NCBI RefSeq assembly: GCF_025950085.1
Contig: NZ_JAPDDS010000004.1
Location: 372,001-436,000 of the forward strand
Reading direction: 5' to 3'
DNA from: Luteolibacter flavescens
GTDB lineage: Bacteria; Verrucomicrobiota; Verrucomicrobiia; Verrucomicrobiales; Akkermansiaceae
DNA length: 64,000 nt
Position numbers and translations under genes: made by a program. Each line of letters opens with the position of its first letter. Within the stretch, counting starts at the first letter, position 1. Of this stretch, positions 1 through 64,000 are shown piece by piece. Below the pieces are notes generated by a model. The model did not search any database and had not been told where the DNA came from. It worked only from the letters and a program-made list of their open reading frames with translations.

Positions 1-61
1 AAATGCGGGATGGCAGAAAAAGTGGCCCCGGCTTCCAGCCGGCAGCCCTCAGCAGCCTCAC

Positions 62-91
62 CGTGGTCCGCATCGGTCCGCGTGCGGTGCG
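62..91 (-). repeat. Dispersed intergenic repeat, family B copy
   Basis: This is a partial copy of a short repeat whose core reads ccgca-N10-tgcgg. Other copies lie near 5.9, 8.8, 9.05, 35.6, 35.7 and 35.9 kb. The rest of bases 1-184 holds another small palindrome (cggcttccagccgg near base 30) and no gene I can support. Confidence 0.7.
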
Positions 92-184
92 CCAGTCCGG
101 GAAGGACGGGTGTAAAGCCCGCCCCTCGGTCTCTTCTTCCTCAGGCACCACCCATTGACGATCCCCGGAGGGACCGCCCGCATC

Positions 185-688
185 CTACCGCGGAGGCAGA
201 GGCGGCGGCATCGCGCCGGTACCGGGTGCCGGTGGAGGCACCGTCCCTGCTCCCTCATCCGCATACATCTTCTCCCAGAGTTGCTTGAAGACCTCGTTGC
301 ACAGGAATTTCGTCGCGAGGAAGAGCTTGGAGTCTTCACCGTTCATCCGTTCGTAGGCCGTATTGAGCGGTAGGATGGTGAGATCCAGTCCGCCGATCTT
401 TTTCAGCGCGAGGCCGAGTTTCTCATCCCGCTCCCACACGCCGCCGAAGGTCTCACGAATGCATTCCCCGTAGTAGGTCGCGATCGGGATGCGGAGTGCC
501 CGCTGGGCCTCCTCCATGTCCTCCCCTTGCAGGTGGCTCATGCCCTTCCCTGCGATGTCCTCCAGGACCTTGTCCACGATGAGCAGCGAGATCAGCGAGT
601 AATCGAGCTTCACGCCGGTCTTCTCCTTCACCAGATTTCGCAGCGTGTCCGCGTGCTTGCGGATGGGGTTCTCATTGGATTCGCTCAT
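185..688 (-). CDS. Hypothetical protein with proline-rich tail
   Basis: This is a 167-residue protein I do not recognise. It has no signal peptide or membrane segment, so it is probably cytoplasmic. The first 145 residues are charged and helix-rich, and the C-terminal 20 or so are a flexible Pro/Gly/Ala tail ending in PPPLPPR. The ATG at 688 lacks an obvious Shine-Dalgarno sequence. G/C-rich third codon positions support coding. The gene stands alone, with a repeat region downstream and a 200-base gap before the small membrane ORF on the same strand. Confidence 0.7.
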   Translation of the reverse strand: MSESNENPIRKHADTLRNLVKEKTGVKLDYSLISLLIVDKVLEDIAGKGMSHLQGEDMEEAQRALRIPIATYYGECIRETFGGVWERDEKLGLALKKIGGLDLTILPLNTAYERMNGEDSKLFLATKFLCNEVFKQLWEKMYADEGAGTVPPPAPGTGAMPPPLPPR

Positions 689-883
689 GATGATCGTTGG
701 CTTGTATGAATGTCATTTTTGCTCCCGGCTGACGTACGGGCGATGGCGAAAACACGAGCGGCATTCCCCGTGACTCTTGCTCAGTCGGTAGTGTGGAAAT
801 CTGCGGCTTCCAGCCGGTCGTTCAAGCACGATGCATGCAACGGCACGGAGGATCGGGGAGTCCTCCGCGAGCGCGTGCGCTCA

Positions 884-1018
884 TCAGATCGAAAGCCAGA
901 TTCCCACTGCTATCAAGACGCCGACGACGAACAGCACTCCGGGCAATGTCACCGTTTTACTGCGGTAACGTGGATCATCCGTACTACTGGAACGGCGGCG
1001 CCTTGGGGAGATGCTCAT
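884..1018 (-). CDS. Small single-span membrane protein (44 aa)
   Basis: This is a short open frame translated by eye: start MSISPRRRR, a polar stretch (SSSTDDPRYRSK), then one hydrophobic segment (PGVLFVVGVLIAVGIWLSI) up to the stop. The arginine-rich N-terminus and single C-terminal helix suggest an inner-membrane peptide with its N-terminus in the cytoplasm. The distribution of charge and hydrophobicity is unlikely by chance, but third positions are only moderately G/C-rich and no strong ribosome site is seen. The rest of 689-1284 shows no convincing gene. The function is unknown. Confidence 0.5.
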   Translation of the reverse strand: MSISPRRRRSSSTDDPRYRSKTVTLPGVLFVVGVLIAVGIWLSI

Positions 1019-1284
1019 GCACGGAACCTAACAAGAACCGATCCCCCGTCGAATAACAAGAACGCGTAATGGCGCTCCTAACAGAAAAATTCCCTTGTGG
1101 CGCATGGATTTGCGGCGCTTCCGTCACATTGGTGGTTCCGATGCGGGCGTGAGGGTAGAAAGATGTCGCTCAGCCTCAGCCCGCTTCAGCGGATGGGCCC
1201 CGGACCGGTGCACCTCGCCCAAGGGCGGGGAGAGCTTTCCTGCGGGATGGATCCATGCATGCTGTCCGGAGCTTCCGACATCGC

Positions 1285-1590
1285 ATGCACCCGTCACCTT
1301 CTCGCAATGATGATCCCGCATCGCGGGATGAGCATCCCTATGCACCGCCGCTCTCACTGGACGAGCCATCCGCGACGCAGGGCCCGCCGTGTCCGAAGTG
1401 CTTGCGGCCCATGCACGTCGGCCAGCTCCGCTCGAGCTCCCGCATCACGTGGGCAGGCGATGACGAGCGCTGGATCATCAAGGCATTCTTTGGCGGCACG
1501 CCCGTTGGCAAGATCACCACCGGCATAGGCTGCCGTCATCGCGCATTCCGCTGCGCCGACTGCCGACTCTATATCCTCGATGGCGAATGA
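1285..1590 (+). CDS. Hypothetical zinc-ribbon protein (DUF6487-like)
   Basis: This is a protein of about 101 residues with a CPKC knuckle in the middle and a second knuckle (FRCADCRLYIL) near the end, separated by a tryptophan-containing stretch. That arrangement is typical of small bacterial CPxC...CxxC proteins with a nucleic-acid- or redox-type zinc ribbon. The family assignment is from memory of the pattern only. An in-frame ATG 30 bases upstream (1255) is an alternative start. The first 30 residues are low in order and may not all be translated. Confidence 0.6.
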   Translation: MHPSPSRNDDPASRDEHPYAPPLSLDEPSATQGPPCPKCLRPMHVGQLRSSSRITWAGDDERWIIKAFFGGTPVGKITTGIGCRHRAFRCADCRLYILDGE

Positions 1591-1673
1591 AGATTTCCCA
1601 TTGTCCTAAAGCTTTGCCATTCCCGCGCGTTTCTTCCTTCGGTCGTCGCTGTGACAAGCATGCCTAACACTTC

Positions 1674-2651
1674 ATGAAGAAACGCACCGCCATCCTTCTG
1701 TCCGCCGCGCTGCTGTGCAGCATCAGCGGGTATGTCGCGTGGTGCTTCAGGACTTTCTACCTGCCGCCGCCGGTTGAGTTCATCGGTGATGTCTCGCCGG
1801 GAGCGAGAGAAGCGGTGGAGGAGTGGCGGTGGAGTCTCAGAGGCCCCCGCGAGCGCGAGTTCAGTCGGCCGGAGGCATGGTGGAATCTGCAACACCCGTG
1901 GAATTGCAGGAGGGGGGAGCCGCTAGAGGCGGTAGAGGAGACCGGTTTTGGTTTGTCGGCATTGAGAGGAGGTGGGTTTGGGGCTTATGGTCGGCGCGGG
2001 CGGACCTTCTTGTCTCTTGGTCGGCACTGGTGGACCTTCTCCAGGACCGCTGGGGAGTGGGACGCCTCCACGGTAGTGGATCATGGGACGAAGTTCGGCG
2101 TATCATATGGACCCCGGATCTACACCCAAGCGGCGGTGGCCACGCGCATCGATGCCATGGCAGAGCAGGGTGCGACCATCGAGGTTCTGTCACTCGATGG
2201 CCTGAGCCGGTTCGGGAATCTTTTGAAGGGGGCGGGACTCCATCCGGATCGTCAACCTCCGCTCTTCAGTATCTTCGAGCATCACGAGATCCTGGGTCGC
2301 GCGGTGGTGACGGACGCTCGCGAGCGCCAGCGGCTCATCGACGCCCTTGCCCGCTCCATTCGCGAGGGGGATGGAGAGAGGGACTCTCCCGGTTGGGGGC
2401 TCGATGCCCGGTATGGCGTCACTCTCACCGTCGGTGACGAGCATGCAGAGTACCTCATCAGCTTCCGTCGTGGCGATGGTGCCGCCTTTGATGCGGGTAT
2501 CGATGGCCTGCCCGACTATAAGGGTGTCCACGGCTTCTGGCATACCGGTCCCGGCGGTGGTGTCGCTTTCTTCAGCGTCAGTCCTCGCTATGAAAATTTC
2601 TTCGCTTCGTTCCTTGATAGGCAGCGCATCGACCGTGAGCAGGTCAAGTGA
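1674..2651 (+). CDS. Hypothetical exported or membrane-anchored protein
   Basis: This is a 325-residue protein. Residues 1-25 (MKKRTAILLSAALLCSISG then aromatic residues) form a signal peptide or N-terminal anchor. The remainder is a soluble domain with many Trp, Gly and Arg residues, and it is probably periplasmic. I recognise no catalytic motif. It has no operon partner: the neighbours are a zinc-ribbon protein on one side and a 590-base gap before the tRNA cluster on the other. In that gap (2652-3243) I see no gene, only A/T-richer DNA that may hold the tRNA promoter. Confidence 0.75.
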   Translation: MKKRTAILLSAALLCSISGYVAWCFRTFYLPPPVEFIGDVSPGAREAVEEWRWSLRGPREREFSRPEAWWNLQHPWNCRRGEPLEAVEETGFGLSALRGGGFGAYGRRGRTFLSLGRHWWTFSRTAGEWDASTVVDHGTKFGVSYGPRIYTQAAVATRIDAMAEQGATIEVLSLDGLSRFGNLLKGAGLHPDRQPPLFSIFEHHEILGRAVVTDARERQRLIDALARSIREGDGERDSPGWGLDARYGVTLTVGDEHAEYLISFRRGDGAAFDAGIDGLPDYKGVHGFWHTGPGGGVAFFSVSPRYENFFASFLDRQRIDREQVK

Positions 2652-3243
2652 TCCGATCTTACATCTCGCCATCGTCAGGGAAGATTTCGGTTATAATGTG
2701 TTTTGGTGAAATTGTCGGTTGACTCCGCGAGTGAGATGTGTGAATACTTCTCGCGTTCCGATGAACCGACGACATTCCATCACATTGCTCCGAGAGCGAC
2801 CGCGACATCAGCGGTGAGGCCATTCCCTTGGCTTCGTGGTGAAATGTAGCATGGCATGAATGCTTGAAAAGAGGCGGACCTTTGCCGCCCGGAATCTCGG
2901 CAGGGATTTTACCAAGCGCGCCGGGAATCCCTTGTTTCATCGGGTTTTGCTGCGGATCACGGCCTTTCTTTCTGATGGTCGTTTCCACTCCGATCTCCTG
3001 ATCCCGCGGCGGTGCCTTGGCCGTCTCCCCGGATCTGGTCGTGTGGTGGCATGGTCAGAGGGATGGGCCCCATCCTGCAGATGCCGGCTCAATAGCCGCC
3101 GCAATCGGAAGTTGCGTTATATGTAATGAGAAATCCGATTTTCATCGGGTGAGGTGTGTTCGTGGGAAGATTTATAATAAAATGAAAATGCAATCAGATG
3201 GTTGGGTCGTGTTTTGGGTATTGTAATGATGCATTCTAATAAT

Positions 3244-3319
3244 CCCGGGCGTGATCTAACGGCAAGATCCCTGGCTGTGAACCAGGCAATGCGGGTTCGA
3301 CTCCCGTCGCTCCGGACCA
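3244..3319 (+). tRNA. tRNA-His (GTG)
   Basis: The anticodon stem CCTGG/CCAGG closes the loop CTGTGAA, placing GTG at positions 34-36. The D stem (ATCT/AGAT) and T arm (GCGGG-TTCGACT-CCCGT) are intact, and the gene ends in an encoded ACCA. The acceptor pairs as eight positions with one C-C mismatch and one G-T pair. It has no canonical G at -1 opposite C73. It is the first gene of a His-Arg-Pro cluster. Confidence 0.8.
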
Positions 3320-3346
3320 ATCTTTTCCCATCAGTGCCATCCTCCC

Positions 3347-3376
3347 TGGGAGCGCCGGTCATCAGACCGGCCCGCC
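3347..3376 (+). repeat. Palindromic repeat, family A copy
   Basis: TGGGAGC is followed by a perfect hairpin GCCGGTC-atca-GACCGGC. This family recurs at least six more times in the window. It sits between the tRNA-His and tRNA-Arg genes. Confidence 0.85.
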
Positions 3377-3557
3377 TCATCCCGCGCTCCGTACCTTCCA
3401 AAAGAAAGCTCTAACACGTCTCCCTGCAAAGCCCGTCTCACCCATCACCCGAAGCACCAAATACATCTCCACCACGCGAGAGCTACTCACCCGTTCCAAG
3501 CCTGACCCCTGCGCCTGCTTCCCCACCCGGAGAAGGCACGCCGCCCACTCGCTTCTG

Positions 3558-3584
3558 CGGGCCAGTGGCTCCGCGCTCCCGGCG
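3558..3584 (+). repeat. Palindromic repeat, family D (divergent copy)
   Basis: The sequence gcgggccagtgg followed by ccgcgctcccgg matches the family D copies near 19.9, 20.15 and 30.95 kb, with a few changes in the core. It lies in the gap between tRNA-His and tRNA-Arg, which holds no gene. Confidence 0.6.
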
Positions 3585-3644
3585 GGATGCCTCTGGCTTA
3601 GGATTCCCCTGACACACTCATCTAACAACCAAACCATCCCCATT

Positions 3645-3719
3645 GCCGCGCTGGCGTAGTGGATAGCGCGCCGCTCTACGAAGGCGGAGGCCGAGGTTCG
3701 ATTCCTTGGCGCGGCACCA
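3645..3719 (+). tRNA. tRNA-Arg (ACG)
   Basis: This is a complete cloverleaf. The acceptor GCCGCGC/GCGCGGC has seven perfect pairs, and A73 and CCA are encoded. The D stem is GCGT/GCGC. The anticodon stem CCGCT/GGCGG closes the loop CTACGAA, giving ACG, and the T arm carries TTCGATT. A34 would be deaminated to inosine to read CGN codons, as known for bacterial tRNA-Arg(ACG). Confidence 0.95.
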
Positions 3720-3789
3720 TCTTCATTTCCGGATTTCCATCTCGGGGTCTCCATTTCGGATCTCAGATTTCAAAGTTCAGATTTTCCAT

Positions 3790-3862
3790 CGGGTGTTGAT
3801 GTAACCTGGTAGCATGCGTGATTTGGATTCACGTCGTCGGGGTTCAAATCCCCGGCACCCGA
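3790..3862 (+). tRNA. tRNA-Pro (TGG)
   Basis: The acceptor CGGGTGT/GCACCCG begins with C1-G72 and is followed by A73, the bacterial tRNA-Pro identity elements. The D stem is ATGT/GCAT. The anticodon stem CGTGA/TCACG closes the loop TTTGGAT (TGG), and the T arm is CGGGG-TTCAAAT-CCCCG. CCA is not encoded directly after A73, so it would have to be added enzymatically, unlike for the Arg neighbour. Confidence 0.92.
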
Positions 3863-4043
3863 TCAACCATTTTCGATGAAGCGGATGCCTGTGCGGGGAT
3901 CCGGATTCACCGCATTGATGTGCGATGCCCACTTCCGCCTTCCTTCCGTCGGTCATGGGCCTTCATGATGCAGGAGAACTCCTGCGGCAGCATTGTGGTG
4001 CCGCTCCCTATCCTTTCTCGAAATCTCGCACCTCCACCTTCTC

Positions 4044-4553
4044 ATGACGGACGACTTCCCCAATCTCCTCCCGGGCTTCGAATTCCGACAGGCGGAGGAT
4101 CCTTCCGACGAGCAATTGCTGGATGACGTGCGCGAGTACGGCTGGCACGTGGTGCTCATCCAGGAGGATGAGACGGGGCCTGCCTATGGCTTCACGGTGG
4201 GGCTGCACGCGCGCACGCTGCAGCCGGAGATTGTCATGATGGGCCTGCCGCTCGATCTGACTCACGAGCTGCTGAATGACATCGCAGCGTGGATGATGGA
4301 TGGCGAGGTGATCGTGCCGGGAAGGCGTTATTCCGAATTCATCGAGGGCCGCGAGGTCGTCTTCCAACCCATCGACCCGAGCCAGTATCACGATCACCTG
4401 GGGTATGCGAATTGGTTCTACCGCGACCTCGGCAGCCCCTTTCCCGCGCTGCAATGCCTGTGGCCGGATTCGGAGGACCGCTTCCCGCAGGACGCGGGCT
4501 TCGACCCACGGCTCATCGCCCGCCAGCCGGATCTCTCCAAGCCGGTGGCTTGA
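4044..4553 (+). CDS. DUF4262 domain-containing protein
   Basis: This is a protein of about 169 residues. The block YGFTVGLH followed by PEIVMMGLP and a hydrophobic helix (DLTHELLNDIAAWM) is the DUF4262 signature. The family is uncharacterised and cytoplasmic. I start at ATG 4044 (MTDDFPN), because the upstream in-frame ATG at 3993 would add 17 residues unlike the family. The downstream zinc-ribbon gene begins 12 bases after the stop, so the two may be co-transcribed. The function is unknown. Confidence 0.8.
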   Translation: MTDDFPNLLPGFEFRQAEDPSDEQLLDDVREYGWHVVLIQEDETGPAYGFTVGLHARTLQPEIVMMGLPLDLTHELLNDIAAWMMDGEVIVPGRRYSEFIEGREVVFQPIDPSQYHDHLGYANWFYRDLGSPFPALQCLWPDSEDRFPQDAGFDPRLIARQPDLSKPVA

Positions 4554-4565
4554 CGATGTGACGGG

Positions 4566-4967
4566 ATGTCAAACCGCACCTACATCTGCACGATCTGCCG
4601 CATCGCGCGACGTGCCCCTGCGGCATACGGGCTGGTAACGGGACTTCGCTGTCGGGAATGCAGCGGTCCGCTGTGGGAGCTGAGCCGCAAGTGGCGTATC
4701 CCGAAGCTGGCCGACGCCAAGGGCTGGGCGGAACTCCATGGGATGGTGGAGCGCAGCCGCCCGCAGCGTGAGATCGAGAACCGGCACCGCGGTGAGCGAC
4801 TGATCGAGGAAATCGAACGGAAGCTCCATCTCTACTCCTTGCGCAAGCCAACGGCCCATCGCGATTCGCAGATGCGGAAGCTCGTTCGTCAGCGAGATCT
4901 TGTGCAGAGGTCCTATCTTGGCATCGAGGCTCGTCATGATCTGCCGAGCGATGGGATTGGGGGCTGA
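4566..4967 (+). CDS. Hypothetical protein with N-terminal zinc knuckles
   Basis: This is a 133-residue protein beginning MSNRTYICTICRIA, with a second CREC about 20 residues later. Together these form a CxxC...CxxC zinc ribbon at residues 8-34. A long basic and acidic helical region follows (residues 60-125), rich in Arg, Glu and Lys. The shape resembles small nucleic-acid-associated proteins, but I do not recognise the family. It starts 12 bases after the DUF4262 gene and probably shares its transcript. Confidence 0.7.
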   Translation: MSNRTYICTICRIARRAPAAYGLVTGLRCRECSGPLWELSRKWRIPKLADAKGWAELHGMVERSRPQREIENRHRGERLIEEIERKLHLYSLRKPTAHRDSQMRKLVRQRDLVQRSYLGIEARHDLPSDGIGG

Positions 4968-5022
4968 GGCGGGATGCCGACTTTGCTCGAGACGGAAATA
5001 GGGATGATGAGCCCGCTTGGAT

Positions 5023-5131
5023 TACTCGGGCGGAATGAATTCCGCGTTCCCAGTGGTAGGCGAAGCGGGCTTTTGCGGTTGAGCGGGCAGTGAGGGTAGC
5101 TTCGGGCCGGTCTGATGACCGGCGCTCCCGG
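5023..5131 (-). repeat. Palindromic repeat cluster, families C and A
   Basis: Bases 5023-5056 hold family C (ACTCGGG, core GCGGAA-tgaa-TTCCGC, then GTTCCCAGTGG). Bases 5101-5131 hold family A (GCCGGTC-tgat-GACCGGC then GCTCCCG). Both point the same way and sit in the gap 4968-5260, which has no gene. Confidence 0.85.
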
Positions 5132-5260
5132 GTTCGCCGGGCAGGGGACATCTCTTCCATCCTATCTATCCTGGTCCCGTATTGCTTTTTCGCGGCGGAT
5201 GTGGTGATCCGGGTTTGATTCTTGTCGCGATCAGTCGCCCGGGCGTAAATGCTTGGTGAA

Positions 5261-5848
5261 ATGAAGCTGCTGCCCGTTCCCGTGTTGCTCGCTGTCTTGG
5301 CGGGATTCGTCATGCATGTCGCAGTCGCGGAGGAGGCTGGCCCGGCAGTCGTGGGCCATGATCCGAAGCTCCACTCGGAGAAGGAGATCAAGAAATCCTT
5401 CGCGGGCCTTGGGGCTATCGTGGCGACGCTGAAGGATGAGTCGGTCATTTCGATCCACGAGGGGTTGCCTCGCTTCCCACCGAAGGCCAAGTTGCCTGAT
5501 TCCGAGCGGAAGCCCGAGAAGACGCTCAGGCGTTACGGATTCTCCTTTTATCAGCAGGATCTCAAGTTGAAGGATGAGGACGCGAAGACGCTGAGATCAT
5601 TGATTCGGGCCCCGGGCAGCTTTGAGGAGTTCCGCGGATTCAAGTTCTGCGGCGGCTTCCATCCCGACTTCGCCGTGACGTGGAAGGATGGCGAAGTGGA
5701 GGTGGAGCTGCATCTTTGCTTCGGCTGCAGTGAGGCTCGCGTTTATCGCGGGGGAACCGAGGTCTATTGCGAGATTGGAGGCGAGTCGTATGAGCGGTTC
5801 AAGGAGATCCTTGATGCTTATCGGACGCAGCGGCCGGAGGAGAAATAG
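5261..5848 (+). CDS. Hypothetical secreted protein
   Basis: This is a protein of about 195 residues. The first 24 (MKLLPVPVLLAVLAGFVMHVAVA) form a clean Sec signal peptide, so it is probably periplasmic. The mature part carries the cysteine-containing stretches FKFCGGFHP and LCFGCSEARVY, a pattern I have seen in uncharacterised secreted proteins but cannot name. An upstream ATG at 5249 would add MLGE before the signal peptide, and I prefer 5261. Palindromic repeats flank the gene on both sides. Confidence 0.72.
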   Translation: MKLLPVPVLLAVLAGFVMHVAVAEEAGPAVVGHDPKLHSEKEIKKSFAGLGAIVATLKDESVISIHEGLPRFPPKAKLPDSERKPEKTLRRYGFSFYQQDLKLKDEDAKTLRSLIRAPGSFEEFRGFKFCGGFHPDFAVTWKDGEVEVELHLCFGCSEARVYRGGTEVYCEIGGESYERFKEILDAYRTQRPEEK

Positions 5849-5904
5849 CGGGGCCGGTGAGGGGCTTTCGTCTCGGGCCGCTTGGTTTGCGGTTGCTGTT
5901 CCGG

Positions 5905-6006
5905 TGCTTCGGCCGCACGCGGAGCGATGCGGACCACGATGGCGCGGGGTGATGGCGGGCTTACTTTGGAGGACTCGGGCGGAATGAATTCCGCGCTCCC
6001 AGTGGG
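5905..6006 (+). repeat. Repeat cluster, families B and C
   Basis: Family B occupies 5905-5943 (gcttcggccgcacgcggagc, then gatgcggaccacgatggc). Family C occupies 5973-6006 (ACTCGGG, core GCGGAA-tgaa-TTCCGC, then GCTCCCAGTGGG). The cluster ends five bases from the stop codon of the convergent reductase gene. Confidence 0.85.
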
Positions 6007-6011
6007 GGCGC

Positions 6012-6944
6012 TCAGGCGAGGCGTTCGCGGATGCGGGTGGCGAGCTTTTCGAGGTGGGGGACTTCGATGCCGGCGGTCTTTGCGCGACGGAGGGGCTCGG
6101 CCCAGATGGAGTCGTACTCGACCTCGCGGCCTTCGACGTAGTCGATCATGCTGGAGGGGCGATACGGCCCCATGGGTCGGGTGCGCTCGACATTGAAGCC
6201 GATGAGCTTGTCTTCCAGCGGGAGACCTTGCGCGCGGGCGGCGGCGATGACCTCGGCCATCAGCGCGCGGATCTCCGCCTCCACGCCGGGCGTGGCCAGC
6301 AGCACATCCGTGGTGACCCCGCCCTCGGCGATGGCCAGGCCATTGAAGGGGATATTCCACACCAGCTTCGTCCATTGCGCGGCGGCGAGGCTGGGGGCGG
6401 CATCCGTGGGGATGCCCGCGGCGGTGAAGCGCCGGGCGATCTCCGCAGCGCGTCCGCGCTCGTCATTCACATGCTCGCCCACGCTGATCTTCCCCCCGGC
6501 GGTGTGGCTGACGTGGCCGGGCGAGAGGCGATTCAGGCAGACGAAGCATAGCGCTCCGAGCACGCGCTGCGGCCCGACGATCGCGGCGAGAGCCTCGCAA
6601 TTTCCCAGTCCATTCTGAAGCGTGAGGACCTGCGTGCCTTCGTGCAGGAGCGGCGGGAGGACATCGGCCAGCAGGTGATTCGACGTCGTTTTCCATGCGA
6701 CGATGACGAGGTCCACCGGGCCGATCTCCTCGGGCGTGCGATGGCTCTGCACCTGCTCCGGCGGCAGATGGAGATCACCGGCCACACTCTCGATGCGGAT
6801 GCCATCGCGCTGCACCGCATCGTAGTCCGACCTGAGGAGGAATCTGACATCCTCACCCGCGGCGGCGAGGCGCGCGCCGTAGTAGAGTCCGATGGCGCCC
6901 GCGCCGACGATGGCCACCGATTTGAAAGTCCAGTCTCCGCTCAC
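6012..6944 (-). CDS. panE: 2-dehydropantoate 2-reductase (ketopantoate reductase family)
   Basis: This cytoplasmic NADPH enzyme of pantothenate (coenzyme A) synthesis reduces 2-dehydropantoate to pantoate. The protein is about 310 residues, the usual length. It opens with the Rossmann motif VAIVGAGAIGLYYGARLA, continues with the WKTTSNHLLA and LTLQNGLGN blocks, and has the C-terminal ApbA domain with the conserved segment KLVWNIPFNGLA and a later RP...SSMIDY. I use the GTG at 6944 (VSGDWTFKSVAIVG); the longer frame to 7046 adds a basic non-homologous tail and overlaps the divergent gene. PanE-like paralogues are common, so the exact substrate is inferred. Confidence 0.88.
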   Translation of the reverse strand: MSGDWTFKSVAIVGAGAIGLYYGARLAAAGEDVRFLLRSDYDAVQRDGIRIESVAGDLHLPPEQVQSHRTPEEIGPVDLVIVAWKTTSNHLLADVLPPLLHEGTQVLTLQNGLGNCEALAAIVGPQRVLGALCFVCLNRLSPGHVSHTAGGKISVGEHVNDERGRAAEIARRFTAAGIPTDAAPSLAAAQWTKLVWNIPFNGLAIAEGGVTTDVLLATPGVEAEIRALMAEVIAAARAQGLPLEDKLIGFNVERTRPMGPYRPSSMIDYVEGREVEYDSIWAEPLRRAKTAGIEVPHLEKLATRIRERLA

Positions 6945-7044
6945 GCGGGAAGCTCTAGGCGGATTCCTCCGCAACGGCAACCCGGGTATCGCGCGACGGG
7001 GAATTCCCGCTCGATTCGCACGCGGCGCGGTGCATGGTGGTGCC

Positions 7045-7728
7045 ATGATGACTGGATGGAGGAGTGGTCTCTGGGTCGCGGCGGTCTTGGCGATGGGCGC
7101 ACTGCATGCGGCAGAGCCCGCGGCATCGGTGGCGGTGAAGGACGGGAATATCGTCCTGACTCCCGCCGGGGGCGAGGCGCGGACCTTGACGAAGTCCGGT
7201 CAGGATTCCTCCCCGGTGCTCTCGCCGGATGGGAAGTGGATCGTCTTCGTCCGCGCGGTGCCGGGGAAGAAGATCTCGACGGGTGCCGGGGACCACGATG
7301 CGGAGGAGCTCTGGCAAATCGACGCGGCGGGGAAAAAGGAAGCGGAGCGTCTCGTCGCGCCGCGGGACTCGGAGAAGGTGGAGGAGCTGATCGCCACCTT
7401 CGAGCGGGTGCAATTCTCCGCCGATGGCCGGCTGGTGTATTTCGTCACGCCCGCCTGGGCGACCTCCGGCGCGGTGCACGTGGTGGACACGACGAACCGG
7501 AAAGTGCGCTTCATCGTGCCGGGCGATGGCCTGCACGTGATGCACACGGGAGAGTATCGCGATCACCTGCTGCTCTCGCAGCACCGCTACTTCCTCGGCG
7601 GAGGATCGTATGATTGGATCTGGCTCTTCAGCCCGGAGGGGAAGGAGATCGGCCCCGTGGGCGAGGATGTCACCGGCTTCATGGAGCTCTACGGCGAGGA
7701 GGAGAAGCCAAGGGTGAAGGAAGAGTAA
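7045..7728 (+). CDS. Secreted TolB-like beta-propeller protein (PD40 repeats)
   Basis: This is a 227-residue protein with a signal peptide (MMTGWRSGLWVAAVLAMGALHAAEP). Two WD40-like PD40 blades are visible, SPVLSPDGKWIVFVR and VQFSADGRLVYFVT, and another repeat-like strand sits near SPEGKEIG. The length allows only three or four blades, so the propeller is partial or completed by oligomerisation. Exported PD40 proteins usually bind proteins or peptides in the periplasm, but nothing here identifies a ligand. It is divergent from panE with a gap of about 100 bases. Confidence 0.8.
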   Translation: MMTGWRSGLWVAAVLAMGALHAAEPAASVAVKDGNIVLTPAGGEARTLTKSGQDSSPVLSPDGKWIVFVRAVPGKKISTGAGDHDAEELWQIDAAGKKEAERLVAPRDSEKVEELIATFERVQFSADGRLVYFVTPAWATSGAVHVVDTTNRKVRFIVPGDGLHVMHTGEYRDHLLLSQHRYFLGGGSYDWIWLFSPEGKEIGPVGEDVTGFMELYGEEEKPRVKEE

Positions 7729-7799
7729 TCGCGGGATTCTTCAACGCTCTGACCATCGGGCTGCCGACGATCAGAGCGCTCCAGATTTCATCCTCCGGC

Positions 7800-8492
7800 T
7801 CAATTCCGGCGGCGGCGCAGGAGCAGGCCGACAGCCGCGAGGGAGAAGAGCGCGGTGGAAGGCTCCGGGATGATCGCGATTTCCATCGTCGTAGGCAGGA
7901 AGGTGATGCGATCACCCGAGACGAGCTCGATGTAGCTGTTGTCCACGTCTTCCACGTCGTAGGTGCCGAGCTTCGTGGAAAGGAATTCCTCCGGATTCGT
8001 GCCGGGAACCGCGAGGCCGGTGAAGATGGTGGGGGTGGTGAAGCCGAAGCCGAAGTAGCGGACGGGATCGCCATTCACCGCCAGGCCCAGATCGATGGTG
8101 GAGGGTTCTTCCATGTCGATGCCGAGGACCACCATGAAGTAAGTGGTGGAGGGGACGATCCCGGTGCTGACGTAGAGGAAGATCTCGGGCGCATCGCCGG
8201 AAGGCATGGTGAAGGTGCCGGTGGACCCGGTGAGGGTGGCATTGCCGAAGATGGGGGCGTTTTCCGCTTCTTCTTGATACCAGTCATATTCGCCCTCCTC
8301 GTCCGTGTAATCGAGCGGGTCGCCGGTGGCGGAGTAGTCGGCGAGGGTGAAGCTGACCGTGATCACTTGGCCCGGAGTGTAGGCGGAGCTATCGGAAGTT
8401 CCAACAGTGCCGGTGAGAATGATGGAAGTGGCCGCCGGGGCGATGGCGGCGGAGGCGAGGAGCAGGGTGGCGGACAGCAGCAGGTGTTTCAT
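7800..8492 (-). CDS. PEP-CTERM sorting domain protein
   Basis: This is a 230-residue exported protein: signal peptide MKHLLLSATLLLASAAIAPAA, a beta-rich middle dominated by Thr, Gly, Ser and acidic residues, and a C-terminal sorting signal IPEPSTALFSLAAVGLLLRRRR. Known biology: PEP-CTERM proteins are processed by exosortase and delivered to the cell surface or exopolysaccharide. No exosortase gene is in this window. The middle has no recognisable enzymatic motif. The long intergenic region upstream (8493-9390) is full of repeats. Confidence 0.9.
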   Translation of the reverse strand: MKHLLLSATLLLASAAIAPAATSIILTGTVGTSDSSAYTPGQVITVSFTLADYSATGDPLDYTDEEGEYDWYQEEAENAPIFGNATLTGSTGTFTMPSGDAPEIFLYVSTGIVPSTTYFMVVLGIDMEEPSTIDLGLAVNGDPVRYFGFGFTTPTIFTGLAVPGTNPEEFLSTKLGTYDVEDVDNSYIELVSGDRITFLPTTMEIAIIPEPSTALFSLAAVGLLLRRRRN

Positions 8493-8627
8493 GTTTCCGA
8501 AATGAATGGCAGCAGGCCTGGGGTGAAGGCAAGGCTCCGGACCCTACGGGATGATGTGTCAGGCAGGGGGAGAATCGGACGCGGCGAGCGGGTATGGTGT
8601 CAGGTGAACTGAAGGGAATCGGGGCCA

Positions 8628-8660
8628 GGATGGATGGGATGGATGGGATGGATGGAATGA
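8628..8660. repeat. Short tandem repeat of ggatg units
   Basis: Units of ggatg and ggatgg are repeated about six times. The tract lies between the PEP-CTERM gene and the palindromic repeat cluster, and there is no gene here. Confidence 0.7.
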
Positions 8661-8688
8661 AGACCCTGGATGCGCGGAGTGCATCCCC

Positions 8689-8859
8689 TGGGAGCGCCGG
8701 TCATTAGACCGGCCCGAGTGGTCCCTGGCTGCGCGCTTCATTGAGAAAGCCCGCCTCGCCCTCCCACTGGGAACGCGGAATTTATTCCGCCCGAGTCATC
8801 CGGCGAAGCCCGCACTTGCCCTGTGCCATCGTGGTCCGCATCGCTCCGCGTGCGGTGCA
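8689..8859 (+). repeat. Repeat cluster A-C-B
   Basis: Family A is at 8689-8719 (TGGGAGC + GCCGGTC-atta-GACCGGC + CCGAGT). Family C is at 8763-8796 (core GCGGAA-ttta-TTCCGC). Family B is at 8825-8859. All three lie in one orientation, and the same trio recurs in reverse about 200 bases further on. Confidence 0.88.
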
Positions 8860-9045
8860 CCGGTCGGGGGAGTAAGGGGTGAGGTCGGTTCCTAGGCCGG
8901 TAGCGAGTGAGGTCTGCTGCTGAGGTAGGCTGGTGGGAGGGGTGCGAAAGTGTGCCCCATATTCTGAACCATCGACATCACCCATGTGTCGAACCTGCAC
9001 CCTTCGCTGGCTGGGGAGCCATCGGTGCCGCCCGCCTTCAGAGCT

Positions 9046-9250
9046 GCTTCGGCCGCACGCGGAGCGATGCGGACCACGATGGCACGGGGTGGTGGCGGGC
9101 TTCTCCGTGTTCTTCGCGGCACTCGGGCGGAATGAATTCCGCGTTCCCGGTGGGAGGGCGATGCGGACCTTTAGAGGGGGGCGGGCAGCCAGAGACCACT
9201 CGGGCCGGTCGAATGACCGGCGCTCCCAGGTTGGCACGGCGCTCCCAGAT
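9046..9250 (-). repeat. Repeat cluster B-C-A (reverse of the previous)
   Basis: Family B is at 9046-9083, C at 9121-9154 and A at 9198-9230 (core GCCGGTC-gaat-GACCGGC). A leftover end box gcgctcccag is near 9241. The order and orientation mirror the cluster at 8689-8859, so the two clusters form a large imperfect inverted arrangement. No gene is seen in 8493-9390. Confidence 0.88.
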
Positions 9251-9390
9251 CCTCTCCCTTGACCCTCCCCGCGGGTTGATTTCCGTCCGCGGAGGCCTTA
9301 TCCTCCCCTCAGCCGCGAGCTGCCTGTAAAAAGGGATTGCATGCGCGACCCGCTGGCGCGATGCACTCGCCAGCAGCATTCCTCTCAAAA

Positions 9391-9630
9391 ATGGCCGACC
9401 GCGAAGACAAGAATCCGGAGAACATCACAGGCAAATTCTACGTCGATAGCCAGTGCATCGACTGCGACCTGTGCCGCGAGACCGCGCCGAACAATTTCAC
9501 CCGGTCCGACGACGAGGGCTACTCGTACGTTTACAAGCAGCCGGAGAACGACGAGGAGCGCGCCCAGAGCCGCGAGGCGATGGAAGGCTGCCCGGTCGAA
9601 GCCATCGGCGACGACGGCGGCGACGACTGA
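9391..9630 (+). CDS. Single-cluster ferredoxin
   Basis: This is a small acidic cytoplasmic electron carrier of about 79 residues. The cysteine pattern CIDCDLC (CxxCxxC) with a distant CPVEAI completes a single [4Fe-4S] site of the Fer4_13/Fer4_15 type. The tail EAIGDDGGDD is very acidic. The start at 9391 (MADREDKNPE) is chosen over the ATG at 9337 because only the later one matches family length. It is the first gene of a tight group: the DUF721 gene starts eight bases after its stop. Confidence 0.9.
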   Translation: MADREDKNPENITGKFYVDSQCIDCDLCRETAPNNFTRSDDEGYSYVYKQPENDEERAQSREAMEGCPVEAIGDDGGDD

Positions 9631-9638
9631 TCACCACC

Positions 9639-10010
9639 ATGGCGAAGGAATCCCGGCTCGAGGCGATCCGTCGCGCCGTGCTCCGGGATTGGCGGGGCGG
9701 CGAGGATCCGGAGCATCTGGACAAGCGGCTCCACCTGCCAAAAGAATTCCTCGCCTCCATCCTGAAGCAGGCCGGAGCCACCGAGGGCATCGATGAGGAG
9801 CGCCTGCGCGAGATGTGGAAGGAGGTCGCGGGCGATTTCGTCGCCCGCCACGCCACCCCCGTGTCGCTGAAGGCAGGCTGCCTCACGCTCCACGTGCTCC
9901 AGCCCGCCATGCGCTTCCATCTGGAGCAGACGCGCGGCGTGCTCTTGAAAAAGGTCCAGGAGGCGATCGGCGCGAATCTCGTGAAGATCATCCGCTTCCA
10001 GGTCGGCTGA
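9639..10010 (+). CDS. DUF721 / DciA-like protein
   Basis: This is a 123-residue protein whose C-terminal half (residues 50-123) shows the DUF721 pattern: W-KEVAGDFVARHATP, then LKAGCLTLHV, MRFHLEQTRGVLL and IIRFQVG. Known biology: DciA proteins of this family interact with the replicative helicase DnaB and help load it in bacteria lacking DnaC or DnaI. The N-terminal 45 residues are charged and variable. It lies between a ferredoxin and a HAD-Nudix gene. That context is unusual for a replication factor and does not itself support the role. Confidence 0.8.
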   Translation: MAKESRLEAIRRAVLRDWRGGEDPEHLDKRLHLPKEFLASILKQAGATEGIDEERLREMWKEVAGDFVARHATPVSLKAGCLTLHVLQPAMRFHLEQTRGVLLKKVQEAIGANLVKIIRFQVG

Positions 10011-10035
10011 CCTTCCCGGCAATCCCCCCTATCCC

Positions 10036-11085
10036 ATGTTTCGCAATCTCATCTTCGATTGGTCAGGCACGCTGGTGGACGATCTGCCGCCGGTGCTGGA
10101 GGCGACGAATCACGTGCTCGGCATCTACGGGAAGGAAGCGCTGGATCGCGAGGGCTTCCGGCTGCGCTTCCGCCTGCCGTATGCGGAGTTTTATGAAGAG
10201 ATGATCCCCGGCGTGCCGCTGGGAGAGCTGGAGGTGCATTTCCGCCAGGCATTCTCGGCGTCCACCGCGGCGGTCACCATCCTGCCCCATGCGCGGGAGA
10301 AGCTGGAGTGGTGCCGGGATCACGGCGTCCGCTGCTTTGTCCTCACCAGCATGGATGGCGATGCCTTCCACGCGCAGCTCGCGGATCTGGGGCTCACGGA
10401 TTTCTTCGAGGCCACCTACTCCGGCGTGCTGGACAAGCGCGAGCGCATCCTGGGCATCCTGGAAAGACACCGCCTTGCCCCGGAGGAGAGCGCCTTCGTC
10501 GGCGACATGACCCACGACATCGACACCGCGCGTCACGGGAATCTCACGTCCATCGCCGTGCTCACCGGCTACACCCACGCCGGCCCGCTCTCCGAGGCGC
10601 GACCGGACCTGACCGTGCCGGACCTGGCCGTGCTACGTCGCCTGCTGGAGCGTCCCGGCTGGAAGCCCCGGCCCATCGCCACGGTCGGCGCGCTGCTGCA
10701 CGATGGCGCGGGGAAGCTGCTCATGGTCCGCACCCACAAGTGGGGCCACCGCTGGGGCATCCCCGGTGGGAAGATCCGCCGCGGCGAAAGCTCGCTCGAT
10801 GCGCTGCGCCGGGAGACCCGCGAGGAAACCGGGCTCGAGATCACCGACCCGCGCTTCGTGGTCGTGCAGGACTGCATCGACTCGGATGAATTCCAGCGCC
10901 GCGAGCATTTCCTGCTGCTGAACTACGTGGCCCGCACCCTGCCCGGGGAAGTCGTCCTCAATGACGAGGCGCAGGAATACCGCTGGGTCACACCCGCCGC
11001 GGCTCTCGGGCTCGATCTGAATCGCCCGACCCGCACGCTGCTGGTGGAGGCGCTGAATCAAGGGCTGATCGAGCATCCGGTGTAG
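10036..11085 (+). CDS. HAD hydrolase-Nudix hydrolase fusion
   Basis: This is a 349-residue two-domain cytoplasmic protein. Residues 1-215 are a HAD hydrolase: motif I DWSGTL with nucleophile D8, motif II Thr at about 104, motif III Lys at about 134 and motif IV GDMTHDID (D157, D161). The second motif-I aspartate of normal phosphatases is Ser10, recalling the DWAGT motif of phosphonoacetaldehyde hydrolase. Residues 220-349 are a Nudix domain with a complete box from G235 to G256 (GKIRRGE, then RRETREETGL). The fusion suggests sequential action on a phosphorylated or nucleoside-diphosphate compound, possibly a damaged metabolite. The substrate is unknown. It starts 25 bases after the DUF721 gene. 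Confidence 0.9.
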   Translation: MFRNLIFDWSGTLVDDLPPVLEATNHVLGIYGKEALDREGFRLRFRLPYAEFYEEMIPGVPLGELEVHFRQAFSASTAAVTILPHAREKLEWCRDHGVRCFVLTSMDGDAFHAQLADLGLTDFFEATYSGVLDKRERILGILERHRLAPEESAFVGDMTHDIDTARHGNLTSIAVLTGYTHAGPLSEARPDLTVPDLAVLRRLLERPGWKPRPIATVGALLHDGAGKLLMVRTHKWGHRWGIPGGKIRRGESSLDALRRETREETGLEITDPRFVVVQDCIDSDEFQRREHFLLLNYVARTLPGEVVLNDEAQEYRWVTPAAALGLDLNRPTRTLLVEALNQGLIEHPV

Positions 11086-11170
11086 TTGGGAGTGGTGGGT
11101 TGAGGGCTGGGTTTGCGTTAGAGTTTCCGGGTTGCGGTGGGGGCGGGGATTTGCCAGCGTGCGCGTCTTG

Positions 11171-11839
11171 ATGAGCGCTTTGTCCCGATTTTTCCTGATC
11201 TTGCCGGCCGTCGGGCTGGTGGCTTGCTCGGGTTCCGGCTCCGGCGGGAGCTCGGGTTCTTCGTCGGGAGCCTCGATGCCGGTGGCAGGCGGGGCGGCTC
11301 CGGCGGCGCAGGCTTTCCGGATGAAGACGGGCGAGAATGGCGACGATGACGAGGGCAAGCTCCTCGAGAGATTCGGCTCCCGCAGCCCCTTCATGACGGA
11401 CAACAAGGGCAAGGCGCTGGGCGAATACAAGACGGCCAGCGGCTTCGACCGTGCGAACACGCAGTTCGACCGCGGCTACGCCGGGAAGGAATACCAGGCG
11501 GGCGAATTCAAGAAGAAGTCCTTCTGGGGCCACCGCGACTACGCGAAGCAGGTCTATGGCGGGGACACGGACGCGAATGACCTCCGCAAGGGCTCGCGCT
11601 TCCAAGGCGCGGCGGCAGGGGAAAACGTGAAGGTGGCCCGCGACGGCAGCCGCACCTACGACACCGGTGCCTACGCGACCGGCGCGGCCCGCGAGACCGG
11701 CAGGCGCCGCCTGGACAAGGTGGCGGACGCGGAAACCACGGACCGCACGAATGTTTTCACCGATCCCGAGATCATCCCCTGGCAGCAGCAGCACGGGGTG
11801 ACCATCGATGAGACGCGGAGCAAGATGGGCCGCCGCTGA
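11171..11839 (+). CDS. Hypothetical lipoprotein
   Basis: This is a protein of about 222 residues with a lipoprotein signal: MSALSRFFLILPAVGLVAC, cleavage expected before the Cys of LVAC, followed by a Gly/Ser linker. The rest is hydrophilic, rich in Lys, Asp, Gly and Tyr, and has no recognised domain. Positions after the linker suggest an extended or unstructured outer-membrane-attached protein. A GTG-rich upstream extension to 11132 is possible, but the lipobox fixes the start at 11171. It converges on the gene at 11877, with a palindromic terminator between. Confidence 0.8.
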   Translation: MSALSRFFLILPAVGLVACSGSGSGGSSGSSSGASMPVAGGAAPAAQAFRMKTGENGDDDEGKLLERFGSRSPFMTDNKGKALGEYKTASGFDRANTQFDRGYAGKEYQAGEFKKKSFWGHRDYAKQVYGGDTDANDLRKGSRFQGAAAGENVKVARDGSRTYDTGAYATGAARETGRRRLDKVADAETTDRTNVFTDPEIIPWQQQHGVTIDETRSKMGRR

Positions 11840-11859
11840 ACGGTGCCCGTCGGGCTAGC

Positions 11860-11875
11860 TACTAGTTTTCTAGTA
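11860..11875. terminator. Bidirectional terminator-like palindrome
   Basis: TACTAG-tttt-CTAGTA is a perfect palindrome lying exactly between two convergent genes. It is A/T-rich in G/C-rich DNA. The stem is short, so termination is inferred from position. Confidence 0.45.
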
Positions 11876-11876
11876 A

Positions 11877-12314
11877 TTAAGGCATCGCATTGCCGATGCG
11901 CTTGGCGCGGAAGTATCGTCCCAGCCAGGGGAGCTGCCATAGGCCCAGATAGACGAGGCTGACGAACCAGTAGGGGATATCCAGGTAGTGGTGGCCACGG
12001 GCGACCGTCGGATGGCCGAGATAGGAGGGAAGCGGGAACCAGTCTCTGGATGCCCATGCCGGGCGGGGCTCGACCTTGAAGGATCTGCTGGAACGGGCCG
12101 GGAAAAAGTAGATGGAGCGGCCCGCGTGGACCGGGTGCCAGTTGATGCCCAGCTCCGAGCCATCATTCCGGATGCGCACCTCGTGGCTCCCGGTCGTGAA
12201 GTCCAGGGTCGTGTTGCGATGCATCGAGTGGACCCACACCCAGCCGAGGAAGACGAGTCCCGGCAGCGCGAACCAGAAAACGGGCGAGCGATACCAGCGG
12301 CGGGCGGGAGTCAT
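11877..12314 (-). CDS. Small two-span membrane protein (paralogue 1)
   Basis: This is a 145-residue protein with one hydrophobic segment near residues 12-30 (VFWFALPGLVFLGWVWVHSM), a soluble loop, and a second at about 113-132 (IPYWFVSLVYLGLWQLPWL). The two membrane spans place the middle loop in the periplasm. It resembles the protein at 15659-16087: both have W-S/FW, a GWxWVxSM end to the first span and a PxWFP motif in the loop. The function is unknown. A remnant of a further copy lies about 60 bases upstream. Confidence 0.72.
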   Translation of the reverse strand: MTPARRWYRSPVFWFALPGLVFLGWVWVHSMHRNTTLDFTTGSHEVRIRNDGSELGINWHPVHAGRSIYFFPARSSRSFKVEPRPAWASRDWFPLPSYLGHPTVARGHHYLDIPYWFVSLVYLGLWQLPWLGRYFRAKRIGNAMP

Positions 12315-12373
12315 GGGTGTAGGGAATGCGCGGGGACGATCTGTTGTTAGGATGTCGTCCTGCTATCTCGGGT

Positions 12374-12414
12374 AGGAACAGCGCTTCCGATGCGCTTGTC
12401 GCGGAAGTTTGTGG
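12374..12414 (-). pseudogene. Remnant of a paralogue's 3' end
   Basis: On the minus strand this stretch reads NFRDKRIGSAVP, which matches the last residues of the intact neighbour (YFRAKRIGNAMP). At DNA level ccgatgcgcttgtcgcggaa matches the intact copy with one change. No start or body of the gene remains, so it is the tail of a deleted duplicate. Confidence 0.6.
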
Positions 12415-12478
12415 AATAAGCGTGGCAGGACAGGCGCTGACTGGAAGCACCATCACTCCGGCTAGCCCGGTCGTTTGG

Positions 12479-13003
12479 ATGAAGCGATCCCTTCTCATTT
12501 CCGCGCTCTTCATGTCCTGGCTTTCCGGCTGTGACAGACCGGAGAGCGCTATCCAGCAGGGCCGGATGCAGGAAGAGCGTGTTCCAAGGCCCCCACTGGA
12601 GCCTCCGGAATTCTGGCTTCCACTGGACCGCACGCTGGCGGATCACGTGGCGGCACATCCCGGTCGGCCGATCTTGGTGACCGTGGGCGCGAAGTGGTCG
12701 TCGACGTCCACCATGTCGTGGAGGATCTTGTTTTCAGATGACGCCACGGAGGTGCTCCGGTCATCCGGCTTCGTCTGCCTGACAGGTGACATCACAGAGG
12801 ACGACAAGGTCGGGCGCAAGGTGATCGAATCACTCGGGCGGGTTTCGGTACCGGTGGTAGCCCTCTACGATCCACTGGAGGGCGAGTGGGAGATGAAGCC
12901 GGACGTCTTCACCGCAGCCGACGTTAGGGAGTGGGTGAGCAGCTATCATGAGAAGACGGCCGCGCGGGGTGAGCTGCGCGGGGGTAGTGTGGGCGGGAGG
13001 TGA
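12479..13003 (+). CDS. Lipoprotein with thioredoxin-like fold lacking the CxxC
   Basis: This is a 174-residue lipoprotein (MKRSLLISALFMSWLSGC lipobox). Residues 60-160 resemble the C-terminal thioredoxin domain of DsbD: PILVTVGAKWSSTSTMSW, then a Phe-Val-x-Leu-x-x-Asp strand, cis-Pro in VSVPVVALYDP and a final helix. The redox CxxC is replaced by Ser-Ser-Thr-Ser, so classical disulfide exchange is not possible. It could be a binding or chaperone module at the outer membrane. The family assignment is by pattern only. Confidence 0.65.
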   Translation: MKRSLLISALFMSWLSGCDRPESAIQQGRMQEERVPRPPLEPPEFWLPLDRTLADHVAAHPGRPILVTVGAKWSSTSTMSWRILFSDDATEVLRSSGFVCLTGDITEDDKVGRKVIESLGRVSVPVVALYDPLEGEWEMKPDVFTAADVREWVSSYHEKTAARGELRGGSVGGR

Positions 13004-13213
13004 GTGCTTCCCCGCGGCAGAGTTGCTGGCCTTAATCGTCAGGGAATCGTCGTAGTCCAGGAGACGAAGCGGTGGCGAAAATGCACGGGGGTCCGGCGAT
13101 AATGCCCGTGGTGCGTTGAAGGCGGGTCGGAGCACGCTGGGTGGCGATGGATGGCGGATGATCTGCCATCTTCGAAAAACCACCCCTCACTTGCTTCCAC
13201 TGCCTTCTCCTCC

Positions 13214-13915
13214 ATGAAGCTCCAGCCTTCCAAACTCCTCAAGCTCGCGGCCATGGGTGCCGCCGGCATCACCCTGATCCACGCGACCCAAGCTGCTACG
13301 GTCCTGACGGGCGTGGTGGACTCCGCCGCGGTAGGCGACGAGACGAATGACAACCTGCCGGCCAACCACGGGAGCAATGCCCCCGGAACGCCGGACATCG
13401 CGCTGAACTGGAGCCCCACGGGTGCTTTCAATGTGTCCACCGGCCCAGGCTGGCAGATCTATCATGCCTGGCCGAATGGCGGCGGTGATGTCTATCAGCT
13501 CGATGGTCCTGTCTCGGGCTACACGGGTGTGGTGAACTACGACATCGCCTTCACGCCATCGAGCGCGACCATCGCGGTGGTGCTGACTTCCATCACGCTG
13601 AATGACTGGGCCGGTCCTAGCGGGGCGGGGCTGCAGAATACCACGCTGAACTGGATCGTGAGCGGCCCCTTGTCCGGCACCCTCGGCTCTGGCACCGGCT
13701 TGGTGGTGACGGATGGATCGGCACAGCAGCTTAACTTCGGCTATCAGGGCGCGGGCGGCGAGGTGCTGACGCTGCGTCTGACGCCCACGGGCGGCGGCGG
13801 GTCCTACTTCGCGGTGGACAATCTGAGCTTTGACCAGGTGACCGTGCCGGAGCCATCCGTGGCGGTGCTCGCCGCGGGTCTCGGTGCGCTGGCGCTGCGT
13901 CGCCGCCGGATCTGA
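13214..13915 (+). CDS. PEP-CTERM sorting domain protein
   Basis: This is a 233-residue exported protein: signal peptide MKLQPSKLLKLAAMGAAGITLIHATQAA, a beta-sandwich-like body rich in Gly, Thr, Ser and Asn, and the C-terminal signal VPEPSVAVLAAGLGALALRRRR. The sorting signal implies processing by exosortase at the inner membrane and surface delivery. No catalytic motif is seen. The start at ATG 13214 gives a normal signal peptide; an earlier in-frame ATG (13151) would add 21 residues that do not fit. Confidence 0.9.
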   Translation: MKLQPSKLLKLAAMGAAGITLIHATQAATVLTGVVDSAAVGDETNDNLPANHGSNAPGTPDIALNWSPTGAFNVSTGPGWQIYHAWPNGGGDVYQLDGPVSGYTGVVNYDIAFTPSSATIAVVLTSITLNDWAGPSGAGLQNTTLNWIVSGPLSGTLGSGTGLVVTDGSAQQLNFGYQGAGGEVLTLRLTPTGGGGSYFAVDNLSFDQVTVPEPSVAVLAAGLGALALRRRRI

Positions 13916-14025
13916 TGCGTGGCGCATGAGCTTTCTGTGAAACGAGGTTTCACGGGTTCGCAGGCCTCCATCCTCACATGCGGGATGGAGGCTTCCTGCG
14001 TGGCGGATTTCTGCGAGGGTGAGAC

Positions 14026-15546
14026 ATGGTGAATGATGGCGGTGCAGGCGCTGCGCTGGCGCGTGGCGATGTGGAGGGCGCGCTGGCCATCTGGCAGCGG
14101 GTGACGGCGCGGCGTGATGCCACGCCGGGCGAGCTGCTGGGCCATGCGACCTTGCTCTTCCGGCTCTATCGCGCGGAGGATTCGCATGATTTGTTAGAGA
14201 GGCTGCTAGTGCATCCCGCGGCAGGGGTGGAGGAGTGGCTGGTGGTGGCGAGGCTGTGGTTCGAGCGCGGGAGGTTTGACCGGTGCGCGAGGTTTTCCGG
14301 CCGTGCGCTGGCCGCAGTGCCTGATTCGCCGGACATCGGCGCGATGCATGCGGCGGCGCTCGAGCGGAGCGGGGACAAGGAGGGCGCGCGGGAGGTGATC
14401 GGTGCATTCCTCGTCCGGCATCCGGAGCATGCGAGGCTGGTGCGGCTGCTGGCGCACATCGAGCGCGGTGACGGGGACTTCGAGAAAGCGCGCGCCCGGC
14501 TGGAGGACCAGCTCCGGAGATTTTCCGGCGGGGAAGATTGGCGGCTGCGATATGAGCTCGCGGCGGTGTTGGACCGGCTGGGCGAGCATGCGGGCGCAAT
14601 GCGCGAGCTCGAGATGGCGAAGGCGGAGCTGGAGCCGCAGTCGCAGCGCTACCGGTCGCAGTGGCGCTCGATGACGGAGCGCCAGTGGGCGGTGACGCAG
14701 TCGCTGACGAGGGAGCGGCTGGCGCGATGGGCGGATGCGGGCAGCGTGGCGCAGGCAGGAGATGAGCGGGAGATCTGCCTGATGGGTGGTTTTCCGCGAT
14801 CCGGCACGACGCTGCTGGAGAAGGTGATTTCCACACACGCGGGATGCATCGGCACGGATGAGTCCGGTGTTCTGGCGACGCAGTTCCGCGATCCGCTGGT
14901 CTTCGGTGCGGGCTCCGCGAAGGAAGTGGTGACGGAGCTGGATGCATTCCATGCGGATGATCTGGCGGCAGGGCGGGAAGAGTATTTCCGCTGCACGGCG
15001 GACCTTCTGGGCGAAGATCCCGGAGGGCGGCTGTTGATCGAAAAGGAACCGCTGCTGACGGCAGATCTGGCGGTGCCGTTGCGGCTCTTCCCGGACGCGC
15101 GGGTGCTGATGCCGCTGCGAGATCCGCGGGATGTGGTGGTGAGCTATTTCTTCACGATGGTGCCAGCGTCGCGGGACAGCGTGGCGGCGGCGACTCTGGA
15201 GGAGACGTGCCGGTATTATGCGGAGGTAATGCGGCACTGGCTACTGCTGCGGGAGCGGCTGGATGCCGGGCGCTGGCAGTGGATGGAGAGCCGGTATGAG
15301 GATCTCATCGCCGCGGCGGAAGTGCAGACGCGGCGGCTTGCCGGCTTCCTCGGGCTGGAGTGGGAGGAGGGAATGATGGCTCATCACCGGCGGGCTGGCC
15401 GGGCGGTGGGGACACCTACTTACGATGATGTCTCGAAGCCGCTCTACACGCGATCCCTCGCGCGATGGAGGAACTACGAGCGCTGGCTGGAGCCGCACCT
15501 CGGGATGCTGGAGAAGCATTGCGCGGCGCTGGGATACGAGGCGTAA
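14026..15546 (+). CDS. TPR-sulfotransferase fusion protein
   Basis: This is a 506-residue protein. Residues 1-215 are a helical TPR-type region (repeated Ala/Leu/Arg helices such as GDKEGAREVIGAFLVRHPEH). Residues 250-500 are a sulfotransferase of the Sulfotransfer_3 type, with the PAPS phosphosulfate loop GGFPRSGTTLLEKVIS, the 3'-phosphate-binding segment LMPLRDPRDVVVSYFF and a C-terminal basic region. It would transfer sulfate from PAPS to a carbohydrate or protein acceptor; TPR fusions of this kind often act on peptides or lipid-linked targets. No signal peptide is seen. No PAPS-synthesis genes are nearby. Confidence 0.85.
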   Translation: MVNDGGAGAALARGDVEGALAIWQRVTARRDATPGELLGHATLLFRLYRAEDSHDLLERLLVHPAAGVEEWLVVARLWFERGRFDRCARFSGRALAAVPDSPDIGAMHAAALERSGDKEGAREVIGAFLVRHPEHARLVRLLAHIERGDGDFEKARARLEDQLRRFSGGEDWRLRYELAAVLDRLGEHAGAMRELEMAKAELEPQSQRYRSQWRSMTERQWAVTQSLTRERLARWADAGSVAQAGDEREICLMGGFPRSGTTLLEKVISTHAGCIGTDESGVLATQFRDPLVFGAGSAKEVVTELDAFHADDLAAGREEYFRCTADLLGEDPGGRLLIEKEPLLTADLAVPLRLFPDARVLMPLRDPRDVVVSYFFTMVPASRDSVAAATLEETCRYYAEVMRHWLLLRERLDAGRWQWMESRYEDLIAAAEVQTRRLAGFLGLEWEEGMMAHHRRAGRAVGTPTYDDVSKPLYTRSLARWRNYERWLEPHLGMLEKHCAALGYEA

Positions 15547-15555
15547 GCCCGTGCG

Positions 15556-15599
15556 TGGCGGGATGGTGAACCGCCAAGGCGCCAAGTTCGCCAAGGGAG
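15556..15599. repeat. Ccaagg-rich dispersed repeat
   Basis: The motif accgccaaggcgccaagttc followed by gccaaggg is a short interrupted direct repeat (cgccaag twice, ccaagg). Such tracts occur between genes in related genomes. It lies directly before a family A palindrome. Confidence 0.5.
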
Positions 15600-15643
15600 G
15601 ATAAACGAAGTACGAGATATGCCGTAGAAAGCGTTCGTCCCTC

Positions 15644-15674
15644 TGGGAGCGCCGGTCATTAGACCGGCCCGAGT
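15644..15674 (+). repeat. Palindromic repeat, family A copy
   Basis: TGGGAGC + GCCGGTC-atta-GACCGGC + CCGAGT. The copy overlaps the 3' end of the minus-strand gene at 15659, whose stop codon lies inside the hairpin. Confidence 0.85.
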
Positions 15675-16087
15675 CGTCCCTCGCTGCCGATATCACCCCG
15701 CATCCTCCTCCGTCGCCATGCGAGGAAAGCCGCCCAAGGCACCGCAAAGGACAGCGTGAGAAGCCAGTGCGAGATGGTGAAGCGGCCCGCGACGTCATCA
15801 TGTGCCGGCGTCCACGTGCACGCCGCGGGGAACCAGCGCGGGTCGGGATAGGCTTTGTTCGGGCGCGAGCTCCAGTCGAACTCCGGCGCCATGCCGGTAG
15901 CATCGACCGGCTGGAAGATGATCAGGCGCGAGTTCACATGGACCAGCCCGTGAATGCCGCGCTTCGGGCTGATCCACTCGATCGTGTCCTGGATGCCCAT
16001 GGAGCGAACCCATGCCCAGCCGAAGAAGATCAGGACGAAGACGCCGAGCCAGAAGCTCTTCCAGCGATGAAGCGGGCGGGGTTGCAT
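15659..16087 (-). CDS. Small two-span membrane protein (paralogue 2)
   Basis: This is a 142-residue relative of the protein at 11877-12314. It has an N-terminal span (WLGVFVLIFFGWAWVRSM), a periplasmic loop containing PRWFP, a second span (HWLLTLSFAVPWAAFLAW) and then a basic tail RRRRMRGDIG. The last residues (EGRLGPV) and the stop codon are encoded by a family A palindromic repeat that has inserted at the 3' end, so the original C-terminus has probably been replaced. The function is unknown. Confidence 0.7.
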   Translation of the reverse strand: MQPRPLHRWKSFWLGVFVLIFFGWAWVRSMGIQDTIEWISPKRGIHGLVHVNSRLIIFQPVDATGMAPEFDWSSRPNKAYPDPRWFPAACTWTPAHDDVAGRFTISHWLLTLSFAVPWAAFLAWRRRRMRGDIGSEGRLGPV

Positions 16088-16306
16088 GGGAGGAGGGTGG
16101 GGAGCGGTCTAGCAGGATGGGTGGGCACTTCAACGGGGATTCGTGCGGCAGGGCCGGGCTGCGCATGAAATGCCGCATGCCCGGGCAGACTTGATTCCTC
16201 CTTGATGGGGCGCGGTGGCGGGAGTAGCGGGTTTCAGATCTGAGATCCCGGATTTCAGATTTCCGCGACCACTGAACCCCCGACATCCGATCTCCGGCCT
16301 ACTGCC

Positions 16307-16684
16307 ATGACAAGCGCACCCCTGGACCCACCCGTTTCGCACATCGATCTGCTGCGCGCCGCTTATGCGGCTTTCAACTCCCGGGACATCGCGGGAGCGG
16401 TGAGCCTGATGACGGAGGACGTGGCGTGGCCGCGGGCCTTCAAGGGCGGCTTCGTGCGCGGGCCGCAAGAGGTGGGGGCATACTGGCGGGATCAGTGGGG
16501 GGAGATTGACCCCACGGTGGAGCCGCTGGCATTCCACGAGGAGACGCCGGGGCGGATCGTGGTGGAGGTGCGGCAGGTGGTGCGGGATCTCCAGGGCACG
16601 CTGCTGGCGGACGAGCGGGTGGGCCACCGCTTTGTCATCGAGGGCGGGCTGATCCGCGGGATGGAAGTCTGCCCGCTGGGGTGA
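16307..16684 (+). CDS. SnoaL/NTF2-like protein
   Basis: This is a 125-residue protein with the NTF2-like pattern: a first helix (LLRAAYAAFNSRDIAGAVSLM), then EDVAWP, a second helix (GPQEVGAYWRDQW), and alternating strands ending MEVCPLG. SnoaL-like proteins are small cone-shaped folds acting as isomerases, hydrolases or ligand binders; nothing here points to one substrate. It has no signal peptide and no operon partner. Confidence 0.82.
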   Translation: MTSAPLDPPVSHIDLLRAAYAAFNSRDIAGAVSLMTEDVAWPRAFKGGFVRGPQEVGAYWRDQWGEIDPTVEPLAFHEETPGRIVVEVRQVVRDLQGTLLADERVGHRFVIEGGLIRGMEVCPLG

Positions 16685-16853
16685 GTTTGCCCGCCATGAT
16701 CGGAAAGGCACCTCGCGGGCACGAGGATGCGTCGGCCCGGCGTGGGGCAAAAAATGGGCCAGCGGCAGGAAAGGCCGGTGGCTTCAAGGGTTGGGTCTTT
16801 CGGGTGGTGCTTGGGTTGCGTGGCGCGGTCGCCGGTCTACCTGCTGCTTTCTT

Positions 16854-17102
16854 TCAGATCACCCGGACCCAGACCCAGTCCATGGCATCGTAGAGGCCGG
16901 GGATGGAGGTCCGGCGGAATTTCCAGGGCTTGGACCCTGGAGTGGTCTGTCGGGCAGGTTGGTAGGAGCGGGTTTCCTGGTGGGAGTCCCACTCGGGAAC
17001 GCGTGACGCTTCCACGGCATCGCCGACGCGGCACTCGGCGCAGGAACGCCGGAGGCAGCGAATGCAGTACGTGGTCACATTCATGCCATTACAACGTGGC
17101 AT
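16854..17102 (-). CDS. Possible small cysteine-rich protein
   Basis: This is an open frame of 82 codons beginning MPRCNGMNVTTYCIRCLRRSCAEC, with CxxC-type pairs that could bind zinc, and ending YDAMDWVWVRVI. About 70 percent of third positions are G or C, which favours coding. There is no ribosome site, no homology I recognise and no neighbour. The rest of 16685-17613 shows no stronger gene apart from the small frame at 17251-17409. Confidence 0.35.
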   Translation of the reverse strand: MPRCNGMNVTTYCIRCLRRSCAECRVGDAVEASRVPEWDSHQETRSYQPARQTTPGSKPWKFRRTSIPGLYDAMDWVWVRVI

Positions 17103-17250
17103 GGATGCGGATTGGTTTAGCGGAGGGGGTCTCTTTCGTAGATACCCGAGTGGGTAGGGGGGAGAAAAGATGGCCGTCTTCCGTCAGTGGGAGGCCGTCT
17201 TTCCGGGGGGTGCGAGGGGAAATCCGTGGCAAAAAGAGAGGAATAGCGCC

Positions 17251-17409
17251 TCACGCCGCCCGGGCGACCGGTGGCTGGTCGAGGTCAGGCCGTTGCGTGG
17301 CATCGCCGGGAGACAGATGGTTATCGTCACCGGTTCCATCGCCCTCGACATCGATGGGCGGGGCGGCGAGCAGCATCGCGATGAGGCGGAATTGCAGGGT
17401 CTCTTTCAT
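17251..17409 (-). CDS. Possible 52-residue protein
   Basis: This is a short frame starting MKETLQFRLIAMLLAAPPID, then acidic (GDGTGDDN), with third positions strongly G/C-biased as in the surrounding genes. The N-terminus is mildly hydrophobic. No Shine-Dalgarno sequence is seen, and I recognise no relative. It could equally be a decayed fragment. Confidence 0.35.
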   Translation of the reverse strand: MKETLQFRLIAMLLAAPPIDVEGDGTGDDNHLSPGDATQRPDLDQPPVARAA

Positions 17410-17613
17410 GGGCTATGAGAGTAAAGCCCATGAGCAGGGGGAATGCCGGTCGCAGATCGTGACAATTGCGTTGGGTAAGGCCCGGCACAGTGGTCATTTC
17501 GCACCGGGGAGGGTGCGGGATGCTTGTTTGAAAGGGGGATGGGCCATAGCGGGTGCGGCTGTGGCCCGGGGATGTGCGGGGACCTGCGGCTGGAAGCCGC
17601 GGCCGCTCGAGGG

Positions 17614-18381
17614 TCACCACGGGGTGCGGCCACCATTCACCAGCAGGGTCTGGCCGGTGAGGAAGGATGCCTCCTCGGACGCGAAGTAGGTGACGGCGTG
17701 GCCGATGTCCGCCGGGGTGCCCCAGCGCTGCATGGGGATGGTGGCCAGGTAGCCGGCCTTTTCTTCCTCCGGCACCTCGTCGTGGCGCTCCACGGGGATC
17801 CAGCCGGGTGCGACGGTATTCACGGTGATGCCGTGCGGCGCGAGCTCGTTTGCCATCGAGCGGCTCCAGCCGATCTGCCCGCCCTTTGCGGCGACGTAGG
17901 CGCTGAATTTCGGCACGCCGGCGTGATAGACCTCGCTGGTGATATTGATGATGCGGCCGCTCCGGCGCTCCTTCATGGACGGCAGCAGGCGCTTCGTGAG
18001 GAGAAAGGGGCTCTTGATGAAGGCGTCCACCATCGACTGGTGCTCCTCCCAGGTGTAGTCCTCCAGATTCTTCATCGGCTGGAAGGGGGTGGCATTTGCG
18101 ACGACGATGTCGATGGGGCCGAAGCGGGCCTCGATCTCTCCGGCCATGCGGTCGATCTCCGCCTCATCCATCACATCCCCCGCGACGAGCATGGCCTCGC
18201 CGCCCGCGGCCTGGATGGCATCCACCACGGCCTGTCCCTGGGTCGGGCTGGAGTAGCAATTCACGACCGTCTTCGCCCCGGCGGCGGCGAGCGTCTCGGC
18301 GATGACGCGGCCGAGCCCGCGGCTGGAGCCGGTGATCCAAGCGACGCGGCCATCGAGGCGGAAGGGTGAGCGGGTGGACAT
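17614..18381 (-). CDS. SDR family oxidoreductase
   Basis: This is a 255-residue classical short-chain dehydrogenase, using NAD(P) in the cytoplasm. Residues 17-24 (TGSSRGLG) form the cofactor loop. The NNAG motif is altered to VANATP. Catalytic Ser149 and the Y162-x3-K166 pair (YVAAK) are present, and NELAPHGITVNTVAPGW and FLTGQTLLVNGG mark the C-terminal part. It resembles 3-oxoacyl reductases of the FabG type, but the changed NNAG and lone context argue against a fatty-acid role. The substrate is unknown. Confidence 0.9.
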   Translation of the reverse strand: MSTRSPFRLDGRVAWITGSSRGLGRVIAETLAAAGAKTVVNCYSSPTQGQAVVDAIQAAGGEAMLVAGDVMDEAEIDRMAGEIEARFGPIDIVVANATPFQPMKNLEDYTWEEHQSMVDAFIKSPFLLTKRLLPSMKERRSGRIINITSEVYHAGVPKFSAYVAAKGGQIGWSRSMANELAPHGITVNTVAPGWIPVERHDEVPEEEKAGYLATIPMQRWGTPADIGHAVTYFASEEASFLTGQTLLVNGGRTPW

Positions 18382-18599
18382 GGGAGGGGTTGTACCGGCG
18401 GGGAGGGGGATGGGCCAAGGATCAACCGTGTTCTAGCGATGGGATAGCGGGTGAAGTTGAGATGGCAGGTCCGGGATTTCAAAAGACAGATCCGAGATAC
18501 GCGAGCCGTATAGGGTCAGCCCGCGGGGGGTAAAAAATCCCGCTAAACCGGCGGTTTTGTGGTTTTCAGGGTCGGGAGGGGCGCTCTAGCGTGCGCGCC

Positions 18600-19658
18600 A
18601 TGGCCATCGATGTCGCTCTGCTTTCCCGTATCTGTGAAGCCCCCGGTGCGCCGGGATTTGAGAAGCTCATCCGCGAGCTGGTGCTCAAGGAAATCAAGGG
18701 CCTCGCCGACGAGATCCGCATCGACAACATGGGCAACGTGGTGGCGCTGAAGAAGGGCCGCTCCTCCGCGAAGCGCTCGATGGCCGCCGCCCACATGGAC
18801 GAGATCGGCTTCATCGTCACCCACGTGGATGACAAGGGCTTCATCCGCTTCAATCCCCTCGGCGGCTTCGATGCGAAGGCGCTGACCTCGCAGCGCGTCA
18901 TCGTCCACGGGAAGAAGGACGTGCTCGGCGTGATGGGCGCGAAGCCGACCCACATCATGCAGCCGGAAGACCGCAACAAGCCGGCGAAGATCACCGACTA
19001 CTTCATCGACACCGGCCTGCCAAAGAAGGAAGTGGACAAGCTGGTGGAGGTGGGAAATCCCGTCACGCGCTGGAGCCCGCTGCTCGAGATGGGCGAGTGC
19101 GTGAACGTGAAGTCGCTCGACAACCGCGTGTGCGTTTACCTCCTCATCGAGGCGCTGCGCACTCTGGCGAAGTCGAAGAAGAAGCCCGCCTACGATTTCT
19201 ACGCCGTCTTCACCGTGCAGGAAGAAGTCGGCCTGCGCGGCGCGAATGTCTCCGCGCTGGAGATCAAGCCGGACTTCGGCTTCGGCCTGGACACCACGAT
19301 CGCCTACGACGTCCCCGGCTCGACGCCGCAGGAGCGCTGCACGGCGCTGGGCGAGGGCGCGGGCATCAAGATCATGGATAGCTCCGTCATCTGCGACTAC
19401 CGCATGGTGGCCTACATGAAGAAGACGGCCGACAAGCACCAGATCAAGTGGCAGCCGGAAATCCTCGCCGCGGGCGGCACGGACACCGCCGGCCTGCAGC
19501 GCATGGTCCCCGGCGGCTCGATCGCGGGCGCGGTCTCCGTCCCCACGCGCCACATTCACCAGACCATCGAGATGGTGAACAAGCAGGACCTCCAGGCCTC
19601 CATCGACCTGCTCGTCGCGTGCGTGTCCGAGCTGGACAAGCACGACTGGAGCTTCTGA
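18600..19658 (+). CDS. M42 family metallopeptidase (glutamyl/deblocking aminopeptidase type)
   Basis: This is a 352-residue cytoplasmic aminopeptidase, which in this family assembles into large tetrahedral dodecamers. Ligands for the two-metal centre are visible: H65 and D67 (AAHMDEIGF), D174 (KSLDNR), the catalytic pair E208-E209 (VQEEVGLRG), D231 (GLDTTIAYD) and H320 (TRHIHQTIE). It would remove N-terminal residues from peptides during protein turnover. I start at 18600 (MAIDVALLS); an ATG nine bases upstream is possible. No partner gene is adjacent. Confidence 0.92.
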   Translation: MAIDVALLSRICEAPGAPGFEKLIRELVLKEIKGLADEIRIDNMGNVVALKKGRSSAKRSMAAAHMDEIGFIVTHVDDKGFIRFNPLGGFDAKALTSQRVIVHGKKDVLGVMGAKPTHIMQPEDRNKPAKITDYFIDTGLPKKEVDKLVEVGNPVTRWSPLLEMGECVNVKSLDNRVCVYLLIEALRTLAKSKKKPAYDFYAVFTVQEEVGLRGANVSALEIKPDFGFGLDTTIAYDVPGSTPQERCTALGEGAGIKIMDSSVICDYRMVAYMKKTADKHQIKWQPEILAAGGTDTAGLQRMVPGGSIAGAVSVPTRHIHQTIEMVNKQDLQASIDLLVACVSELDKHDWSF

Positions 19659-19794
19659 TGCGCTTCTGATCCATCGAGGCCGCCGCGGCCTCTCGATGGA
19701 AAGAGGGGGCGCGGGATTGTTTGCGAACGTCCCTGCGTCCCCGTGTCCCTGTGGGGCGTCGAACTTCAGACGCAGCGGTGAAGCGGGCAGCACG

Positions 19795-20175
19795 GCCCGC
19801 TGGGAGCGCGTGCCACCGGCTCGCTTGGATAGTTCGGCGAAGCGACCATGAAAGCCCGCTATCTGATGATCTCGTGTGAGCAGCTTTTCCCCGAGGTTCC
19901 ACGTCTCTCCAAGCGGGCCAGTGGCCGCGCGCTCCCAGGGGCACAGGATCGGCGGAGCCGGGAGCGCTGGCTTCAGCCGGCTTGGACAGACCGGCGAACT
20001 CCGGGCAAAAGCCGCTTTCCACGGAGCGCCCCGCTGGGAGCGCGTGCCACCGGCTCGCTTGGATAGTTCGGCGAAGCGACCATGCAAGCCCGCTCCCTGA
20101 TGATCTCTCTCGTGTGAGCAGCTTTTACCCGAGGTTCATGGCTGTCCAAGCGGGCCAGTGGCCACGCGCTCCGAG
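19795..20175 (+). repeat. Duplicated 145-bp block with family D palindromes
   Basis: Two near-identical blocks (19795-19939 and 20029-20175) each begin cgctgggagcgcgtgccacc, continue with a ggcgaagcgaccatg stretch and tgatctc...gtgtgagcagctttt, and end with aagcgggccagtggcc plus a gcgctcc end box. About 90 bases separate them. In 19659-20336 there is no gene: only these repeats, a GCTGGC-TTCA-GCCGGC palindrome near 19970 and a terminator. Confidence 0.85.
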
Positions 20176-20244
20176 GGGGGCGAAGGTTTTGGCGGACCTA
20201 CGCGATCCCGATTTGGCGCTGCACCCGGTCGACCAAAAAAGAAA

Positions 20245-20268
20245 AGCCGGTGGCAGTTGCCACCGGCT
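20245..20268 (-). terminator. Rho-independent terminator of the reductase operon
   Basis: On the minus strand AGCCGGTGGCA-ac-TGCCACCGGCT (11-bp perfect stem) is followed by ttttcttttttgg. It lies about 70 bases after the stop of the last gene of the operon, so it ends the five-gene transcript. Confidence 0.88.
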
Positions 20269-20336
20269 GAGTTTCGAGGTTCGTTTGGAGCGCATGCTTC
20301 CATGCCTCTCGGGGACACCATGCAGCCCCCTGCCGA

Positions 20337-21398
20337 TCAGGCAGGTTGGTTCAGCTCTTCCAGCGTGGGGTAGTCGAGGTAGCCTTCCGGGCCGCCGCCG
20401 TAGAAGGTGGAGCCGTCGGGCTCGTTGAGCGGGGCGGCGGCGGCGAGGCGCTCGACGAGGTCCGGATTCGCGATGTAGAGGCGGCCGTAGGAAATGGCGT
20501 CGGCTTCATTCGCGGCGAGGAGTTCGTCGCCCTGCTCCTTGGTCAGTTCCTGGTTCGCGATGAAGGCTCCGGTGAAGGACTTCCGGATGCTTCTGCTGAT
20601 GCGCGGATCGGCACCGAGCGGCTCGCGGACGAAGAGGAAGGCGATGCCGCGCGCGGTGGCCTCGCGGGCGATGAAGCCGTAGGTGGCCACGGCATCGGAA
20701 TCGTCCTCGGTATTCGGCGAGAGGTGCAGGCCCACGCGGTCCGGACCCCAGACGGAGATGGCGGCATCCACGGCCTCCAGCATGAAGCGCGCGCGATTCT
20801 CGATGCTGCCGCCGAAGGAATCGGTGCGCACGTTGATGCGGTCGTTCAGGAACTGGTGCGGCAGATAGCCGTTCGCGCCGTGGATCTCCACGCCGTCGAA
20901 GCCCGCGGCGAGCGCGTTCTCCGCGGCCTTCCGGTAGTCCTCGATGATGCCGGGGATCTCCGAGAGCTCCAGCGCGCGCGGAGTGACGTGGGGCCGCTGC
21001 GGGCGGAGGATGCTGACGTGGCCCGGCGCGGCGATGGCGCTGGCGGACACGGGAAGCTCGCCATCAAGATAATGCGGATCGGAGACGCGACCGACGTGCC
21101 AGAGCTGGGCGATGATGCGGCCGCCTGCCTCGTGGACGGCGCTCGTGACCAGCTTCCAGCCTTCCACCTGCTCCGCGGACCAGAGGCCCGGGGTATCCGG
21201 GTAGCCCACGCCCTGCGGCGAGATGGAGGTGGCCTCGGAAAGGATGAGTCCGGCGGAACTACGTTGCTTGTAGTACTCGGCCATCATCGCATTCGGCACG
21301 CGGCCCTCGCTGGCGCGGCAGCGGGTTAGCGGGGCCATGACGACGCGATTCGGCAGGTCCCATGCGCCGATGCGGACGGGTTCTTGGATCTTTGACAT
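20337..21398 (-). CDS. Old yellow enzyme family alkene reductase (NemA-like)
   Basis: This is a 353-residue FMN-dependent TIM-barrel enoate reductase, reducing C=C bonds of enones, maleimides or nitro compounds with NAD(P)H in the cytoplasm. Visible motifs are the N-terminal NRVVMAPLTRCRA, AQLWHVGRVS, the active-site block GFDGVEIHGANGYLPHQFLND (HxxN substrate-binding pair plus Tyr), TDSFGGSIENRARF, and the C-terminal phosphate-binding YGRLYIANPDLVERL. It is the last gene of the operon, 14 bases after the alcohol dehydrogenase, with a strong terminator behind it. Confidence 0.95.
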   Translation of the reverse strand: MSKIQEPVRIGAWDLPNRVVMAPLTRCRASEGRVPNAMMAEYYKQRSSAGLILSEATSISPQGVGYPDTPGLWSAEQVEGWKLVTSAVHEAGGRIIAQLWHVGRVSDPHYLDGELPVSASAIAAPGHVSILRPQRPHVTPRALELSEIPGIIEDYRKAAENALAAGFDGVEIHGANGYLPHQFLNDRINVRTDSFGGSIENRARFMLEAVDAAISVWGPDRVGLHLSPNTEDDSDAVATYGFIAREATARGIAFLFVREPLGADPRISRSIRKSFTGAFIANQELTKEQGDELLAANEADAISYGRLYIANPDLVERLAAAAPLNEPDGSTFYGGGPEGYLDYPTLEELNQPA

Positions 21399-21412
21399 GA
21401 TGTGCGTTCGGT

Positions 21413-22462
21413 TCAGTTCTTGAGAGATGCCATGTCGATCACGAAGCGGTACTTCACGTCGCCCTTCAGAAGGCGGTCGTAGGCTTCATTGATCTGCTGG
21501 ATGGAGATGATCTCGATCTCGCTGGTGATTCCCTTTTCGCCGCAGAAATCGAGCATCTCCTGGGTCTCGGCGATGCCGCCGATGGCGGAGCCGGAGAAGC
21601 TGCGGCGTGGCAGCAGGAGATTGAAGGCGGCCACCGGCAGCGGATTCTCCGGCGCGCCCACGAGCGTGAGATTGCCGTCCAGCTTCAGCAGCGAGAGGTA
21701 GGCATTGATGTCGTGGTCGGCGGAGACCGCATCGAGGATGAAGTCGAAGCTCATCGCGTGCTTCGCCATGGCATCGGCGTCCTTCGAGATGACCACCTCG
21801 TCCGCGCCGAGCTTCAGGCCGTCCTCCACCTTCGACGGCGAGGTGGTGAAGAGCACGGTGTGGGCACCCAGCGCGCGGGCGAATTTCACGCCCATGTGGC
21901 CGAGTCCGCCGAGCCCCACGATGCCGACCTTTTGCCCCGGGCCGACCTTCCAGTGATGGAGCGGCGAGTAGGTGGTGATGCCGGCGCAGAGGAGCGGGGC
22001 GACGGCGGCGAGGTCGAGATTCGACGGGACCTTCAGCGTGAATGCCTCGTCCACCACGATGGCGTCGGAGTAGCCGCCGTAGGTGATGCCGCCGAGGTGC
22101 TTGTCCTGGCCATTGTAGGTGAAGGTGGGGAATTGCAGGCAATACTGCTCCGTGCCGGCCTCGCAGCTCGTGCAGGTGCGGCAGGAGTCCACCATGCAGC
22201 CGACGGCGGCGATGTCGCCTTCCTTGAATTTCGTGACGTGCGCGCCGACCTTCGTCACGCGGCCCACGATCTCGTGGCCGGGCACGCAGGGGTAGATGGT
22301 GTTGTGCCATTCATTCCGCGCCTGGTGCAGGTCGGAGTGGCAGACGCCGCAGTAGAGGATGTCGATATGGACGTCGTGCGGGCCGGGCTCGCGGCGCTCG
22401 ATGGAGAGCGGGGCGAGGGCGGAGGAGGCGGTCTGGGCGGCGTAGGCTTTTGAAGTGCTCAT
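21413..22462 (-). CDS. Zinc NAD(P)-dependent alcohol dehydrogenase (YahK/CAD type)
   Basis: This is a 349-residue medium-chain dehydrogenase reducing aldehydes to alcohols. Catalytic zinc ligands are C38 (YCGVCHSD) and H63 with E64 (PGHE). The structural zinc site is C94, C97, C100 and C108. The Rossmann motif is GLGGLGHMGVKFA. The second-strand end lacks the Asp of NAD enzymes (LFTTSPSK), suggesting NADPH, as in broad-range aldehyde reductases such as YahK. It is a middle gene of the five-gene operon, with 14 bases to the next gene. Confidence 0.95.
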   Translation of the reverse strand: MSTSKAYAAQTASSALAPLSIERREPGPHDVHIDILYCGVCHSDLHQARNEWHNTIYPCVPGHEIVGRVTKVGAHVTKFKEGDIAAVGCMVDSCRTCTSCEAGTEQYCLQFPTFTYNGQDKHLGGITYGGYSDAIVVDEAFTLKVPSNLDLAAVAPLLCAGITTYSPLHHWKVGPGQKVGIVGLGGLGHMGVKFARALGAHTVLFTTSPSKVEDGLKLGADEVVISKDADAMAKHAMSFDFILDAVSADHDINAYLSLLKLDGNLTLVGAPENPLPVAAFNLLLPRRSFSGSAIGGIAETQEMLDFCGEKGITSEIEIISIQQINEAYDRLLKGDVKYRFVIDMASLKN

Positions 22463-22494
22463 GGTGTGGAAGGGGATGGATCGGATTTTTTGAA

Positions 22495-23265
22495 TCAGGG
22501 TTTCTCGGTCGGCTCGGCTGACTTTTTGGCGAGTGCCTTGATGACCAGGTCGGCCACAAGCTCACTGGAAGGCGGGTTTTGCCCGGTGATCAGATTGCCA
22601 TCACGCACGGCGTGGGCGGTGAAGTTCGGCTTCTTGTCGATCTTGGCACCGAGCTCGGCCAGCTTCGACTCGAGGAGGAAGGGCATCTCCTTGTCGAGCT
22701 TCACGGCGCGCTCCTCGTCATCGGTGAAGGTGGCGACGGTCTTGCCCGCCACGAGCGGCTTGCCATCGGTGCCCTTCGCGCCGACCAGCGCGGCGGGGCC
22801 ATGGCAGACGGCGGCGATGATCTTGCCGTCGGCATTCAGCGTGGTGAGCAGCTTGGCCGTGCCCTCGTCGGTCGCGAGGTCGAACATGGTGCCATGTCCG
22901 CCGGGGACGAAAACGGCATCCAGCTTCGAAGCGTCCACGTCGGCGATGGCTACGGTACCCGCGAGCTTCTTCGAGGCGTCGGCCCACTCGGCGGTCTGTT
23001 CCGGTGTGGGCTTGCTGCGCGGGTCCACCGGGACGTCACCGCCCTTCGGCGTGGACACCACGATGTCGAAGCCCGCCTTCGTGAAGGCATTGTAGGGCAC
23101 GGCGAATTCCTCCAGCCACAGGCCGGTGGGCTTGCCATCCGTCATCTTGTCCGCGCCGGTGGCGAGGATGAGCACGCGCGGCTTTTCCCCGGCGGCCGCG
23201 AGCGGGGCGGCGATGCCGAGCAGGGCGGCGGTGATGAGCTTGAGGGAGAATGAAGGGACCTTCAT
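22495..23265 (-). CDS. Exported DJ-1/PfpI family protein
   Basis: This is a 256-residue protein. Residues 1-25 are a signal peptide (MKVPSFSLKLITAALLGIAAP), which is unusual for this family. The DJ-1/PfpI domain has the TGLWLEEFAVPY block (acidic residue near 52), the PGGHGTMFDL loop and the nucleophile elbow AAVCHGPAAL (C154, H155). Layout and length match Hsp31-like class glyoxalases/chaperones. Inference: it handles glyoxals or similar electrophiles in the periplasm. It lies between the SDR and the alcohol dehydrogenase in the operon. Confidence 0.9.
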   Translation of the reverse strand: MKVPSFSLKLITAALLGIAAPLAAAGEKPRVLILATGADKMTDGKPTGLWLEEFAVPYNAFTKAGFDIVVSTPKGGDVPVDPRSKPTPEQTAEWADASKKLAGTVAIADVDASKLDAVFVPGGHGTMFDLATDEGTAKLLTTLNADGKIIAAVCHGPAALVGAKGTDGKPLVAGKTVATFTDDEERAVKLDKEMPFLLESKLAELGAKIDKKPNFTAHAVRDGNLITGQNPPSSELVADLVIKALAKKSAEPTEKP

Positions 23266-23283
23266 GGGAATTGTTGGAGTCTG

Positions 23284-24078
23284 TTAGAAGAGACTGTGAA
23301 GCAGTCCGCCCTCGGCGCGCAGGGCCGCTCCGTTCGTGGCGGCGGAGCGCGGGCTCGCGACGTAGGCGACGAAGGAAGCGATCTCGTCCGTCTGGATGAA
23401 GCGGCGCAGCAGGGAATTCGGCCGCATGGTGGTGAAGAACTCCTTCTCCACCTGCTCCGCGGGCTTGCCTTGGTCGCGGGCGAGGTCCTTCACGAATTGC
23501 TCCACGCCTTCCGACCACGTGGGTCCGGGCATGATGGTATTCACCGTGACGCCGGTGCCGGTGGTGAGCCCGGCGAGGCCTCGGGCGAGCGAGACCTGCA
23601 TCGTCTTCGTCACGCCGTAGTGGATCATTTCCGCAGGCACATCGGACGAGGATTCGCTGGAGATGAAGATGATCCGGCCCCAGTCGCGGGCCTTCATCTT
23701 TGCGAGGTAGGCGCGACTGAGGCGCATGCCGCTCATGAAGTTCGTCTCGAAGAAGCGGTACCAATCCTCGTCCGGGATTTCCTCGAAGGGCTTCGGCTCG
23801 AAGATGCCGAGGTTGTTCACGAGGATTTCCACGTCGGGGAGTTCGGCGGCGATGCGGTCGCTCTCCTCCACCTTGCCGAGGTCGCCGGCGAAGCTTTCGA
23901 GGGTGGCGTCAGGCACTTCGCTGCGGATGGCGGCGATGGCTTCATCGACGCGGGCCTGCGTGCGGCCATTGACGATGACGCGGGCTCCTTCCGCCGCGAG
24001 GGTTTTCGCGATGGCGAGGCCGATGCCGGCGGTGGAGCCGGTGACGAGGGCGAGCTTTCCGGTGAGCTGGAGGTCCAT
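23284..24078 (-). CDS. SDR family oxidoreductase
   Basis: This is a 264-residue classical short-chain dehydrogenase. The cofactor loop TGSTAGIG is at 13-20 with Asn-Gly-Arg after strand 2 (VIVNGRT), a sign of NADPH use. NNLG is at 88-91, Ser140 in FISSESS, and Y154/K158 in YGVTK. It lacks a clear FabG-style C-terminus, and its nearest pattern is the SDR often found in oxidoreductase clusters. It is the second gene of the minus-strand operon, 29 bases after the aldo/keto reductase. The substrate is probably a carbonyl compound. Confidence 0.93.
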   Translation of the reverse strand: MDLQLTGKLALVTGSTAGIGLAIAKTLAAEGARVIVNGRTQARVDEAIAAIRSEVPDATLESFAGDLGKVEESDRIAAELPDVEILVNNLGIFEPKPFEEIPDEDWYRFFETNFMSGMRLSRAYLAKMKARDWGRIIFISSESSSDVPAEMIHYGVTKTMQVSLARGLAGLTTGTGVTVNTIMPGPTWSEGVEQFVKDLARDQGKPAEQVEKEFFTTMRPNSLLRRFIQTDEIASFVAYVASPRSAATNGAALRAEGGLLHSLF

Positions 24079-24107
24079 GATTCGTGGAAGGGTTGGGATG
24101 ATTTTTT

Positions 24108-25139
24108 TCAGGCGACGGGCGAGGGATTCCGCTCGAATCCCGCCTGGTGGAAATAGGGATACGCCTTCGGTGTATCGCTCGCGGCGTCGAGTTTGGCCAC
24201 CTGCTCGTTTGTAAGGTTCCAGCCGGTCGCGCCGATGTTCTGGCGGAGCTGTTCTTCATTCCGCGCACCGATGACGATGGTGGCGACGGTCGGGCGCTGG
24301 AGCAGCCAGTTCAGCGCGATCTGCGGGACGGTCTTGCCGGTCTCCGCGGCCACTTCGTCAAGTGCATCCACCACGCGGTAGAGGTATTCGTCATCGACCG
24401 GCGGACCCACGTCCACATTGAGCTGGGATTGCAGGCGGCTGTCCTTTGGCAGCGGGGTGCCGCGGCGGATCTTGCCGGTGAGGCGCGCCCAGCCGAGCGG
24501 GCTCCACACCACCGCGCCGACCTTCTGGTCGATGCCCAGCGGCATCAGCTCCCACTCGTAGCTGCGGCCGATGAGCGAGTAGTAGGCCTGGTGCGCGACG
24601 TAGCGGGTCCAGCCGTATTTCTCGGCGAGCGCCAGCGATTTCATGAGGTGCCAGCCGGAGAAATTCGACACGCCGAGGTAGCGGATCTTGCCCGTCTTCA
24701 CGAAGCCATCGAGCGTGGACAGCGTCTCCTCGATGGGCGTCTGCGCGTCGAAGCCGTGGAGCTGGAAAAGGTCGATGTAGTCGGTGCCCAGGCGTTTCAA
24801 GCTGCGGTCGATCGCGCGGGTCAGGTGGTGGCGCGACGAGCCCAGGTCATTCGGGCCCTCGCCGGTGCGGAAGGTCGCCTTGGTCGAGATGAGCACTTCA
24901 TCGCGTCGGCCTTCGATTGCCTTGCCGAGGATCTCCTCCGCCTGCCCGGCGGAGTAAACGTCCGCGCTGTCGAACATGTTCAGCCCGGCTTCCAGGCTGA
25001 TGTCGATGAGGCGCCTGGCGTCTTCCACCTGGCTGTTTCCCCAGGCGGAGAAGAGCGGGCCATTCCCGCCGAAGGTGCCGGTGCCGAGCGTGAGGACCGG
25101 GACCTTGAGGCCCGAGCCGCCGAGAAGTCGTTGTTCCAT
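24108..25139 (-). CDS. Aldo/keto reductase
   Basis: This is a 343-residue NADPH-dependent TIM-barrel reductase of the AKR11/YajO type, acting on aldehydes and ketones. The catalytic tetrad is D57 and Y62 (FDSADVYSAG), K87 (LISTK) and H128 (LFQLHGFD). Cofactor-binding segments YLGVSNFSGWHL, WSPLGWARLTGK and the C-terminal VIGARNEEQLRQNIGA are in place. It is the first gene of the five-gene operon, divergent from the ArsR-type regulator gene with a 131-base intergenic region holding two matching palindromes. Confidence 0.95.
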   Translation of the reverse strand: MEQRLLGGSGLKVPVLTLGTGTFGGNGPLFSAWGNSQVEDARRLIDISLEAGLNMFDSADVYSAGQAEEILGKAIEGRRDEVLISTKATFRTGEGPNDLGSSRHHLTRAIDRSLKRLGTDYIDLFQLHGFDAQTPIEETLSTLDGFVKTGKIRYLGVSNFSGWHLMKSLALAEKYGWTRYVAHQAYYSLIGRSYEWELMPLGIDQKVGAVVWSPLGWARLTGKIRRGTPLPKDSRLQSQLNVDVGPPVDDEYLYRVVDALDEVAAETGKTVPQIALNWLLQRPTVATIVIGARNEEQLRQNIGATGWNLTNEQVAKLDAASDTPKAYPYFHQAGFERNPSPVA

Positions 25140-25173
25140 GATAGGGGTAGGTGGGATGGATGGAGTCCGGTTG

Positions 25174-25189
25174 TTCGAAATCTGTCGAA
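25174..25189. promoter_or_regulatory. Operator-like palindrome, proximal to the operon
   Basis: TTCGAAATCTGTCGAA is an imperfect dyad of 6-base arms around a 4-base spacer, 35 bases upstream of the aldo/keto reductase start. It matches the second site in 12 of 16 positions. It is likely bound by the ArsR-type regulator encoded next door. Confidence 0.65.
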
Positions 25190-25226
25190 CTAGCTACCGC
25201 GGCATTTTCCGCCGTCAAATTATTAT

Positions 25227-25242
25227 TTCGACGATTGTCGAA
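25227..25242. promoter_or_regulatory. Operator-like palindrome, proximal to the regulator gene
   Basis: TTCGACGATTGTCGAA is a dyad with perfect 6-base arms (TTCGAC/GTCGAA), 29 bases upstream of the regulator start. Its start is 53 bases from that of the first site, about five helical turns, so dimers on both sites would lie on the same DNA face. Confidence 0.7.
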
Positions 25243-25270
25243 CAATAAACCCGTGCTACCTTGTGTCGAG

Positions 25271-25606
25271 ATGAAACCCTACATCCATCCGCCAATCCGT
25301 GAGATCACCCTGCCCATGGTGATGCAGGCACTGTCGGATCCCATCCGCATCGAGATCCTGCGCGCCCTGATGGACGCCGGTGAGCTGGCGTGCGGTGACA
25401 TTCCCCTGACGATCTCGAAGGCGACGGTATCGCACCACTTCGCCGTGCTCCGCGATGCCGGGCTGATCCTGACCCGCACGGAAGGCACGCGCTGCATGAA
25501 CAGCGTGCGCGAGGAAGAGATCGGCGCGCGCTTTCCCGGCTTGCTCGACCTCGTGACGGCGGAGAAGCCGAAGAAATCCGGGAGGAAAGCAAAGCTGCCC
25601 GGATGA
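25271..25606 (+). CDS. ArsR-type winged-helix regulator
   Basis: This is a 111-residue DNA-binding repressor type. The winged helix spans residues 13-80: ALSDPIRIEILRALMDAGEL, the recognition helix SKATVSHHFAVLRDAGLI, and the wing TRTEGTRCMNS. The metal motif ELCVCDL is reduced to ELACGD, leaving single cysteines at 41 and 75. Metal sensing is therefore unlikely, and a thiol switch is possible. It is divergent from the reductase operon with two dyads between, and overlaps the next gene by four bases (ATGA). I infer that it represses both directions until an electrophile or oxidant is present. Confidence 0.9.
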   Translation: MKPYIHPPIREITLPMVMQALSDPIRIEILRALMDAGELACGDIPLTISKATVSHHFAVLRDAGLILTRTEGTRCMNSVREEEIGARFPGLLDLVTAEKPKKSGRKAKLPG

Positions 25607-26010
25607 AGGACAAGCTGCCGTGGCTGGCGGGGGCGGTGCTCCTGATCGTCGCGATGGCCTTCGCGGGTCTCTCGCGGAAGGGCCAGGTATCGGGCCACTA
25701 CCGGATGGTGCCGGGCGCGGTGGATGAGGTCGCGCCGGATGGCACGCGGCTCATGGAGGGAAGGATCGAGTTGCATTTCCGGCCTTCCAGGAACGTCCAA
25801 TCCATCGAGATCGTGAAGCTGCAGACCCGCGACGGGAAGTTGCTTTTCACGATACCGATCCCGGATGGCATCCGCCGGACCTACGTGCCGGGTTCGGTCG
25901 CCGCGATCCCTTGGTCGGGGCACTACAACACGAAGTCTCCGCCGGTGGTGGTGCTCACCGCCAAGGTGAATGGCGAGTTTCAGGAAGTGGATCTCGGGAT
26001 CAAGGATTAG
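25603..26010 (+). CDS. Hypothetical membrane-anchored protein
   Basis: This is a 135-residue protein with an N-terminal hydrophobic anchor (LPWLAGAVLLIVAMAFAGL), followed by a beta-rich periplasmic domain (GRIELHFRPSR, IVKLQTRDGKLLF, VVVLTAKVNGEFQ). It has no cysteine and no catalytic motif, and I do not recognise the family. The ATG overlaps the stop of the ArsR gene, so they are translationally coupled, and the protein may belong to the same stress response. Confidence 0.75.
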   Translation: MKDKLPWLAGAVLLIVAMAFAGLSRKGQVSGHYRMVPGAVDEVAPDGTRLMEGRIELHFRPSRNVQSIEIVKLQTRDGKLLFTIPIPDGIRRTYVPGSVAAIPWSGHYNTKSPPVVVLTAKVNGEFQEVDLGIKD

Positions 26011-26054
26011 GGCGGGCTCGCATGGGAGCGATGCGCGGAGAAATCCGGGAAGAA

Positions 26055-26106
26055 GCCGGGGGCGTGGATACTCCCAGCGCACGGTGCCTTCCGGCCCGGC
26101 GTTTTT
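26055..26106 (+). terminator. Weak terminator candidate
   Basis: GCCGGG and CCCGGC are separated by about 34 bases and followed by gtttttt. It lies after the ArsR-linked gene and before the hydroxylase operon. The long loop makes this uncertain. Confidence 0.35.
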
Positions 26107-26148
26107 TGGTGCGTCGGGCGGGTGGGTCGCTAGCCTGACAGACGCTCC

Positions 26149-26607
26149 ATGAAAACCTTCTCACTCCAGGTCAATGGCCAGCCCCGCACGGTGGAGGTGG
26201 CCGAGGACACGCCCTTGCTATGGGTGCTGCGCGATCACCTCGATCTCGTCGGCACGAAATTCGGCTGCGGCATGAGCCTGTGCGGTGCGTGCACCGTCCA
26301 CCTCGACGGCCAGGCGGTGCGCTCGTGCGTGACGCCGGTGTCCGCGGTGGGCGAACGGAAGGTGACGACGATCGAGGGGCTGGCGACGGACGGGAAGCTC
26401 ACCGCGCTGCAACAGGTGTGGTGTGACCTCGACGTGGCGCAGTGTGGCTACTGTCAGGCCGGCCAGATCATGAGCGCGACCGCGCTGCTGAAGGAGAAGG
26501 CAAACCCCAACGACGAGGATATCGATCTCGCGATGTCCGGAAATCTCTGCCGCTGTGCTACCTACACGCGCATCCGCCAGGCCATCCACACCGCCGCCGC
26601 GAAATGA
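26149..26607 (+). CDS. (2Fe-2S) subunit of a molybdenum hydroxylase (IorA-like)
   Basis: This is a 152-residue small subunit of an aldehyde/xanthine-oxidase-family enzyme. The plant-type ferredoxin cluster uses C40, C45, C48 and C60 ([11 protein letters not shown]). The second helical cluster uses C99, C102, C134 and C136 (QCGYCQAGQ and [16 protein letters not shown]). It passes electrons from the Moco subunit to an acceptor. Its stop overlaps the start of the large subunit (ATGA). Length and layout match isoquinoline 1-oxidoreductase alpha subunits. Confidence 0.95.
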
Positions 26608-28790
26608 GCACGCCCGTCCTTCATCGCCGCGGATTCTTCCGCGTAACCGCCTTGGCCAGCGGCGGATTTTTCCTCGGCTGGAATGCCGAGTCGGCAGGTG
26701 CCGCGGAGGAGGCGGCGATGGCTGCCACGTTCTCGCCGAATGCCTTCATCCGCATCACGCCGGAGGGCGTGGTGACCATCCTCGCGAAGAACCCGGAGGT
26801 GGGACAGGGAGTGAAGACCTCGCTGCCGATGATCGTGGCGGAGGAGCTGGAGATCCCTTGGGAAAAGGTGACGGTGGAGCAGGCTCCGGTGGATGCCGCC
26901 GCCTTCGGCCACCAGATGGCAGGCGGCAGCATGTCCACGCCGAACAACTACGACAGGCTCCGCAGGATGGGCGCAATCGCCCGGACGATGCTGGTCGCTG
27001 CGGCGGCGAAGGAGTGGGGCGTTTCGGTTGAGGAGTGCGAAGCGGTGGCCGGCGAGGTGATTCACAAGCCAAGCGGCAGGAAGCTCGGCTACGGTGCGCT
27101 CGCGGCGGCGGCGTCGAAGCTGCCGGTACCGGACGAGCGCTCGGTGACGCTGAAGAAGGTGGCGGATTTCAAGCTGCTGGGGAAGCGCATCGGCGGCGTG
27201 GACAATCCGAAGATCGTCACCGGGCAGCCCTTGTTCGGCATCGACCAGAAGCACGCCGGGATGAAATACGCGGCCTACGTGCGCTGCCCCGTTTTCGCCG
27301 GGAAGATCGGCAAGGTGGATCTGGATGCCGTGAAGAAGATGCCCGGCGTGGTGGATGCCTTCGCCATCGAGGGCACGGGCGATCACTACGGGCTGATGCC
27401 CGGCATCGCGATCATCGCGGGTGACACGTGGAGCACCTTCCAGGCGAGGAAGGCACTGGAGGTGAGCTGGGATGCGGAGGCGAAGGAGAGCTTCACCGCG
27501 CATGCGAAAAAGGCTGCCGAAGTGATGCGCGGCGCGGGCAGCGAGATCCGCAGGACGGGCGAGCCGGACTTCCCCGATGACGGCAGGACGGTGACCGCGG
27601 AGTATCACTACCCGCATCTCTCCCACGCGAACCTGGAGCCGCAGAATTGCACCGCGGTCTTCAAGGAAGGCGCGCTGGAGATGTGGGCCCCGACGCAGAA
27701 TCCGGGCTCGGGCATCGACGGGATCTCGCGCACGCTGAAGATCCCGCGGGATAAGATCACGGTCCACATGACGCGCATCGGCGGTGGCTTCGGCCGGCGG
27801 CTGATGGGGGACTTCATGGTGGAGTGCGCGGCCATCGCACAGCGGCTGGCGGGCACGCCGGTGAAGCTGACGTGGACGCGCGAGCAGGACATGGCTCACG
27901 ATTACTACCGTCCCGGCGGCTGGCATCGCTTCCGCGGGCGGGTGGATGAGGCGGGCAAGCTGGTGTCGTGGGCGGACCACTTCGTTACCTTCGGCCTGAA
28001 CAATGACCAGCGCCCGGGCAATGGCGCGGACCTCGGCGGGGATGAATTCCCCAGCCGCTTCGTGCCGAACCTGCTGCTGGAGCGGACCATCTTCCCGAGC
28101 AATACGCCGCTCGGCTGGTGGCGTGCGCCGGGGTCGTGCGCGCTGGGTTGGGTCATTCAGAGCTTCATCGACGAGATGGCGCATGCGGCGAAGAAGGACC
28201 CGCTGGACTTCCGGCTGGATCTGCTGGGCGAGGATCGCGAGGTGCCTGCCAGCGGCGGACGCGGCGGCTCCTACAATGCCACGCGCATGAAGGGCGTGCT
28301 GAGGCTGGCCGCGGAAAAGGGCGGCTGGGGCGAAAAGCTGGAGAAGGGCCACGGGCGCGGCATCGCCTTCCACTACAGCCACCTCGGCTACGTGGCGGTG
28401 GTCGCGGACGTGACCGTGAGCAGGGAAGGCAAGCTGAAGGTGAACAAGTTGACGGCGGGCATCGACGTGGGACCGATCATGAACCTGAGCGGCGCGGAAA
28501 ACCAGGTGGAGGGCTCGATGATCGACGGCCTGAGCGCGGCGTGGTTCCAGGAGATCACAGTGGAGGAGGGTGCGGTGAAGCAGACGAACTTCCACGACTA
28601 CCCGCTACTGCGAATGAGCGACGCGCCGAAAGTCGAGTCGCACTTCGTGAAGTCGGACTACCCGCCAACCGGGCTGGGCGAGCCGGCGTTGCCACCAACT
28701 GCACCGGCCATCACGAATGCGATCTTTGCCGCCACCGGGAAGCGGGTGCGGACGCTGCCGCTGTCGAAGCAGGATCTCAGTTGGACGTGA
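26604..28790 (+). CDS. Molybdopterin-binding subunit of a molybdenum hydroxylase (IorB-like)
   Basis: This is a 728-residue large subunit with a twin-arginine signal ([20 protein letters not shown]), indicating export of the folded, cofactor-loaded enzyme. The body has the two-part aldehyde-oxidase layout of Ior[21 protein letters not shown], the Moco-binding [15 protein letters not shown], and the C-terminal GLGEPALPP with the catalytic Glu. It hydroxylates an aldehyde or N-heterocycle using water as the oxygen source. No FAD subunit is present, so electrons probably go to a cytochrome or other periplasmic acceptor. Confidence 0.95.
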
Positions 28791-28839
28791 GCGAGCACCG
28801 CGGCGAGAGTGCGACCCTTCCTTGAATATCCCGACCTCC

Positions 28840-29793
28840 ATGACGGACTGGCCTTTCCTCTTCGACTTCGCGCGGCAGCACCGCGGCGGGCAGCTCGCGC
28901 TGGCCACGCTGGTGGCGCGCGAGGGCTCCAGCTACCGGCAGCCGGGGGCGCGGATGTTGATCGCGGAGGACCTGTCCTTCAGCGGTTCGCTCAGCGGCGG
29001 ATGCCTGGAGGAGGGGATCGCGAATACGGCGCGGAAGGTTTTCTCGGACGGGACGCCGCAGCGCATGGTGATCGATACGCGGCCACACTTCGGCTGCCCG
29101 GGGAAGCTGCACGTGCAGGTCGAGGAGATCGCGCACGAGCTGATCGGATGGATCGAGTCGGAGCTGCGCGAGCGCCGGAGCCTGCTGCTGGTCACGGACG
29201 CGAGGAGCACGCGGATCGCCGCGGGGGAGACATCGGATTTGCTGGAGAAGGTGGTGCCACCGCCGCGCCTGGTGGCGGTGGGGTGGACGCCGGACATGGA
29301 GCCGCTGCTCGGCTTCGCCGCGGCGCTCGGGTGGGAGCGGCATCGCGTGCTGCGCGACCAGCGGATGATCGCGGAGACGCCGCGCGTCGCAGGGGAGTCC
29401 GTGCGCGTGCTGGCGGCGGAGGAAATGACCGCCCACTTTGCGCCCGATGCCGCCACGGCGGTGCTGGTAATGACCCATCACCTGGCGACGGACCTTTCTT
29501 TCCTCCGCGAGATCCTGCCCGCAGGCTATGGCTATGTCGGCCTGCTGGGGTCGAAGCGTCGTCGCGAGACCTTGCTGGCGGAGCTGGGTGAGCTCGGTCT
29601 GTTAGAAGATCCGGAAGTCACGGAGCGCCTGCATGCGCCGGTGGGGCTGGACCTCGGCGGGCATCATCCGGCGACGATCTCGCTGGCGATCGCGGCGGAG
29701 ATTCAGGCCGTGCTCGCCGGTGCCGGCGGCGGTTTCCTGCGGGACAAGACCGGGACCATCCATCCGCAACCTGAAGTGATGGCGCTGGGATGA
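28840..29793 (+). CDS. XdhC/CoxI family molybdenum-cofactor maturation protein
   Basis: This is a 317-residue cytoplasmic chaperone that binds Moco, helps its sulfuration and inserts it into xanthine-oxidase-type enzymes. The N-terminal XdhC domain carries ATLVAREGSSYRQPGARM and SGSLSGGCLEEGI. A C-terminal Rossmann part has VLVMTHHLATDLSFL, YVGLLGSKRR and GLDLGGHHPATISLAI. The start at 28840 (MTDWPFLFD) follows the large-subunit stop by 49 bases, and the next gene overlaps by four bases. The context supports dedicated maturation of the hydroxylase. Confidence 0.93.
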   Translation: MTDWPFLFDFARQHRGGQLALATLVAREGSSYRQPGARMLIAEDLSFSGSLSGGCLEEGIANTARKVFSDGTPQRMVIDTRPHFGCPGKLHVQVEEIAHELIGWIESELRERRSLLLVTDARSTRIAAGETSDLLEKVVPPPRLVAVGWTPDMEPLLGFAAALGWERHRVLRDQRMIAETPRVAGESVRVLAAEEMTAHFAPDAATAVLVMTHHLATDLSFLREILPAGYGYVGLLGSKRRRETLLAELGELGLLEDPEVTERLHAPVGLDLGGHHPATISLAIAAEIQAVLAGAGGGFLRDKTGTIHPQPEVMALG

Positions 29794-30377
29794 AGGTCGG
29801 CGCGGTGATCCTCGCGGCGGGGAAGGCGAGCCGCTTCGGCGCGCCGAAGCAACTGCTGGAAATCGATGGCGAGACTCTCATCGACCGCGCGTGCCGCATT
29901 GCCCTCGAAGCGGGCTTCGATCCGGTGCTGCGGGTGCTGGGCGGTCATGCGCCGTTGATCTTGGAAAGGTCATGCCCCGGGCATGTCCTGACCCTCGTGC
30001 ATGAGCGCTGGGAAGAGGGCATGGGCGGTTCGCTCGCGGTGGGAGTGAGGGAGCTGTTAGGAAAAGAGCCAGAGCTTGATGCGATCCTCGTGATGCTCGC
30101 CGACCAGCCGATGGTGACAGTGGATTTGTTAGATAGCATGCGCGATCGCCTGGCGGAGACGGGGATTGTTTTGTGCGATCACGGCGAAGCCACGGGACCG
30201 CCTGCGTTGTTCGGGAAGCAATGCTTCCCGGAGCTGATGGCGCTGGAAGGAGATCGCGGCGCGAAGGCGGTGGCGGGGCGGCATCCGGTGGTGACGGTGG
30301 CTTTCCCGGATGCGGCGTGGGATATCGATTCGCCCGGGGCGTGGGAGAGGTTTTTGAAGATGAGGGGTGAGATGTAG
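29790..30377 (+). CDS. Nucleotidyltransferase, MocA/MobA-like
   Basis: This is a 195-residue enzyme of the NTP-transferase fold that attaches CMP (or GMP) to molybdopterin. The N-terminal LAAGKASRFGAPKQLL is the nucleotide loop with the conserved Lys. MLADQPMV carries the metal-binding Asp, and a GPPALF block follows. MocA-type enzymes make molybdopterin cytosine dinucleotide, the cofactor form used by periplasmic hydroxylases of the IorAB kind, which fits the operon. The ATG overlaps the XdhC stop. Confidence 0.9.
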   Translation: MKVGAVILAAGKASRFGAPKQLLEIDGETLIDRACRIALEAGFDPVLRVLGGHAPLILERSCPGHVLTLVHERWEEGMGGSLAVGVRELLGKEPELDAILVMLADQPMVTVDLLDSMRDRLAETGIVLCDHGEATGPPALFGKQCFPELMALEGDRGAKAVAGRHPVVTVAFPDAAWDIDSPGAWERFLKMRGEM

Positions 30378-30445
30378 TTGAAGGGGGTGACGTGGAGTTT
30401 GGTTTGGTTTGGTTTGGTCTTCGCGTAGCGAGCTATTCCATCCAC

Positions 30446-30528
30446 CGTAGTCGTAGTGGTGACACCACGGAAGCCACCGGTGAAGCCCGCCTCACCCTTA
30501 CTTCCGCACTGTCACCAGTGCGACTACG
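30446..30528. repeat. Inverted repeat with 18-bp arms
   Basis: Arms cgtagtcgtagtggtgac (30446-30463) and gtcaccagtgcgactacg (30511-30528) pair with two mismatches around a 47-base centre containing ggtgaagcccgcctcaccc. It lies just after the MocA-like gene. Bases 30378-30988 hold repeats and no gene. Confidence 0.75.
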
Positions 30529-30572
30529 AGATGTTTTGGTATGACTGGATGCGCTTGCTGGCCCATCCAGAT

Positions 30573-30880
30573 TTCAGGGCCAAGGGCCCGGCCATCCCTC
30601 AGCCCGGGCCATCGGCCCGGGAAAGGGTTCGCAGTGAGGACGGCGGCCTGAAGGGCCGCGATAGGGATGACGATCCGCCTCGCGAAAGCGGTGAGGAGAG
30701 AACCGCGTGCAGGTTGGTCGCTTGGCCAGATTTATTGGTCGGACTCTTTGGGCGAGACGGATCTGTAAATCCCGGGCATGCCGCCCCCGTATCGCGGCCC
30801 TTCAGGCCGCCTGCTCGCGCCGAACCAGCTACCCGGGCCGGTGGCCCGGGCTGAGGGATGGCCGGGCCTTTGGCCCTGAA
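30573..30880. repeat. Long inverted repeat, 90-bp arms
   Basis: The outer parts ttcagggccaagggcccggc onward to cccggg (30573-30621), and inner ggcggcctgaagggccgcgat (30642-30662), are mirrored at 30791-30811 and 30832-30880. Most positions pair, and a 128-base centre separates the arms. Each arm itself contains small hairpins such as gggcc-atc-ggccc. It lies between two convergent genes. Confidence 0.85.
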
Positions 30881-30949
30881 GAGTGACGTTTTCCTGGAGA
30901 GGGCTCTCGGCGGGAGCGTAGAGAGGGGAAGTTGCACAAGGGTGCTTCG

Positions 30950-30977
30950 GCGGGCCAGTGGCCGCGCGCTCCCAGGG
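30950..30977 (+). repeat. Palindromic repeat, family D copy
   Basis: The sequence gcgggccagtggccgcgcgc followed by tcccagg is identical in its core to the copies near 19.9 kb. It abuts the stop of the minus-strand gene at 30989. Confidence 0.8.
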
Positions 30978-30988
30978 GTGGGGAGGCG

Positions 30989-32686
30989 TCAGGGCCGGGG
31001 GCGCCAGTTGGGGGCGACGAGATTGGTGATCTCCAGGCGGGTGGTGCCGTCGGGGTTTTTCTTGCGCGTGAGCTGCAGGACGGCGGCGCAAGGGCGGCCC
31101 CATTCGATGGAGGCGGTGAGCGCCTTCTGCAGGTCCTTGCCCGTGGGGGCAAAGGCATACTGGTCGCGATCCAGCAGCGGCGGATCGACGCGGAAGACGG
31201 AGAGCTTGTCGCTGCCGGGGAATTTGTCGCCGAAGTGGTGCGTGTTCCTCACCAGCAGGTGGAAGGTCCCGGTGTCGCTGCCCTCGCCGGAGGCGAAGCG
31301 GCGGAAATGATCGTCGCGGAATTCGACGAAGCTGTCCCAATCCACCTTCCAGCCGTCCGGCGTCTTCATGATGGCGACGGGGAAGCCCCTCGGGTGGGCC
31401 TCGGTGGCGACCATGTAGGTGAAGAGCCGCTCGCCGGTATCGGGGTCATCGTGCGAGGCGGCGAGGGTGATCTGGGTGGGGACCGTGGGGCCGTCCGGCG
31501 TATCGATGTGGTAGGCCTCCATCTTCTCCGTGGTGCGGGCGGGATAGAGGACGTGCTTCGCCCTCGTGCGCCAATCCGGAGCGGAAAGGAAGGCCTTCAG
31601 CGCGGCTTCCGGGGCGGAGATGACCTTGAGCGATGGCGGCTCTTCTTGCGGTCTTTCCGCCGGATCTTCCCCGGCAGGTGGTTCGGTGGTGGGAGGGGGC
31701 GGCGGTATTTCCTCCGTGGACGATGGCGGGGGCGGAACCGGTTGCGTTTCAGGATCGCGATCCGTTTCCGGCTCCGGTGTGACCGGCTGGGACGGAGCCC
31801 GGTTGGTCCCGGGGAGGAAGTCGGTCTTTTCCGGCGGTGGCTGGAACCAATTGACGATCGGCACGTTCCTCGCTCCGAAGCCGTAGCCCGCGATGAAGCC
31901 GACCAGCGCGGCGAGCAGGGAAAAGAGCAGCAGCAGGATCATCAGGGCCCGCGCGCCGACGCTTGCGGACGAGCGTTCCTCGGCAGCCTCGGCGCGGGCG
32001 TCCCTCCGCTGCTTACGGGAGGAGCCGGAGCGGCGGACGGGCGGGTCTTCGGCCACGGGAGCTTCGGTCCGGGGTAGTTCCGGGGACTTCACGCCGGAGA
32101 AGGGCTCCGGACGTGACTGCTGGATCGGTGGCGGCTGCTTGACCCGCTCGAAGGTGAAGGCCGGTGCCGGTTCGGCGGGCGCGGGAGGCTCGGCCTGCGG
32201 TAGCGGCTGGGGGATTGGCTGGGGAGCGGGTTGTGGTTCCGGTTGGGGAATGGGCTGCGGCGGAGGCGGAAGCTGAGGTGTTGGCTCGGGCTCCGATTGT
32301 GGCGCTGGCTGCGGTGCTGGCGCGGGGACCGGAGGGGGCTCCGGGTGTGGTTCCGGCAGGGGTGCTGGCTGCGGTTCCGGCGCGGGTTCGGGTGCCGGTT
32401 GGGAAACAGGCTGCGGTGCCGGTGGGGAAACCAGCGGCTCGGGTTTCCGGCTGAAGGGATTGAAAGGATCGGCGTCGCGCGAAGGACGCGGCGGCTCGGC
32501 AGAGGCCTGTGCGGCTGGGGCGGAAAACGGCACCCCGGCACGACGCGCCCCGATGCCGGTGGCCAGGTCCGGGCAGATGATCGACTGCTGGCACCGCGGG
32601 CAAGGCCCCTGCGTGCCCGATGCCGCCAGTGGCACCCGCAGGGTGATCCCGCAGGCGGGGCAGTAGAACTGGATTGCTTCGGGCAT
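30989..32686 (-). CDS. Zinc-ribbon, proline-rich, single-span membrane protein
   Basis: This is a 565-residue protein. An N-terminal zinc ribbon (C9, C12, C29, C32: FYCPACG and GPCPRCQQ) is followed by a very long Pro/Gln/Glu-rich segment (about 60-190, with repeats such as PQPAPQ), a basic stretch, one membrane span near residues 245-268 (ALMILLLLFSLLAALVGFIAGYGF), another Pro-rich linker, and a C-terminal folded domain (about 350-565). The topology places the ribbon in the cytoplasm and the C-terminal domain in the periplasm, linked by stretches long enough to cross the cell wall layer. The function is unknown. Confidence 0.82.
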   Translation of the reverse strand: MPEAIQFYCPACGITLRVPLAASGTQGPCPRCQQSIICPDLATGIGARRAGVPFSAPAAQASAEPPRPSRDADPFNPFSRKPEPLVSPPAPQPVSQPAPEPAPEPQPAPLPEPHPEPPPVPAPAPQPAPQSEPEPTPQLPPPPQPIPQPEPQPAPQPIPQPLPQAEPPAPAEPAPAFTFERVKQPPPIQQSRPEPFSGVKSPELPRTEAPVAEDPPVRRSGSSRKQRRDARAEAAEERSSASVGARALMILLLLFSLLAALVGFIAGYGFGARNVPIVNWFQPPPEKTDFLPGTNRAPSQPVTPEPETDRDPETQPVPPPPSSTEEIPPPPPTTEPPAGEDPAERPQEEPPSLKVISAPEAALKAFLSAPDWRTRAKHVLYPARTTEKMEAYHIDTPDGPTVPTQITLAASHDDPDTGERLFTYMVATEAHPRGFPVAIMKTPDGWKVDWDSFVEFRDDHFRRFASGEGSDTGTFHLLVRNTHHFGDKFPGSDKLSVFRVDPPLLDRDQYAFAPTGKDLQKALTASIEWGRPCAAVLQLTRKKNPDGTTRLEITNLVAPNWRPRP

Positions 32687-32765
32687 CGTGAATGTCGACT
32701 TGCCTTATATGACACGGCGCACCTGCGCTGTCGATGACGAGGGTTAAAGGGGGGGGCGGTCCCGG

Positions 32766-33566
32766 TCAGCCGGTCCCGGGCCAGTCCTTCAAAAGAATGC
32801 GCGAGACTGAAGCCGGTGCGGCCAGGCAGGCGACGTGCCTTTCCAGCGCCGCACCGCGCAAGGCGTGCAGTCGCAGGTCCCGGAAGCGCGCGTCGTCGGC
32901 GTAGCTCGCGGGCGGATCCGCCACGGAGACGGATTGCGGTGCCAGCGACATGCCGGTGCCCAGCGCCTTCAGCAGCGCCTCCTTCCGCGTCCAGAGGTCC
33001 ATCAGCATGGTCGCGCGCGGGCCGGCCTCATCCGGCAGCAGGGAAATCTCGCCGGGGTGGCAAAAGGCGTCCTCGCAGCCCAGCAGCGTCGGCGCGCGGT
33101 CGGCGGGCTCGATGTCCACGCCCACGGCCCCGTCCTGGCAGAGGGCGATCAGCGCGAGGTCCCGGCAGTGCGAGAGATTGAAGTGCAGGCCGCTCCCGGC
33201 GGGCGAGAGCTCCGGCTTCCCATGCTCGCCGTGGTCGATGCCCACAGCCCCGGGCGCGATTCCCAGCGCCTCGCCCAGCACGCCGCGCAGCGCCGCCCGG
33301 CAGGCGCGCCAGTGGATGGCGTCCTTTTCAAAGTGGAAGCGCTCCGCCTGCGTCCGCTCCGAAGCGGACAGGCAGGCCGTCGCTTCCACGCCCACCCGCA
33401 CCGGGTCCACCACGATGACCAGCGCGGTTCCGAGGGCGGGAGGGGAGAGCGGCACGCGGTGAAATCTGCCCTCCGCGCCGCCCGGGGCGAAGCGAAAAAC
33501 GGACGCGTACCCGCTCTCAGGCCACCTCGATGAGCAGCGCGGTGGTATTGTCGCGGCCGGATTCAT
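32766..33566 (-). CDS. 4'-phosphopantetheinyl transferase (Sfp type)
   Basis: This is a protein of about 266 residues that transfers phosphopantetheine from CoA to a carrier-protein serine. Signature motifs are VGVDIEPADR with the magnesium ligands D151 and E153, and LWTRKEALLKALG (W192, K195, E196, K200). A preceding FNLSHC matches the Sfp P2 region. The N-terminal 25 residues overlap the end of the phosphatase gene, and the true start may be slightly downstream. Sfp-type enzymes activate polyketide or peptide synthases, but none is in this window. Confidence 0.9.
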   Translation of the reverse strand: MNPAATIPPRCSSRWPESGYASVFRFAPGGAEGRFHRVPLSPPALGTALVIVVDPVRVGVEATACLSASERTQAERFHFEKDAIHWRACRAALRGVLGEALGIAPGAVGIDHGEHGKPELSPAGSGLHFNLSHCRDLALIALCQDGAVGVDIEPADRAPTLLGCEDAFCHPGEISLLPDEAGPRATMLMDLWTRKEALLKALGTGMSLAPQSVSVADPPASYADDARFRDLRLHALRGAALERHVACLAAPASVSRILLKDWPGTG

Positions 33567-34341
33567 TCACCGCCAGCGTCACCATCGTCGCCGCGCAGAA
33601 TTCCCCGCGGGCCATCTCGTTGATCTTCTTGTCCCAGAGGCCGTCCACCAGCCCGTCCGAGCAGATCAGGAAGCGATCCCCCGGCTGGCAGGCCACGCGA
33701 CCGATGTGCGGGTCTATCTTCTGGTTCCCGCCGCCCAGCGCCTGGGAGAGCGAGCTGCGGCCGGGATGGGTGCGGGCTTCCCGCTCGTTGATCTTCCCGG
33801 AGCGGCGCAGCCAGCCCACGTGCGAGTGGTCATGCGTCACCTGGGTCATCTCCCCCTCCCGCGGCAGGTAGTAGATGCGGCTGTCCCCGATGTGGGAAAA
33901 GCACATCCACCCCGGCATGAACCAGCACAGGCTGAGCGTGGCCCCCATGCCGTGGCACTCCGGGTAGTAGCGCCCCAGATCGCTGATCGCTCCGTGGATG
34001 CGCTCGAAAAGCTCGCGCAGGATGTCCGAAAATCCCGCCTCCAGGTGCTGCGCCCCCATGCCAAAGCTCGCCGGCAGCAAGCGCGTGATCTTCTCCACGG
34101 CGATCTTGCTGGCGAATTCCCCGGACTTCGCCCCGCCCATGCCATCGCTCACGGCGAAGACGTAGTCGGCCTTCTCCAGCGTCCCGTGGCCCGTCTTGCC
34201 CAGGTAGTGGATCTCCCGCGCGTCAAAGGTGAGGCCCAGGAAGGCGTCCTCGTTGTTCGTGCGGAAGCGCCCGACATGGCTCATGCCGGACCATTTGAGA
34301 TTCAATGGCGGAGTGGCTGGGTCGGGGCCGGGTGTCGTCAC
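33517..34341 (-). CDS. PP2C-type serine/threonine phosphatase
   Basis: This is a cytoplasmic metal-dependent phosphatase of about 274 residues. Metal-binding aspartates are seen in FRTNNEDAF, FAVSDGMGG, LICSDGLVDGLW and GRDNTTALLIE, and the SHIGDSRIYYLP strand is conserved. I use the GTG at 34341 (VTTPGPDP) because the family start block WSGMSHVGRFRTNNED follows; ATG 34512 would add a low-complexity N-terminus. It overlaps the phosphopantetheinyl transferase gene by 50 bases. It may oppose a Hanks-type kinase elsewhere. Confidence 0.92.
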   Translation of the reverse strand: MTTPGPDPATPPLNLKWSGMSHVGRFRTNNEDAFLGLTFDAREIHYLGKTGHGTLEKADYVFAVSDGMGGAKSGEFASKIAVEKITRLLPASFGMGAQHLEAGFSDILRELFERIHGAISDLGRYYPECHGMGATLSLCWFMPGWMCFSHIGDSRIYYLPREGEMTQVTHDHSHVGWLRRSGKINEREARTHPGRSSLSQALGGGNQKIDPHIGRVACQPGDRFLICSDGLVDGLWDKKINEMARGEFCAATMVTLAVNESGRDNTTALLIEVA

Positions 34342-34526
34342 GCGGCGGCGATCCTGAGCGGCAGGGGAAAGGCGGCAAAAGGAAAAAATACGACCGTGCT
34401 TGCCGGTTGGCCCGGCTACTGCTTTTTGGGGCGCGGTGCGAGCGACCTGCGCGCACCTGGGGGCGTCCGCGCCCTCGTTTCCATCCGCACGAATCCCCGC
34501 GATCCGAACCACAACCTAAGAAAACG

Positions 34527-35549
34527 ATGCCCAAGTTCAAATTGGAGTACATCTGGCTCGACGGCTACACCCCCGTCCCGAACCTGCGTAGCAAGACTCA
34601 ACTGAAGGACTTCGACGCCTTCCCGACCCTCGAGCAGCTTCCAAACTGGGGCTTCGACGGATCCTCCACCCAGCAGGCCGAAGGCCGCAGCTCCGACTGC
34701 GTGCTGAAGCCCGTGGCCGTTTTCCCGGACGCATCCCGCAACAACGGCGCGCTCGTCATGTGCGAGGTCATGATGCCGGACGGCGTCACCCCGCACCCGT
34801 CGAACAACCGCGCCACCATCCTCGACGACGCCGACACCTGGTTCGGCTTCGAGCAGGAGTACTTCCTCTGGGAGAATGGTGCCCCGCTCGGCTTCCCGAA
34901 GGAAGGCTACCCCGGTCCGCAGGGCCCGTACTACTGCGGCGTCGGCTACAGCAACGTCGGTGACGTGGCTCGCCAGATCGTCGAGGAGCACCTCGAGCTC
35001 TGCCTTGAGGCCGGCATCAACCACGAAGGCATCAATGCCGAAGTGGCCAAGGGCCAGTGGGAATTCCAGATCTTCGGCAAGGGCTCGAAGACCTGCGCCG
35101 ACCAGATCTGGGTCGCCCGCTACATCCTCAACCGCCTCTGCGAAAGCTACGGCGTGGACGTGAACTACCACTGCAAGCCGCTCGGCAAGGACCTCGACTG
35201 GAACGGCTCCGGCATGCACTGCAACTTCTCCACGAAGTACATGCGCGAAACCGGCGGCAAGGAGTACTTCGAAGCGCTCATGGCCCAGTTCGGCAAGAAC
35301 CTCGACGAGCACATCGCCGTCTACGGTCCGGACAACCACATGCGCCTCACCGGTCTCCACGAGACCCAGTCCATCGACAAGTTCACCTACGGCATCGCTG
35401 ACCGCGGTTCCTCGGTGCGCGTCCCGCACAGCTTCATCAACGCCGGCTACAAGGGCTACCTCGAAGACCGCCGTCCGAACTCGCAGGGCGACCCGTACCA
35501 GATCGCCAGCCGCGTGCTGAAGACCATTTCGGAAGTCCCGCTTCCCTGA
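34527..35549 (+). CDS. glnII: Glutamine synthetase, GSII (eukaryotic) type
   Basis: This is a 340-residue enzyme making glutamine from glutamate, ammonia and ATP. It is much shorter than bacterial GSI (about 470). The features are those of the GSII class: the N-terminal beta-grasp PNWGFDGSSTQQA, the metal and glutamate ligands in GFEQEYFLW, GSGMHCNFS, NHMRLTGLHET and the arginine loop RGSSVRVPHS. GSII decamers are not regulated by adenylylation. The codons are strongly C-ending, suggesting high expression. It stands alone, divergent from the PP2C gene, with its own terminator. Confidence 0.93.
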   Translation: MPKFKLEYIWLDGYTPVPNLRSKTQLKDFDAFPTLEQLPNWGFDGSSTQQAEGRSSDCVLKPVAVFPDASRNNGALVMCEVMMPDGVTPHPSNNRATILDDADTWFGFEQEYFLWENGAPLGFPKEGYPGPQGPYYCGVGYSNVGDVARQIVEEHLELCLEAGINHEGINAEVAKGQWEFQIFGKGSKTCADQIWVARYILNRLCESYGVDVNYHCKPLGKDLDWNGSGMHCNFSTKYMRETGGKEYFEALMAQFGKNLDEHIAVYGPDNHMRLTGLHETQSIDKFTYGIADRGSSVRVPHSFINAGYKGYLEDRRPNSQGDPYQIASRVLKTISEVPLP

Positions 35550-35579
35550 TTTCCAGGCCATAGCTGCTCCAATCAAAAG

Positions 35580-35613
35580 ACGGTCGTCCGGGTTAACCGG
35601 GCGGCCGTTTTTT
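35580..35613 (+). terminator. Rho-independent terminator after glutamine synthetase
   Basis: ACGGTCGTCCGG-gttaa-CCGGGCGGCCGT forms a 12-bp stem with two G-T pairs, followed by ttttt. It lies 30 bases after the stop codon. Confidence 0.92.
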
Positions 35614-35627
35614 CGTGGGGCGGAAAG

Positions 35628-35966
35628 GTGGTCCGCATCGCTCCGCGTGCGGTGCCTGGGAGCGCCGGTCATTAGACCGGCCCGAGTGGTCCTTGGCTGC
35701 GCGCTTCATCGCGGAGGTCTGCATCGTGAAAGTAGTCCGCATCGCTACGCGTGCGGTGCGCTGGTAGGGGAGTTGTGGGCGAGGCCTCGCTGTCATCTTC
35801 ACTATGCAAGGAGTCTCCGTGCTGCCTCCCACCCCGAAGCCACAATAACAAAGCCCGCCGCCAGAACTGCTTCGCCGCACGCGGAGCGATGCGGACCACG
35901 ATGGCACAGGGTCTCCGTCGGCATCGAGAGCTGCTTCGGGCCGGTCTAATGACCGGCGCTCCCAGG
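35628..35966. repeat. Repeat cluster B-A-B and B-A
   Basis: Family B occupies 35628-35655, A 35657-35687 (GCCGGTC-atta-GACCGGC), a divergent B 35731-35760, B in reverse 35868-35904 and A in reverse 35935-35966. The stretch 35614-36279 has no gene. Confidence 0.88.
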
Positions 35967-36039
35967 AGCTGCCGCAGGCGGAGTGCTGGCTTTAGCCGGC
36001 AAGTCTCCTTCCCCAAAGCCTGCCACCACCCACAAAAGC

Positions 36040-36193
36040 CCTCCGTCCTCCGTCCTCCGTCCTCCGTCCTCCGTCCTCCGTCCTCCGTCCTCCGTCCTCC
36101 GTCCTCCGTCCTCCGTCCTCCATCCTCCATCCTCCATCCTCCATCCTCCATCCTCCATCTCCCATCTCCCATCTCCCATCTCCCATCTCCCAT
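36040..36193. repeat. Heptanucleotide tandem array in three blocks
   Basis: There are 11 copies of cctccgt (36040-36116), then 6 of cctccat (36117-36158), then 5 of ctcccat (36159-36193). All are 7-base units in register, differing by one base between blocks. The purine-free strand could form a triplex or G-rich structure on the opposite strand. The open frames across it are non-coding. Confidence 0.95.
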
Positions 36194-36279
36194 CTCCCCA
36201 AAACGATTCAAGGTTGCCGGGACCACCGCCTTCGGCTCCATTGGAGGCTGAATAAATTAAATCCGGAGGACCAACCATC

Positions 36280-37131
36280 ATGCGCTGGGAAGGACGACGT
36301 CAGAGTGAAAACGTGGAAGATCGCCGCGGCGGCAGGGGTGGGGGCGGCATCGCCATCGGCGGCGGGCTGGGGACGCTGGTCCTGCTGCTCATCGTGTGGC
36401 TGCTCGGCGGGGATCCCATGCAGTTCCTCCAGCAGACGCAGGGTGGCGGTGGCGGGCAGGGCATCGAGGCCCCGGCGTCACCGGAGGAAGAGCGTGCGGT
36501 GGCCTTCGTGAAGACCGTGCTCGCCGATACCGAGGAGATCTGGGGCGCGGAATTCCAGCGCATGGGAAAGACCTACGAGGAGCCGCGGCTGGTGCTCTTC
36601 CGCGGCACGGTGCAGAGCGGCTGCGGCGGCGCGAGCTCGCAGATGGGGCCCTTCTACTGCCCGGCGGACCGCACCGTTTACATCGATCTCTCGTTCTTCC
36701 GCGAGCTGGAGGACAGGTTCGGCGCGGCCGGGGACTTCGCGCAGGCCTACGTCATCGCCCACGAGGTGGGGCATCACGTGCAGAGCCTGCTGGGCATCTC
36801 CGGCCAGGTGCAGCAGGCACGGCAGCGCGTGAGCGAAAAGGAGGCGAACGAGCTCTCCGTGAGGCTGGAGCTCCAAGCGGACTTCCTTGCCGGCATGTGG
36901 GCGCGGAAGGGCCAGCAGAAGTACGACTTCCTGGAAGAAGGCGATCTCGAGGAAGCGCTGAATGCGGCGAACAAGATCGGCGACGATACCCTGCAGCGCC
37001 AGGCGCAGGGCCGCGTGGTGCCCGACTCCTTCACCCACGGCACCTCGGCGCAGCGCATGCGCTGGTTCAAGAAAGGCCTCCAGAGTGATCGATTCGACCC
37101 GAACAACACGTTTCAGACCGACGATCTCTAA
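36280..37131 (+). CDS. ypfJ: Neutral zinc metallopeptidase (YpfJ family)
   Basis: This is a 283-residue membrane-anchored protease. A Gly/Arg-rich N-terminus and one span (ALVLLLIVWLL-like segment, about 30-42) are followed by a periplasmic or cytoplasmic peptidase domain with the zinc motif HEVGHH (H161, E162, H165) and a later third-ligand region QADFLAGMWA. The GCGGASSQMGPFYCPAD block with two cysteines is typical of the family. A good ribosome site (ggagg) lies 12 bases before the ATG. Physiological targets are not established for this family. Confidence 0.93.
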   Translation: MRWEGRRQSENVEDRRGGRGGGGIAIGGGLGTLVLLLIVWLLGGDPMQFLQQTQGGGGGQGIEAPASPEEERAVAFVKTVLADTEEIWGAEFQRMGKTYEEPRLVLFRGTVQSGCGGASSQMGPFYCPADRTVYIDLSFFRELEDRFGAAGDFAQAYVIAHEVGHHVQSLLGISGQVQQARQRVSEKEANELSVRLELQADFLAGMWARKGQQKYDFLEEGDLEEALNAANKIGDDTLQRQAQGRVVPDSFTHGTSAQRMRWFKKGLQSDRFDPNNTFQTDDL

Positions 37132-37184
37132 CATCCCCACGAAGCCCGACCCCAATCCCTAACGCCTGATCCACTGGAAAACCC

Positions 37185-38279
37185 ATGCAACGCCGCCCCT
37201 TCCTCGCCACCCTCGGAGCCACCGCCGCCGCCTTCACCACCGGAGCCCGTGCCCAGGAGCCACGGCGCGCGGGCAAGAAACTCGGCTGGGCGCTCGTCGG
37301 CCTCGGCACGCTGAGCAAGAACCAGCTCGCCCCGGCGCTGCAGAAGACGAAGCACTCGCGCCTCGCCGCCATCGTCACCGGCACCCCGGCGAAGGCAAAG
37401 GAGTGGCAGGAGAAATACTCCATCCCGGACACCCACGTTTACAACTACGAGACCTTCGACAAGATCGCGGAGAATCCCGACGTGGATGTCATCTTCGTGG
37501 TGCTGCCGAATTCCATGCACGAGGAATTCGTCATCCGCGGCGCGAAGGCCGGGAAGCATGTCTTCTGCGAGAAGCCGATGGCAAACACCGCGGACGAGTG
37601 CCGCCGCATGATCGCCGCCATGAAGGAGGCGGGGAAGCAACTCGGCATCGGCTACCGTTGCCAATTCGAGCCGCACCACCGCGAGTGCATGCGGCTGGCG
37701 CGGGAGAAGGTCTTCGGCCCGCTGAAATTCATCGAGGCGGGCTTTGGCTTCCAGATCGGGGATCCCACCCAGTGGCGCCTGCGAAAGGACCTCGCGGGCG
37801 GCGGCGCGCTCATGGACGTGGGCGTCTATGCGCTGCAGGCCTGCCGCTACCTCACCGGCGAGGAGCCCGTGGAAATCACCGCGCAGGAAACGAAGACCGA
37901 CCCGGTGAAATTCGCCGAGGTGGACGAGACCATCTCCTGGTCGATGAAGTTTCCCTCCGGCGTCATCGCCTCGGTCATGACCACGTATGCCTTCAATGGC
38001 GCGAATTTCTTCACCGCCATCTGCGAGGGCGGGCGCTTCGGCATGGACCCGGCCTACAGCTACGGCGGGCTGAAGGGCTGGACCTCGAAGCCCGAGGTGA
38101 AGATCGAGTTCCCCGCCATTGACCACTTCGAGGCCGAGATGGATGCCTTCTCGCAGGCCATTCTCGAGGGCAAGCGCTTCGAGCCTGCGGGCGAAGAGGG
38201 GCTGAAGGACCTGCTCGCGGTGGAAGCGATCTACCGCTCGATCAAGGAAGGAAAAGCCGTGAAGGTGGAGACCGTGTGA
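37185..38279 (+). CDS. Exported Gfo/Idh/MocA family oxidoreductase
   Basis: This is a 364-residue protein with a twin-arginine-like leader (MQRRPFLATLGATAAAFTTGARA). The Rossmann domain (LGWALVGLGTLSK) is followed by the dinucleotide motif block VFCEKPMANTADECRRMI (EKP) and a C-terminal sugar-binding domain (GYRCQFEPHHRECMRL, LMDVGVYALQACRYL). Family members oxidise sugars or glycosides, and exported members in this phylum often act on complex glycans. The GH76 gene overlaps its stop or follows closely, suggesting joint carbohydrate use. The substrate is unknown. Confidence 0.92.
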   Translation: MQRRPFLATLGATAAAFTTGARAQEPRRAGKKLGWALVGLGTLSKNQLAPALQKTKHSRLAAIVTGTPAKAKEWQEKYSIPDTHVYNYETFDKIAENPDVDVIFVVLPNSMHEEFVIRGAKAGKHVFCEKPMANTADECRRMIAAMKEAGKQLGIGYRCQFEPHHRECMRLAREKVFGPLKFIEAGFGFQIGDPTQWRLRKDLAGGGALMDVGVYALQACRYLTGEEPVEITAQETKTDPVKFAEVDETISWSMKFPSGVIASVMTTYAFNGANFFTAICEGGRFGMDPAYSYGGLKGWTSKPEVKIEFPAIDHFEAEMDAFSQAILEGKRFEPAGEEGLKDLLAVEAIYRSIKEGKAVKVETV

Positions 38280-38365
38280 TGATGAATGAAAGGGGGGCGG
38301 GCGTGGGCCGGCGGTTCACGCCTGTGTCGACAGGATGCCCCCGCTCCCCGATGCTGCCGCCGCGC

Positions 38366-39592
38366 ATGATCACCCGTTCCTCATTCCTCAAGTCCCTCGC
38401 CGCGGTGGCACTGCTGCCGCGAGTCTCGCTCTCGCAGGATGCCCCCGGCCGGTCCGACCTGGCGAAGGCATTCCGCGACGGGATGAAGACGCTGGACGAT
38501 GTCTTCTGGGTGCCGGAGCTGGCGAATTGGCTGGACCGCCCGGGCAAAGACCTGCGCGGCCACTTCGACGGCAGCATCAATCCTCCCTGGTGGTCCTGCG
38601 CGAATGCCGTGGAGGCCATGGTGGACTACATGAATGTCACCCGCACCGGCATCTACGATGCACAGCTCCGCGAGCTGCACGCGGGGAATGTCCTGCGCGG
38701 CAGCCGCTTCCCGAAGCTCGCCGAGTCGCTGCGCAAGCAGGGGAAGTGGTCCGCCGACGATGACAAGAAGCTGGAGCGGAAGATGAAGTCGCTCGATCCG
38801 CAGAAGATCCACGACAGCGAATTCCGCAACGAGTACCTCGACGACTCCGCCTGGTGGGGTATCGCGTGGCTGAAATTCCACGAGCGCACGAAGGACCCGC
38901 GCTACCTGCGCACCGCCGTGGCCATCCACAAGCACCTCGTGGACAACTGGCAAAAGAACGGCGGCGTCTCCTGGGCCGAGGAGGATGACAAGCGCGACCC
39001 GAACGCGATCACGAACAGCCTCTTCGTGGTCCTTTCCGCACGGCTCCACCGCGTGACGAAGAAGCGCGAATTCCTCGACTGGGCCGAGCGCACCATCGCG
39101 TGGGAAAAGGAGGTGAAGCTCTACGACGGCACCGGCATCGTGGACCGCCCCGGGCACAAGGGCGACTACTGGACCTACAACCAGGGCGCGTATGTCGGCG
39201 GCCTGGAAGCGCTCCACGCCGCCACGGGCAAGCAGGTGTGGCTGGACGAGGCCGCGGGCATCGCCACCACCATCATTGAAAAGTCCGGGGTGGTGACGGA
39301 GCAGGGGATCTTGTACGAGAAGCTTAGTACCGACGGCTGGGACGTGGGCATGTTCAAGGGCATCTGCGCGCGTTACTTCGGCACGCTCTCCCGCACGCTG
39401 AAGCGGCAGAAGATCCACCCCGGCGTCTCCGCACAGCTCGACCGCGTGCTGGCCGCCAGCGCCGGGGCCATCCTGAAGCTCCCGCAGGAAGACGGCCTCT
39501 ACCCGCTGGAGTGGCAGCAGCCGCCGCGGGCGAAGGTGGTGAACTACAATACGCAGCTCTCCGCGCTGATCGCCGTGCTGGCCGCGATTTGA
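38366..39592 (+). CDS. Glycoside hydrolase family 76 protein (alpha-1,6-mannanase type)
   Basis: This is a protein of about 408 residues with a signal peptide (MITRSSFLKSLAAVALLPRVSLSQ). The (alpha/alpha)6 barrel shows the GH76 hallmarks: NEYLDDSAWWGIAWLKF with the catalytic Asp pair D149-D150, GGVSWAEE, a substrate-cleft TYNQGAYVGGLEALHAATG and a YLRTAVAIHKHL helix. GH76 enzymes cut alpha-1,6-mannan. An upstream ATG at 38276 overlaps the preceding gene's stop; I prefer 38366. It probably shares a transcript with the oxidoreductase upstream. Confidence 0.88.
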   Translation: MITRSSFLKSLAAVALLPRVSLSQDAPGRSDLAKAFRDGMKTLDDVFWVPELANWLDRPGKDLRGHFDGSINPPWWSCANAVEAMVDYMNVTRTGIYDAQLRELHAGNVLRGSRFPKLAESLRKQGKWSADDDKKLERKMKSLDPQKIHDSEFRNEYLDDSAWWGIAWLKFHERTKDPRYLRTAVAIHKHLVDNWQKNGGVSWAEEDDKRDPNAITNSLFVVLSARLHRVTKKREFLDWAERTIAWEKEVKLYDGTGIVDRPGHKGDYWTYNQGAYVGGLEALHAATGKQVWLDEAAGIATTIIEKSGVVTEQGILYEKLSTDGWDVGMFKGICARYFGTLSRTLKRQKIHPGVSAQLDRVLAASAGAILKLPQEDGLYPLEWQQPPRAKVVNYNTQLSALIAVLAAI

Positions 39593-39675
39593 CCGCCCCG
39601 CCGGAACGCCGCTTGCCGTGGGGCGGAACGTGGGCGTTAGTGCCACGTCTGCGAAACCATCGGACCCGCATTGCC

Positions 39676-40035
39676 ATGAACTTCCCATTCCACGACCGCC
39701 GCGCCGCCTCGCTGCTTTCAAAGGTCCGCGAGGACATCTCCCATCTCCGCAGCGACGTGGGAAATCTCTTCCACCATACCACCAGCCACACGGTGCCGCA
39801 GGGGGCACGGGCGCTGGCGGACACCGCCCGGGACCGCATTCTCGATGGCGGGCACTACGCCGCCTCGCGCCTGCGCTCGCTGCGGTCCATCCCGCAGCGG
39901 CAGGCCGTGGGCATCGGCGTGCTCGGCGGGGCCATCCTCGTGGGAGGCATCTACGCCGTCATCAAGAGCGAATCCTGCGCCCGGGCCCGCGCCGCCGAAC
40001 TCGACGAGGAATCGCACGACGATATCCCGGTCTGA
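39676..40035 (+). CDS. Small membrane protein, DUF883-like
   Basis: This is a 119-residue protein: an amphipathic helical N-terminus (LLSKVREDISHLRSDVGNLF), a basic middle (RDRILDGGHYAASRLRSLR), one membrane span (AVGIGVLGGAILVGGIYAVI) and an acidic tail EESHDDIPV. It resembles the ElaB/YqjD (DUF883) family, whose members tether ribosomes at the inner membrane in stationary phase. The similarity is in layout only. Its short gap from the GH76 gene does not prove an operon. Confidence 0.72.
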   Translation: MNFPFHDRRAASLLSKVREDISHLRSDVGNLFHHTTSHTVPQGARALADTARDRILDGGHYAASRLRSLRSIPQRQAVGIGVLGGAILVGGIYAVIKSESCARARAAELDEESHDDIPV

Positions 40036-40089
40036 GAAAGGGGCTGGGCGTGTAGGTATCGGCCCTTAGAGCGGGTCGGACATTCCATT

Positions 40090-40181
40090 CACCGCGAAAA
40101 ACGCCAAAGGGCGCGAAATCTGGAGGCATGAAGAAAGTGCCTTTCTAACAGGTTTCGCGTCTTTTCGCGTTTTTCGCGGTG
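40090..40181. repeat. Inverted repeat of caccgcgaaaaacgc
   Basis: Arms caccgcgaaaaacgc near 40090 and gcgtttttcgcggtg ending at 40181 pair well, and inner gcgcgaaat and tttcgcgt continue the pairing. Bases 40036-40470 contain no gene I can support apart from this and the promoter of the next gene. Confidence 0.7.
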
Positions 40182-40470
40182 CTGTCTTTGATCAGAAGCC
40201 CGGGAAGTGGCCCGGCGCGGCTATCGGCGATGTCTGTTGGGGAGGATACCGGCACGGGGGGAAATGCCGCGGAAAGGAAACCGTCATGTTCCTGCTATCC
40301 GATTTTCGCCCTGATAAGGAATTATACGCTACGCGATCGCGTGAAAAACCCCCGTGGAATCAACGAAATCGCGTAGGTTTGGGGGTATTTGGCCGGTTTT
40401 CCCTCTATTATACTTGCTTGGTATTTAAGGGGGGCTTACCGACGCCTTGTCAGTTCTCCCCTTACTCCCC

Positions 40471-41445
40471 ATGAAACTCCTTACATTCCTGTCCGCAGGC
40501 GTACTATGCCTGTGCGGAGCGAAAGCTAGCGCCGCCAACCTGGTGATGAGCCTGATGGAGCGCTTCAATGTCATCGCCGGTGATTACACTCCGGGCAATG
40601 AGACCGAGGGTTCCGCCCTTGTCTATGGCACCTACAAGCCGGGCAATTCCGCCCAGTTCGGCTTCAACAGCGGACAGGTGTCGAACGACGCCAAGTACAC
40701 GCTGTGGCTGAACAACGGCGTGGCCAATACCAACCGCACCACGCTGCTCAGCGGCAGCCTCGTGAGCCGCACCCCGGTGACGAGCAGCCAGTTCACGCTG
40801 AATGGCAATGCCCCCGGCACCCCGGTGATCTCCACCGGCGAGGGCGCATGGAATGACGCGCTCGCCAGCGTGGGCCTCTCCAGCGTGAATCACCTCACGA
40901 ACATCCTGACCCTCGCCTCGCAGCAGTGGTCGCAGATGACGCCGAACAGCACGGCCACCATCCCGGGCAACGGCTCCTTCACCTTCAATGCCACGCCGAC
41001 CCTGATCGACGGCACGCGGGTCGCCATCTTCAATGTCTCCGCTGCCACCCTCTTCGGCAACGGCGGCAACTTCGACCGCCTGGAGCTGAACATGAACGGC
41101 GCGGAGACCGTGCTGATCAACGTCTCGGGCACGAACATCGACATCAACAAGAACTTCACCAACGGCTTCACGAACAACGAATCGAAGGTCCTCTTCAACT
41201 TCTTCGAGGCGACCTCGATGACGGTGAACAGGAACTTCCGCGGCGCGATCTTCGCCCCGCTGGCAAACGTGCAGCAGAATGGCTCGAACTTCGACGGCTC
41301 CGTGGTGGCGGCCAAGCTGACCCAGACCGCCGAGATCCACAACGTGACCTTCAAGGGCAACCTGCCCGCCTCGTCCATACCGGAGCCTTCCGTGGCCATC
41401 CTCGCCCTCGCGGGTCTCGGCCTCGCCTTCCGCCGCAAGCGCTGA
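40471..41445 (+). CDS. Choice-of-anchor A family PEP-CTERM protein
   Basis: This is a 324-residue surface protein: signal peptide MKLLTFLSAGVLCLCGAKASA, a choice-of-anchor A domain (residues about 40-300; VSGTNIDINKNFTNGF, VLFNFFEATSMTVN, GAIFAPLANVQQNG) and the sorting signal IPEPSVAILALAGLGLAFRRKR. Known biology: this beta-helix-like domain is paired with different anchors (PEP-CTERM, LPXTG) in different phyla, so the anchor here is the exosortase type. It may help form the outer matrix. It has its own terminator. Confidence 0.92.
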   Translation: MKLLTFLSAGVLCLCGAKASAANLVMSLMERFNVIAGDYTPGNETEGSALVYGTYKPGNSAQFGFNSGQVSNDAKYTLWLNNGVANTNRTTLLSGSLVSRTPVTSSQFTLNGNAPGTPVISTGEGAWNDALASVGLSSVNHLTNILTLASQQWSQMTPNSTATIPGNGSFTFNATPTLIDGTRVAIFNVSAATLFGNGGNFDRLELNMNGAETVLINVSGTNIDINKNFTNGFTNNESKVLFNFFEATSMTVNRNFRGAIFAPLANVQQNGSNFDGSVVAAKLTQTAEIHNVTFKGNLPASSIPEPSVAILALAGLGLAFRRKR

Positions 41446-41481
41446 GCGGGCTGACGGAGCTGTTGTTTCCTACAAACGATC

Positions 41482-41514
41482 AAGGGCGATCGCTTCCATG
41501 AAGCGATCGCCCTT
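41482..41514 (+). terminator. Rho-independent terminator after the choice-of-anchor gene
   Basis: AAGGGCGATCGCTT-ccatg-AAGCGATCGCCCTT is a perfect 14-bp stem, followed by ttcgttt. It lies 37 bases after the stop. Confidence 0.93.
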
Positions 41515-41577
41515 TTCGTTTGGGAAGGGGGAGGAAATCGTGTTCCCCGGTGAGCTTGCCTTGCCCGTGATCGTGGA

Positions 41578-43155
41578 TCAGGGATTCAGCAGCGGCTCGA
41601 GCAGTCCGTTGAAGTAGTCCTTCTGTAGCTGTGAAAGTGGCAGGGTCTGCACGGCCTTCTGTGCGGTCAGCGGCTGGATGTCGGCCAGGCTCGGGAAGAC
41701 CTCTCCGAAGGCGGCGGCCTGCTTCTGCGGGTCCTTGATCTGCTGCACCTGCTGCAGCGCGACGACGGGATCGTCAAAGGCGACCGTGCTGGCGATGGCA
41801 CCGCGTGCGCGGTCCTGCTCCTGGCCGGCGGGCAGCGTACCGGCCCAGCGGACCAGGTCGTTCGTGGCACCGCCCGCCTCGGTCCATCCGGACACGGTTG
41901 CGGGGATGGCGGCTAGGCGCGAGGAGGTGCCGGAGAGCTCGGCCAGCGCACCGGCAGCACCGGCGGGATCCTTGGAAGCCCAGGACTCGAAGAAGTCTGC
42001 GACCACGCGGGTGGCGGGATTTGCCTCGGTGCGGAGCTGGCTCCAGGCGGCGGCAGGATCGATGCTGACCCAGGCACCATACACGCTGGCGAGCGCGGCT
42101 TCCCCGCCCTGGATGGCGGTCAGGCTGCGCGCCCAGGCGAGCGCGGCGGCGGGGTCGTTCCGCACGAGCGCATTGCCGATCTCCGTGGCGGCGCGCTCGA
42201 AGTACTGGAGATTCGGGTCCGGCAGCGAGCGCAGTGCCTGCTCGGCCTGGGCCGGGGTCATGTCTTCAAATTCGCCATCCATCGAGGGGCCCATCTGGCG
42301 GCGGTCCGCGAGCACCTTCTCGGTGAAGGCGGCCTGCATCTTCGCCACGGCGTCGCGGTAGATCTCGCCCGCACCGTGCGGGCTGGCCTCCGCCATGGCC
42401 GAGAGCACGGCGGCCAGCGCATAGGCGCGGTCGCCTTCGTGGGAAAGCGAGTTCGCCCAGGCGAGGGCGGCGGCGGAGTCATTCGCGCCGAGGTAGGTGC
42501 CGATCGCGAGCTGGGCGGCGAGGCGGTTCGGCGTGGACTGGATGCCCGCGGCGAGGCTCTTCGCGGACTCGATGTCCTTTGCCACGAGGTAGGGGATGAT
42601 GCCGGCGATGGCGCGGTCCTGCTCGATGCCTGCGAGGCGCTGCTGCGCCCAGTCGAGCGCCGTTTCGGGATCGATGCGTGCCACGTTGAGGATGGTGCGC
42701 TGGATGATGCTGGAGAGCGTGGGGGAAGTGATGGCCTGGTCGCCGAGACCGGGGATCACCTCCAGGAGGATGGGGCCGAGGATGGCCCAGCGGCGGCCGT
42801 TTTCATCGAGGACCTCGAGCTCATTGATGAAGGCGAGGAAGCCGCGCATGTCCGCCTGCATCCAGCTCCGGAGCAGGCCGGGCAGGATGTCGCGGATGAT
42901 TTCCTCGTTGCCCGAGTCGAGGGCTTCGCGGACGAGCTGTGCCCAGTCCGCCGGCGTCGCCGCGGCCACTGCCGCGGCGAACCGGGTGGCACCGTCATGA
43001 CCGTCCCACTTGCCCGCCACGGGGGCGGACACGGGTTCCTTCCTTTCGGAAATGGCTTCCGGCTTGGAAGGAAGGGCCAGCCACCAGGTGAGGGCCACGA
43101 GTCCTGCGAGGAGCAGGCCGAGGCGGACCCTGGTGGATTTCAGGAGAGCAGTCAT
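41578..43155 (-). CDS. Membrane-anchored alpha-repeat protein
   Basis: This is a 525-residue protein with an N-terminal anchor (VRLGLLLAGLVALTWWLAL, about 9-27) and a large helical periplasmic region. Repeats of 35-40 residues carry the pattern DP(A/E)xALxWA(R/Q/N)SL (for example DPAAALAWARSL, DPETALDWAQQRL, DSAAALAWANSL), like TPR-type scaffolds. It has no catalytic motif. It lies 56 bases after the amidase on the same strand and probably belongs to its operon. Two other proteins near 45.5-48.5 kb have the same kind of repeat. Confidence 0.8.
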   Translation of the reverse strand: MTALLKSTRVRLGLLLAGLVALTWWLALPSKPEAISERKEPVSAPVAGKWDGHDGATRFAAAVAAATPADWAQLVREALDSGNEEIIRDILPGLLRSWMQADMRGFLAFINELEVLDENGRRWAILGPILLEVIPGLGDQAITSPTLSSIIQRTILNVARIDPETALDWAQQRLAGIEQDRAIAGIIPYLVAKDIESAKSLAAGIQSTPNRLAAQLAIGTYLGANDSAAALAWANSLSHEGDRAYALAAVLSAMAEASPHGAGEIYRDAVAKMQAAFTEKVLADRRQMGPSMDGEFEDMTPAQAEQALRSLPDPNLQYFERAATEIGNALVRNDPAAALAWARSLTAIQGGEAALASVYGAWVSIDPAAAWSQLRTEANPATRVVADFFESWASKDPAGAAGALAELSGTSSRLAAIPATVSGWTEAGGATNDLVRWAGTLPAGQEQDRARGAIASTVAFDDPVVALQQVQQIKDPQKQAAAFGEVFPSLADIQPLTAQKAVQTLPLSQLQKDYFNGLLEPLLNP

Positions 43156-43211
43156 GACGGTGCTTGTGGGTTTGGATGGGTCGGGTTCGGGGCGGATCCG
43201 GGGTCAGCTCA

Positions 43212-45254
43212 TCAGAGCTTCTTCGGCACGCGGATTTCCAGCACCGTGGCGCTGGTGTTTCCTTCGCTGTCCTCGGCGAGGACGCTCAGCTCCGCGGTCT
43301 TCGATCCCGGGGTCAGGTAGGGGAGGATCTCCTCGACGGAGACCGAGCCCTTCCACTGGCGGCCCTTGATGGCGACTGGCACGGACTGGCCGTTCACCCA
43401 GGCGCGGATGGTGGCCACGTCGGCCTTCAGGCGGATGTTGCCGCCCACTTCCAGGCGCTTCACACCGGCGGTCTTCTTGGCCGTGGCGCGCTTCTTCACC
43501 ACCAGCAGCGGCGGGGAGTAGGGCGAGTTCGCGCGGACGTAGGAGTCCATGGTCAGCTCGAAGCTCTCGCCATCGAGCGGCGGCACCAGCGGGGAGACGA
43601 TGCGCTTCTGGCTGGCGCGCTCGTAGGCGGCGGCCAGGGCCAGCAGCTTGTCATCCTGCAGGAAGCGTCCGACGAACTGGATGGTGGTCGGCTCGACCGA
43701 TCCGGAGACCTCCACCGTGCCCATCGGGACGGTGACGGCCGGGAGGCTGAAGGAATTGATCAGCGCGCGGGTCAGGTTCGGCAGCGTGAGGCCCGATGCG
43801 GTCTTGTTCGAGACGGTCGGGAAGATCAGCGCGTCCACGCCGTTGTCGGCCAGGAAGAGCTCGTAGTCATGGATCATGTACTTCACCGCCTGGAAGTGCT
43901 CCACGGTATCCGGGTGGCCCGGGCCGAAGGTGGTCTTCTCCGCGATGGAGGTGCGGTACTGCTGCGGGAGCTGGGTGACGGGGCTGATGCGTGCCACCAC
44001 CTTGTCGTGGATCTGCTCCGGCGTGTCGCCCGGCAGCGTGACCATGCTGTCGAGGAAGGTCTTGAAGGCATAGGCGCGCGAGCCGGCCACCATGTTGCCG
44101 GTGAGGTCCGTGGTGACGGGCGAGTAGAGCTTGCGTGTCGGCGGGGTGAGCACGGTATCCGGCAGCGAGCGGCGGCGGCCGGTGAAGGTGATGTCCAGCT
44201 CCGGCGGGGCGGTCACTTCCACCACGGTGGCACCGGCGGCCTCGAGCGTCGCCTTCGCCTCGGCGAAGACCTGCTTGATCGCGCCGGCCACGCCGGTGTC
44301 GGAGGTGCCCACGGAATTCGTCAGGATGCCGAATTTCTTGCCCGCGAGCGAGGAAGTGGTGGCCTGGCTGGCGAAGTTCACCGGGCGTGGACGGCCTTCA
44401 TCGACCGTCACGCTGGACCAGACGTTCGCCGGGTCTTCCTTCGAGGCGGCTTCCATCACGTGGGCATTGTCCACGGCGTAGCGGGTCATGGGGCCGACCA
44501 CGTCGCGATCCCATGCGAGCGGTGCGAGGCCGCGCACGGAGATGAGGGACTGGCTGGTCTTGTAGCCCACGATGCCCGCGCGCTCGGAGGGGCTGCGGAC
44601 GGAGCCGCCGGTCTCGCCGCCGAGGGCGAAGAAGGTGAGATTCGCGCCCACGGAGGAGCCGGAGCCGCCGCTCGATCCGCCGGTGGCGAACTCGCGGTTG
44701 TAGGCATTCCGCGCCAGGCCGAAGGTCTGGGAATTCGTCGAGCCGGTCGAGGACTGGAAGGTGTCCAGGTTGTTGTGGCCGAGGAAGACAGCACCCTTTT
44801 CCTGCAGCGCCTCGATGACGTGGCTGGTGTAGGGAGCGGTGAAGTCCGCCCAGACGGAGATGCCGTCCGTGGTGGCCATGCCCTTGAAGTTGTAGTTGCC
44901 CTTCGCGGTGAATGGCACGCCGTGGAGGGGACCGAGATCCACACCCTGGCGGCGCAGCTTGTCCGCGCGTGCCGCCTCGGCGATCACGTCCGGATTCAGC
45001 GCGGGCACGGTATTCAGGCCGATGGGGCCGGTCGTCTTGTCGTAGGCCGCGATGCGGTTCAGGTAGAGCAGGGTGAGCTCCACGCTGGAGAGTTCACCGA
45101 GGCGCATGGCCTCCTGGACGTCGTCGAGCGTGGCGGTCTCCAGGTCGAAGGTCTTGATGACCGGCACGGTGGACTCCGCCGCTCCGGCGATCCCGTAGGT
45201 GATGCCGGCGAAGCAGATGGACAGTATGAGCGAGGTGGTAGGTCGGGTCTTCAT
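43212..45254 (-). CDS. Exported amidase-signature family enzyme
   Basis: This is a 680-residue hydrolase with a signal peptide (MKTRPTTSLILSICFAGITYGIAGA). Residues 35-530 hold the amidase-signature fold with the Ser-cisSer-Lys triad K118 (GVPFTAKGN), S184 (GGSSGGS) and S208 (GETGGSVRSP). A C-terminal beta-sandwich-like extension (about 560-680) is added. Family members hydrolyse amides or ureas. Export and the extra domain suggest an extracytoplasmic substrate, such as a peptide or peptidoglycan fragment. It is divergent from the sigma factor gene, with a perfect palindrome between. Confidence 0.9.
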   Translation of the reverse strand: MKTRPTTSLILSICFAGITYGIAGAAESTVPVIKTFDLETATLDDVQEAMRLGELSSVELTLLYLNRIAAYDKTTGPIGLNTVPALNPDVIAEAARADKLRRQGVDLGPLHGVPFTAKGNYNFKGMATTDGISVWADFTAPYTSHVIEALQEKGAVFLGHNNLDTFQSSTGSTNSQTFGLARNAYNREFATGGSSGGSGSSVGANLTFFALGGETGGSVRSPSERAGIVGYKTSQSLISVRGLAPLAWDRDVVGPMTRYAVDNAHVMEAASKEDPANVWSSVTVDEGRPRPVNFASQATTSSLAGKKFGILTNSVGTSDTGVAGAIKQVFAEAKATLEAAGATVVEVTAPPELDITFTGRRRSLPDTVLTPPTRKLYSPVTTDLTGNMVAGSRAYAFKTFLDSMVTLPGDTPEQIHDKVVARISPVTQLPQQYRTSIAEKTTFGPGHPDTVEHFQAVKYMIHDYELFLADNGVDALIFPTVSNKTASGLTLPNLTRALINSFSLPAVTVPMGTVEVSGSVEPTTIQFVGRFLQDDKLLALAAAYERASQKRIVSPLVPPLDGESFELTMDSYVRANSPYSPPLLVVKKRATAKKTAGVKRLEVGGNIRLKADVATIRAWVNGQSVPVAIKGRQWKGSVSVEEILPYLTPGSKTAELSVLAEDSEGNTSATVLEIRVPKKL

Positions 45255-45438
45255 GTACATGGTTGAGGAGCATTCCGTGAATGCATGCGGACCCACCGGT
45301 CGAAACCGCAAATGGCTCGGGGGGAAGCCGGGGAGTCAGCGCCCCGATAGCACCCGACATGCCAGCGGGACGGCTGTCCTATGATTTTCGTTAGGATGGG
45401 GGAGGACACGTAATGAAATAAATTCAGGACCGCCGATC

Positions 45439-45456
45439 TGACGACAGATGTCGTCA
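45439..45456. promoter_or_regulatory. Perfect 18-bp palindrome, operator candidate
   Basis: TGACGAC-AGAT-GTCGTCA has 7-base perfect arms. It lies 49 bases before the sigma factor start and 185 before the amidase start, inside the only divergent intergenic region of the cluster. It probably controls one or both genes. Confidence 0.65.
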
Positions 45457-45504
45457 CTTCAAACGCGCGCGATTTTCCTGTCACACTTCCGCCGCGTGCG
45501 GGGG

Positions 45505-47475
45505 ATGATGGATGACATGAGCGACCGCAATGATGCAGCCCTGCTGGAGGCGTGGTGTGCCGGAGCCTCCGAGGAGGCCTTCGCGGCGCTCGCACGTCGC
45601 TACGGCGGACTGCTGTATCATGCGGCGCTGCGGCGGACCGGACGCGATGACCTCGCGGGCGAGGCGGCCCAGAATGCGCTGCTCATCCTCGCGCGGAAGG
45701 CCCCGCGGCTGACGCACCTGCCCAGTCTCTCCGGATGGCTCCACCGCACCGCCTGCTATGAGGCGTCGAAGATCCTGCGCCGCGAGCAGCGGCACCATGC
45801 GCGTATGAAACACCTGATGCCGCCGGACGAGGAAGGCGAGTCCACGTGGAAGGAGATCGCCCCGCTGCTGGATGAAGCACTGGACGCGATGGGCGAGAAG
45901 GATCGCGAGGTGATATTCCTGAAATTTTTCGACGGCCTGAGCTTCGAGCAGATGGCGCGTCGCTTCGGCGGCGAGCCCGCGGCGTGGCGCCAGCGTGGAT
46001 CGCGCGCCATCGAGCGGCTGCGGACTTATCTGACAAGGCGCGGCGTGGCGGTGAGTGCCACCGTGCTGACCACCGGGCTGGGCACCTCGTTCACGCAGGC
46101 CGCCCCTGCGGCTTTCCTCGCATCGCTGCCATCATCCGCATCCGCAGCATCCGCCGCGCTCTCGTGGCAGACGCTCACCTTCCACTCCATCCATCTCATG
46201 AAAGTGAAACCTGCCGCGGCGCTCGCGGCCGTCCTGCTTCTCTCGCTGGTGCCGCTGGGCATGCAGGCGATGGCCATCTCCGAGGCACGCGACCGCATCG
46301 GATTGTTAGAGAGCGCGCATGCCACGTCACCCGTGGCACCGTCGCGGCAGATGGCGTCATCGTCATCACGCGCGGGCAGCGCGATGAATCTCGTCGCGCT
46401 CGCGGATGCACTGCTCGCCGCGGAGCAGGGGGACCTGGTGAAGCGCTTCACCACGGAGAGGAAGATCGAAGCGATGGGCGCGGATGAGCTTGAAGCGTTG
46501 CTGAGGGAGTCGGCGGGGCTCGAGCTGGGAGCGGACCAGCGGGTCGCGCTGGTGAAGGCATTGTTCCGCCAGTACTGCCGCGTCGCGGAGAAGTCGGGCC
46601 TGCCCGGTGAGCGGGTGATGGAGCTGGTGGTGCTGCTCGCGCCTGCCATGACCTCCGGCCAGGGAACGCTGTGGGATCTCGCGGGAGGAAACCTGGACCG
46701 CTGGGTGGAGGCGGATCCGGATGCGGCGGTGGCGTGGTATCGCCAGATGGCCAGGCCCGGCTCCTCGAATGACACCGGCGTGCTGGTCGCGCGGGCATTC
46801 GATGCGCTGGAGCGGCGCGATTCGGCGGAGGCGCTGGCCTTCTATCGCTCGCTGCCGGATGCGGAGAAGTTCTCGCTGATCGGCGGCGGTGGTGGCGCGG
46901 ACCGGCCGCAGGAGATGCTCGGCCTCGCCTCGGAGATCGCGGATGAGCGGCTGCGGTTGCTTTCCATGAATGCGATCTTCCACCGTGCCGACGGCCGCTC
47001 CCCGCAGGAGGTGCGCGGATGGCTGGCGGGGCTGGATCTGGACGGGAGCCGGGCGGAGGAGCTGCTGGCCATCGCTGCCTCCGGTCCGCGCGGCGAGGTG
47101 ACTGCGGAGGACGCCGCGCGACGGATCGAGTGGCTGCGCGAGTCCGCGGACGGACTGGATGTCCCGCACGCCACCGGCATGCTGCTCACGGGCCTGGCGA
47201 CCTCCCGTCCGGATGCCGCGGCGGCGATCCTGGATGCCGAGTGGGCGCGCCGGCCGGACGAGCGGATGCTGGCCACCTACATGACCCATGGAGTGAAGAG
47301 CGAGCTGCTGGTGCTGGATGCGATCCCGCGTGCCGCCCTCATCTCCGACCCAGAGCTGCGCGACTCGGCGCTGCGCACCATGCTGCTGACCTCGCGCAAG
47401 GAGGAGGATGCCCGTGAACTCGCACGCAGGGGCGGGCTGCCAGCAGAGGAGATCGACCGGCTTTTTTCACGCTGA
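45505..47475 (+). CDS. ECF sigma factor fused to a membrane-anchored repeat domain
   Basis: This is a 656-residue fusion. Residues 8-92 are sigma region 2 (LLEAWCAGASEEAFAALARR, LAGEAAQNALLILARKA) and about 114-175 region 4 (MGEKDREVIFLKFFDGLSF), so the N-terminus is a sigma factor of the ECF type. A span near 244-266 (VKPAAALAAVLLLSLVPLG) is followed by about 390 helical residues with repeat-like segments. The sigma part would stay at the membrane unless released or the protein acts as a sensor. Such C-terminal extensions are known in this phylum. An alternative start is 45517. Confidence 0.88.
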   Translation: MMDDMSDRNDAALLEAWCAGASEEAFAALARRYGGLLYHAALRRTGRDDLAGEAAQNALLILARKAPRLTHLPSLSGWLHRTACYEASKILRREQRHHARMKHLMPPDEEGESTWKEIAPLLDEALDAMGEKDREVIFLKFFDGLSFEQMARRFGGEPAAWRQRGSRAIERLRTYLTRRGVAVSATVLTTGLGTSFTQAAPAAFLASLPSSASAASAALSWQTLTFHSIHLMKVKPAAALAAVLLLSLVPLGMQAMAISEARDRIGLLESAHATSPVAPSRQMASSSSRAGSAMNLVALADALLAAEQGDLVKRFTTERKIEAMGADELEALLRESAGLELGADQRVALVKALFRQYCRVAEKSGLPGERVMELVVLLAPAMTSGQGTLWDLAGGNLDRWVEADPDAAVAWYRQMARPGSSNDTGVLVARAFDALERRDSAEALAFYRSLPDAEKFSLIGGGGGADRPQEMLGLASEIADERLRLLSMNAIFHRADGRSPQEVRGWLAGLDLDGSRAEELLAIAASGPRGEVTAEDAARRIEWLRESADGLDVPHATGMLLTGLATSRPDAAAAILDAEWARRPDERMLATYMTHGVKSELLVLDAIPRAALISDPELRDSALRTMLLTSRKEEDARELARRGGLPAEEIDRLFSR

Positions 47476-47487
47476 CTCCCACAGACT

Positions 47488-48456
47488 ATGAAAGCCACCT
47501 TGCCCCTCATCGGCATCATCATCGCCACGGCCCTCGTCACCGGCTGGTGGCAGCGGCGCGAGCTCGCGCGGCTGGAGAGCCGCGAGGCGGAACTGGCCGC
47601 GAAGTACGGCGTGCATCGTAGTTCAGGGGAAGCCTCCGCGTCCGGGGCCGCGCGTCGCGATGCACGGCCATCGCTGGATGCCGCCGGCTTCGTCGGGCTG
47701 ATCGCGCGGTCCGCTCGCGATGGCAGCCGCCCGGGCGCGCGGGACCGGGCCTCGCTGCGGGATCACATTTCCACGGCCTCCGGGCGCGAGCTCAGGGAGT
47801 GGGCGGTGGCGCTGCGCGACAGCGACGTGCCGGAGGATCTGAAGAAGGACGTGCTGGCCTCTCTCGCGCCTCGCCTCGCGGAGAGCGACCCGCGGCTGGC
47901 GGCGGAGCTAGTGCTGGCCGGGGACGATGGCCTGGCCTTCCGCTCCGTGATGCGGACGTGGCTGGCGGCGGATGCCCCGGCGGCGGCGGCGTGGCTGGCG
48001 GGGATCAAGGCCCCGGAATTCGCGCAACCCGGCGGCTTCGATTTCCCCGTACTGGCACTGGCGGCACAGGTGGCGGCGGACCCGGGGAATCCCGCGGTGC
48101 TGCTGGAGGCGGATGGCGCGATGTCCCGCTCCTCGCTGGAGGAGCTGTCATCGATCCTCGCGCCACCGGATTTCTCGGCCACGCTGCACCGCTTCTCCAC
48201 CGCCTCGGACCTGCCGGAAAATGTGCGTATGCACGTGATGGGCATCGCGCTCGCGAATCACCGCGACCCCGCCGAAGCGCGCCAGATGCTGCTGGATGCC
48301 ACGCTGGATCCGAATCACCTGGCGAGGGTGACGGCGGCGATGATGCGCGAGCAGGACCCGGCCTCGCGGGCGGCCACCATCGAGTGGGTGCGCGGCCTTC
48401 CGGAGTTTCCGTTGAAGGTGGACCTTCTGACCCTGGGCTCCTCATTGCAGGAATGA
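47488..48456 (+). CDS. Membrane-anchored helical protein
   Basis: This is a 322-residue protein with an N-terminal anchor (MKATLPLIGIIIATALVTGWW), a coiled, charged linker and a helical domain of repeats like the periplasmic part of the sigma fusion and of the protein at 41578 (for example DPRLAAELVLAGDDG, DPGNPAVLLEADG). It starts 12 bases after the sigma gene stop, so the two are probably co-transcribed, and it may interact with the sigma protein's periplasmic half. No enzyme motif is seen. Confidence 0.8.
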   Translation: MKATLPLIGIIIATALVTGWWQRRELARLESREAELAAKYGVHRSSGEASASGAARRDARPSLDAAGFVGLIARSARDGSRPGARDRASLRDHISTASGRELREWAVALRDSDVPEDLKKDVLASLAPRLAESDPRLAAELVLAGDDGLAFRSVMRTWLAADAPAAAAWLAGIKAPEFAQPGGFDFPVLALAAQVAADPGNPAVLLEADGAMSRSSLEELSSILAPPDFSATLHRFSTASDLPENVRMHVMGIALANHRDPAEARQMLLDATLDPNHLARVTAAMMREQDPASRAATIEWVRGLPEFPLKVDLLTLGSSLQE

Positions 48457-48634
48457 TGGCCACCCCGCAGGCATCGTCTTGTGCGTATGTCCGGAGATGT
48501 GGCTGCCGCGTGCGCGTGCGGCACGTAGTTGAGTGTGATGGCTTGCCCTGACGAGTGTGTAGGGCTTTTTGCATGGGATCGATGGGGGGCGAAGACGTTT
48601 GACCCCCGGGGGCCGGTCCTTCATACCCCCTGCC

Positions 48635-49849
48635 ATGTCTGCCTTCCGGGGATACTCCGTCGGATTGGTTGCCGTCATCGCGGTGGCCTCTTTGGCCTCC
48701 TTCGCGCTGAATACCTTCGTCAATCCATGGCGGGTCACGCCCATGCCCTGGTCGTCGGAGTCGCTCGAGCCCTACCGCGACATTTCCTCGCAGCTCCGCA
48801 CGGGGAAGGCGGGTATCGTGCGCGCGAACGAAGGCATCGGCGTGGGGCTCATCGGCTCCTCCCGCGTGGCGAATGGCCTGGACCCGGAGTATGCCGGCTG
48901 GCATCGCGAGGACGTGGTGAATCTCGGCTGCCTCGGCGGCTTCATCTACGAGAGCAGCGCGATGGCCCACTACCTGATGCAGGAGCGGGAGGTGGAGGTC
49001 ATCCTCTTCGGCGTGGACCCGGGCGATCTCAGCTCGAAGAAGGACACGCGGCCCATGGGGGACTTCCACGCCTCGCCGCTGGCCAGCAACGAGGAATTCT
49101 TCAACCGCGAGATCCGCTACCTCATCGGCGTGTCCACCTTCGAGGCCTCCGTGGAAACGCTGAAGCGCGCCTCGCTGGACGAGGTGTCGCAATACACGTC
49201 GAAGGGCCTGCGCGCGAATCCGAAGAGGCGCGGCCAGCGCGTGCAGATCGACTTCATCCGGGCACGCATCAAGAGTGAGGCCGCATTCGACGTGATGACA
49301 GGGGCGAATCCCGCGGTGAACCCGGACAAGGCGAAGGTGCTCGAGGACCTGATGCGCGAGGCCCGGCGGCGGGGCGTGAGGCTCGTCGCCTTCTACCACC
49401 CCTCCCACGCGCTGATGTATGCCCGCGCCGCGGACGTGGATGCGCCCGACGTGGTGTATGAAAACGAGCGCCGCGCGATGCTGGACCTCGCGCGGAAGGT
49501 GAATGCCGAGGATCTGGAAGGCCCGCCGGTGGAAGTGTGGGACTTCGCGGGCTTCCACCCGCTGAATTGCGACCCGCTGCCGCAGGACGCCGAGTCGGTG
49601 ATGCCGAGCTGGGGCGACCTGGAGCACTACTCGCTGGAAGTGGGGAATATCATCCAGTCCCGCATCATGGGCTGGCCGGTGCCGGTGCAGGGCGCGGAGA
49701 ACTACGGCCGGCGGCTCACCTCGGCGAGCATCGAGCCGTGGTTCCGGGACGTGCGCGAGGGCTACCGGGCGTATCTCACGGGAGCAGGTGCCGCGGACGT
49801 GGCGAAGAAGGAGGAGTGGATCGCGGAAGGGGTCGCCAAGGCGAAGTGA
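48635..49849 (+). CDS. AlgX/AlgJ-like membrane-anchored protein paired with MBOAT
   Basis: This is a 404-residue protein with one N-terminal span (YSVGLVAVIAVASLASFAL) and a soluble, mostly periplasmic part. A GSSRV stretch early in the soluble part (LIGSSRVANGLDPE) recalls the catalytic Ser block of SGNH-type acyl hydrolases/transferases, and FYHPSHALMY may hold the later Asp/His region. The stop lies six bases before the MBOAT gene, so the pair is translationally linked. The likely role is transfer of acetyl groups to a polysaccharide in the periplasm. Confidence 0.75.
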   Translation: MSAFRGYSVGLVAVIAVASLASFALNTFVNPWRVTPMPWSSESLEPYRDISSQLRTGKAGIVRANEGIGVGLIGSSRVANGLDPEYAGWHREDVVNLGCLGGFIYESSAMAHYLMQEREVEVILFGVDPGDLSSKKDTRPMGDFHASPLASNEEFFNREIRYLIGVSTFEASVETLKRASLDEVSQYTSKGLRANPKRRGQRVQIDFIRARIKSEAAFDVMTGANPAVNPDKAKVLEDLMREARRRGVRLVAFYHPSHALMYARAADVDAPDVVYENERRAMLDLARKVNAEDLEGPPVEVWDFAGFHPLNCDPLPQDAESVMPSWGDLEHYSLEVGNIIQSRIMGWPVPVQGAENYGRRLTSASIEPWFRDVREGYRAYLTGAGAADVAKKEEWIAEGVAKAK

Positions 49850-49855
49850 AGTGAC

Positions 49856-51373
49856 ATGCTATTCAATTCCTACTTCTTCCTCTTCGTCTTCATGCCGGTG
49901 GCCCTGCTGGGCTATCACCTGCTGAGGAAGGCACCCTTCCGCCTGTCGCTCGCCTGGCTCGTCCTGGTGTCGCTGTACTTCTACGGCATCTGGAATCCGG
50001 ACCCGGACGAGCCGTGGAGCCCGAAGTACCTCGCGATCATCCTGGGATCCTGCGGCTTCAATTATTTCCTCGGGCGCAGGTTGTCCGCGCTGAAATTCAC
50101 CGCGCCCGGCAAGCTGCTGCTGGCGGGCGGCATCACGGCGAACCTGCTGCTGCTCGGCTACTACAAGTATGCGGGCTTCCTCGCCGGGGTGAGCACGTCC
50201 CTGGTCGATTGGCCGGGCGACATCGGCACCATCATCCTGCCGCTGGCGATCTCCTTCTTCACCTTCCTCCAGATCGCGTACCTGGTGGATGCCTACCGCG
50301 GGGAGACGGAGGAGTACCACTTCACGGACTACCTGCTCTTCGTCACCTTCTTCCCGCACCTCATCGCGGGCCCGCTGATCCATCACCGGGAGATGATGCC
50401 GCAGTTCGAGCGGAACAAGGACCGCGGGCTCAGGTCGCGGGACTTCGCCATCGGCATGACCATGCTCGCGCTGGGCCTCTTCAAGAAGGTGGTGCTGGCC
50501 GACTACCTCGCGCGCACGGCCACGCCGATCTTCAATCTCGCGGCGGGCGAGGTCCGCGATCCGACGATGGCGGAGGCGTGGGCGGGCGCGATCACCTACA
50601 CGCTGCAGCTCTACTTCGACTTCTCCGGCTACTCGGACATGGCGCTCGGCACGGCGCGCATGTTCGGCATCCGCTTCCCGCTGAATTTCCACTCGCCGTA
50701 CAAGGCGGTCTCCATCGTGGACTTCTGGCGGCGCTGGCACATGACGCTGTCCCGCTTCCTGCGCGACTACCTCTATATCCCGCTCGGCGGGAACAGGAAG
50801 GGCCCGTCACGCCGCTACGTGAATCTCTTCCTGACCATGCTGCTCGGCGGCATCTGGCACGGCGCGGGGTGGACCTTCATCATCTGGGGCGCGCTGCACG
50901 GCGGCTACCTGTGCCTGAACCACGCGTGGGCCGGCCTGCGGAAGAAGATGGGCTGGCCCGCGCTGCCGAAGCCGCTGGCGATCGGCCTGACCTTCCTCGC
51001 GGTGGTCGTCGGCTGGGTCTTCTTCCGCGCGCACGACGTGGAGACGGCGCTGGAAATGCTGGGGGCCATGTTCGGCTTCCACGGCATCCAGGGCTGGCCG
51101 CCGGAGGCCGTGGTGGCGGTGAAGGCGAAGCGCGCGCTGGTGCCCATCGTCCTCGGCCTCATCGTCGTCTGGGCGCTGCCGAATACGCAGGAGTTCCTGC
51201 GCCGCTACCGGCCCGCGCTGGACATCGCGGAAGCGACCGGCACCACCACCGGCCCTCTCCGCTGGTGGCAGTGGCGGCCCACGTGGCAGTGGCTGCTTTT
51301 CACGCTCGCCGTGATCTACGCGGTGGGCCGCAGCTTCGACAATCTGAGCGAGTTCATCTACTTCCAGTTCTGA
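49856..51373 (+). CDS. MBOAT family O-acyltransferase (AlgI-like)
   Basis: This is a 505-residue polytopic membrane protein with about ten spans. The MBOAT core is seen in LPLAISFFTFLQIAYLVDAYRG, ADYLARTATPIFNLAAG, LQLYFDFSGYSDMALGTARMFGIRFPLNF and the catalytic His blocks GGIWHGAGWTFIIWGALHGGY. In the alginate system AlgI moves acetyl groups across the inner membrane for AlgX/AlgJ. Here it forms a two-gene unit with the upstream protein, and no polymerase or glycosyltransferase is adjacent. Confidence 0.95.
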   Translation: MLFNSYFFLFVFMPVALLGYHLLRKAPFRLSLAWLVLVSLYFYGIWNPDPDEPWSPKYLAIILGSCGFNYFLGRRLSALKFTAPGKLLLAGGITANLLLLGYYKYAGFLAGVSTSLVDWPGDIGTIILPLAISFFTFLQIAYLVDAYRGETEEYHFTDYLLFVTFFPHLIAGPLIHHREMMPQFERNKDRGLRSRDFAIGMTMLALGLFKKVVLADYLARTATPIFNLAAGEVRDPTMAEAWAGAITYTLQLYFDFSGYSDMALGTARMFGIRFPLNFHSPYKAVSIVDFWRRWHMTLSRFLRDYLYIPLGGNRKGPSRRYVNLFLTMLLGGIWHGAGWTFIIWGALHGGYLCLNHAWAGLRKKMGWPALPKPLAIGLTFLAVVVGWVFFRAHDVETALEMLGAMFGFHGIQGWPPEAVVAVKAKRALVPIVLGLIVVWALPNTQEFLRRYRPALDIAEATGTTTGPLRWWQWRPTWQWLLFTLAVIYAVGRSFDNLSEFIYFQF

Positions 51374-51388
51374 GGTGGGGAAAGCGAA

Positions 51389-51420
51389 AGGCGCGGCCCG
51401 CCGGATGGCAGACCGCGCCT
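51389..51420. terminator. Hairpin between convergent genes
   Basis: AGGCGCGG and CCGCGCCT (8-bp stem) flank a 16-base loop. It lies 15 bases after the MBOAT stop and 33 before the sulfatase stop on the other strand. No long T run follows, so the assignment is uncertain. Confidence 0.5.
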
Positions 51421-51452
51421 CATGATGCGCCCTTGGAAGTCTCCGGGGAGAA

Positions 51453-53297
51453 TCAGTGGGCCGTCACGGTGGCATTCGTCACCTTGCCCTCGTAGGCGTG
51501 GGGTGCGGCGTATTCGCCGACCGCGGCACCGCCGTCATTTCCCACGGTGAGGCCCTGGCCTGGAGCGCGGGTGACGATGCTGGCGAGCTTGCCTTCACCG
51601 GCGGGCTGGCCGTCCACGGCGAGCTTCACCTGGCCGTCTGCCGCCACGGTGGCCTCGACCTTGCGGCTGCCGGCGGCCACGGGCTCGGTGCCCACCACCG
51701 AGGAGAGCTCGCCGCCATCCCGCACGGAGAGGACCAGCTTCCCCCGGGCGAGGTGCAGCGCGTAGCCGCGCGAGGTGCCGCCGTGTGCGAGGATCACGCC
51801 GTCCTTTGGCTCGCCCTCGATCTGTGCGGCGATCGTGAAGCCCTTGCCCGCGATGTCCGGCGAGTTCTCCGCGGAGAGCGCGTCGCCCGATTTCCACGGG
51901 CCGGTGCGCGAGGCATTCCCCGCCACCTCGCGGCGGCGCTGTGCATTGCGGCGGTTGCCGTTCGGCGTCCACTTCGGATCCACGAGCGTCGCGTTCCAGG
52001 CGTTCCAGGCCTCGGTGAGTTCCTTCACCTTGTCCGGATGCTCCGAGGCGAGGTCGTTCTTCTCGCCGATGTCGGTCGTGAGGTTGTAGAGCTTCGCGCC
52101 GTCGGCGCTGGCCTTCCCTCCGCCGTAGCGGATGCCGTCCTCGGCGGACTTCACCAGCTTCCACTCGCCCTTGCGGATGGCGATCTGCTGGCCGAAGCGC
52201 CAGTAGAGCGCCTCGTGCGGGGCCTCGGTCTTGCCGCCCTCCTTCAGGTAGGGAAGGAGATTCACGCCATCCAGCTTCCATGCCGGGTCGATCTCCACGC
52301 CCGCCGCGGCGAGGCTGGTCGGCAGCAGGTCGAGCTGGATCACCGGGCGCTCGTCCACCTTGCCGGCGGGGATGGTGCCCTTCCACTGGATGGCGAAGGG
52401 CACGCGGATGCCGCCCTCGGAAGTCTGCGCCTTGTAGCCCTTCAGCGGACCGTTGCCGGAGGTGATCGACTGCGTCGGCCCGCCATTGTCGCTGATGAAG
52501 TAGACGATGGTGTCTTCCTCCAGCTTCAGGTCGCGGACCTTGTTCAGCACCGTGCCGACCGAGTCATCGAGCGCGGACAGCAGCGCGGCGAACTTGCGGC
52601 GCTTCGGATCGGAGATGGAAGCGAAGCGGTCGTCGTACTTCTTCAGCGTGTCCAGCGGGGCGTGGACGGCATTGAAGGGCAGATAGACGAACCACTGCTG
52701 GTCCTTCTTCCGCTCGATGAAGGACGCGGCCTCGCTCGCGAAGGTCTCGGTGAGGTAGCCGGTCTCCTTCACCGGTTCGGTGCCGCGGAGCACGGCATTG
52801 TCGCCGCGACCCGGCTCGAAGTAGCCGTGCGCGCCCCCGAGGAAGCCGTAGAATTCATCGAAGCCGCGCTTCTGCGGGTGGAATTCCGGGGTGTTGCCCA
52901 GGTGCGACTTGCCGAACCATCCGGTGGCGTAGCCCGCGGACTTCAGGCGGTCGCCGATGGTGGTCTCCTGCAGCGACAGGCCGATGGCGGTGCCTGCCTC
53001 GACCGGGTTGCCGGGATTGAATTCATGGCCGAAACGCTGCTGGTAGCGACCGGTGAGAAGTCCGGCGCGGGTCGGGCTGCAATACGGGCCGCTGACGTAG
53101 CCATTCGTGAAGCGGACACCGTTCGCCGAGATGCTGTCGATGTTCGGAGTGGGGATGTCCTTCGTGAAGCCCTGCGAGGTGAGCTCGCCCCAGCCGAGGT
53201 CGTCGGCGACGATGAGCAGGACATTCGGCTTCCGCTCGGCGTGGGCGGGGATGGCGACTGCGGCCAGCAGGCCGAGGATCATGTGGTTCGATTTCAT
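51453..53297 (-). CDS. Sulfatase (formylglycine-dependent, arylsulfatase type)
   Basis: This is a 614-residue exported sulfatase. It has a signal peptide (MKSNHMILGLLAAVAIPAHA), the metal-binding NVLLIVADDLGWG (D32, D33), and the CSPTR motif (C73 to R77) whose Cys is converted to formylglycine. The IVYFISDNGG and GGIRVPFAIQWKG blocks follow. Residues about 490-614 are a beta-sandwich resembling LamG/concanavalin. It would remove sulfate from a polysaccharide or glycoconjugate. It is the last gene of the minus-strand cluster, 32 bases after the preceding gene. Confidence 0.93.
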   Translation of the reverse strand: MKSNHMILGLLAAVAIPAHAERKPNVLLIVADDLGWGELTSQGFTKDIPTPNIDSISANGVRFTNGYVSGPYCSPTRAGLLTGRYQQRFGHEFNPGNPVEAGTAIGLSLQETTIGDRLKSAGYATGWFGKSHLGNTPEFHPQKRGFDEFYGFLGGAHGYFEPGRGDNAVLRGTEPVKETGYLTETFASEAASFIERKKDQQWFVYLPFNAVHAPLDTLKKYDDRFASISDPKRRKFAALLSALDDSVGTVLNKVRDLKLEEDTIVYFISDNGGPTQSITSGNGPLKGYKAQTSEGGIRVPFAIQWKGTIPAGKVDERPVIQLDLLPTSLAAAGVEIDPAWKLDGVNLLPYLKEGGKTEAPHEALYWRFGQQIAIRKGEWKLVKSAEDGIRYGGGKASADGAKLYNLTTDIGEKNDLASEHPDKVKELTEAWNAWNATLVDPKWTPNGNRRNAQRRREVAGNASRTGPWKSGDALSAENSPDIAGKGFTIAAQIEGEPKDGVILAHGGTSRGYALHLARGKLVLSVRDGGELSSVVGTEPVAAGSRKVEATVAADGQVKLAVDGQPAGEGKLASIVTRAPGQGLTVGNDGGAAVGEYAAPHAYEGKVTNATVTAH

Positions 53298-53329
53298 GAC
53301 GATAGGATGGGTCGGGGAGGGAAAGGATC

Positions 53330-54037
53330 TCACGGGGTGATGGAGGCTGTCGCGTCCGGAGCGGTGACAGGATAGTCGCGGTCCGGGATGCTGCGGAGGT
53401 TCATGCGCTGGGTCTTCGGGTCCTGATAGACGCAGACGAGCCAGCGGCGGTCGCGGCGGACGGCGGCGCGGGACTCGGTGAGGCGGTTCCACTTGCCCTT
53501 GTCGTTGAATTCGAATTTCACGCCATGGGTGGTGCCTTCCTCGCCCTGGAGCTCGATGCCCGCGACGCCCCCGGGCTTCACCTCGGCATACGCCCGGCCG
53601 ATCGCGCCGCGCACCGGGTGCTTCGACACGTTCACCAGCCGGTAGGTGCCGAGAGGGAAGCGCTCGCGGGTGTAGTCGATGGCGAATCCGCGGTAAGGCT
53701 CCGCGCTGCCCGCCGGTGCGGGCGTCAGGACGATGAGCGCCTTCGAGAGATCGCCGGGGATGGTCACCTTCGCCGCGGGCTTCGACTTGTCGTCGGCGTG
53801 GAAGAGCAGCAGCGGCTCGCCGGGGGCGAGCGTCACCTTCACCGCGTCCGTGATATTCGCGGTGGAGAGGCGGACGGCCTGGCCTTCCGCGCCGTCCGGC
53901 ACCTGGATGGACTGCACGCCGGGCGCGTACTGGAAGCAGAAGAAGGACGCCTGGATGCTGCGGCTTTCCGGAGCCGCGTGGAGCGGGGCGGTGAGGCTGG
54001 CGAGGGCAACGAGTGCGGCGATGGACTTCATGGTCAT
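53330..54037 (-). CDS. Secreted hypothetical protein of the Verru_Chthon-linked type
   Basis: This is a 235-residue protein with a signal peptide (MTMKSIAALVALASLTAPLHAA) and a beta-rich body with few charged motifs (FCFQYAPGVQSIQVPDGAEG, EPLLLFHADDKSK, RWLVCVYQDPKTQ). I recognise no catalytic motif. It sits directly between the Verru_Chthon A protein and the sulfatase (gaps of 9 and 32 bases), so it is part of that cluster and probably a periplasmic or surface component. Confidence 0.82.
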   Translation of the reverse strand: MTMKSIAALVALASLTAPLHAAPESRSIQASFFCFQYAPGVQSIQVPDGAEGQAVRLSTANITDAVKVTLAPGEPLLLFHADDKSKPAAKVTIPGDLSKALIVLTPAPAGSAEPYRGFAIDYTRERFPLGTYRLVNVSKHPVRGAIGRAYAEVKPGGVAGIELQGEEGTTHGVKFEFNDKGKWNRLTESRAAVRRDRRWLVCVYQDPKTQRMNLRSIPDRDYPVTAPDATASITP

Positions 54038-54046
54038 GAGTGCTTG

Positions 54047-57000
54047 TTAGATTTCCTCGGGCTTCAGCCAGCAGAAGGAGACGAGCTCGATGCGGCGGCC
54101 GAAGGTTTGATTGACGGTGGAAGCAGGGGCGGAAGCGGTGGGGTCGGCGGGATCGACGTAGTCCGGGATGCGCTGGACTACGGCCTCGGCCCAGGCGCGG
54201 ACCTTCGTGCCGCGGCCATCGGCGGCCTCGCCATACGTGCGGATGCGGAAGGTATCCCCGCGCACCACGAGCTGCGGTGCCAGCGGGGTGAGCAGGTCGG
54301 CCTGGTTCACGATGCCCGGCGCGCCGTCGGCGGTATTGCCGGTGCCGAGGTCGTAGGCGGTATCGAGCACGGCGTCATTGATGCCCGCGCGCTCGATCGC
54401 GGCCTGCAGCGCACCGCTGCGGGCGAGGTCCCCGCCACCCGGGCGACGGTTCACGAATTCGGCGAGCGACTGGAATGGGCCGCGCTCCTTCACCTCGGCC
54501 ACGATTTCCTCGGCCAGCCTCTCGATCTGGTCGCCGGTCAGGCGGCGGTAGCCATTCCACTTCGCGTGGTCGCCATCCAGCCCGCCGCCCGCCGACTCGA
54601 AGTCACCGGCCGCGGCGTGCGAGTGGCGCAGCACCGGCAGGCCCTCGCCCTCGTGGGCCGTGCGGGTACCGCCCTCGATGATTGGCGCGGCGAGGCCGAA
54701 ATTCGACGCCAGCACCGCCTGCCATGCGGACACGCTCGTGGAGTTCACATTGAAAGGCGCATCGATCAGTAGGTGCGGTGCGATCTCGCGGTAGCCGGAC
54801 TCCGTGCCGGTGAGCTTTTCTAACAGCTCATTCTTGTCCGCGCTCCCGGCATAGGGGAGGAAGCGGCGGTTCGGCAGGTGCTTGCCCTCGGAGAAGAAGC
54901 CGCCGAGCAGGTCGCTGGCGGTGCGTGCATCGCTGCCGGGCAGGGCCGGGTGGTCCGCCGCGGAGGAGAGGAACCACGAGTCGAAGAGCGCGTTGTTCGC
55001 GAGGTAAGAGTGATCGAGGTAGGTGCGGTTCCCTGCGGATGAGCGCACGGCATCGCCACCGAGCAGCGGCGGAGCGAAGGAATTTGCGACCACCTGGGAG
55101 GTCAGCGGGAGCTGCCCGCCGGCATTCAGCGGCGCGTGGCGGAGCTGGGCCAGCGAGTGCGCCGGGGCCAGCGGCATGCTTGCGTAGGTGGCGAATTCCG
55201 ATCCACTCTGCGCGTAGATACCGGGTCCGCCGTAGCCGCGGTTGCCGTCGTTGCTGATCTCGATGGTCGGGCTGTTCGGCGGCCAGTCGGTCATCACCTC
55301 CCACTTGAGCTCGTACTGGTGGTGGGAGAAGTCCTCGGTCTGGTCGATGCCGCCGGAGGCGTAGTGGTTCAGCGGGGCATTGTTGATCCACGAGCGCGAG
55401 CCGAAGCGTGAGTCGCGCTCGGTCTTTTCCTGGAAGGTTGCGATGAGGAAGGGCTCCTTGAAGCGCAGCGCGTGGCGGGCCGGTGGCAGCCCGCCGGTGC
55501 TGCCCTTCGGGATCGAGGGATTCACCACGATGGTCGGCAGGTCTTCCTTCGGGAAATGCGGGAGCAGCTCTTCCTCGCGGTTGCCGTAGTCGAGCTCGAT
55601 GCCGCCGAGCAGTCGCGAGACATTGCCGCCGCCGAGGTAGTATTTCAGGAAGCCGGTCACTTCCTTGCCGCCGGTTTCCTTGAAGTTGTCGATGCCCGCG
55701 CGCTCGGCCTTCACCTCGAGCTGGATGCGGTCGCCGCCCTTCACCGCCACGGTGCGGACGGCCTTGCCGTAGTCGGAGCCGGAGGTGGCACCGTTGTTGT
55801 TCACGAAGATGTTCTGCGTGGTCACGCCGCCCACCTCGGCATCGCTGGCATTCCCCGCGGGCGGGTGGAAGCCGGGGCGCAGCGTCACGCCGGTGATGTT
55901 GTATTCGTGGTCGCCGTGGATCTTGTGGTTGTGCGCGGTGAAGACGACGTGCTCGCCGGGGGCCAGGATGCGCTCCTCGGCACCGTCCTCGGGCAGGATG
56001 TTCAGCCGGTAGTAGCGGGCCTCGCGGGTCTTGAAGTCTTCCACGGTGTGCGCGTTCGTCAGCTTCGTGTACTCGTTGTTGATGAGCTTGCCGTTCTTGT
56101 AGAGGCGGAAGGCGAGGGGGATGCGGTAGAAGTCGATGCGCGCGCCGGTGAAGCGCATCGGGACGTTGTAGGGATTCCACAGCGTGATGACGGGATCGAT
56201 GACGATCCATGTGATGTATTCGTCGCGCTGGTCCGCGGGCGTCGTCTTCGCGGTACCATTCGTCCGCATCGAGGAGAGCGTGTCGGCATTGTATCCGAAG
56301 GCCACGCTGAAGACGAACTGCGCCTTCGCGATGACCGGGGCGAGCTGTTGCTCGGTGAAGGCCTTGTGCCGGAGGAGCTGAGATGCGGCGGTGGCGGAGG
56401 TGGGGCGCGCCGTCACGGAGCTGACCGTGGCGTCGATGGCCGGGGTGCTGCCGGTGAGGCGCGTGAAGGAGCGGTAGTGCGTGTGCAGCAGCGACCACGC
56501 GGGGTCGGGCGTCGGCAGGGGATTCGCGCCGGAGAAACGCGCGGGCGCGGCCACGAGCGGCGTGCCCTGGCCGGAGTAGAGGAAGCGCGTGGCGAAGTCC
56601 CCGGGCAGCGTGGCCGAGTCGAAGAGGCGCGAGAGATCCTGCTGCCAGCCGCCGTCCGCGGCATTCGTCAGCAGGCCGAGGCTGCCGGTGGTGAGGTCGT
56701 GGAAGCCGGCGTCCTTTTCCTCCACGCCGGTGAAGCGGAGCTGGCCCGTGGTCAGCAGCTTGGCCGGGTCGTTCTTCTCATCGGCGAGCGCCGTCCACTT
56801 CTCCACGGCAGCGAAGCCGGGGCGCGCGGCGGAACTACTACGGTCATAGGAGCCGGCGAAGGTCGCGGCTTCCTCCGCGTCGTCGTGGGGGAGGGAGATG
56901 GATGCCTTCTGCGCCTCGTCGAAGACAGCCCAGGCGAAGCGCTGGTCCTGCGACCCCTGGATGCCGACCAGGTCGGCCTTCACCTCGTCGGTCCCGCCGA

Positions 57001-57448
57001 TGAGGCGCACGCTGTCCGCGGCGGGCTCCTCCGTCGCGTAGGATTCCTCGCCCGTCCGCCGCGGATCGGGCGAGGAAACCAGCCAACCACGGAAACGGTC
57101 CGACTTCTCCTTCTGCCAATCCGGCGTGGTGCCCTCGCCCTTCCACTTCCACCCGTCCCACACGCCGGTGAGGTGCGGGCGCGGGCCTGTGCCGCGGATG
57201 GAGGCGGGGGCGGTCACGCGCTGGTCCGGTCCGGCACTCGCCTGCAGCTCACCGATGGCGAGCTGCAGCGCGAGGCGGGCATTCCCACGGGCCTGCTGCA
57301 GCAGGGTCTCGTGCGAGGATGTCCGCAGGCCGACGGTGGACAGCGAGAGCAGGCCGACCGCCAGCACGAGCAGGAGCATGAGCAGCGACATCGAGACGAC
57401 GAGGGCGAAGCCCCGGTCGGCGGACGGTCTGGTGGAGCGCGAGGTCAT
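54047..57448 (-). CDS. Verru_Chthon cassette A-type protein (pilin-like N-terminus)
   Basis: This is a 1133-residue protein. The N-terminus RGFALVVSMSLLMLLLVLAVG is a prepilin-like segment with a Gly-Phe processing site (as in PilX/type IV pilin-like proteins). A very large extracytoplasmic body follows, rich in Trp, Asp, Thr and Gly, with Asn-rich stretches near 720-760. The layout (RGFAL start, ARLALQLAIGELQ helix, then a long body) is that of the Verru_Chthon cassette A family, which is normally followed by B, C and D partners; none is seen here. The exact function is not known. Confidence 0.88.
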   Translation of the reverse strand: MTSRSTRPSADRGFALVVSMSLLMLLLVLAVGLLSLSTVGLRTSSHETLLQQARGNARLALQLAIGELQASAGPDQRVTAPASIRGTGPRPHLTGVWDGWKWKGEGTTPDWQKEKSDRFRGWLVSSPDPRRTGEESYATEEPAADSVRLIGGTDEVKADLVGIQGSQDQRFAWAVFDEAQKASISLPHDDAEEAATFAGSYDRSSSAARPGFAAVEKWTALADEKNDPAKLLTTGQLRFTGVEEKDAGFHDLTTGSLGLLTNAADGGWQQDLSRLFDSATLPGDFATRFLYSGQGTPLVAAPARFSGANPLPTPDPAWSLLHTHYRSFTRLTGSTPAIDATVSSVTARPTSATAASQLLRHKAFTEQQLAPVIAKAQFVFSVAFGYNADTLSSMRTNGTAKTTPADQRDEYITWIVIDPVITLWNPYNVPMRFTGARIDFYRIPLAFRLYKNGKLINNEYTKLTNAHTVEDFKTREARYYRLNILPEDGAEERILAPGEHVVFTAHNHKIHGDHEYNITGVTLRPGFHPPAGNASDAEVGGVTTQNIFVNNNGATSGSDYGKAVRTVAVKGGDRIQLEVKAERAGIDNFKETGGKEVTGFLKYYLGGGNVSRLLGGIELDYGNREEELLPHFPKEDLPTIVVNPSIPKGSTGGLPPARHALRFKEPFLIATFQEKTERDSRFGSRSWINNAPLNHYASGGIDQTEDFSHHQYELKWEVMTDWPPNSPTIEISNDGNRGYGGPGIYAQSGSEFATYASMPLAPAHSLAQLRHAPLNAGGQLPLTSQVVANSFAPPLLGGDAVRSSAGNRTYLDHSYLANNALFDSWFLSSAADHPALPGSDARTASDLLGGFFSEGKHLPNRRFLPYAGSADKNELLEKLTGTESGYREIAPHLLIDAPFNVNSTSVSAWQAVLASNFGLAAPIIEGGTRTAHEGEGLPVLRHSHAAAGDFESAGGGLDGDHAKWNGYRRLTGDQIERLAEEIVAEVKERGPFQSLAEFVNRRPGGGDLARSGALQAAIERAGINDAVLDTAYDLGTGNTADGAPGIVNQADLLTPLAPQLVVRGDTFRIRTYGEAADGRGTKVRAWAEAVVQRIPDYVDPADPTASAPASTVNQTFGRRIELVSFCWLKPEEI

Positions 57449-57494
57449 GTGCAGGGTCGGATCGGGAAGCAGGGACGAAGGCGTCAGGGGAGGA

Positions 57495-60400
57495 TCATGG
57501 GAGATCCTGGATGCGGAAGAAGCGGGCGGGCGTGGTGGCCGGCGTCACCGGGATGGTGGCCGTGCCCGCGCCGAGCGCGTCCGTGGTCACCGTGCCCAGG
57601 TCTTCATCGAAGGCGGACAGCGTGGCGGAGCCGCGCACGGCGTAGGCGGTGGAGGGTGCCCCGGTGAAGTGGATCACGAAATTCCCGCCCTGGATCGCGG
57701 ACGATACCACGACCGGCGCGACTGCCGGCGTCTCGCCCACCGTGACGGTGATGGTCCGCGTGAAGGTGCCGCCGGGTCCGGTGAAGGTGATCGTGTAGGT
57801 GGTGGTGGCCGGGGGCGTCAGCGTGACCACCGCATTTCCATTCACCAGCGGCACGTTCCCGATGCCGTGGTCGATGCTCACGGAGGTGATGTCCGGGCCC
57901 ACCTTGATGGTGAGGTCCGTCGATCCGCCGGGCGCGACGGTGGTGGCCGCGGTGTCGAGCTGGATGACGCCGGAGGTGCCGCTCCACCAGGCGGCGCGGT
58001 GCGCGGCGATGCGGGAGTCCGTGGTGTCGCCGTCCGCATCGGGATCGTCGAGCAGCGTGTCGTAGATGACCACCTCGTCGATCTCGCCGCGCCATTGGTC
58101 CGCGGTGAGGGACTTGTGGATGCCGATGTTCCAGGCACCGCTCGTCGCTTCCAGGAGGAAGTTCGGATTGAAGGTGGTGCCGTCGGGATTCAGCCCGTCC
58201 TTCGTGGAGCCCGCGAGCTCGCCGTCGATGTACCAGCGGATCTCGGTGTGCAGTGCGTCCACCACGACCACGAAGTGCGCCCAGGCCTCGGCGGCGAGTC
58301 CGGTGTCGCCGTCCTTCCGCTCGCCCTGGCCGAGGAAGGTGCGGGGCAGCCCGCTGTCCTCGGCGATGCCGAGCAGCACGCGACCGGTTCCATTCAGGTC
58401 CGACTGGCTGACCACCGCGCGGTTCAGCGTGCTGATGGCGGCGTCGCGACGGACCACGCTTTCGATGGTGAAGCCGGGGTCGAGCTGGCCGGGATTCAGA
58501 TTGAAGGTGGTGATCACCCCGCCCGCCGCATTCAGCGTGATGGCACCGTCCACGCTGCCCGCCGTGCCGCTGACCACCGTGCCGGTGGGGCGGCCGTTGT
58601 GCGGTGCGCCATTGTCCGCGGAGTCCACGAAGATCTCGCTGCCCGCGGGTTCATTGAAGCGATACCATGCGACCGGCCCGGCCTGCCGCACGGCGGTGGA
58701 GAAGGCGGTCTCCGCATCCAGCGCGGTCTCCGCATTCGTGGTGCCGGTGGCGTTCACCGCGGAGAGCGTGAATTGCGTGGCGGCACCCGCTTCCACGTCG
58801 GCATATCCTTGGAGAGAAGAGGAAGCGTGCAGCTCGGTCGCGCCTGCCTTGATGGTGAGCGTGGTTGGATTCGGCGCTTCGCCCTCGGCCACCTTCCAGT
58901 GGACGCGCACTTGGCCGGGCGTGCCGAGCTTCGTCACTTCGAAGCCCTTCACGATGGGTGCCTGATATTGGCGGGCGGTGATGGCGATGGTGCTGGTGGT
59001 GCTGCCGGAGGGGCCGGTGGCGGTCACCTGGTAGGTCGCGGTCGCCGGGGGATTCGCGGTGATGACCGCGTTGCCATTCACGATCGGGACGGTGCCGACG
59101 CCGTTGTCGATGGTCACGGAGGTGATGTCCGCGCCGACCTTGGCGATGAACTGCACGGGGTCGCCCGCATTGATGAGCGTCTTCGAGGCGCTGAAGTCGA
59201 GCAGGCCGGTCGTCTCGCTCCACCAGGCATTCCGGTGGGCGGCGATGCGGGAGTCGGAGAAGTCCGCGTCGGCATTCGGATCGTCCAGCAGGCGGTCATA
59301 CACGGCCAGCTCGTCGATGTGGCCCTTCCAGTAGTTTCCGGTGAGGGCCTTGCCGATGCCGATGATCCACTCGCCGGTGGAGGACTCGACGGAGAAGTTC
59401 GGATTGAAGGTGGTGCCGTCGGGATTCAGGCCGTCCTTGCTGGAGCCCGCGAGCTCGCCGTCGATGTACCAGCGCACCTCGGTGTGGATGCGGTCCACCA
59501 CCACGGCCACGTGTGCCCACTGGTTGTCGTGGACCTTGCCGTCCGAGTGCTTTGCCTCGCCGCCGCCGATGTCGCTGATGAGCTTGCCATCCGCGGGGGA
59601 GGTGAGGAGGAGGCGGCCGTAGGTGCCGCGCTGGGCGAGCACCACGGGATTCGGCCCGATGATGCCGGGCTCGCGGCGGATGACTGCCTCCACGGTGAAG
59701 CCCGCGGTGACATTCGCCGGGTCGAGGATCGTATTCGAGATGATGCCGCTGCCGCCGTCGAAGTGCGCCGCGCCATCGACGAAGCCCGTGCTTCCCGTCA
59801 CCGGTTGGCCGAAGACGCGGCCATTGTGCGGTGCGGCGTTTTCCGCGGAGTCGGCGATGAGCAGCGAGCCCGCCTGGTCATTGAAGCGGAACCACGCGAC
59901 CGGCGAGTCCGCGCGCACCGCGGTGCCGAAGGCGGTGTCCGCCGCCACCGTCACGGTGTCCGTGGTGGTGCCGGTGGCATTCGTCGCGCTGAGGGTGAAG
60001 GTGGTCGCGCCGTTCACGTTCACGTCGGCGAAGTTCTCCAGCGTGGAGGGCGTGTGGACCACGGTGTCGCCTGCCCTGATGACGATATTGGTGGCGGCGG
60101 CCGCACCGCCTTCCGTGACGCGCCAGTGGAAGCGCACCCTGCCGGACGAGGGCAGCGAGGTGGCCTCGAAGCCAAGTACGGCAGGCACCGTAGCTACGGG
60201 CGGCGTGACCGACGAGGCATTCCAGAAGAGCGCGCGGCTCACCGTGCCGGTGAAGCTGAAGGCATTGTGGACGTCGAAGGGCGGGCCGAAGTTGTTCCCC
60301 GCGCTGTTTCCGGAGAGGCCGCCCGCGTTCGCCGCGGAGAGCGTCTTCACCGAGATCGTGTCGTTGCCGGACCAGTTCCCCGGCGTGCCGGAGATGGTGT

Positions 60401-60956
60401 GGGAGGAGAAGACGCTGGTGCCACCGTCCGGCTGCACGCTCAGCTCCAGCGTGCCCTGGTGATTCCACGAGGCGGAGAAGGAGTAGGCGGTGCCCGCGGT
60501 CAGCTTGCCGATGGGGCTCTGCACGGCGATGGCCGGGAGCGAGGTGTCATTGAGCGAGGCGGGCAGCGTCGCGTCCGTGGAGCTTTGCTTCGACAGCACG
60601 GTCGGCACGCCATCGATGAGGTAGAGGCCGAAGCCATTCGACGTGCCGCCGATCTCGATGAGCAGCACGGTGCGGGCGTCGGCGGGCACCGCGCGGTCGA
60701 GGTCCGCGGCTGCGGGGGTGAAGGCGATGTTGAAGGTGAGGCCCTTCACGTGCTCCGGGTCATTCAGAGCCGGGATGCCGGATTGGCTGCCGGCGGTGCC
60801 GCCGTCATTCACGATGCCCTTCACATCGCTGTCGTAGAGGGCGGTGGCGGGGTCGAGGCCTACCAGGATGGCCGCCTCGGCCAGGCTGAAGCTGCTGCCG
60901 AGACCGGCGGCGAGGATGGCGAGGCGGAGGCTGCGGCGGGGATGGGAAAGATACAT
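57495..60956 (-). CDS. LamG-domain surface protein with internal duplication
   Basis: This is an 1153-residue exported protein. It has a signal peptide (MYLSHPRRSLRLAILAAGLGSSFSLAEA), an N-terminal sandwich domain (30-240), and two copies of a unit of about 350 residues. Each unit has an Ig-like piece (for example VRFHWRVTEGG, VRVHWKVAEGE) and a LamG/concanavalin domain (AWFRFNDQAGSLLIADS, AWYRFNEPAGSEIFVDS). The C-terminus ends ARFFRIQDLP without a PEP-CTERM signal. LamG domains bind sugars, which suits the sulfatase in the same cluster. The gene is first of the minus-strand group, 46 bases before the Verru_Chthon A gene. Confidence 0.9.
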   Translation of the reverse strand: MYLSHPRRSLRLAILAAGLGSSFSLAEAAILVGLDPATALYDSDVKGIVNDGGTAGSQSGIPALNDPEHVKGLTFNIAFTPAAADLDRAVPADARTVLLIEIGGTSNGFGLYLIDGVPTVLSKQSSTDATLPASLNDTSLPAIAVQSPIGKLTAGTAYSFSASWNHQGTLELSVQPDGGTSVFSSHTISGTPGNWSGNDTISVKTLSAANAGGLSGNSAGNNFGPPFDVHNAFSFTGTVSRALFWNASSVTPPVATVPAVLGFEATSLPSSGRVRFHWRVTEGGAAAATNIVIRAGDTVVHTPSTLENFADVNVNGATTFTLSATNATGTTTDTVTVAADTAFGTAVRADSPVAWFRFNDQAGSLLIADSAENAAPHNGRVFGQPVTGSTGFVDGAAHFDGGSGIISNTILDPANVTAGFTVEAVIRREPGIIGPNPVVLAQRGTYGRLLLTSPADGKLISDIGGGEAKHSDGKVHDNQWAHVAVVVDRIHTEVRWYIDGELAGSSKDGLNPDGTTFNPNFSVESSTGEWIIGIGKALTGNYWKGHIDELAVYDRLLDDPNADADFSDSRIAAHRNAWWSETTGLLDFSASKTLINAGDPVQFIAKVGADITSVTIDNGVGTVPIVNGNAVITANPPATATYQVTATGPSGSTTSTIAITARQYQAPIVKGFEVTKLGTPGQVRVHWKVAEGEAPNPTTLTIKAGATELHASSSLQGYADVEAGAATQFTLSAVNATGTTNAETALDAETAFSTAVRQAGPVAWYRFNEPAGSEIFVDSADNGAPHNGRPTGTVVSGTAGSVDGAITLNAAGGVITTFNLNPGQLDPGFTIESVVRRDAAISTLNRAVVSQSDLNGTGRVLLGIAEDSGLPRTFLGQGERKDGDTGLAAEAWAHFVVVVDALHTEIRWYIDGELAGSTKDGLNPDGTTFNPNFLLEATSGAWNIGIHKSLTADQWRGEIDEVVIYDTLLDDPDADGDTTDSRIAAHRAAWWSGTSGVIQLDTAATTVAPGGSTDLTIKVGPDITSVSIDHGIGNVPLVNGNAVVTLTPPATTTYTITFTGPGGTFTRTITVTVGETPAVAPVVVSSAIQGGNFVIHFTGAPSTAYAVRGSATLSAFDEDLGTVTTDALGAGTATIPVTPATTPARFFRIQDLP

Positions 60957-60988
60957 GAGTCTGCGGGTAGGTGGTCGGTCGGGGGATT

Positions 60989-61156
60989 TCAGTGGTGCTT
61001 GCGGACGCGCTTGAGCGCCGGGACGGCATGGGGCGGAGGGCCCTGGCGGAGGCGGGTGAGCAGGTCATCCGGCCGTGCTCCGGCGAGGATCCGCGCGCTC
61101 AGCGAGCGCCGGGTGGCTTCGCCCGGAGTCATGAATTGAAGTTTGTAGAGCAGCAT
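60989..61156 (-). CDS. Possible small basic protein (55 aa)
   Basis: This frame of 55 codons reads MLLYKLQFMTPGEATRRSL, then a region rich in Arg, Leu and Pro (ARILAGARPDDLLTRLRQGP, VPALKRVRKHH). Third positions are strongly G/C-biased. It lies directly upstream of the LamG gene on the same strand, a 32-base gap, so it could be a leader or first gene of the cluster. No relative is recognised. Confidence 0.42.
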   Translation of the reverse strand: MLLYKLQFMTPGEATRRSLSARILAGARPDDLLTRLRQGPPPHAVPALKRVRKHH

Positions 61157-61320
61157 GATAAGGTATCGGTTTTGGCCAAAAAAAGGCCGCTTGGAGCGGG
61201 AGATGAGATCGGATCAGGTCAGGTCGGGATCAGGAGTGGATCCCGGGGTTTGTGGAGCAGCGGGGGAAGGGATGGCCTTCGCTCACTCGCTCGTTCAGTC
61301 GGTCAGCGGTCGGTGGACCA

Positions 61321-61365
61321 CCACGGCGGGCTCGGGAGAACCCAAGACACCCGCGCCCGCCGTGG
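61321..61365. other. Structured stem-loop in a gene-free stretch
   Basis: CCACGGCGGG (61321-61330) pairs with CCCGCCGTGG (61356-61365) over 10 bases, with a shorter inner hairpin. It lies in 61157-62028, where I see no gene (third positions are not biased). It could be a leader or small RNA, or a repeat. Confidence 0.4.
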
Positions 61366-61982
61366 CTTTCGCACGATCAACGGACGATGAAACCCAAAAC
61401 ACCGTCCGTTGGCCGCGAATCCATCCGGTGGAGCACCGGAAAACCGCGACGACGCCTAGCAACGGCAGCAACAACAAGCCGAGGTGGCCTCATCATGGGA
61501 GGCGGCGGCTCGCTTGGCGGCAGATGCTGTCGGGAAAAGTTTCATCGATCGTGCAGGAGAGTGGGTTGTTCCGATTCACCGCTGCGGTCGGGCTTTCATC
61601 CCGTCCCACGATCCGCGGTATCATGCCAACAAATGCTCCCCTGCTTGGGGTGGCGGTAATCGCTCGGCGGCCTCCTACCGGAAGCCCGCCTGCGGCTGAC
61701 GGGCGGACTAATGCAGATAAGGAGGTGGGAGTTCAAGAAGTTTTTTCGGCGAAGTGGTTGCGGCCCCCTTTTGCCGCCTCGCGGCAGGGGATTCCACCGG
61801 TCACCCGTGGGGAATGGGGTACGGGGAAGCTGCCGCGACCCTTGGAATCACGTCGAAATGACGGTGGCGGGTCCGCTTTTTCCTCCCGCAGATCCTTCTA
61901 CTCCCGGGCGAGTGGTGATTTCCTTATTGAAGTGGGGGATGGGAAGGTGGAATAAAGGGGTGGGAGATTCCGGAAAATCCGT

Positions 61983-62012
61983 CTTGACCACCCGCTTTTA
62001 ATTCCTACCATT
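61983..62012 (+). promoter_or_regulatory. Promoter candidate before the Rrf2 gene
   Basis: TTGACC at about 61983, then about 18 bases later TACCAT, resemble -35 and -10 boxes. They lie 17 bases before the start codon. The assignment rests on sequence only. Confidence 0.4.
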
Positions 62013-62028
62013 CGCTACACATTCGCCG

Positions 62029-62613
62029 ATGCACCTTTCCAAGAAAGCCGAGTATGCTCTGCGCGCCGCCATTCACCTCGGTATTGCCACCGAGATGGGA
62101 TTGCCGGTCGTGTCCGGTGTCGAACTCGCCGACGCGAACCGGCTGCCGCTGAAATTCATCGAGCGCATCCTCCAGGAGCTGCGCGAGGCAGGCATCGTCG
62201 AAACGAAACGTGGCAAGATGGGCGGCTACGCGCTCGCCACCGCTGCGGACAAGATCCGCATCGGCGACCTGGTGCGCCTGATGGACGGCCGCCTGGCCCC
62301 GATCTGCTGCGCGAGCGAATACGCCTACCAGCGCTGCACCTGCCCGGATGAGGACCACTGCGGCCTGCGGATGCTCATGATCGACGTGCGGAACGCGATC
62401 GCGAATATCCTCGACCGCTACACCCTCGCGCAGGTCGTGGAGGTGACGCTGCGGAAGATGCGCCGCGATGGCATCGCGCCGCCCTTCTCCACCCACCCGA
62501 GCGCGAAGGGTGTCGCCACGCCCGCACGCGGCAAGGCGAACCCCGCGGACGGCTTCCTCCAAGGACTTTCCCAACTAGTGACCGCCCCGAGCGATGAGCA
62601 CCAAAGCAAATGA
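62029..62613 (+). CDS. Rrf2 family transcriptional regulator
   Basis: This is a 194-residue winged-helix regulator. The Rrf2 opening MHLSKKAEYALRAAIHLG is followed by the recognition region ANRLPLKFIERILQELREAG and the wing TKRGKMGGYALA. A cysteine-rich stretch (ICCASEY...CTCPDEDHCG) gives several cysteines in place of the IscR three-Cys set, so an iron-sulfur cluster or thiol sensing is likely. The C-terminal 45 residues are a variable tail. The next gene overlaps its end by 20 bases, so they are translated together. Confidence 0.92.
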   Translation: MHLSKKAEYALRAAIHLGIATEMGLPVVSGVELADANRLPLKFIERILQELREAGIVETKRGKMGGYALATAADKIRIGDLVRLMDGRLAPICCASEYAYQRCTCPDEDHCGLRMLMIDVRNAIANILDRYTLAQVVEVTLRKMRRDGIAPPFSTHPSAKGVATPARGKANPADGFLQGLSQLVTAPSDEHQSK

Positions 62614-62794
62614 ACGTCCGAAAACGGACCCTGCCCTGACAGCCGATTGGTTGGAAGTCGTGAGAAAGAAGGTCGAAGACCTGCGCTTCGGCTCCGTCCA
62701 GATCATCGTCCACGAAGGACGCGTGACCCAGGTCGAGAGCCTCGAGAAGACCCGCTTTCCCGCGAAGTCCGACGACCCCGGCTCCCTCTCCTGA
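62594..62794 (+). CDS. YezD-like small protein (DUF2292)
   Basis: This is a 66-residue protein. Its core EDLRFGSVQIIVHEGRVTQVESLEKTRF matches the DUF2292/YezD pattern (a small two-layer fold). In Bacillus and other bacteria such genes lie near sulfur (cysteine, sulfate) genes under CymR, itself an Rrf2 regulator. Here it overlaps an Rrf2 gene, supporting a sulfur link. Its biochemical function is not established. Confidence 0.85.
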   Translation: MSTKANERPKTDPALTADWLEVVRKKVEDLRFGSVQIIVHEGRVTQVESLEKTRFPAKSDDPGSLS

Positions 62795-63048
62795 AGTAAC
62801 ATATCTTTTCTGACATCGCGGAGCTGCACAGCCCCGCTTCGATTTCCAGATTCAGAGACCTGACCGGACCACCGGAGGAGCTCGGCGAACGGACCCCAAA
62901 AACGGTGAGAGCGTCCCGATTCGCATCTCCGTCCCGTTCCCGCGTTTTCCACGGTGGTCTCTTTTTGCCTGCGCGGCAGCTCCCCGAGTCCCGCAACCCC
63001 TTACCAGGGGCACCGAGCCTCTCCACACCGGAGCCATTTCCCAAGACA
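62795..63048 (+). other. Leader region of the porin gene
   Basis: These 254 bases carry no gene. Several short G/C hairpins are visible (ccccttaccagggg near 62996, ggagctgcacagcccc). I looked for SAM, TPP and SAH riboswitch consensus and found none. The promoter and any control of the porin must lie here. Confidence 0.4.
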
Positions 63049-64000
63049 ATGAAAACCTACACCACCCGACCCACGGGCGTGCGGAGATCCTCCGTCGCTG
63101 CCCCCGTGTACCGACTTACCAAGGCCCCGCTGCTTGCCGCGGCGGGTGCAGCCTTTGCCGTGCCCTCGACCAGCCTTGCATTCGACCCCTTCAGCACGCC
63201 CTCCGCCGAGGAGACAGCGCAGCTCGATGCATGGTGGAAGGCCTTCACCCTCTACAAGAACGACGACAACCCGCTGCTGCAGGAGTTCAAGCTGCGCGGC
63301 CGCTACCAGGGCCAGTATTACTGGGTGGACTCCGACCAGGGGGATGCGGACGCCTGGGAGGACCGCCGCTCGCGCTTCGGCTTCGATGCCAAGCTCCTCG
63401 ACAAGAAGGTGGAGGTGCGCCTGGACTTCCAGAGCAACGACAGCTTCGAGGACACCTACGACCGGCTCGTGGATGCCTACGTGAAGTACCGCCCGACGGA
63501 CTCGCTGGCCATCACGGTGGGCCGCATGAAGCCGTCCATCGGCTACTACGACTTCGTCCAATCGACCAACGCGCAGCCGACCTTCGAGCGCTCGCAGATC
63601 TTCAACCAGCTCCGCGTGGACCGCGCGACGGGCCTGGCGGTGGATGGCAAGGTGGGCAAGTTCTCGTGGGTCACCGGCGTTTACTCGAATGATACTGACC
63701 GCGAGTTCGGCACCTTCGGCGGGGCCTACAGCTTCAATGCGGGCGTGGGCTACGATGCGAAGGCGGACTTCGGCTGGGACCGCGCGGACTTCCACCTGGA
63801 CTGGCTGCACAGCGGCCATGACAAGGACGACTACCTCTTCACCCGCTACGATGACATCGTCTCCGCCACCTTCTGGGGGCAGGAGGGGCAGTGGGGCCTG
63901 GTGGTGGAGGGCTTCCATGGCTCCGGCGGCGGTGGCCGGGACGAGGATGTCTTCGGCTTCTTCATCCAGCCGACCTACGATCTGATCCCGAAGCGCCTCC
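63049..64000 (+). CDS. Outer-membrane porin, OprO/OprP-like (partial)
   Basis: This gene is truncated by the window end; 317 residues are visible. The signal peptide is long (MKTYTTRPTGVRRSSVAAPV...AFAVPSTSLA). The mature part is made of alternating beta strands (LRGRYQGQYYWVDS, FGFDAKLLDKKVEVRLDFQS, DAYVKYRPTDSLAITVGRMKPS, SIGYYDFVQS), as in phosphate-selective-type porins with 16-stranded barrels. YVKYRPTDSLAITVGRMK is the most family-like block. Such porins carry anions; the sulfur-linked neighbours make sulfate or organosulfonate a reasonable guess. Confidence 0.9.
   Translation, partial: MKTYTTRPTGVRRSSVAAPVYRLTKAPLLAAAGAAFAVPSTSLAFDPFSTPSAEETAQLDAWWKAFTLYKNDDNPLLQEFKLRGRYQGQYYWVDSDQGDADAWEDRRSRFGFDAKLLDKKVEVRLDFQSNDSFEDTYDRLVDAYVKYRPTDSLAITVGRMKPSIGYYDFVQSTNAQPTFERSQIFNQLRVDRATGLAVDGKVGKFSWVTGVYSNDTDREFGTFGGAYSFNAGVGYDAKADFGWDRADFHLDWLHSGHDKDDYLFTRYDDIVSATFWGQEGQWGLVVEGFHGSGGGGRDEDVFGFFIQPTYDLIPKRL

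Follow-up and report, generated by a model that had tools for sequence, protein, structure and literature searches.

The question raised by this locus, which lies in the 5.9-Mb draft genome of Luteolibacter flavescens, is what controls an ECF sigma factor that carries its own membrane anchor, and which of the surrounding genes belong with it. The original prediction, drawn from the 64,000-nucleotide stretch of DNA analysed here (the window), described a four-gene system in which the sigma factor, two repeat proteins and an exported amidase would act together. Comparison of gene order across related genomes indicates that the core unit is a two-gene operon rather than four genes, formed from a tethered ECF sigma factor and a membrane-anchored partner (Table 1). 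Both the tethering of the sigma protein and its pairing with the partner are well supported by sequence comparison.

Table 1. Coordinates within the window of the sigma/partner operon, its elements and the neighbouring amidase module.
Feature	Position	Strand	Description and basis
Tethered ECF sigma factor	45448..47475	+	Regions 2 and 4, Ala-rich linker, TM helix, helical ectodomain
Promoter-like element TTTTCCTGTCAC	45473..45484	+	Kept in 6/6 orthologues
Met-Lys (residue 251) and TM helix with Pro269 and Gln273	46198..46278	+	Homologue alignment
Sigma ectodomain	46279..47472	+	Juxtamembrane coil, then alpha-solenoid; AlphaFold model
Sigma-free twin (partner)	47488..48456	+	N-terminal TM, coil, solenoid; profile comparison, model
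Exported amidase-signature enzyme	43212..45311	-	Pfam Amidase; neighbour, outside core unit
Third membrane-anchored helical-repeat protein	41578..43155	-	Pair-mate of the amidase; outside core unit

Within the sigma ORF, Sigma70_r2 (PF04542, 26.6 bits) and Sigma70_r4 (PF08281, 31.1 bits) both score above their Pfam gathering thresholds, and TIGR02937 is matched at 57.6 bits (cut-off 42.9). Having regions 2 and 4 only, the protein belongs to the ECF class (group 4); it falls outside the Rhodopirellula/Verrucomicrobium sigma family TIGR02989, for which it scores 42.5 bits against a curated cut-off of 124.55. The sigma domains are the only ones above cut-off in Pfam and NCBIfam, with no CSS anti-sigma (FecR-like) domain among them, and no zinc-finger or anti-sigma family appears in the Pfam scan at E values up to 0.1. 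Nor does any anti-sigma family in Pfam or NCBIfam match the partner or the neighbours scanned (the amidase, the repeat proteins, an unmatched protein, an MBOAT protein and a choice-of-anchor protein), so the expectation that no classic anti-sigma gene is nearby holds for the four genes and the immediate flanks. The anticipated fusion of a sigma factor to a transmembrane segment and some 390 helical residues is borne out as well: a single strong hydrophobic segment (residues 259–277) is followed by about 398 residues, mostly helical. The true start codon is probably the ATG at 45517 and not that at 45448, since the conserved element upstream of the former, described below, is non-coding in relatives.

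An AlphaFold model of the sigma protein (mean pLDDT 84, pTM 0.54) is good within domains, the pTM meaning that the arrangement between domains is not given by it. A linker between region 4 and the TM (residues 226–254) is of low confidence, and is followed by a helix (255–292) and an unbroken helical repeat with pLDDT mostly above 90. This solenoid matches no named repeat family (HEAT, TPR or Sel1) over the Pfam cut-off, and a fold search against the PDB returned no relative at E ≤ 0.001; an anti-sigma match, to DdvA (E 0.2 and 0.07), was dropped as not significant. In the TM helix itself, Pro269 is nearly invariant and Gln273 invariant among 14 aligned homologues.

As with membrane-bound one-component regulators, such a protein might be active while tethered, with no cleavage needed if a change in the ectodomain freed the sigma surface. 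The low-confidence linker could give the sigma part access to RNA polymerase, and the operon has no protease gene of its own; however, a sigma factor has to associate with RNA polymerase at promoters all round the chromosome, the TM proline is near-invariant, and IutY, the closest studied analogue, undergoes cleavage. Activity of the tethered form is accordingly judged unlikely, and an envelope-side sensor with proteolytic release of the sigma part, as first proposed, is a plausible arrangement.

The most distinctive feature of the operon is the partner. It had been expected to be an anchored protein with helical repeats similar to those of the sigma protein, and while anchor and repeats are both present, "similar" proved too weak a word, as homology to the sigma ectodomain spans the whole length. 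When the profiles of 28 sigma ectodomains and 28 partners were compared, the probability was 99.7% over 384 columns, against 0.1% for a reversed-partner control; with the TM included, the alignment is collinear over 404 columns (99.8% probability, E 7e-30) and begins at Met1 of the partner, opposite a conserved internal Met ahead of the sigma TM. Despite divergence to about 11% identity, the partner is on this evidence a sigma-free paralogue, or twin, of the anchor and ectodomain that the sigma protein itself carries. Its model (pLDDT 90.6) has an N-terminal TM helix running on as a coil into a solenoid, with TM and coil forming one continuous helix in both the sigma and the twin models. Two further sigma/twin pairs with different ectodomains are present in the same genome, in which the relationship is detectable by blastp (35% identity, E 1.4e-30; 25% identity, E 3.6e-13).

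The Met, in a Met..Lys motif before the TM, is found in 56 of 66 tethered sigma homologues, and it is at this pre-TM Met that naturally sigma-less homologues start, both in the window's own genome (G000, contig C5) and in G127. One of these, at G000:C5:210234-212995 (L127:5235-7995), pairs an anchor-solenoid gene that lacks sigma with an anchored partner of its own downstream; a second sigma-less pair, L107:5121-6170 and the next gene, occurs in G127. The simplest history would start from a tandem anchor-solenoid pair, one copy of which acquired an in-frame fusion to a sigma gene. An internal start at the conserved Met might also yield a sigma-less isoform, although the Shine-Dalgarno signal before it is no stronger than at other in-frame ATGs, in a test of low power given that real partner starts likewise lack such a signal.

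Sigma ectodomain and twin co-vary in evolutionary distance (r = 0.88, a value reached by 0 of 2000 permutations), more closely than do the sigma part and the twin (r = 0.74), with shared ancestry feeding both figures. The co-variation bears on a second account, in which the twin is not a co-receptor but a competitor that sets a threshold for release by sequestering the signal or the site-1 protease. Such a role would suit a protein with the same anchor and ectodomain and no output domain, encoded in a gene arrangement that implies co-transcription with sigma, and sigma-less anchor-solenoid pairs exist too (L127, L107). Physical partnership fits the co-variation at least as well, however, and about 11% identity is a large divergence for a decoy of the same ligand, so that the competitor role appears rather improbable. 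On sequence, the twin could serve as co-receptor, guard or decoy; co-receptor or guard is the reading preferred here.

The pairing is conserved. Orthologues of the sigma gene in five same-genus genomes (44–69% identical) all have the partner gene directly downstream, the two ORFs in the window being separated by 12 bp. A scan of named genomes with the six orthologues returned one close match, in Haloferula sp. BvORR071, which bears an orthologous sigma/partner pair, together with four more distant loci. Across about 38 repeat-type loci examined, the next same-strand gene encodes a single-TM protein in nearly all that were readable, and the sigma stop and partner start overlap by 4 bp at 15 of 33. 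Immediately beyond the partner (48456-48569), the window lacks two genes that in the relatives L039 and L040 lie between the partner and the gene at 48569, one for a two-TM protein and the other DeoB-like as judged from its N-terminal sequence.

Tethered sigma factors of this kind are more widely distributed than the operon itself. The genome of the window encodes at least nine further tethered ECF sigma paralogues with several ectodomain types, on contigs C1, C2, C8, C9, C16, C17 and C23. Some, including C8a, C8b and C17, which are related and have repeat-type ectodomains, have no adjacent twin, and a twin is therefore not needed for every tethered sigma factor. Among 141 genomes sampled from the class, 27 contain matches to the sigma-linker-TM half, joined to other C-terminal parts, with at least several copies in many of the matching genomes; these copy counts are lower bounds, as the best 8–10 candidates per genome were scored. 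The two-part receptor layout is apparently widespread in Verrucomicrobiota, and apparently unstudied there. Possible local targets are the large proteins, bearing TSP3 or passenger-associated (PATR) repeats, that are encoded beside tethered sigma genes at L011:5770-15379 (G000:C16), L009 and L045.

Upstream of the operon, TTTTCCTGTCAC precedes the probable initiating ATG (45517) by about 33 bp. It occurs once per genome, always at the sigma operon, in all six genomes (5.9–7.8 Mb), apart from one extra match in G079, sited at an unrelated gene's 3' end and rejected as probably due to chance; a control pattern gave two matches in one genome. An element of looser form, TTT..TGTC, is present ahead of 22 of the 38 repeat-type sigma genes, compared with 10 of 183 other genes, related genes being non-independent in this count. 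Since the TGTCACA core equals the -35 box of ECF41 (PMC3426412) but the -10 partner was judged by eye only, with no clear -10 CGTC element seen, we infer autoregulation of the sigma operon as something that the element suggests, and it could also be bound by another regulator. The same element argues against the idea of a vestigial sigma part joined to a solenoid pair whose role in the envelope is structural, as does the conservation of regions 2 and 4, which score over profile cut-offs. Although sigma-less versions of the pair in G000:C5 and G127 could be taken in its favour, this explanation is very improbable.

The genes on the other side of the operon can be set apart from it. The amidase (Pfam Amidase, E 8.5e-66) has an N-terminus that on inspection resembles a signal peptide if translation starts at M18 or M20, near 45254-45260, and the third protein is anchored and of the helical-repeat type, with a weak local similarity to the twin. 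Both genes are thus present as first described, an exported amidase followed by a repeat protein, yet their membership in the sigma unit did not survive comparison. Only three of the six operon-bearing genomes (the window, G039 and G064) have the amidase beside the sigma gene in divergent orientation, and in the other three (G019, G006 and G079) the divergent position is held by ClpB, called by Pfam in L041 and L042 and by matching N-terminal sequence in L043. The third repeat protein stands next to the amidase in G039, G064, G124 and, as distant copies, G019; in G124 the two occur together with no sigma operon on the stretch analysed, and in G019 about 2 Mb separate them from it. On gene order, the amidase and its repeat-protein neighbour form a two-gene module of their own, and a four-gene unit including the amidase is rejected. 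The proposal that the sigma ectodomain senses a product of the exported amidase could still draw on the divergent adjacency in the three close genomes, but with three operon-bearing genomes having no amidase beside the operon, and the amidase pair on its own in G124 and sited elsewhere in G019, it can be given hardly any credence. Elsewhere in the window, a choice-of-anchor A protein with a PEP-CTERM sorting signal is encoded at 40447-41445, and a short tandem DNA repeat (35950-36260), giving EDGGRRT-type repeats in mechanical ORFs, lies just ahead of the gene at 36280.

Together, these observations can be accommodated in a two-gene envelope-signalling operon, for which, as a whole model, a probability of about 0.5 seems reasonable. 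The first gene product would be an ECF sigma factor that a single TM helix keeps at the inner membrane and that bears an alpha-solenoid on the outer side, and the second would share this anchor and solenoid but lack the sigma part. Assembly of the two would most likely involve the TM/juxtamembrane coils and the solenoids, which match between them, with the twin as co-receptor or guard of the sigma-bearing subunit. A cue in the envelope, acting on the solenoids, may alter the complex in such a way that a site-1 protease gains access to the sigma subunit, after which a site-2 protease of the genome would cut the Pro-containing TM and free the sigma part to bind RNA polymerase and first turn on its own operon. 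The genome does encode M50 site-2 proteases, although their presence lends weak support because site-2 proteases are near universal (M50 genes occur in 14 of 14 control genomes). One M50 gene lies two genes from the tethered sigma/twin pair on C2 (L010:1057-6593, G000:C2), the ectodomains of which carry LTPEQ-like motifs; no close full-length orthologue of this pair's sigma protein was found among 97 family genomes. A broader reading, held tentatively and at somewhat less than even odds, is that a sigma factor fused to one subunit of a paired receptor, with the other subunit sigma-free, replaces the sigma/anti-sigma couple, and that this design has been elaborated repeatedly with different ectodomains across Verrucomicrobiota.

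Several known systems share parts of this layout. IutY of Pseudomonas putida (ECF243) is a sigma/anti-sigma fusion activated by Prc and RseP (PMC5411451). As in IutY, a single polypeptide here combines a cytosolic ECF sigma factor, one TM and a periplasmic domain; IutY, however, has a CSS anti-sigma periplasmic domain and a TonB-dependent receptor as partner, in place of which there are an alpha-solenoid and a sigma-free twin, with no TonB-dependent receptor gene among the neighbours scanned. In Actinobacteria, ECF52, ECF53 and ECF48 (e.g. SCO4117) are described, in the relevant passages of two papers, as ECF sigma factors joined via a TM region to an extracytoplasmic domain, as here, and proteolytic release has been proposed (PMC8999054, PMC5826349). 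According to those passages, these groups bear a zinc-finger anti-sigma domain, and ECF52 also a carbohydrate-binding domain, neither of which is found here, and the passages make no mention of a twin gene.

Long C-terminal extensions of ECF sigma factors are also known elsewhere in the PVC group, the planctomycete proteins having WD40 propellers where those described here have solenoids. The WD40-extended planctomycete group is named ECF01-Gob. Besides the C-terminal WD40 domains, several planctomycete ECF sigma factors have been found in Triton- and SDS-soluble fractions (PMC8567305). ECF41 is comparable in having a C-terminal regulator fused to the sigma factor and in the TGTCACA -35-like element. 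ECF41 proteins are soluble and their fused domain is SnoaL-like, whereas the Pfam scan detected no SnoaL-like domain here. The arrangement also differs from the classic couple of an ECF sigma factor and a separate anti-sigma factor, in that the partner is a paralogue of the sigma ectodomain with no anti-sigma match.

Tethered ECF sigma factors, their proteolytic activation (in IutY, and as proposed for ECF52) and planctomycete ECFs with long extensions were thus already known. The new feature is the sigma-free twin, of which no description was found in the open-licence papers searched. With its tether, matched sigma-free twin and self-specific promoter-like element, the operon provides a concrete, testable layout for one large group, and if the twin controls release, it would represent an alternative to sigma/anti-sigma pairs and a compact, engineerable sensor design.
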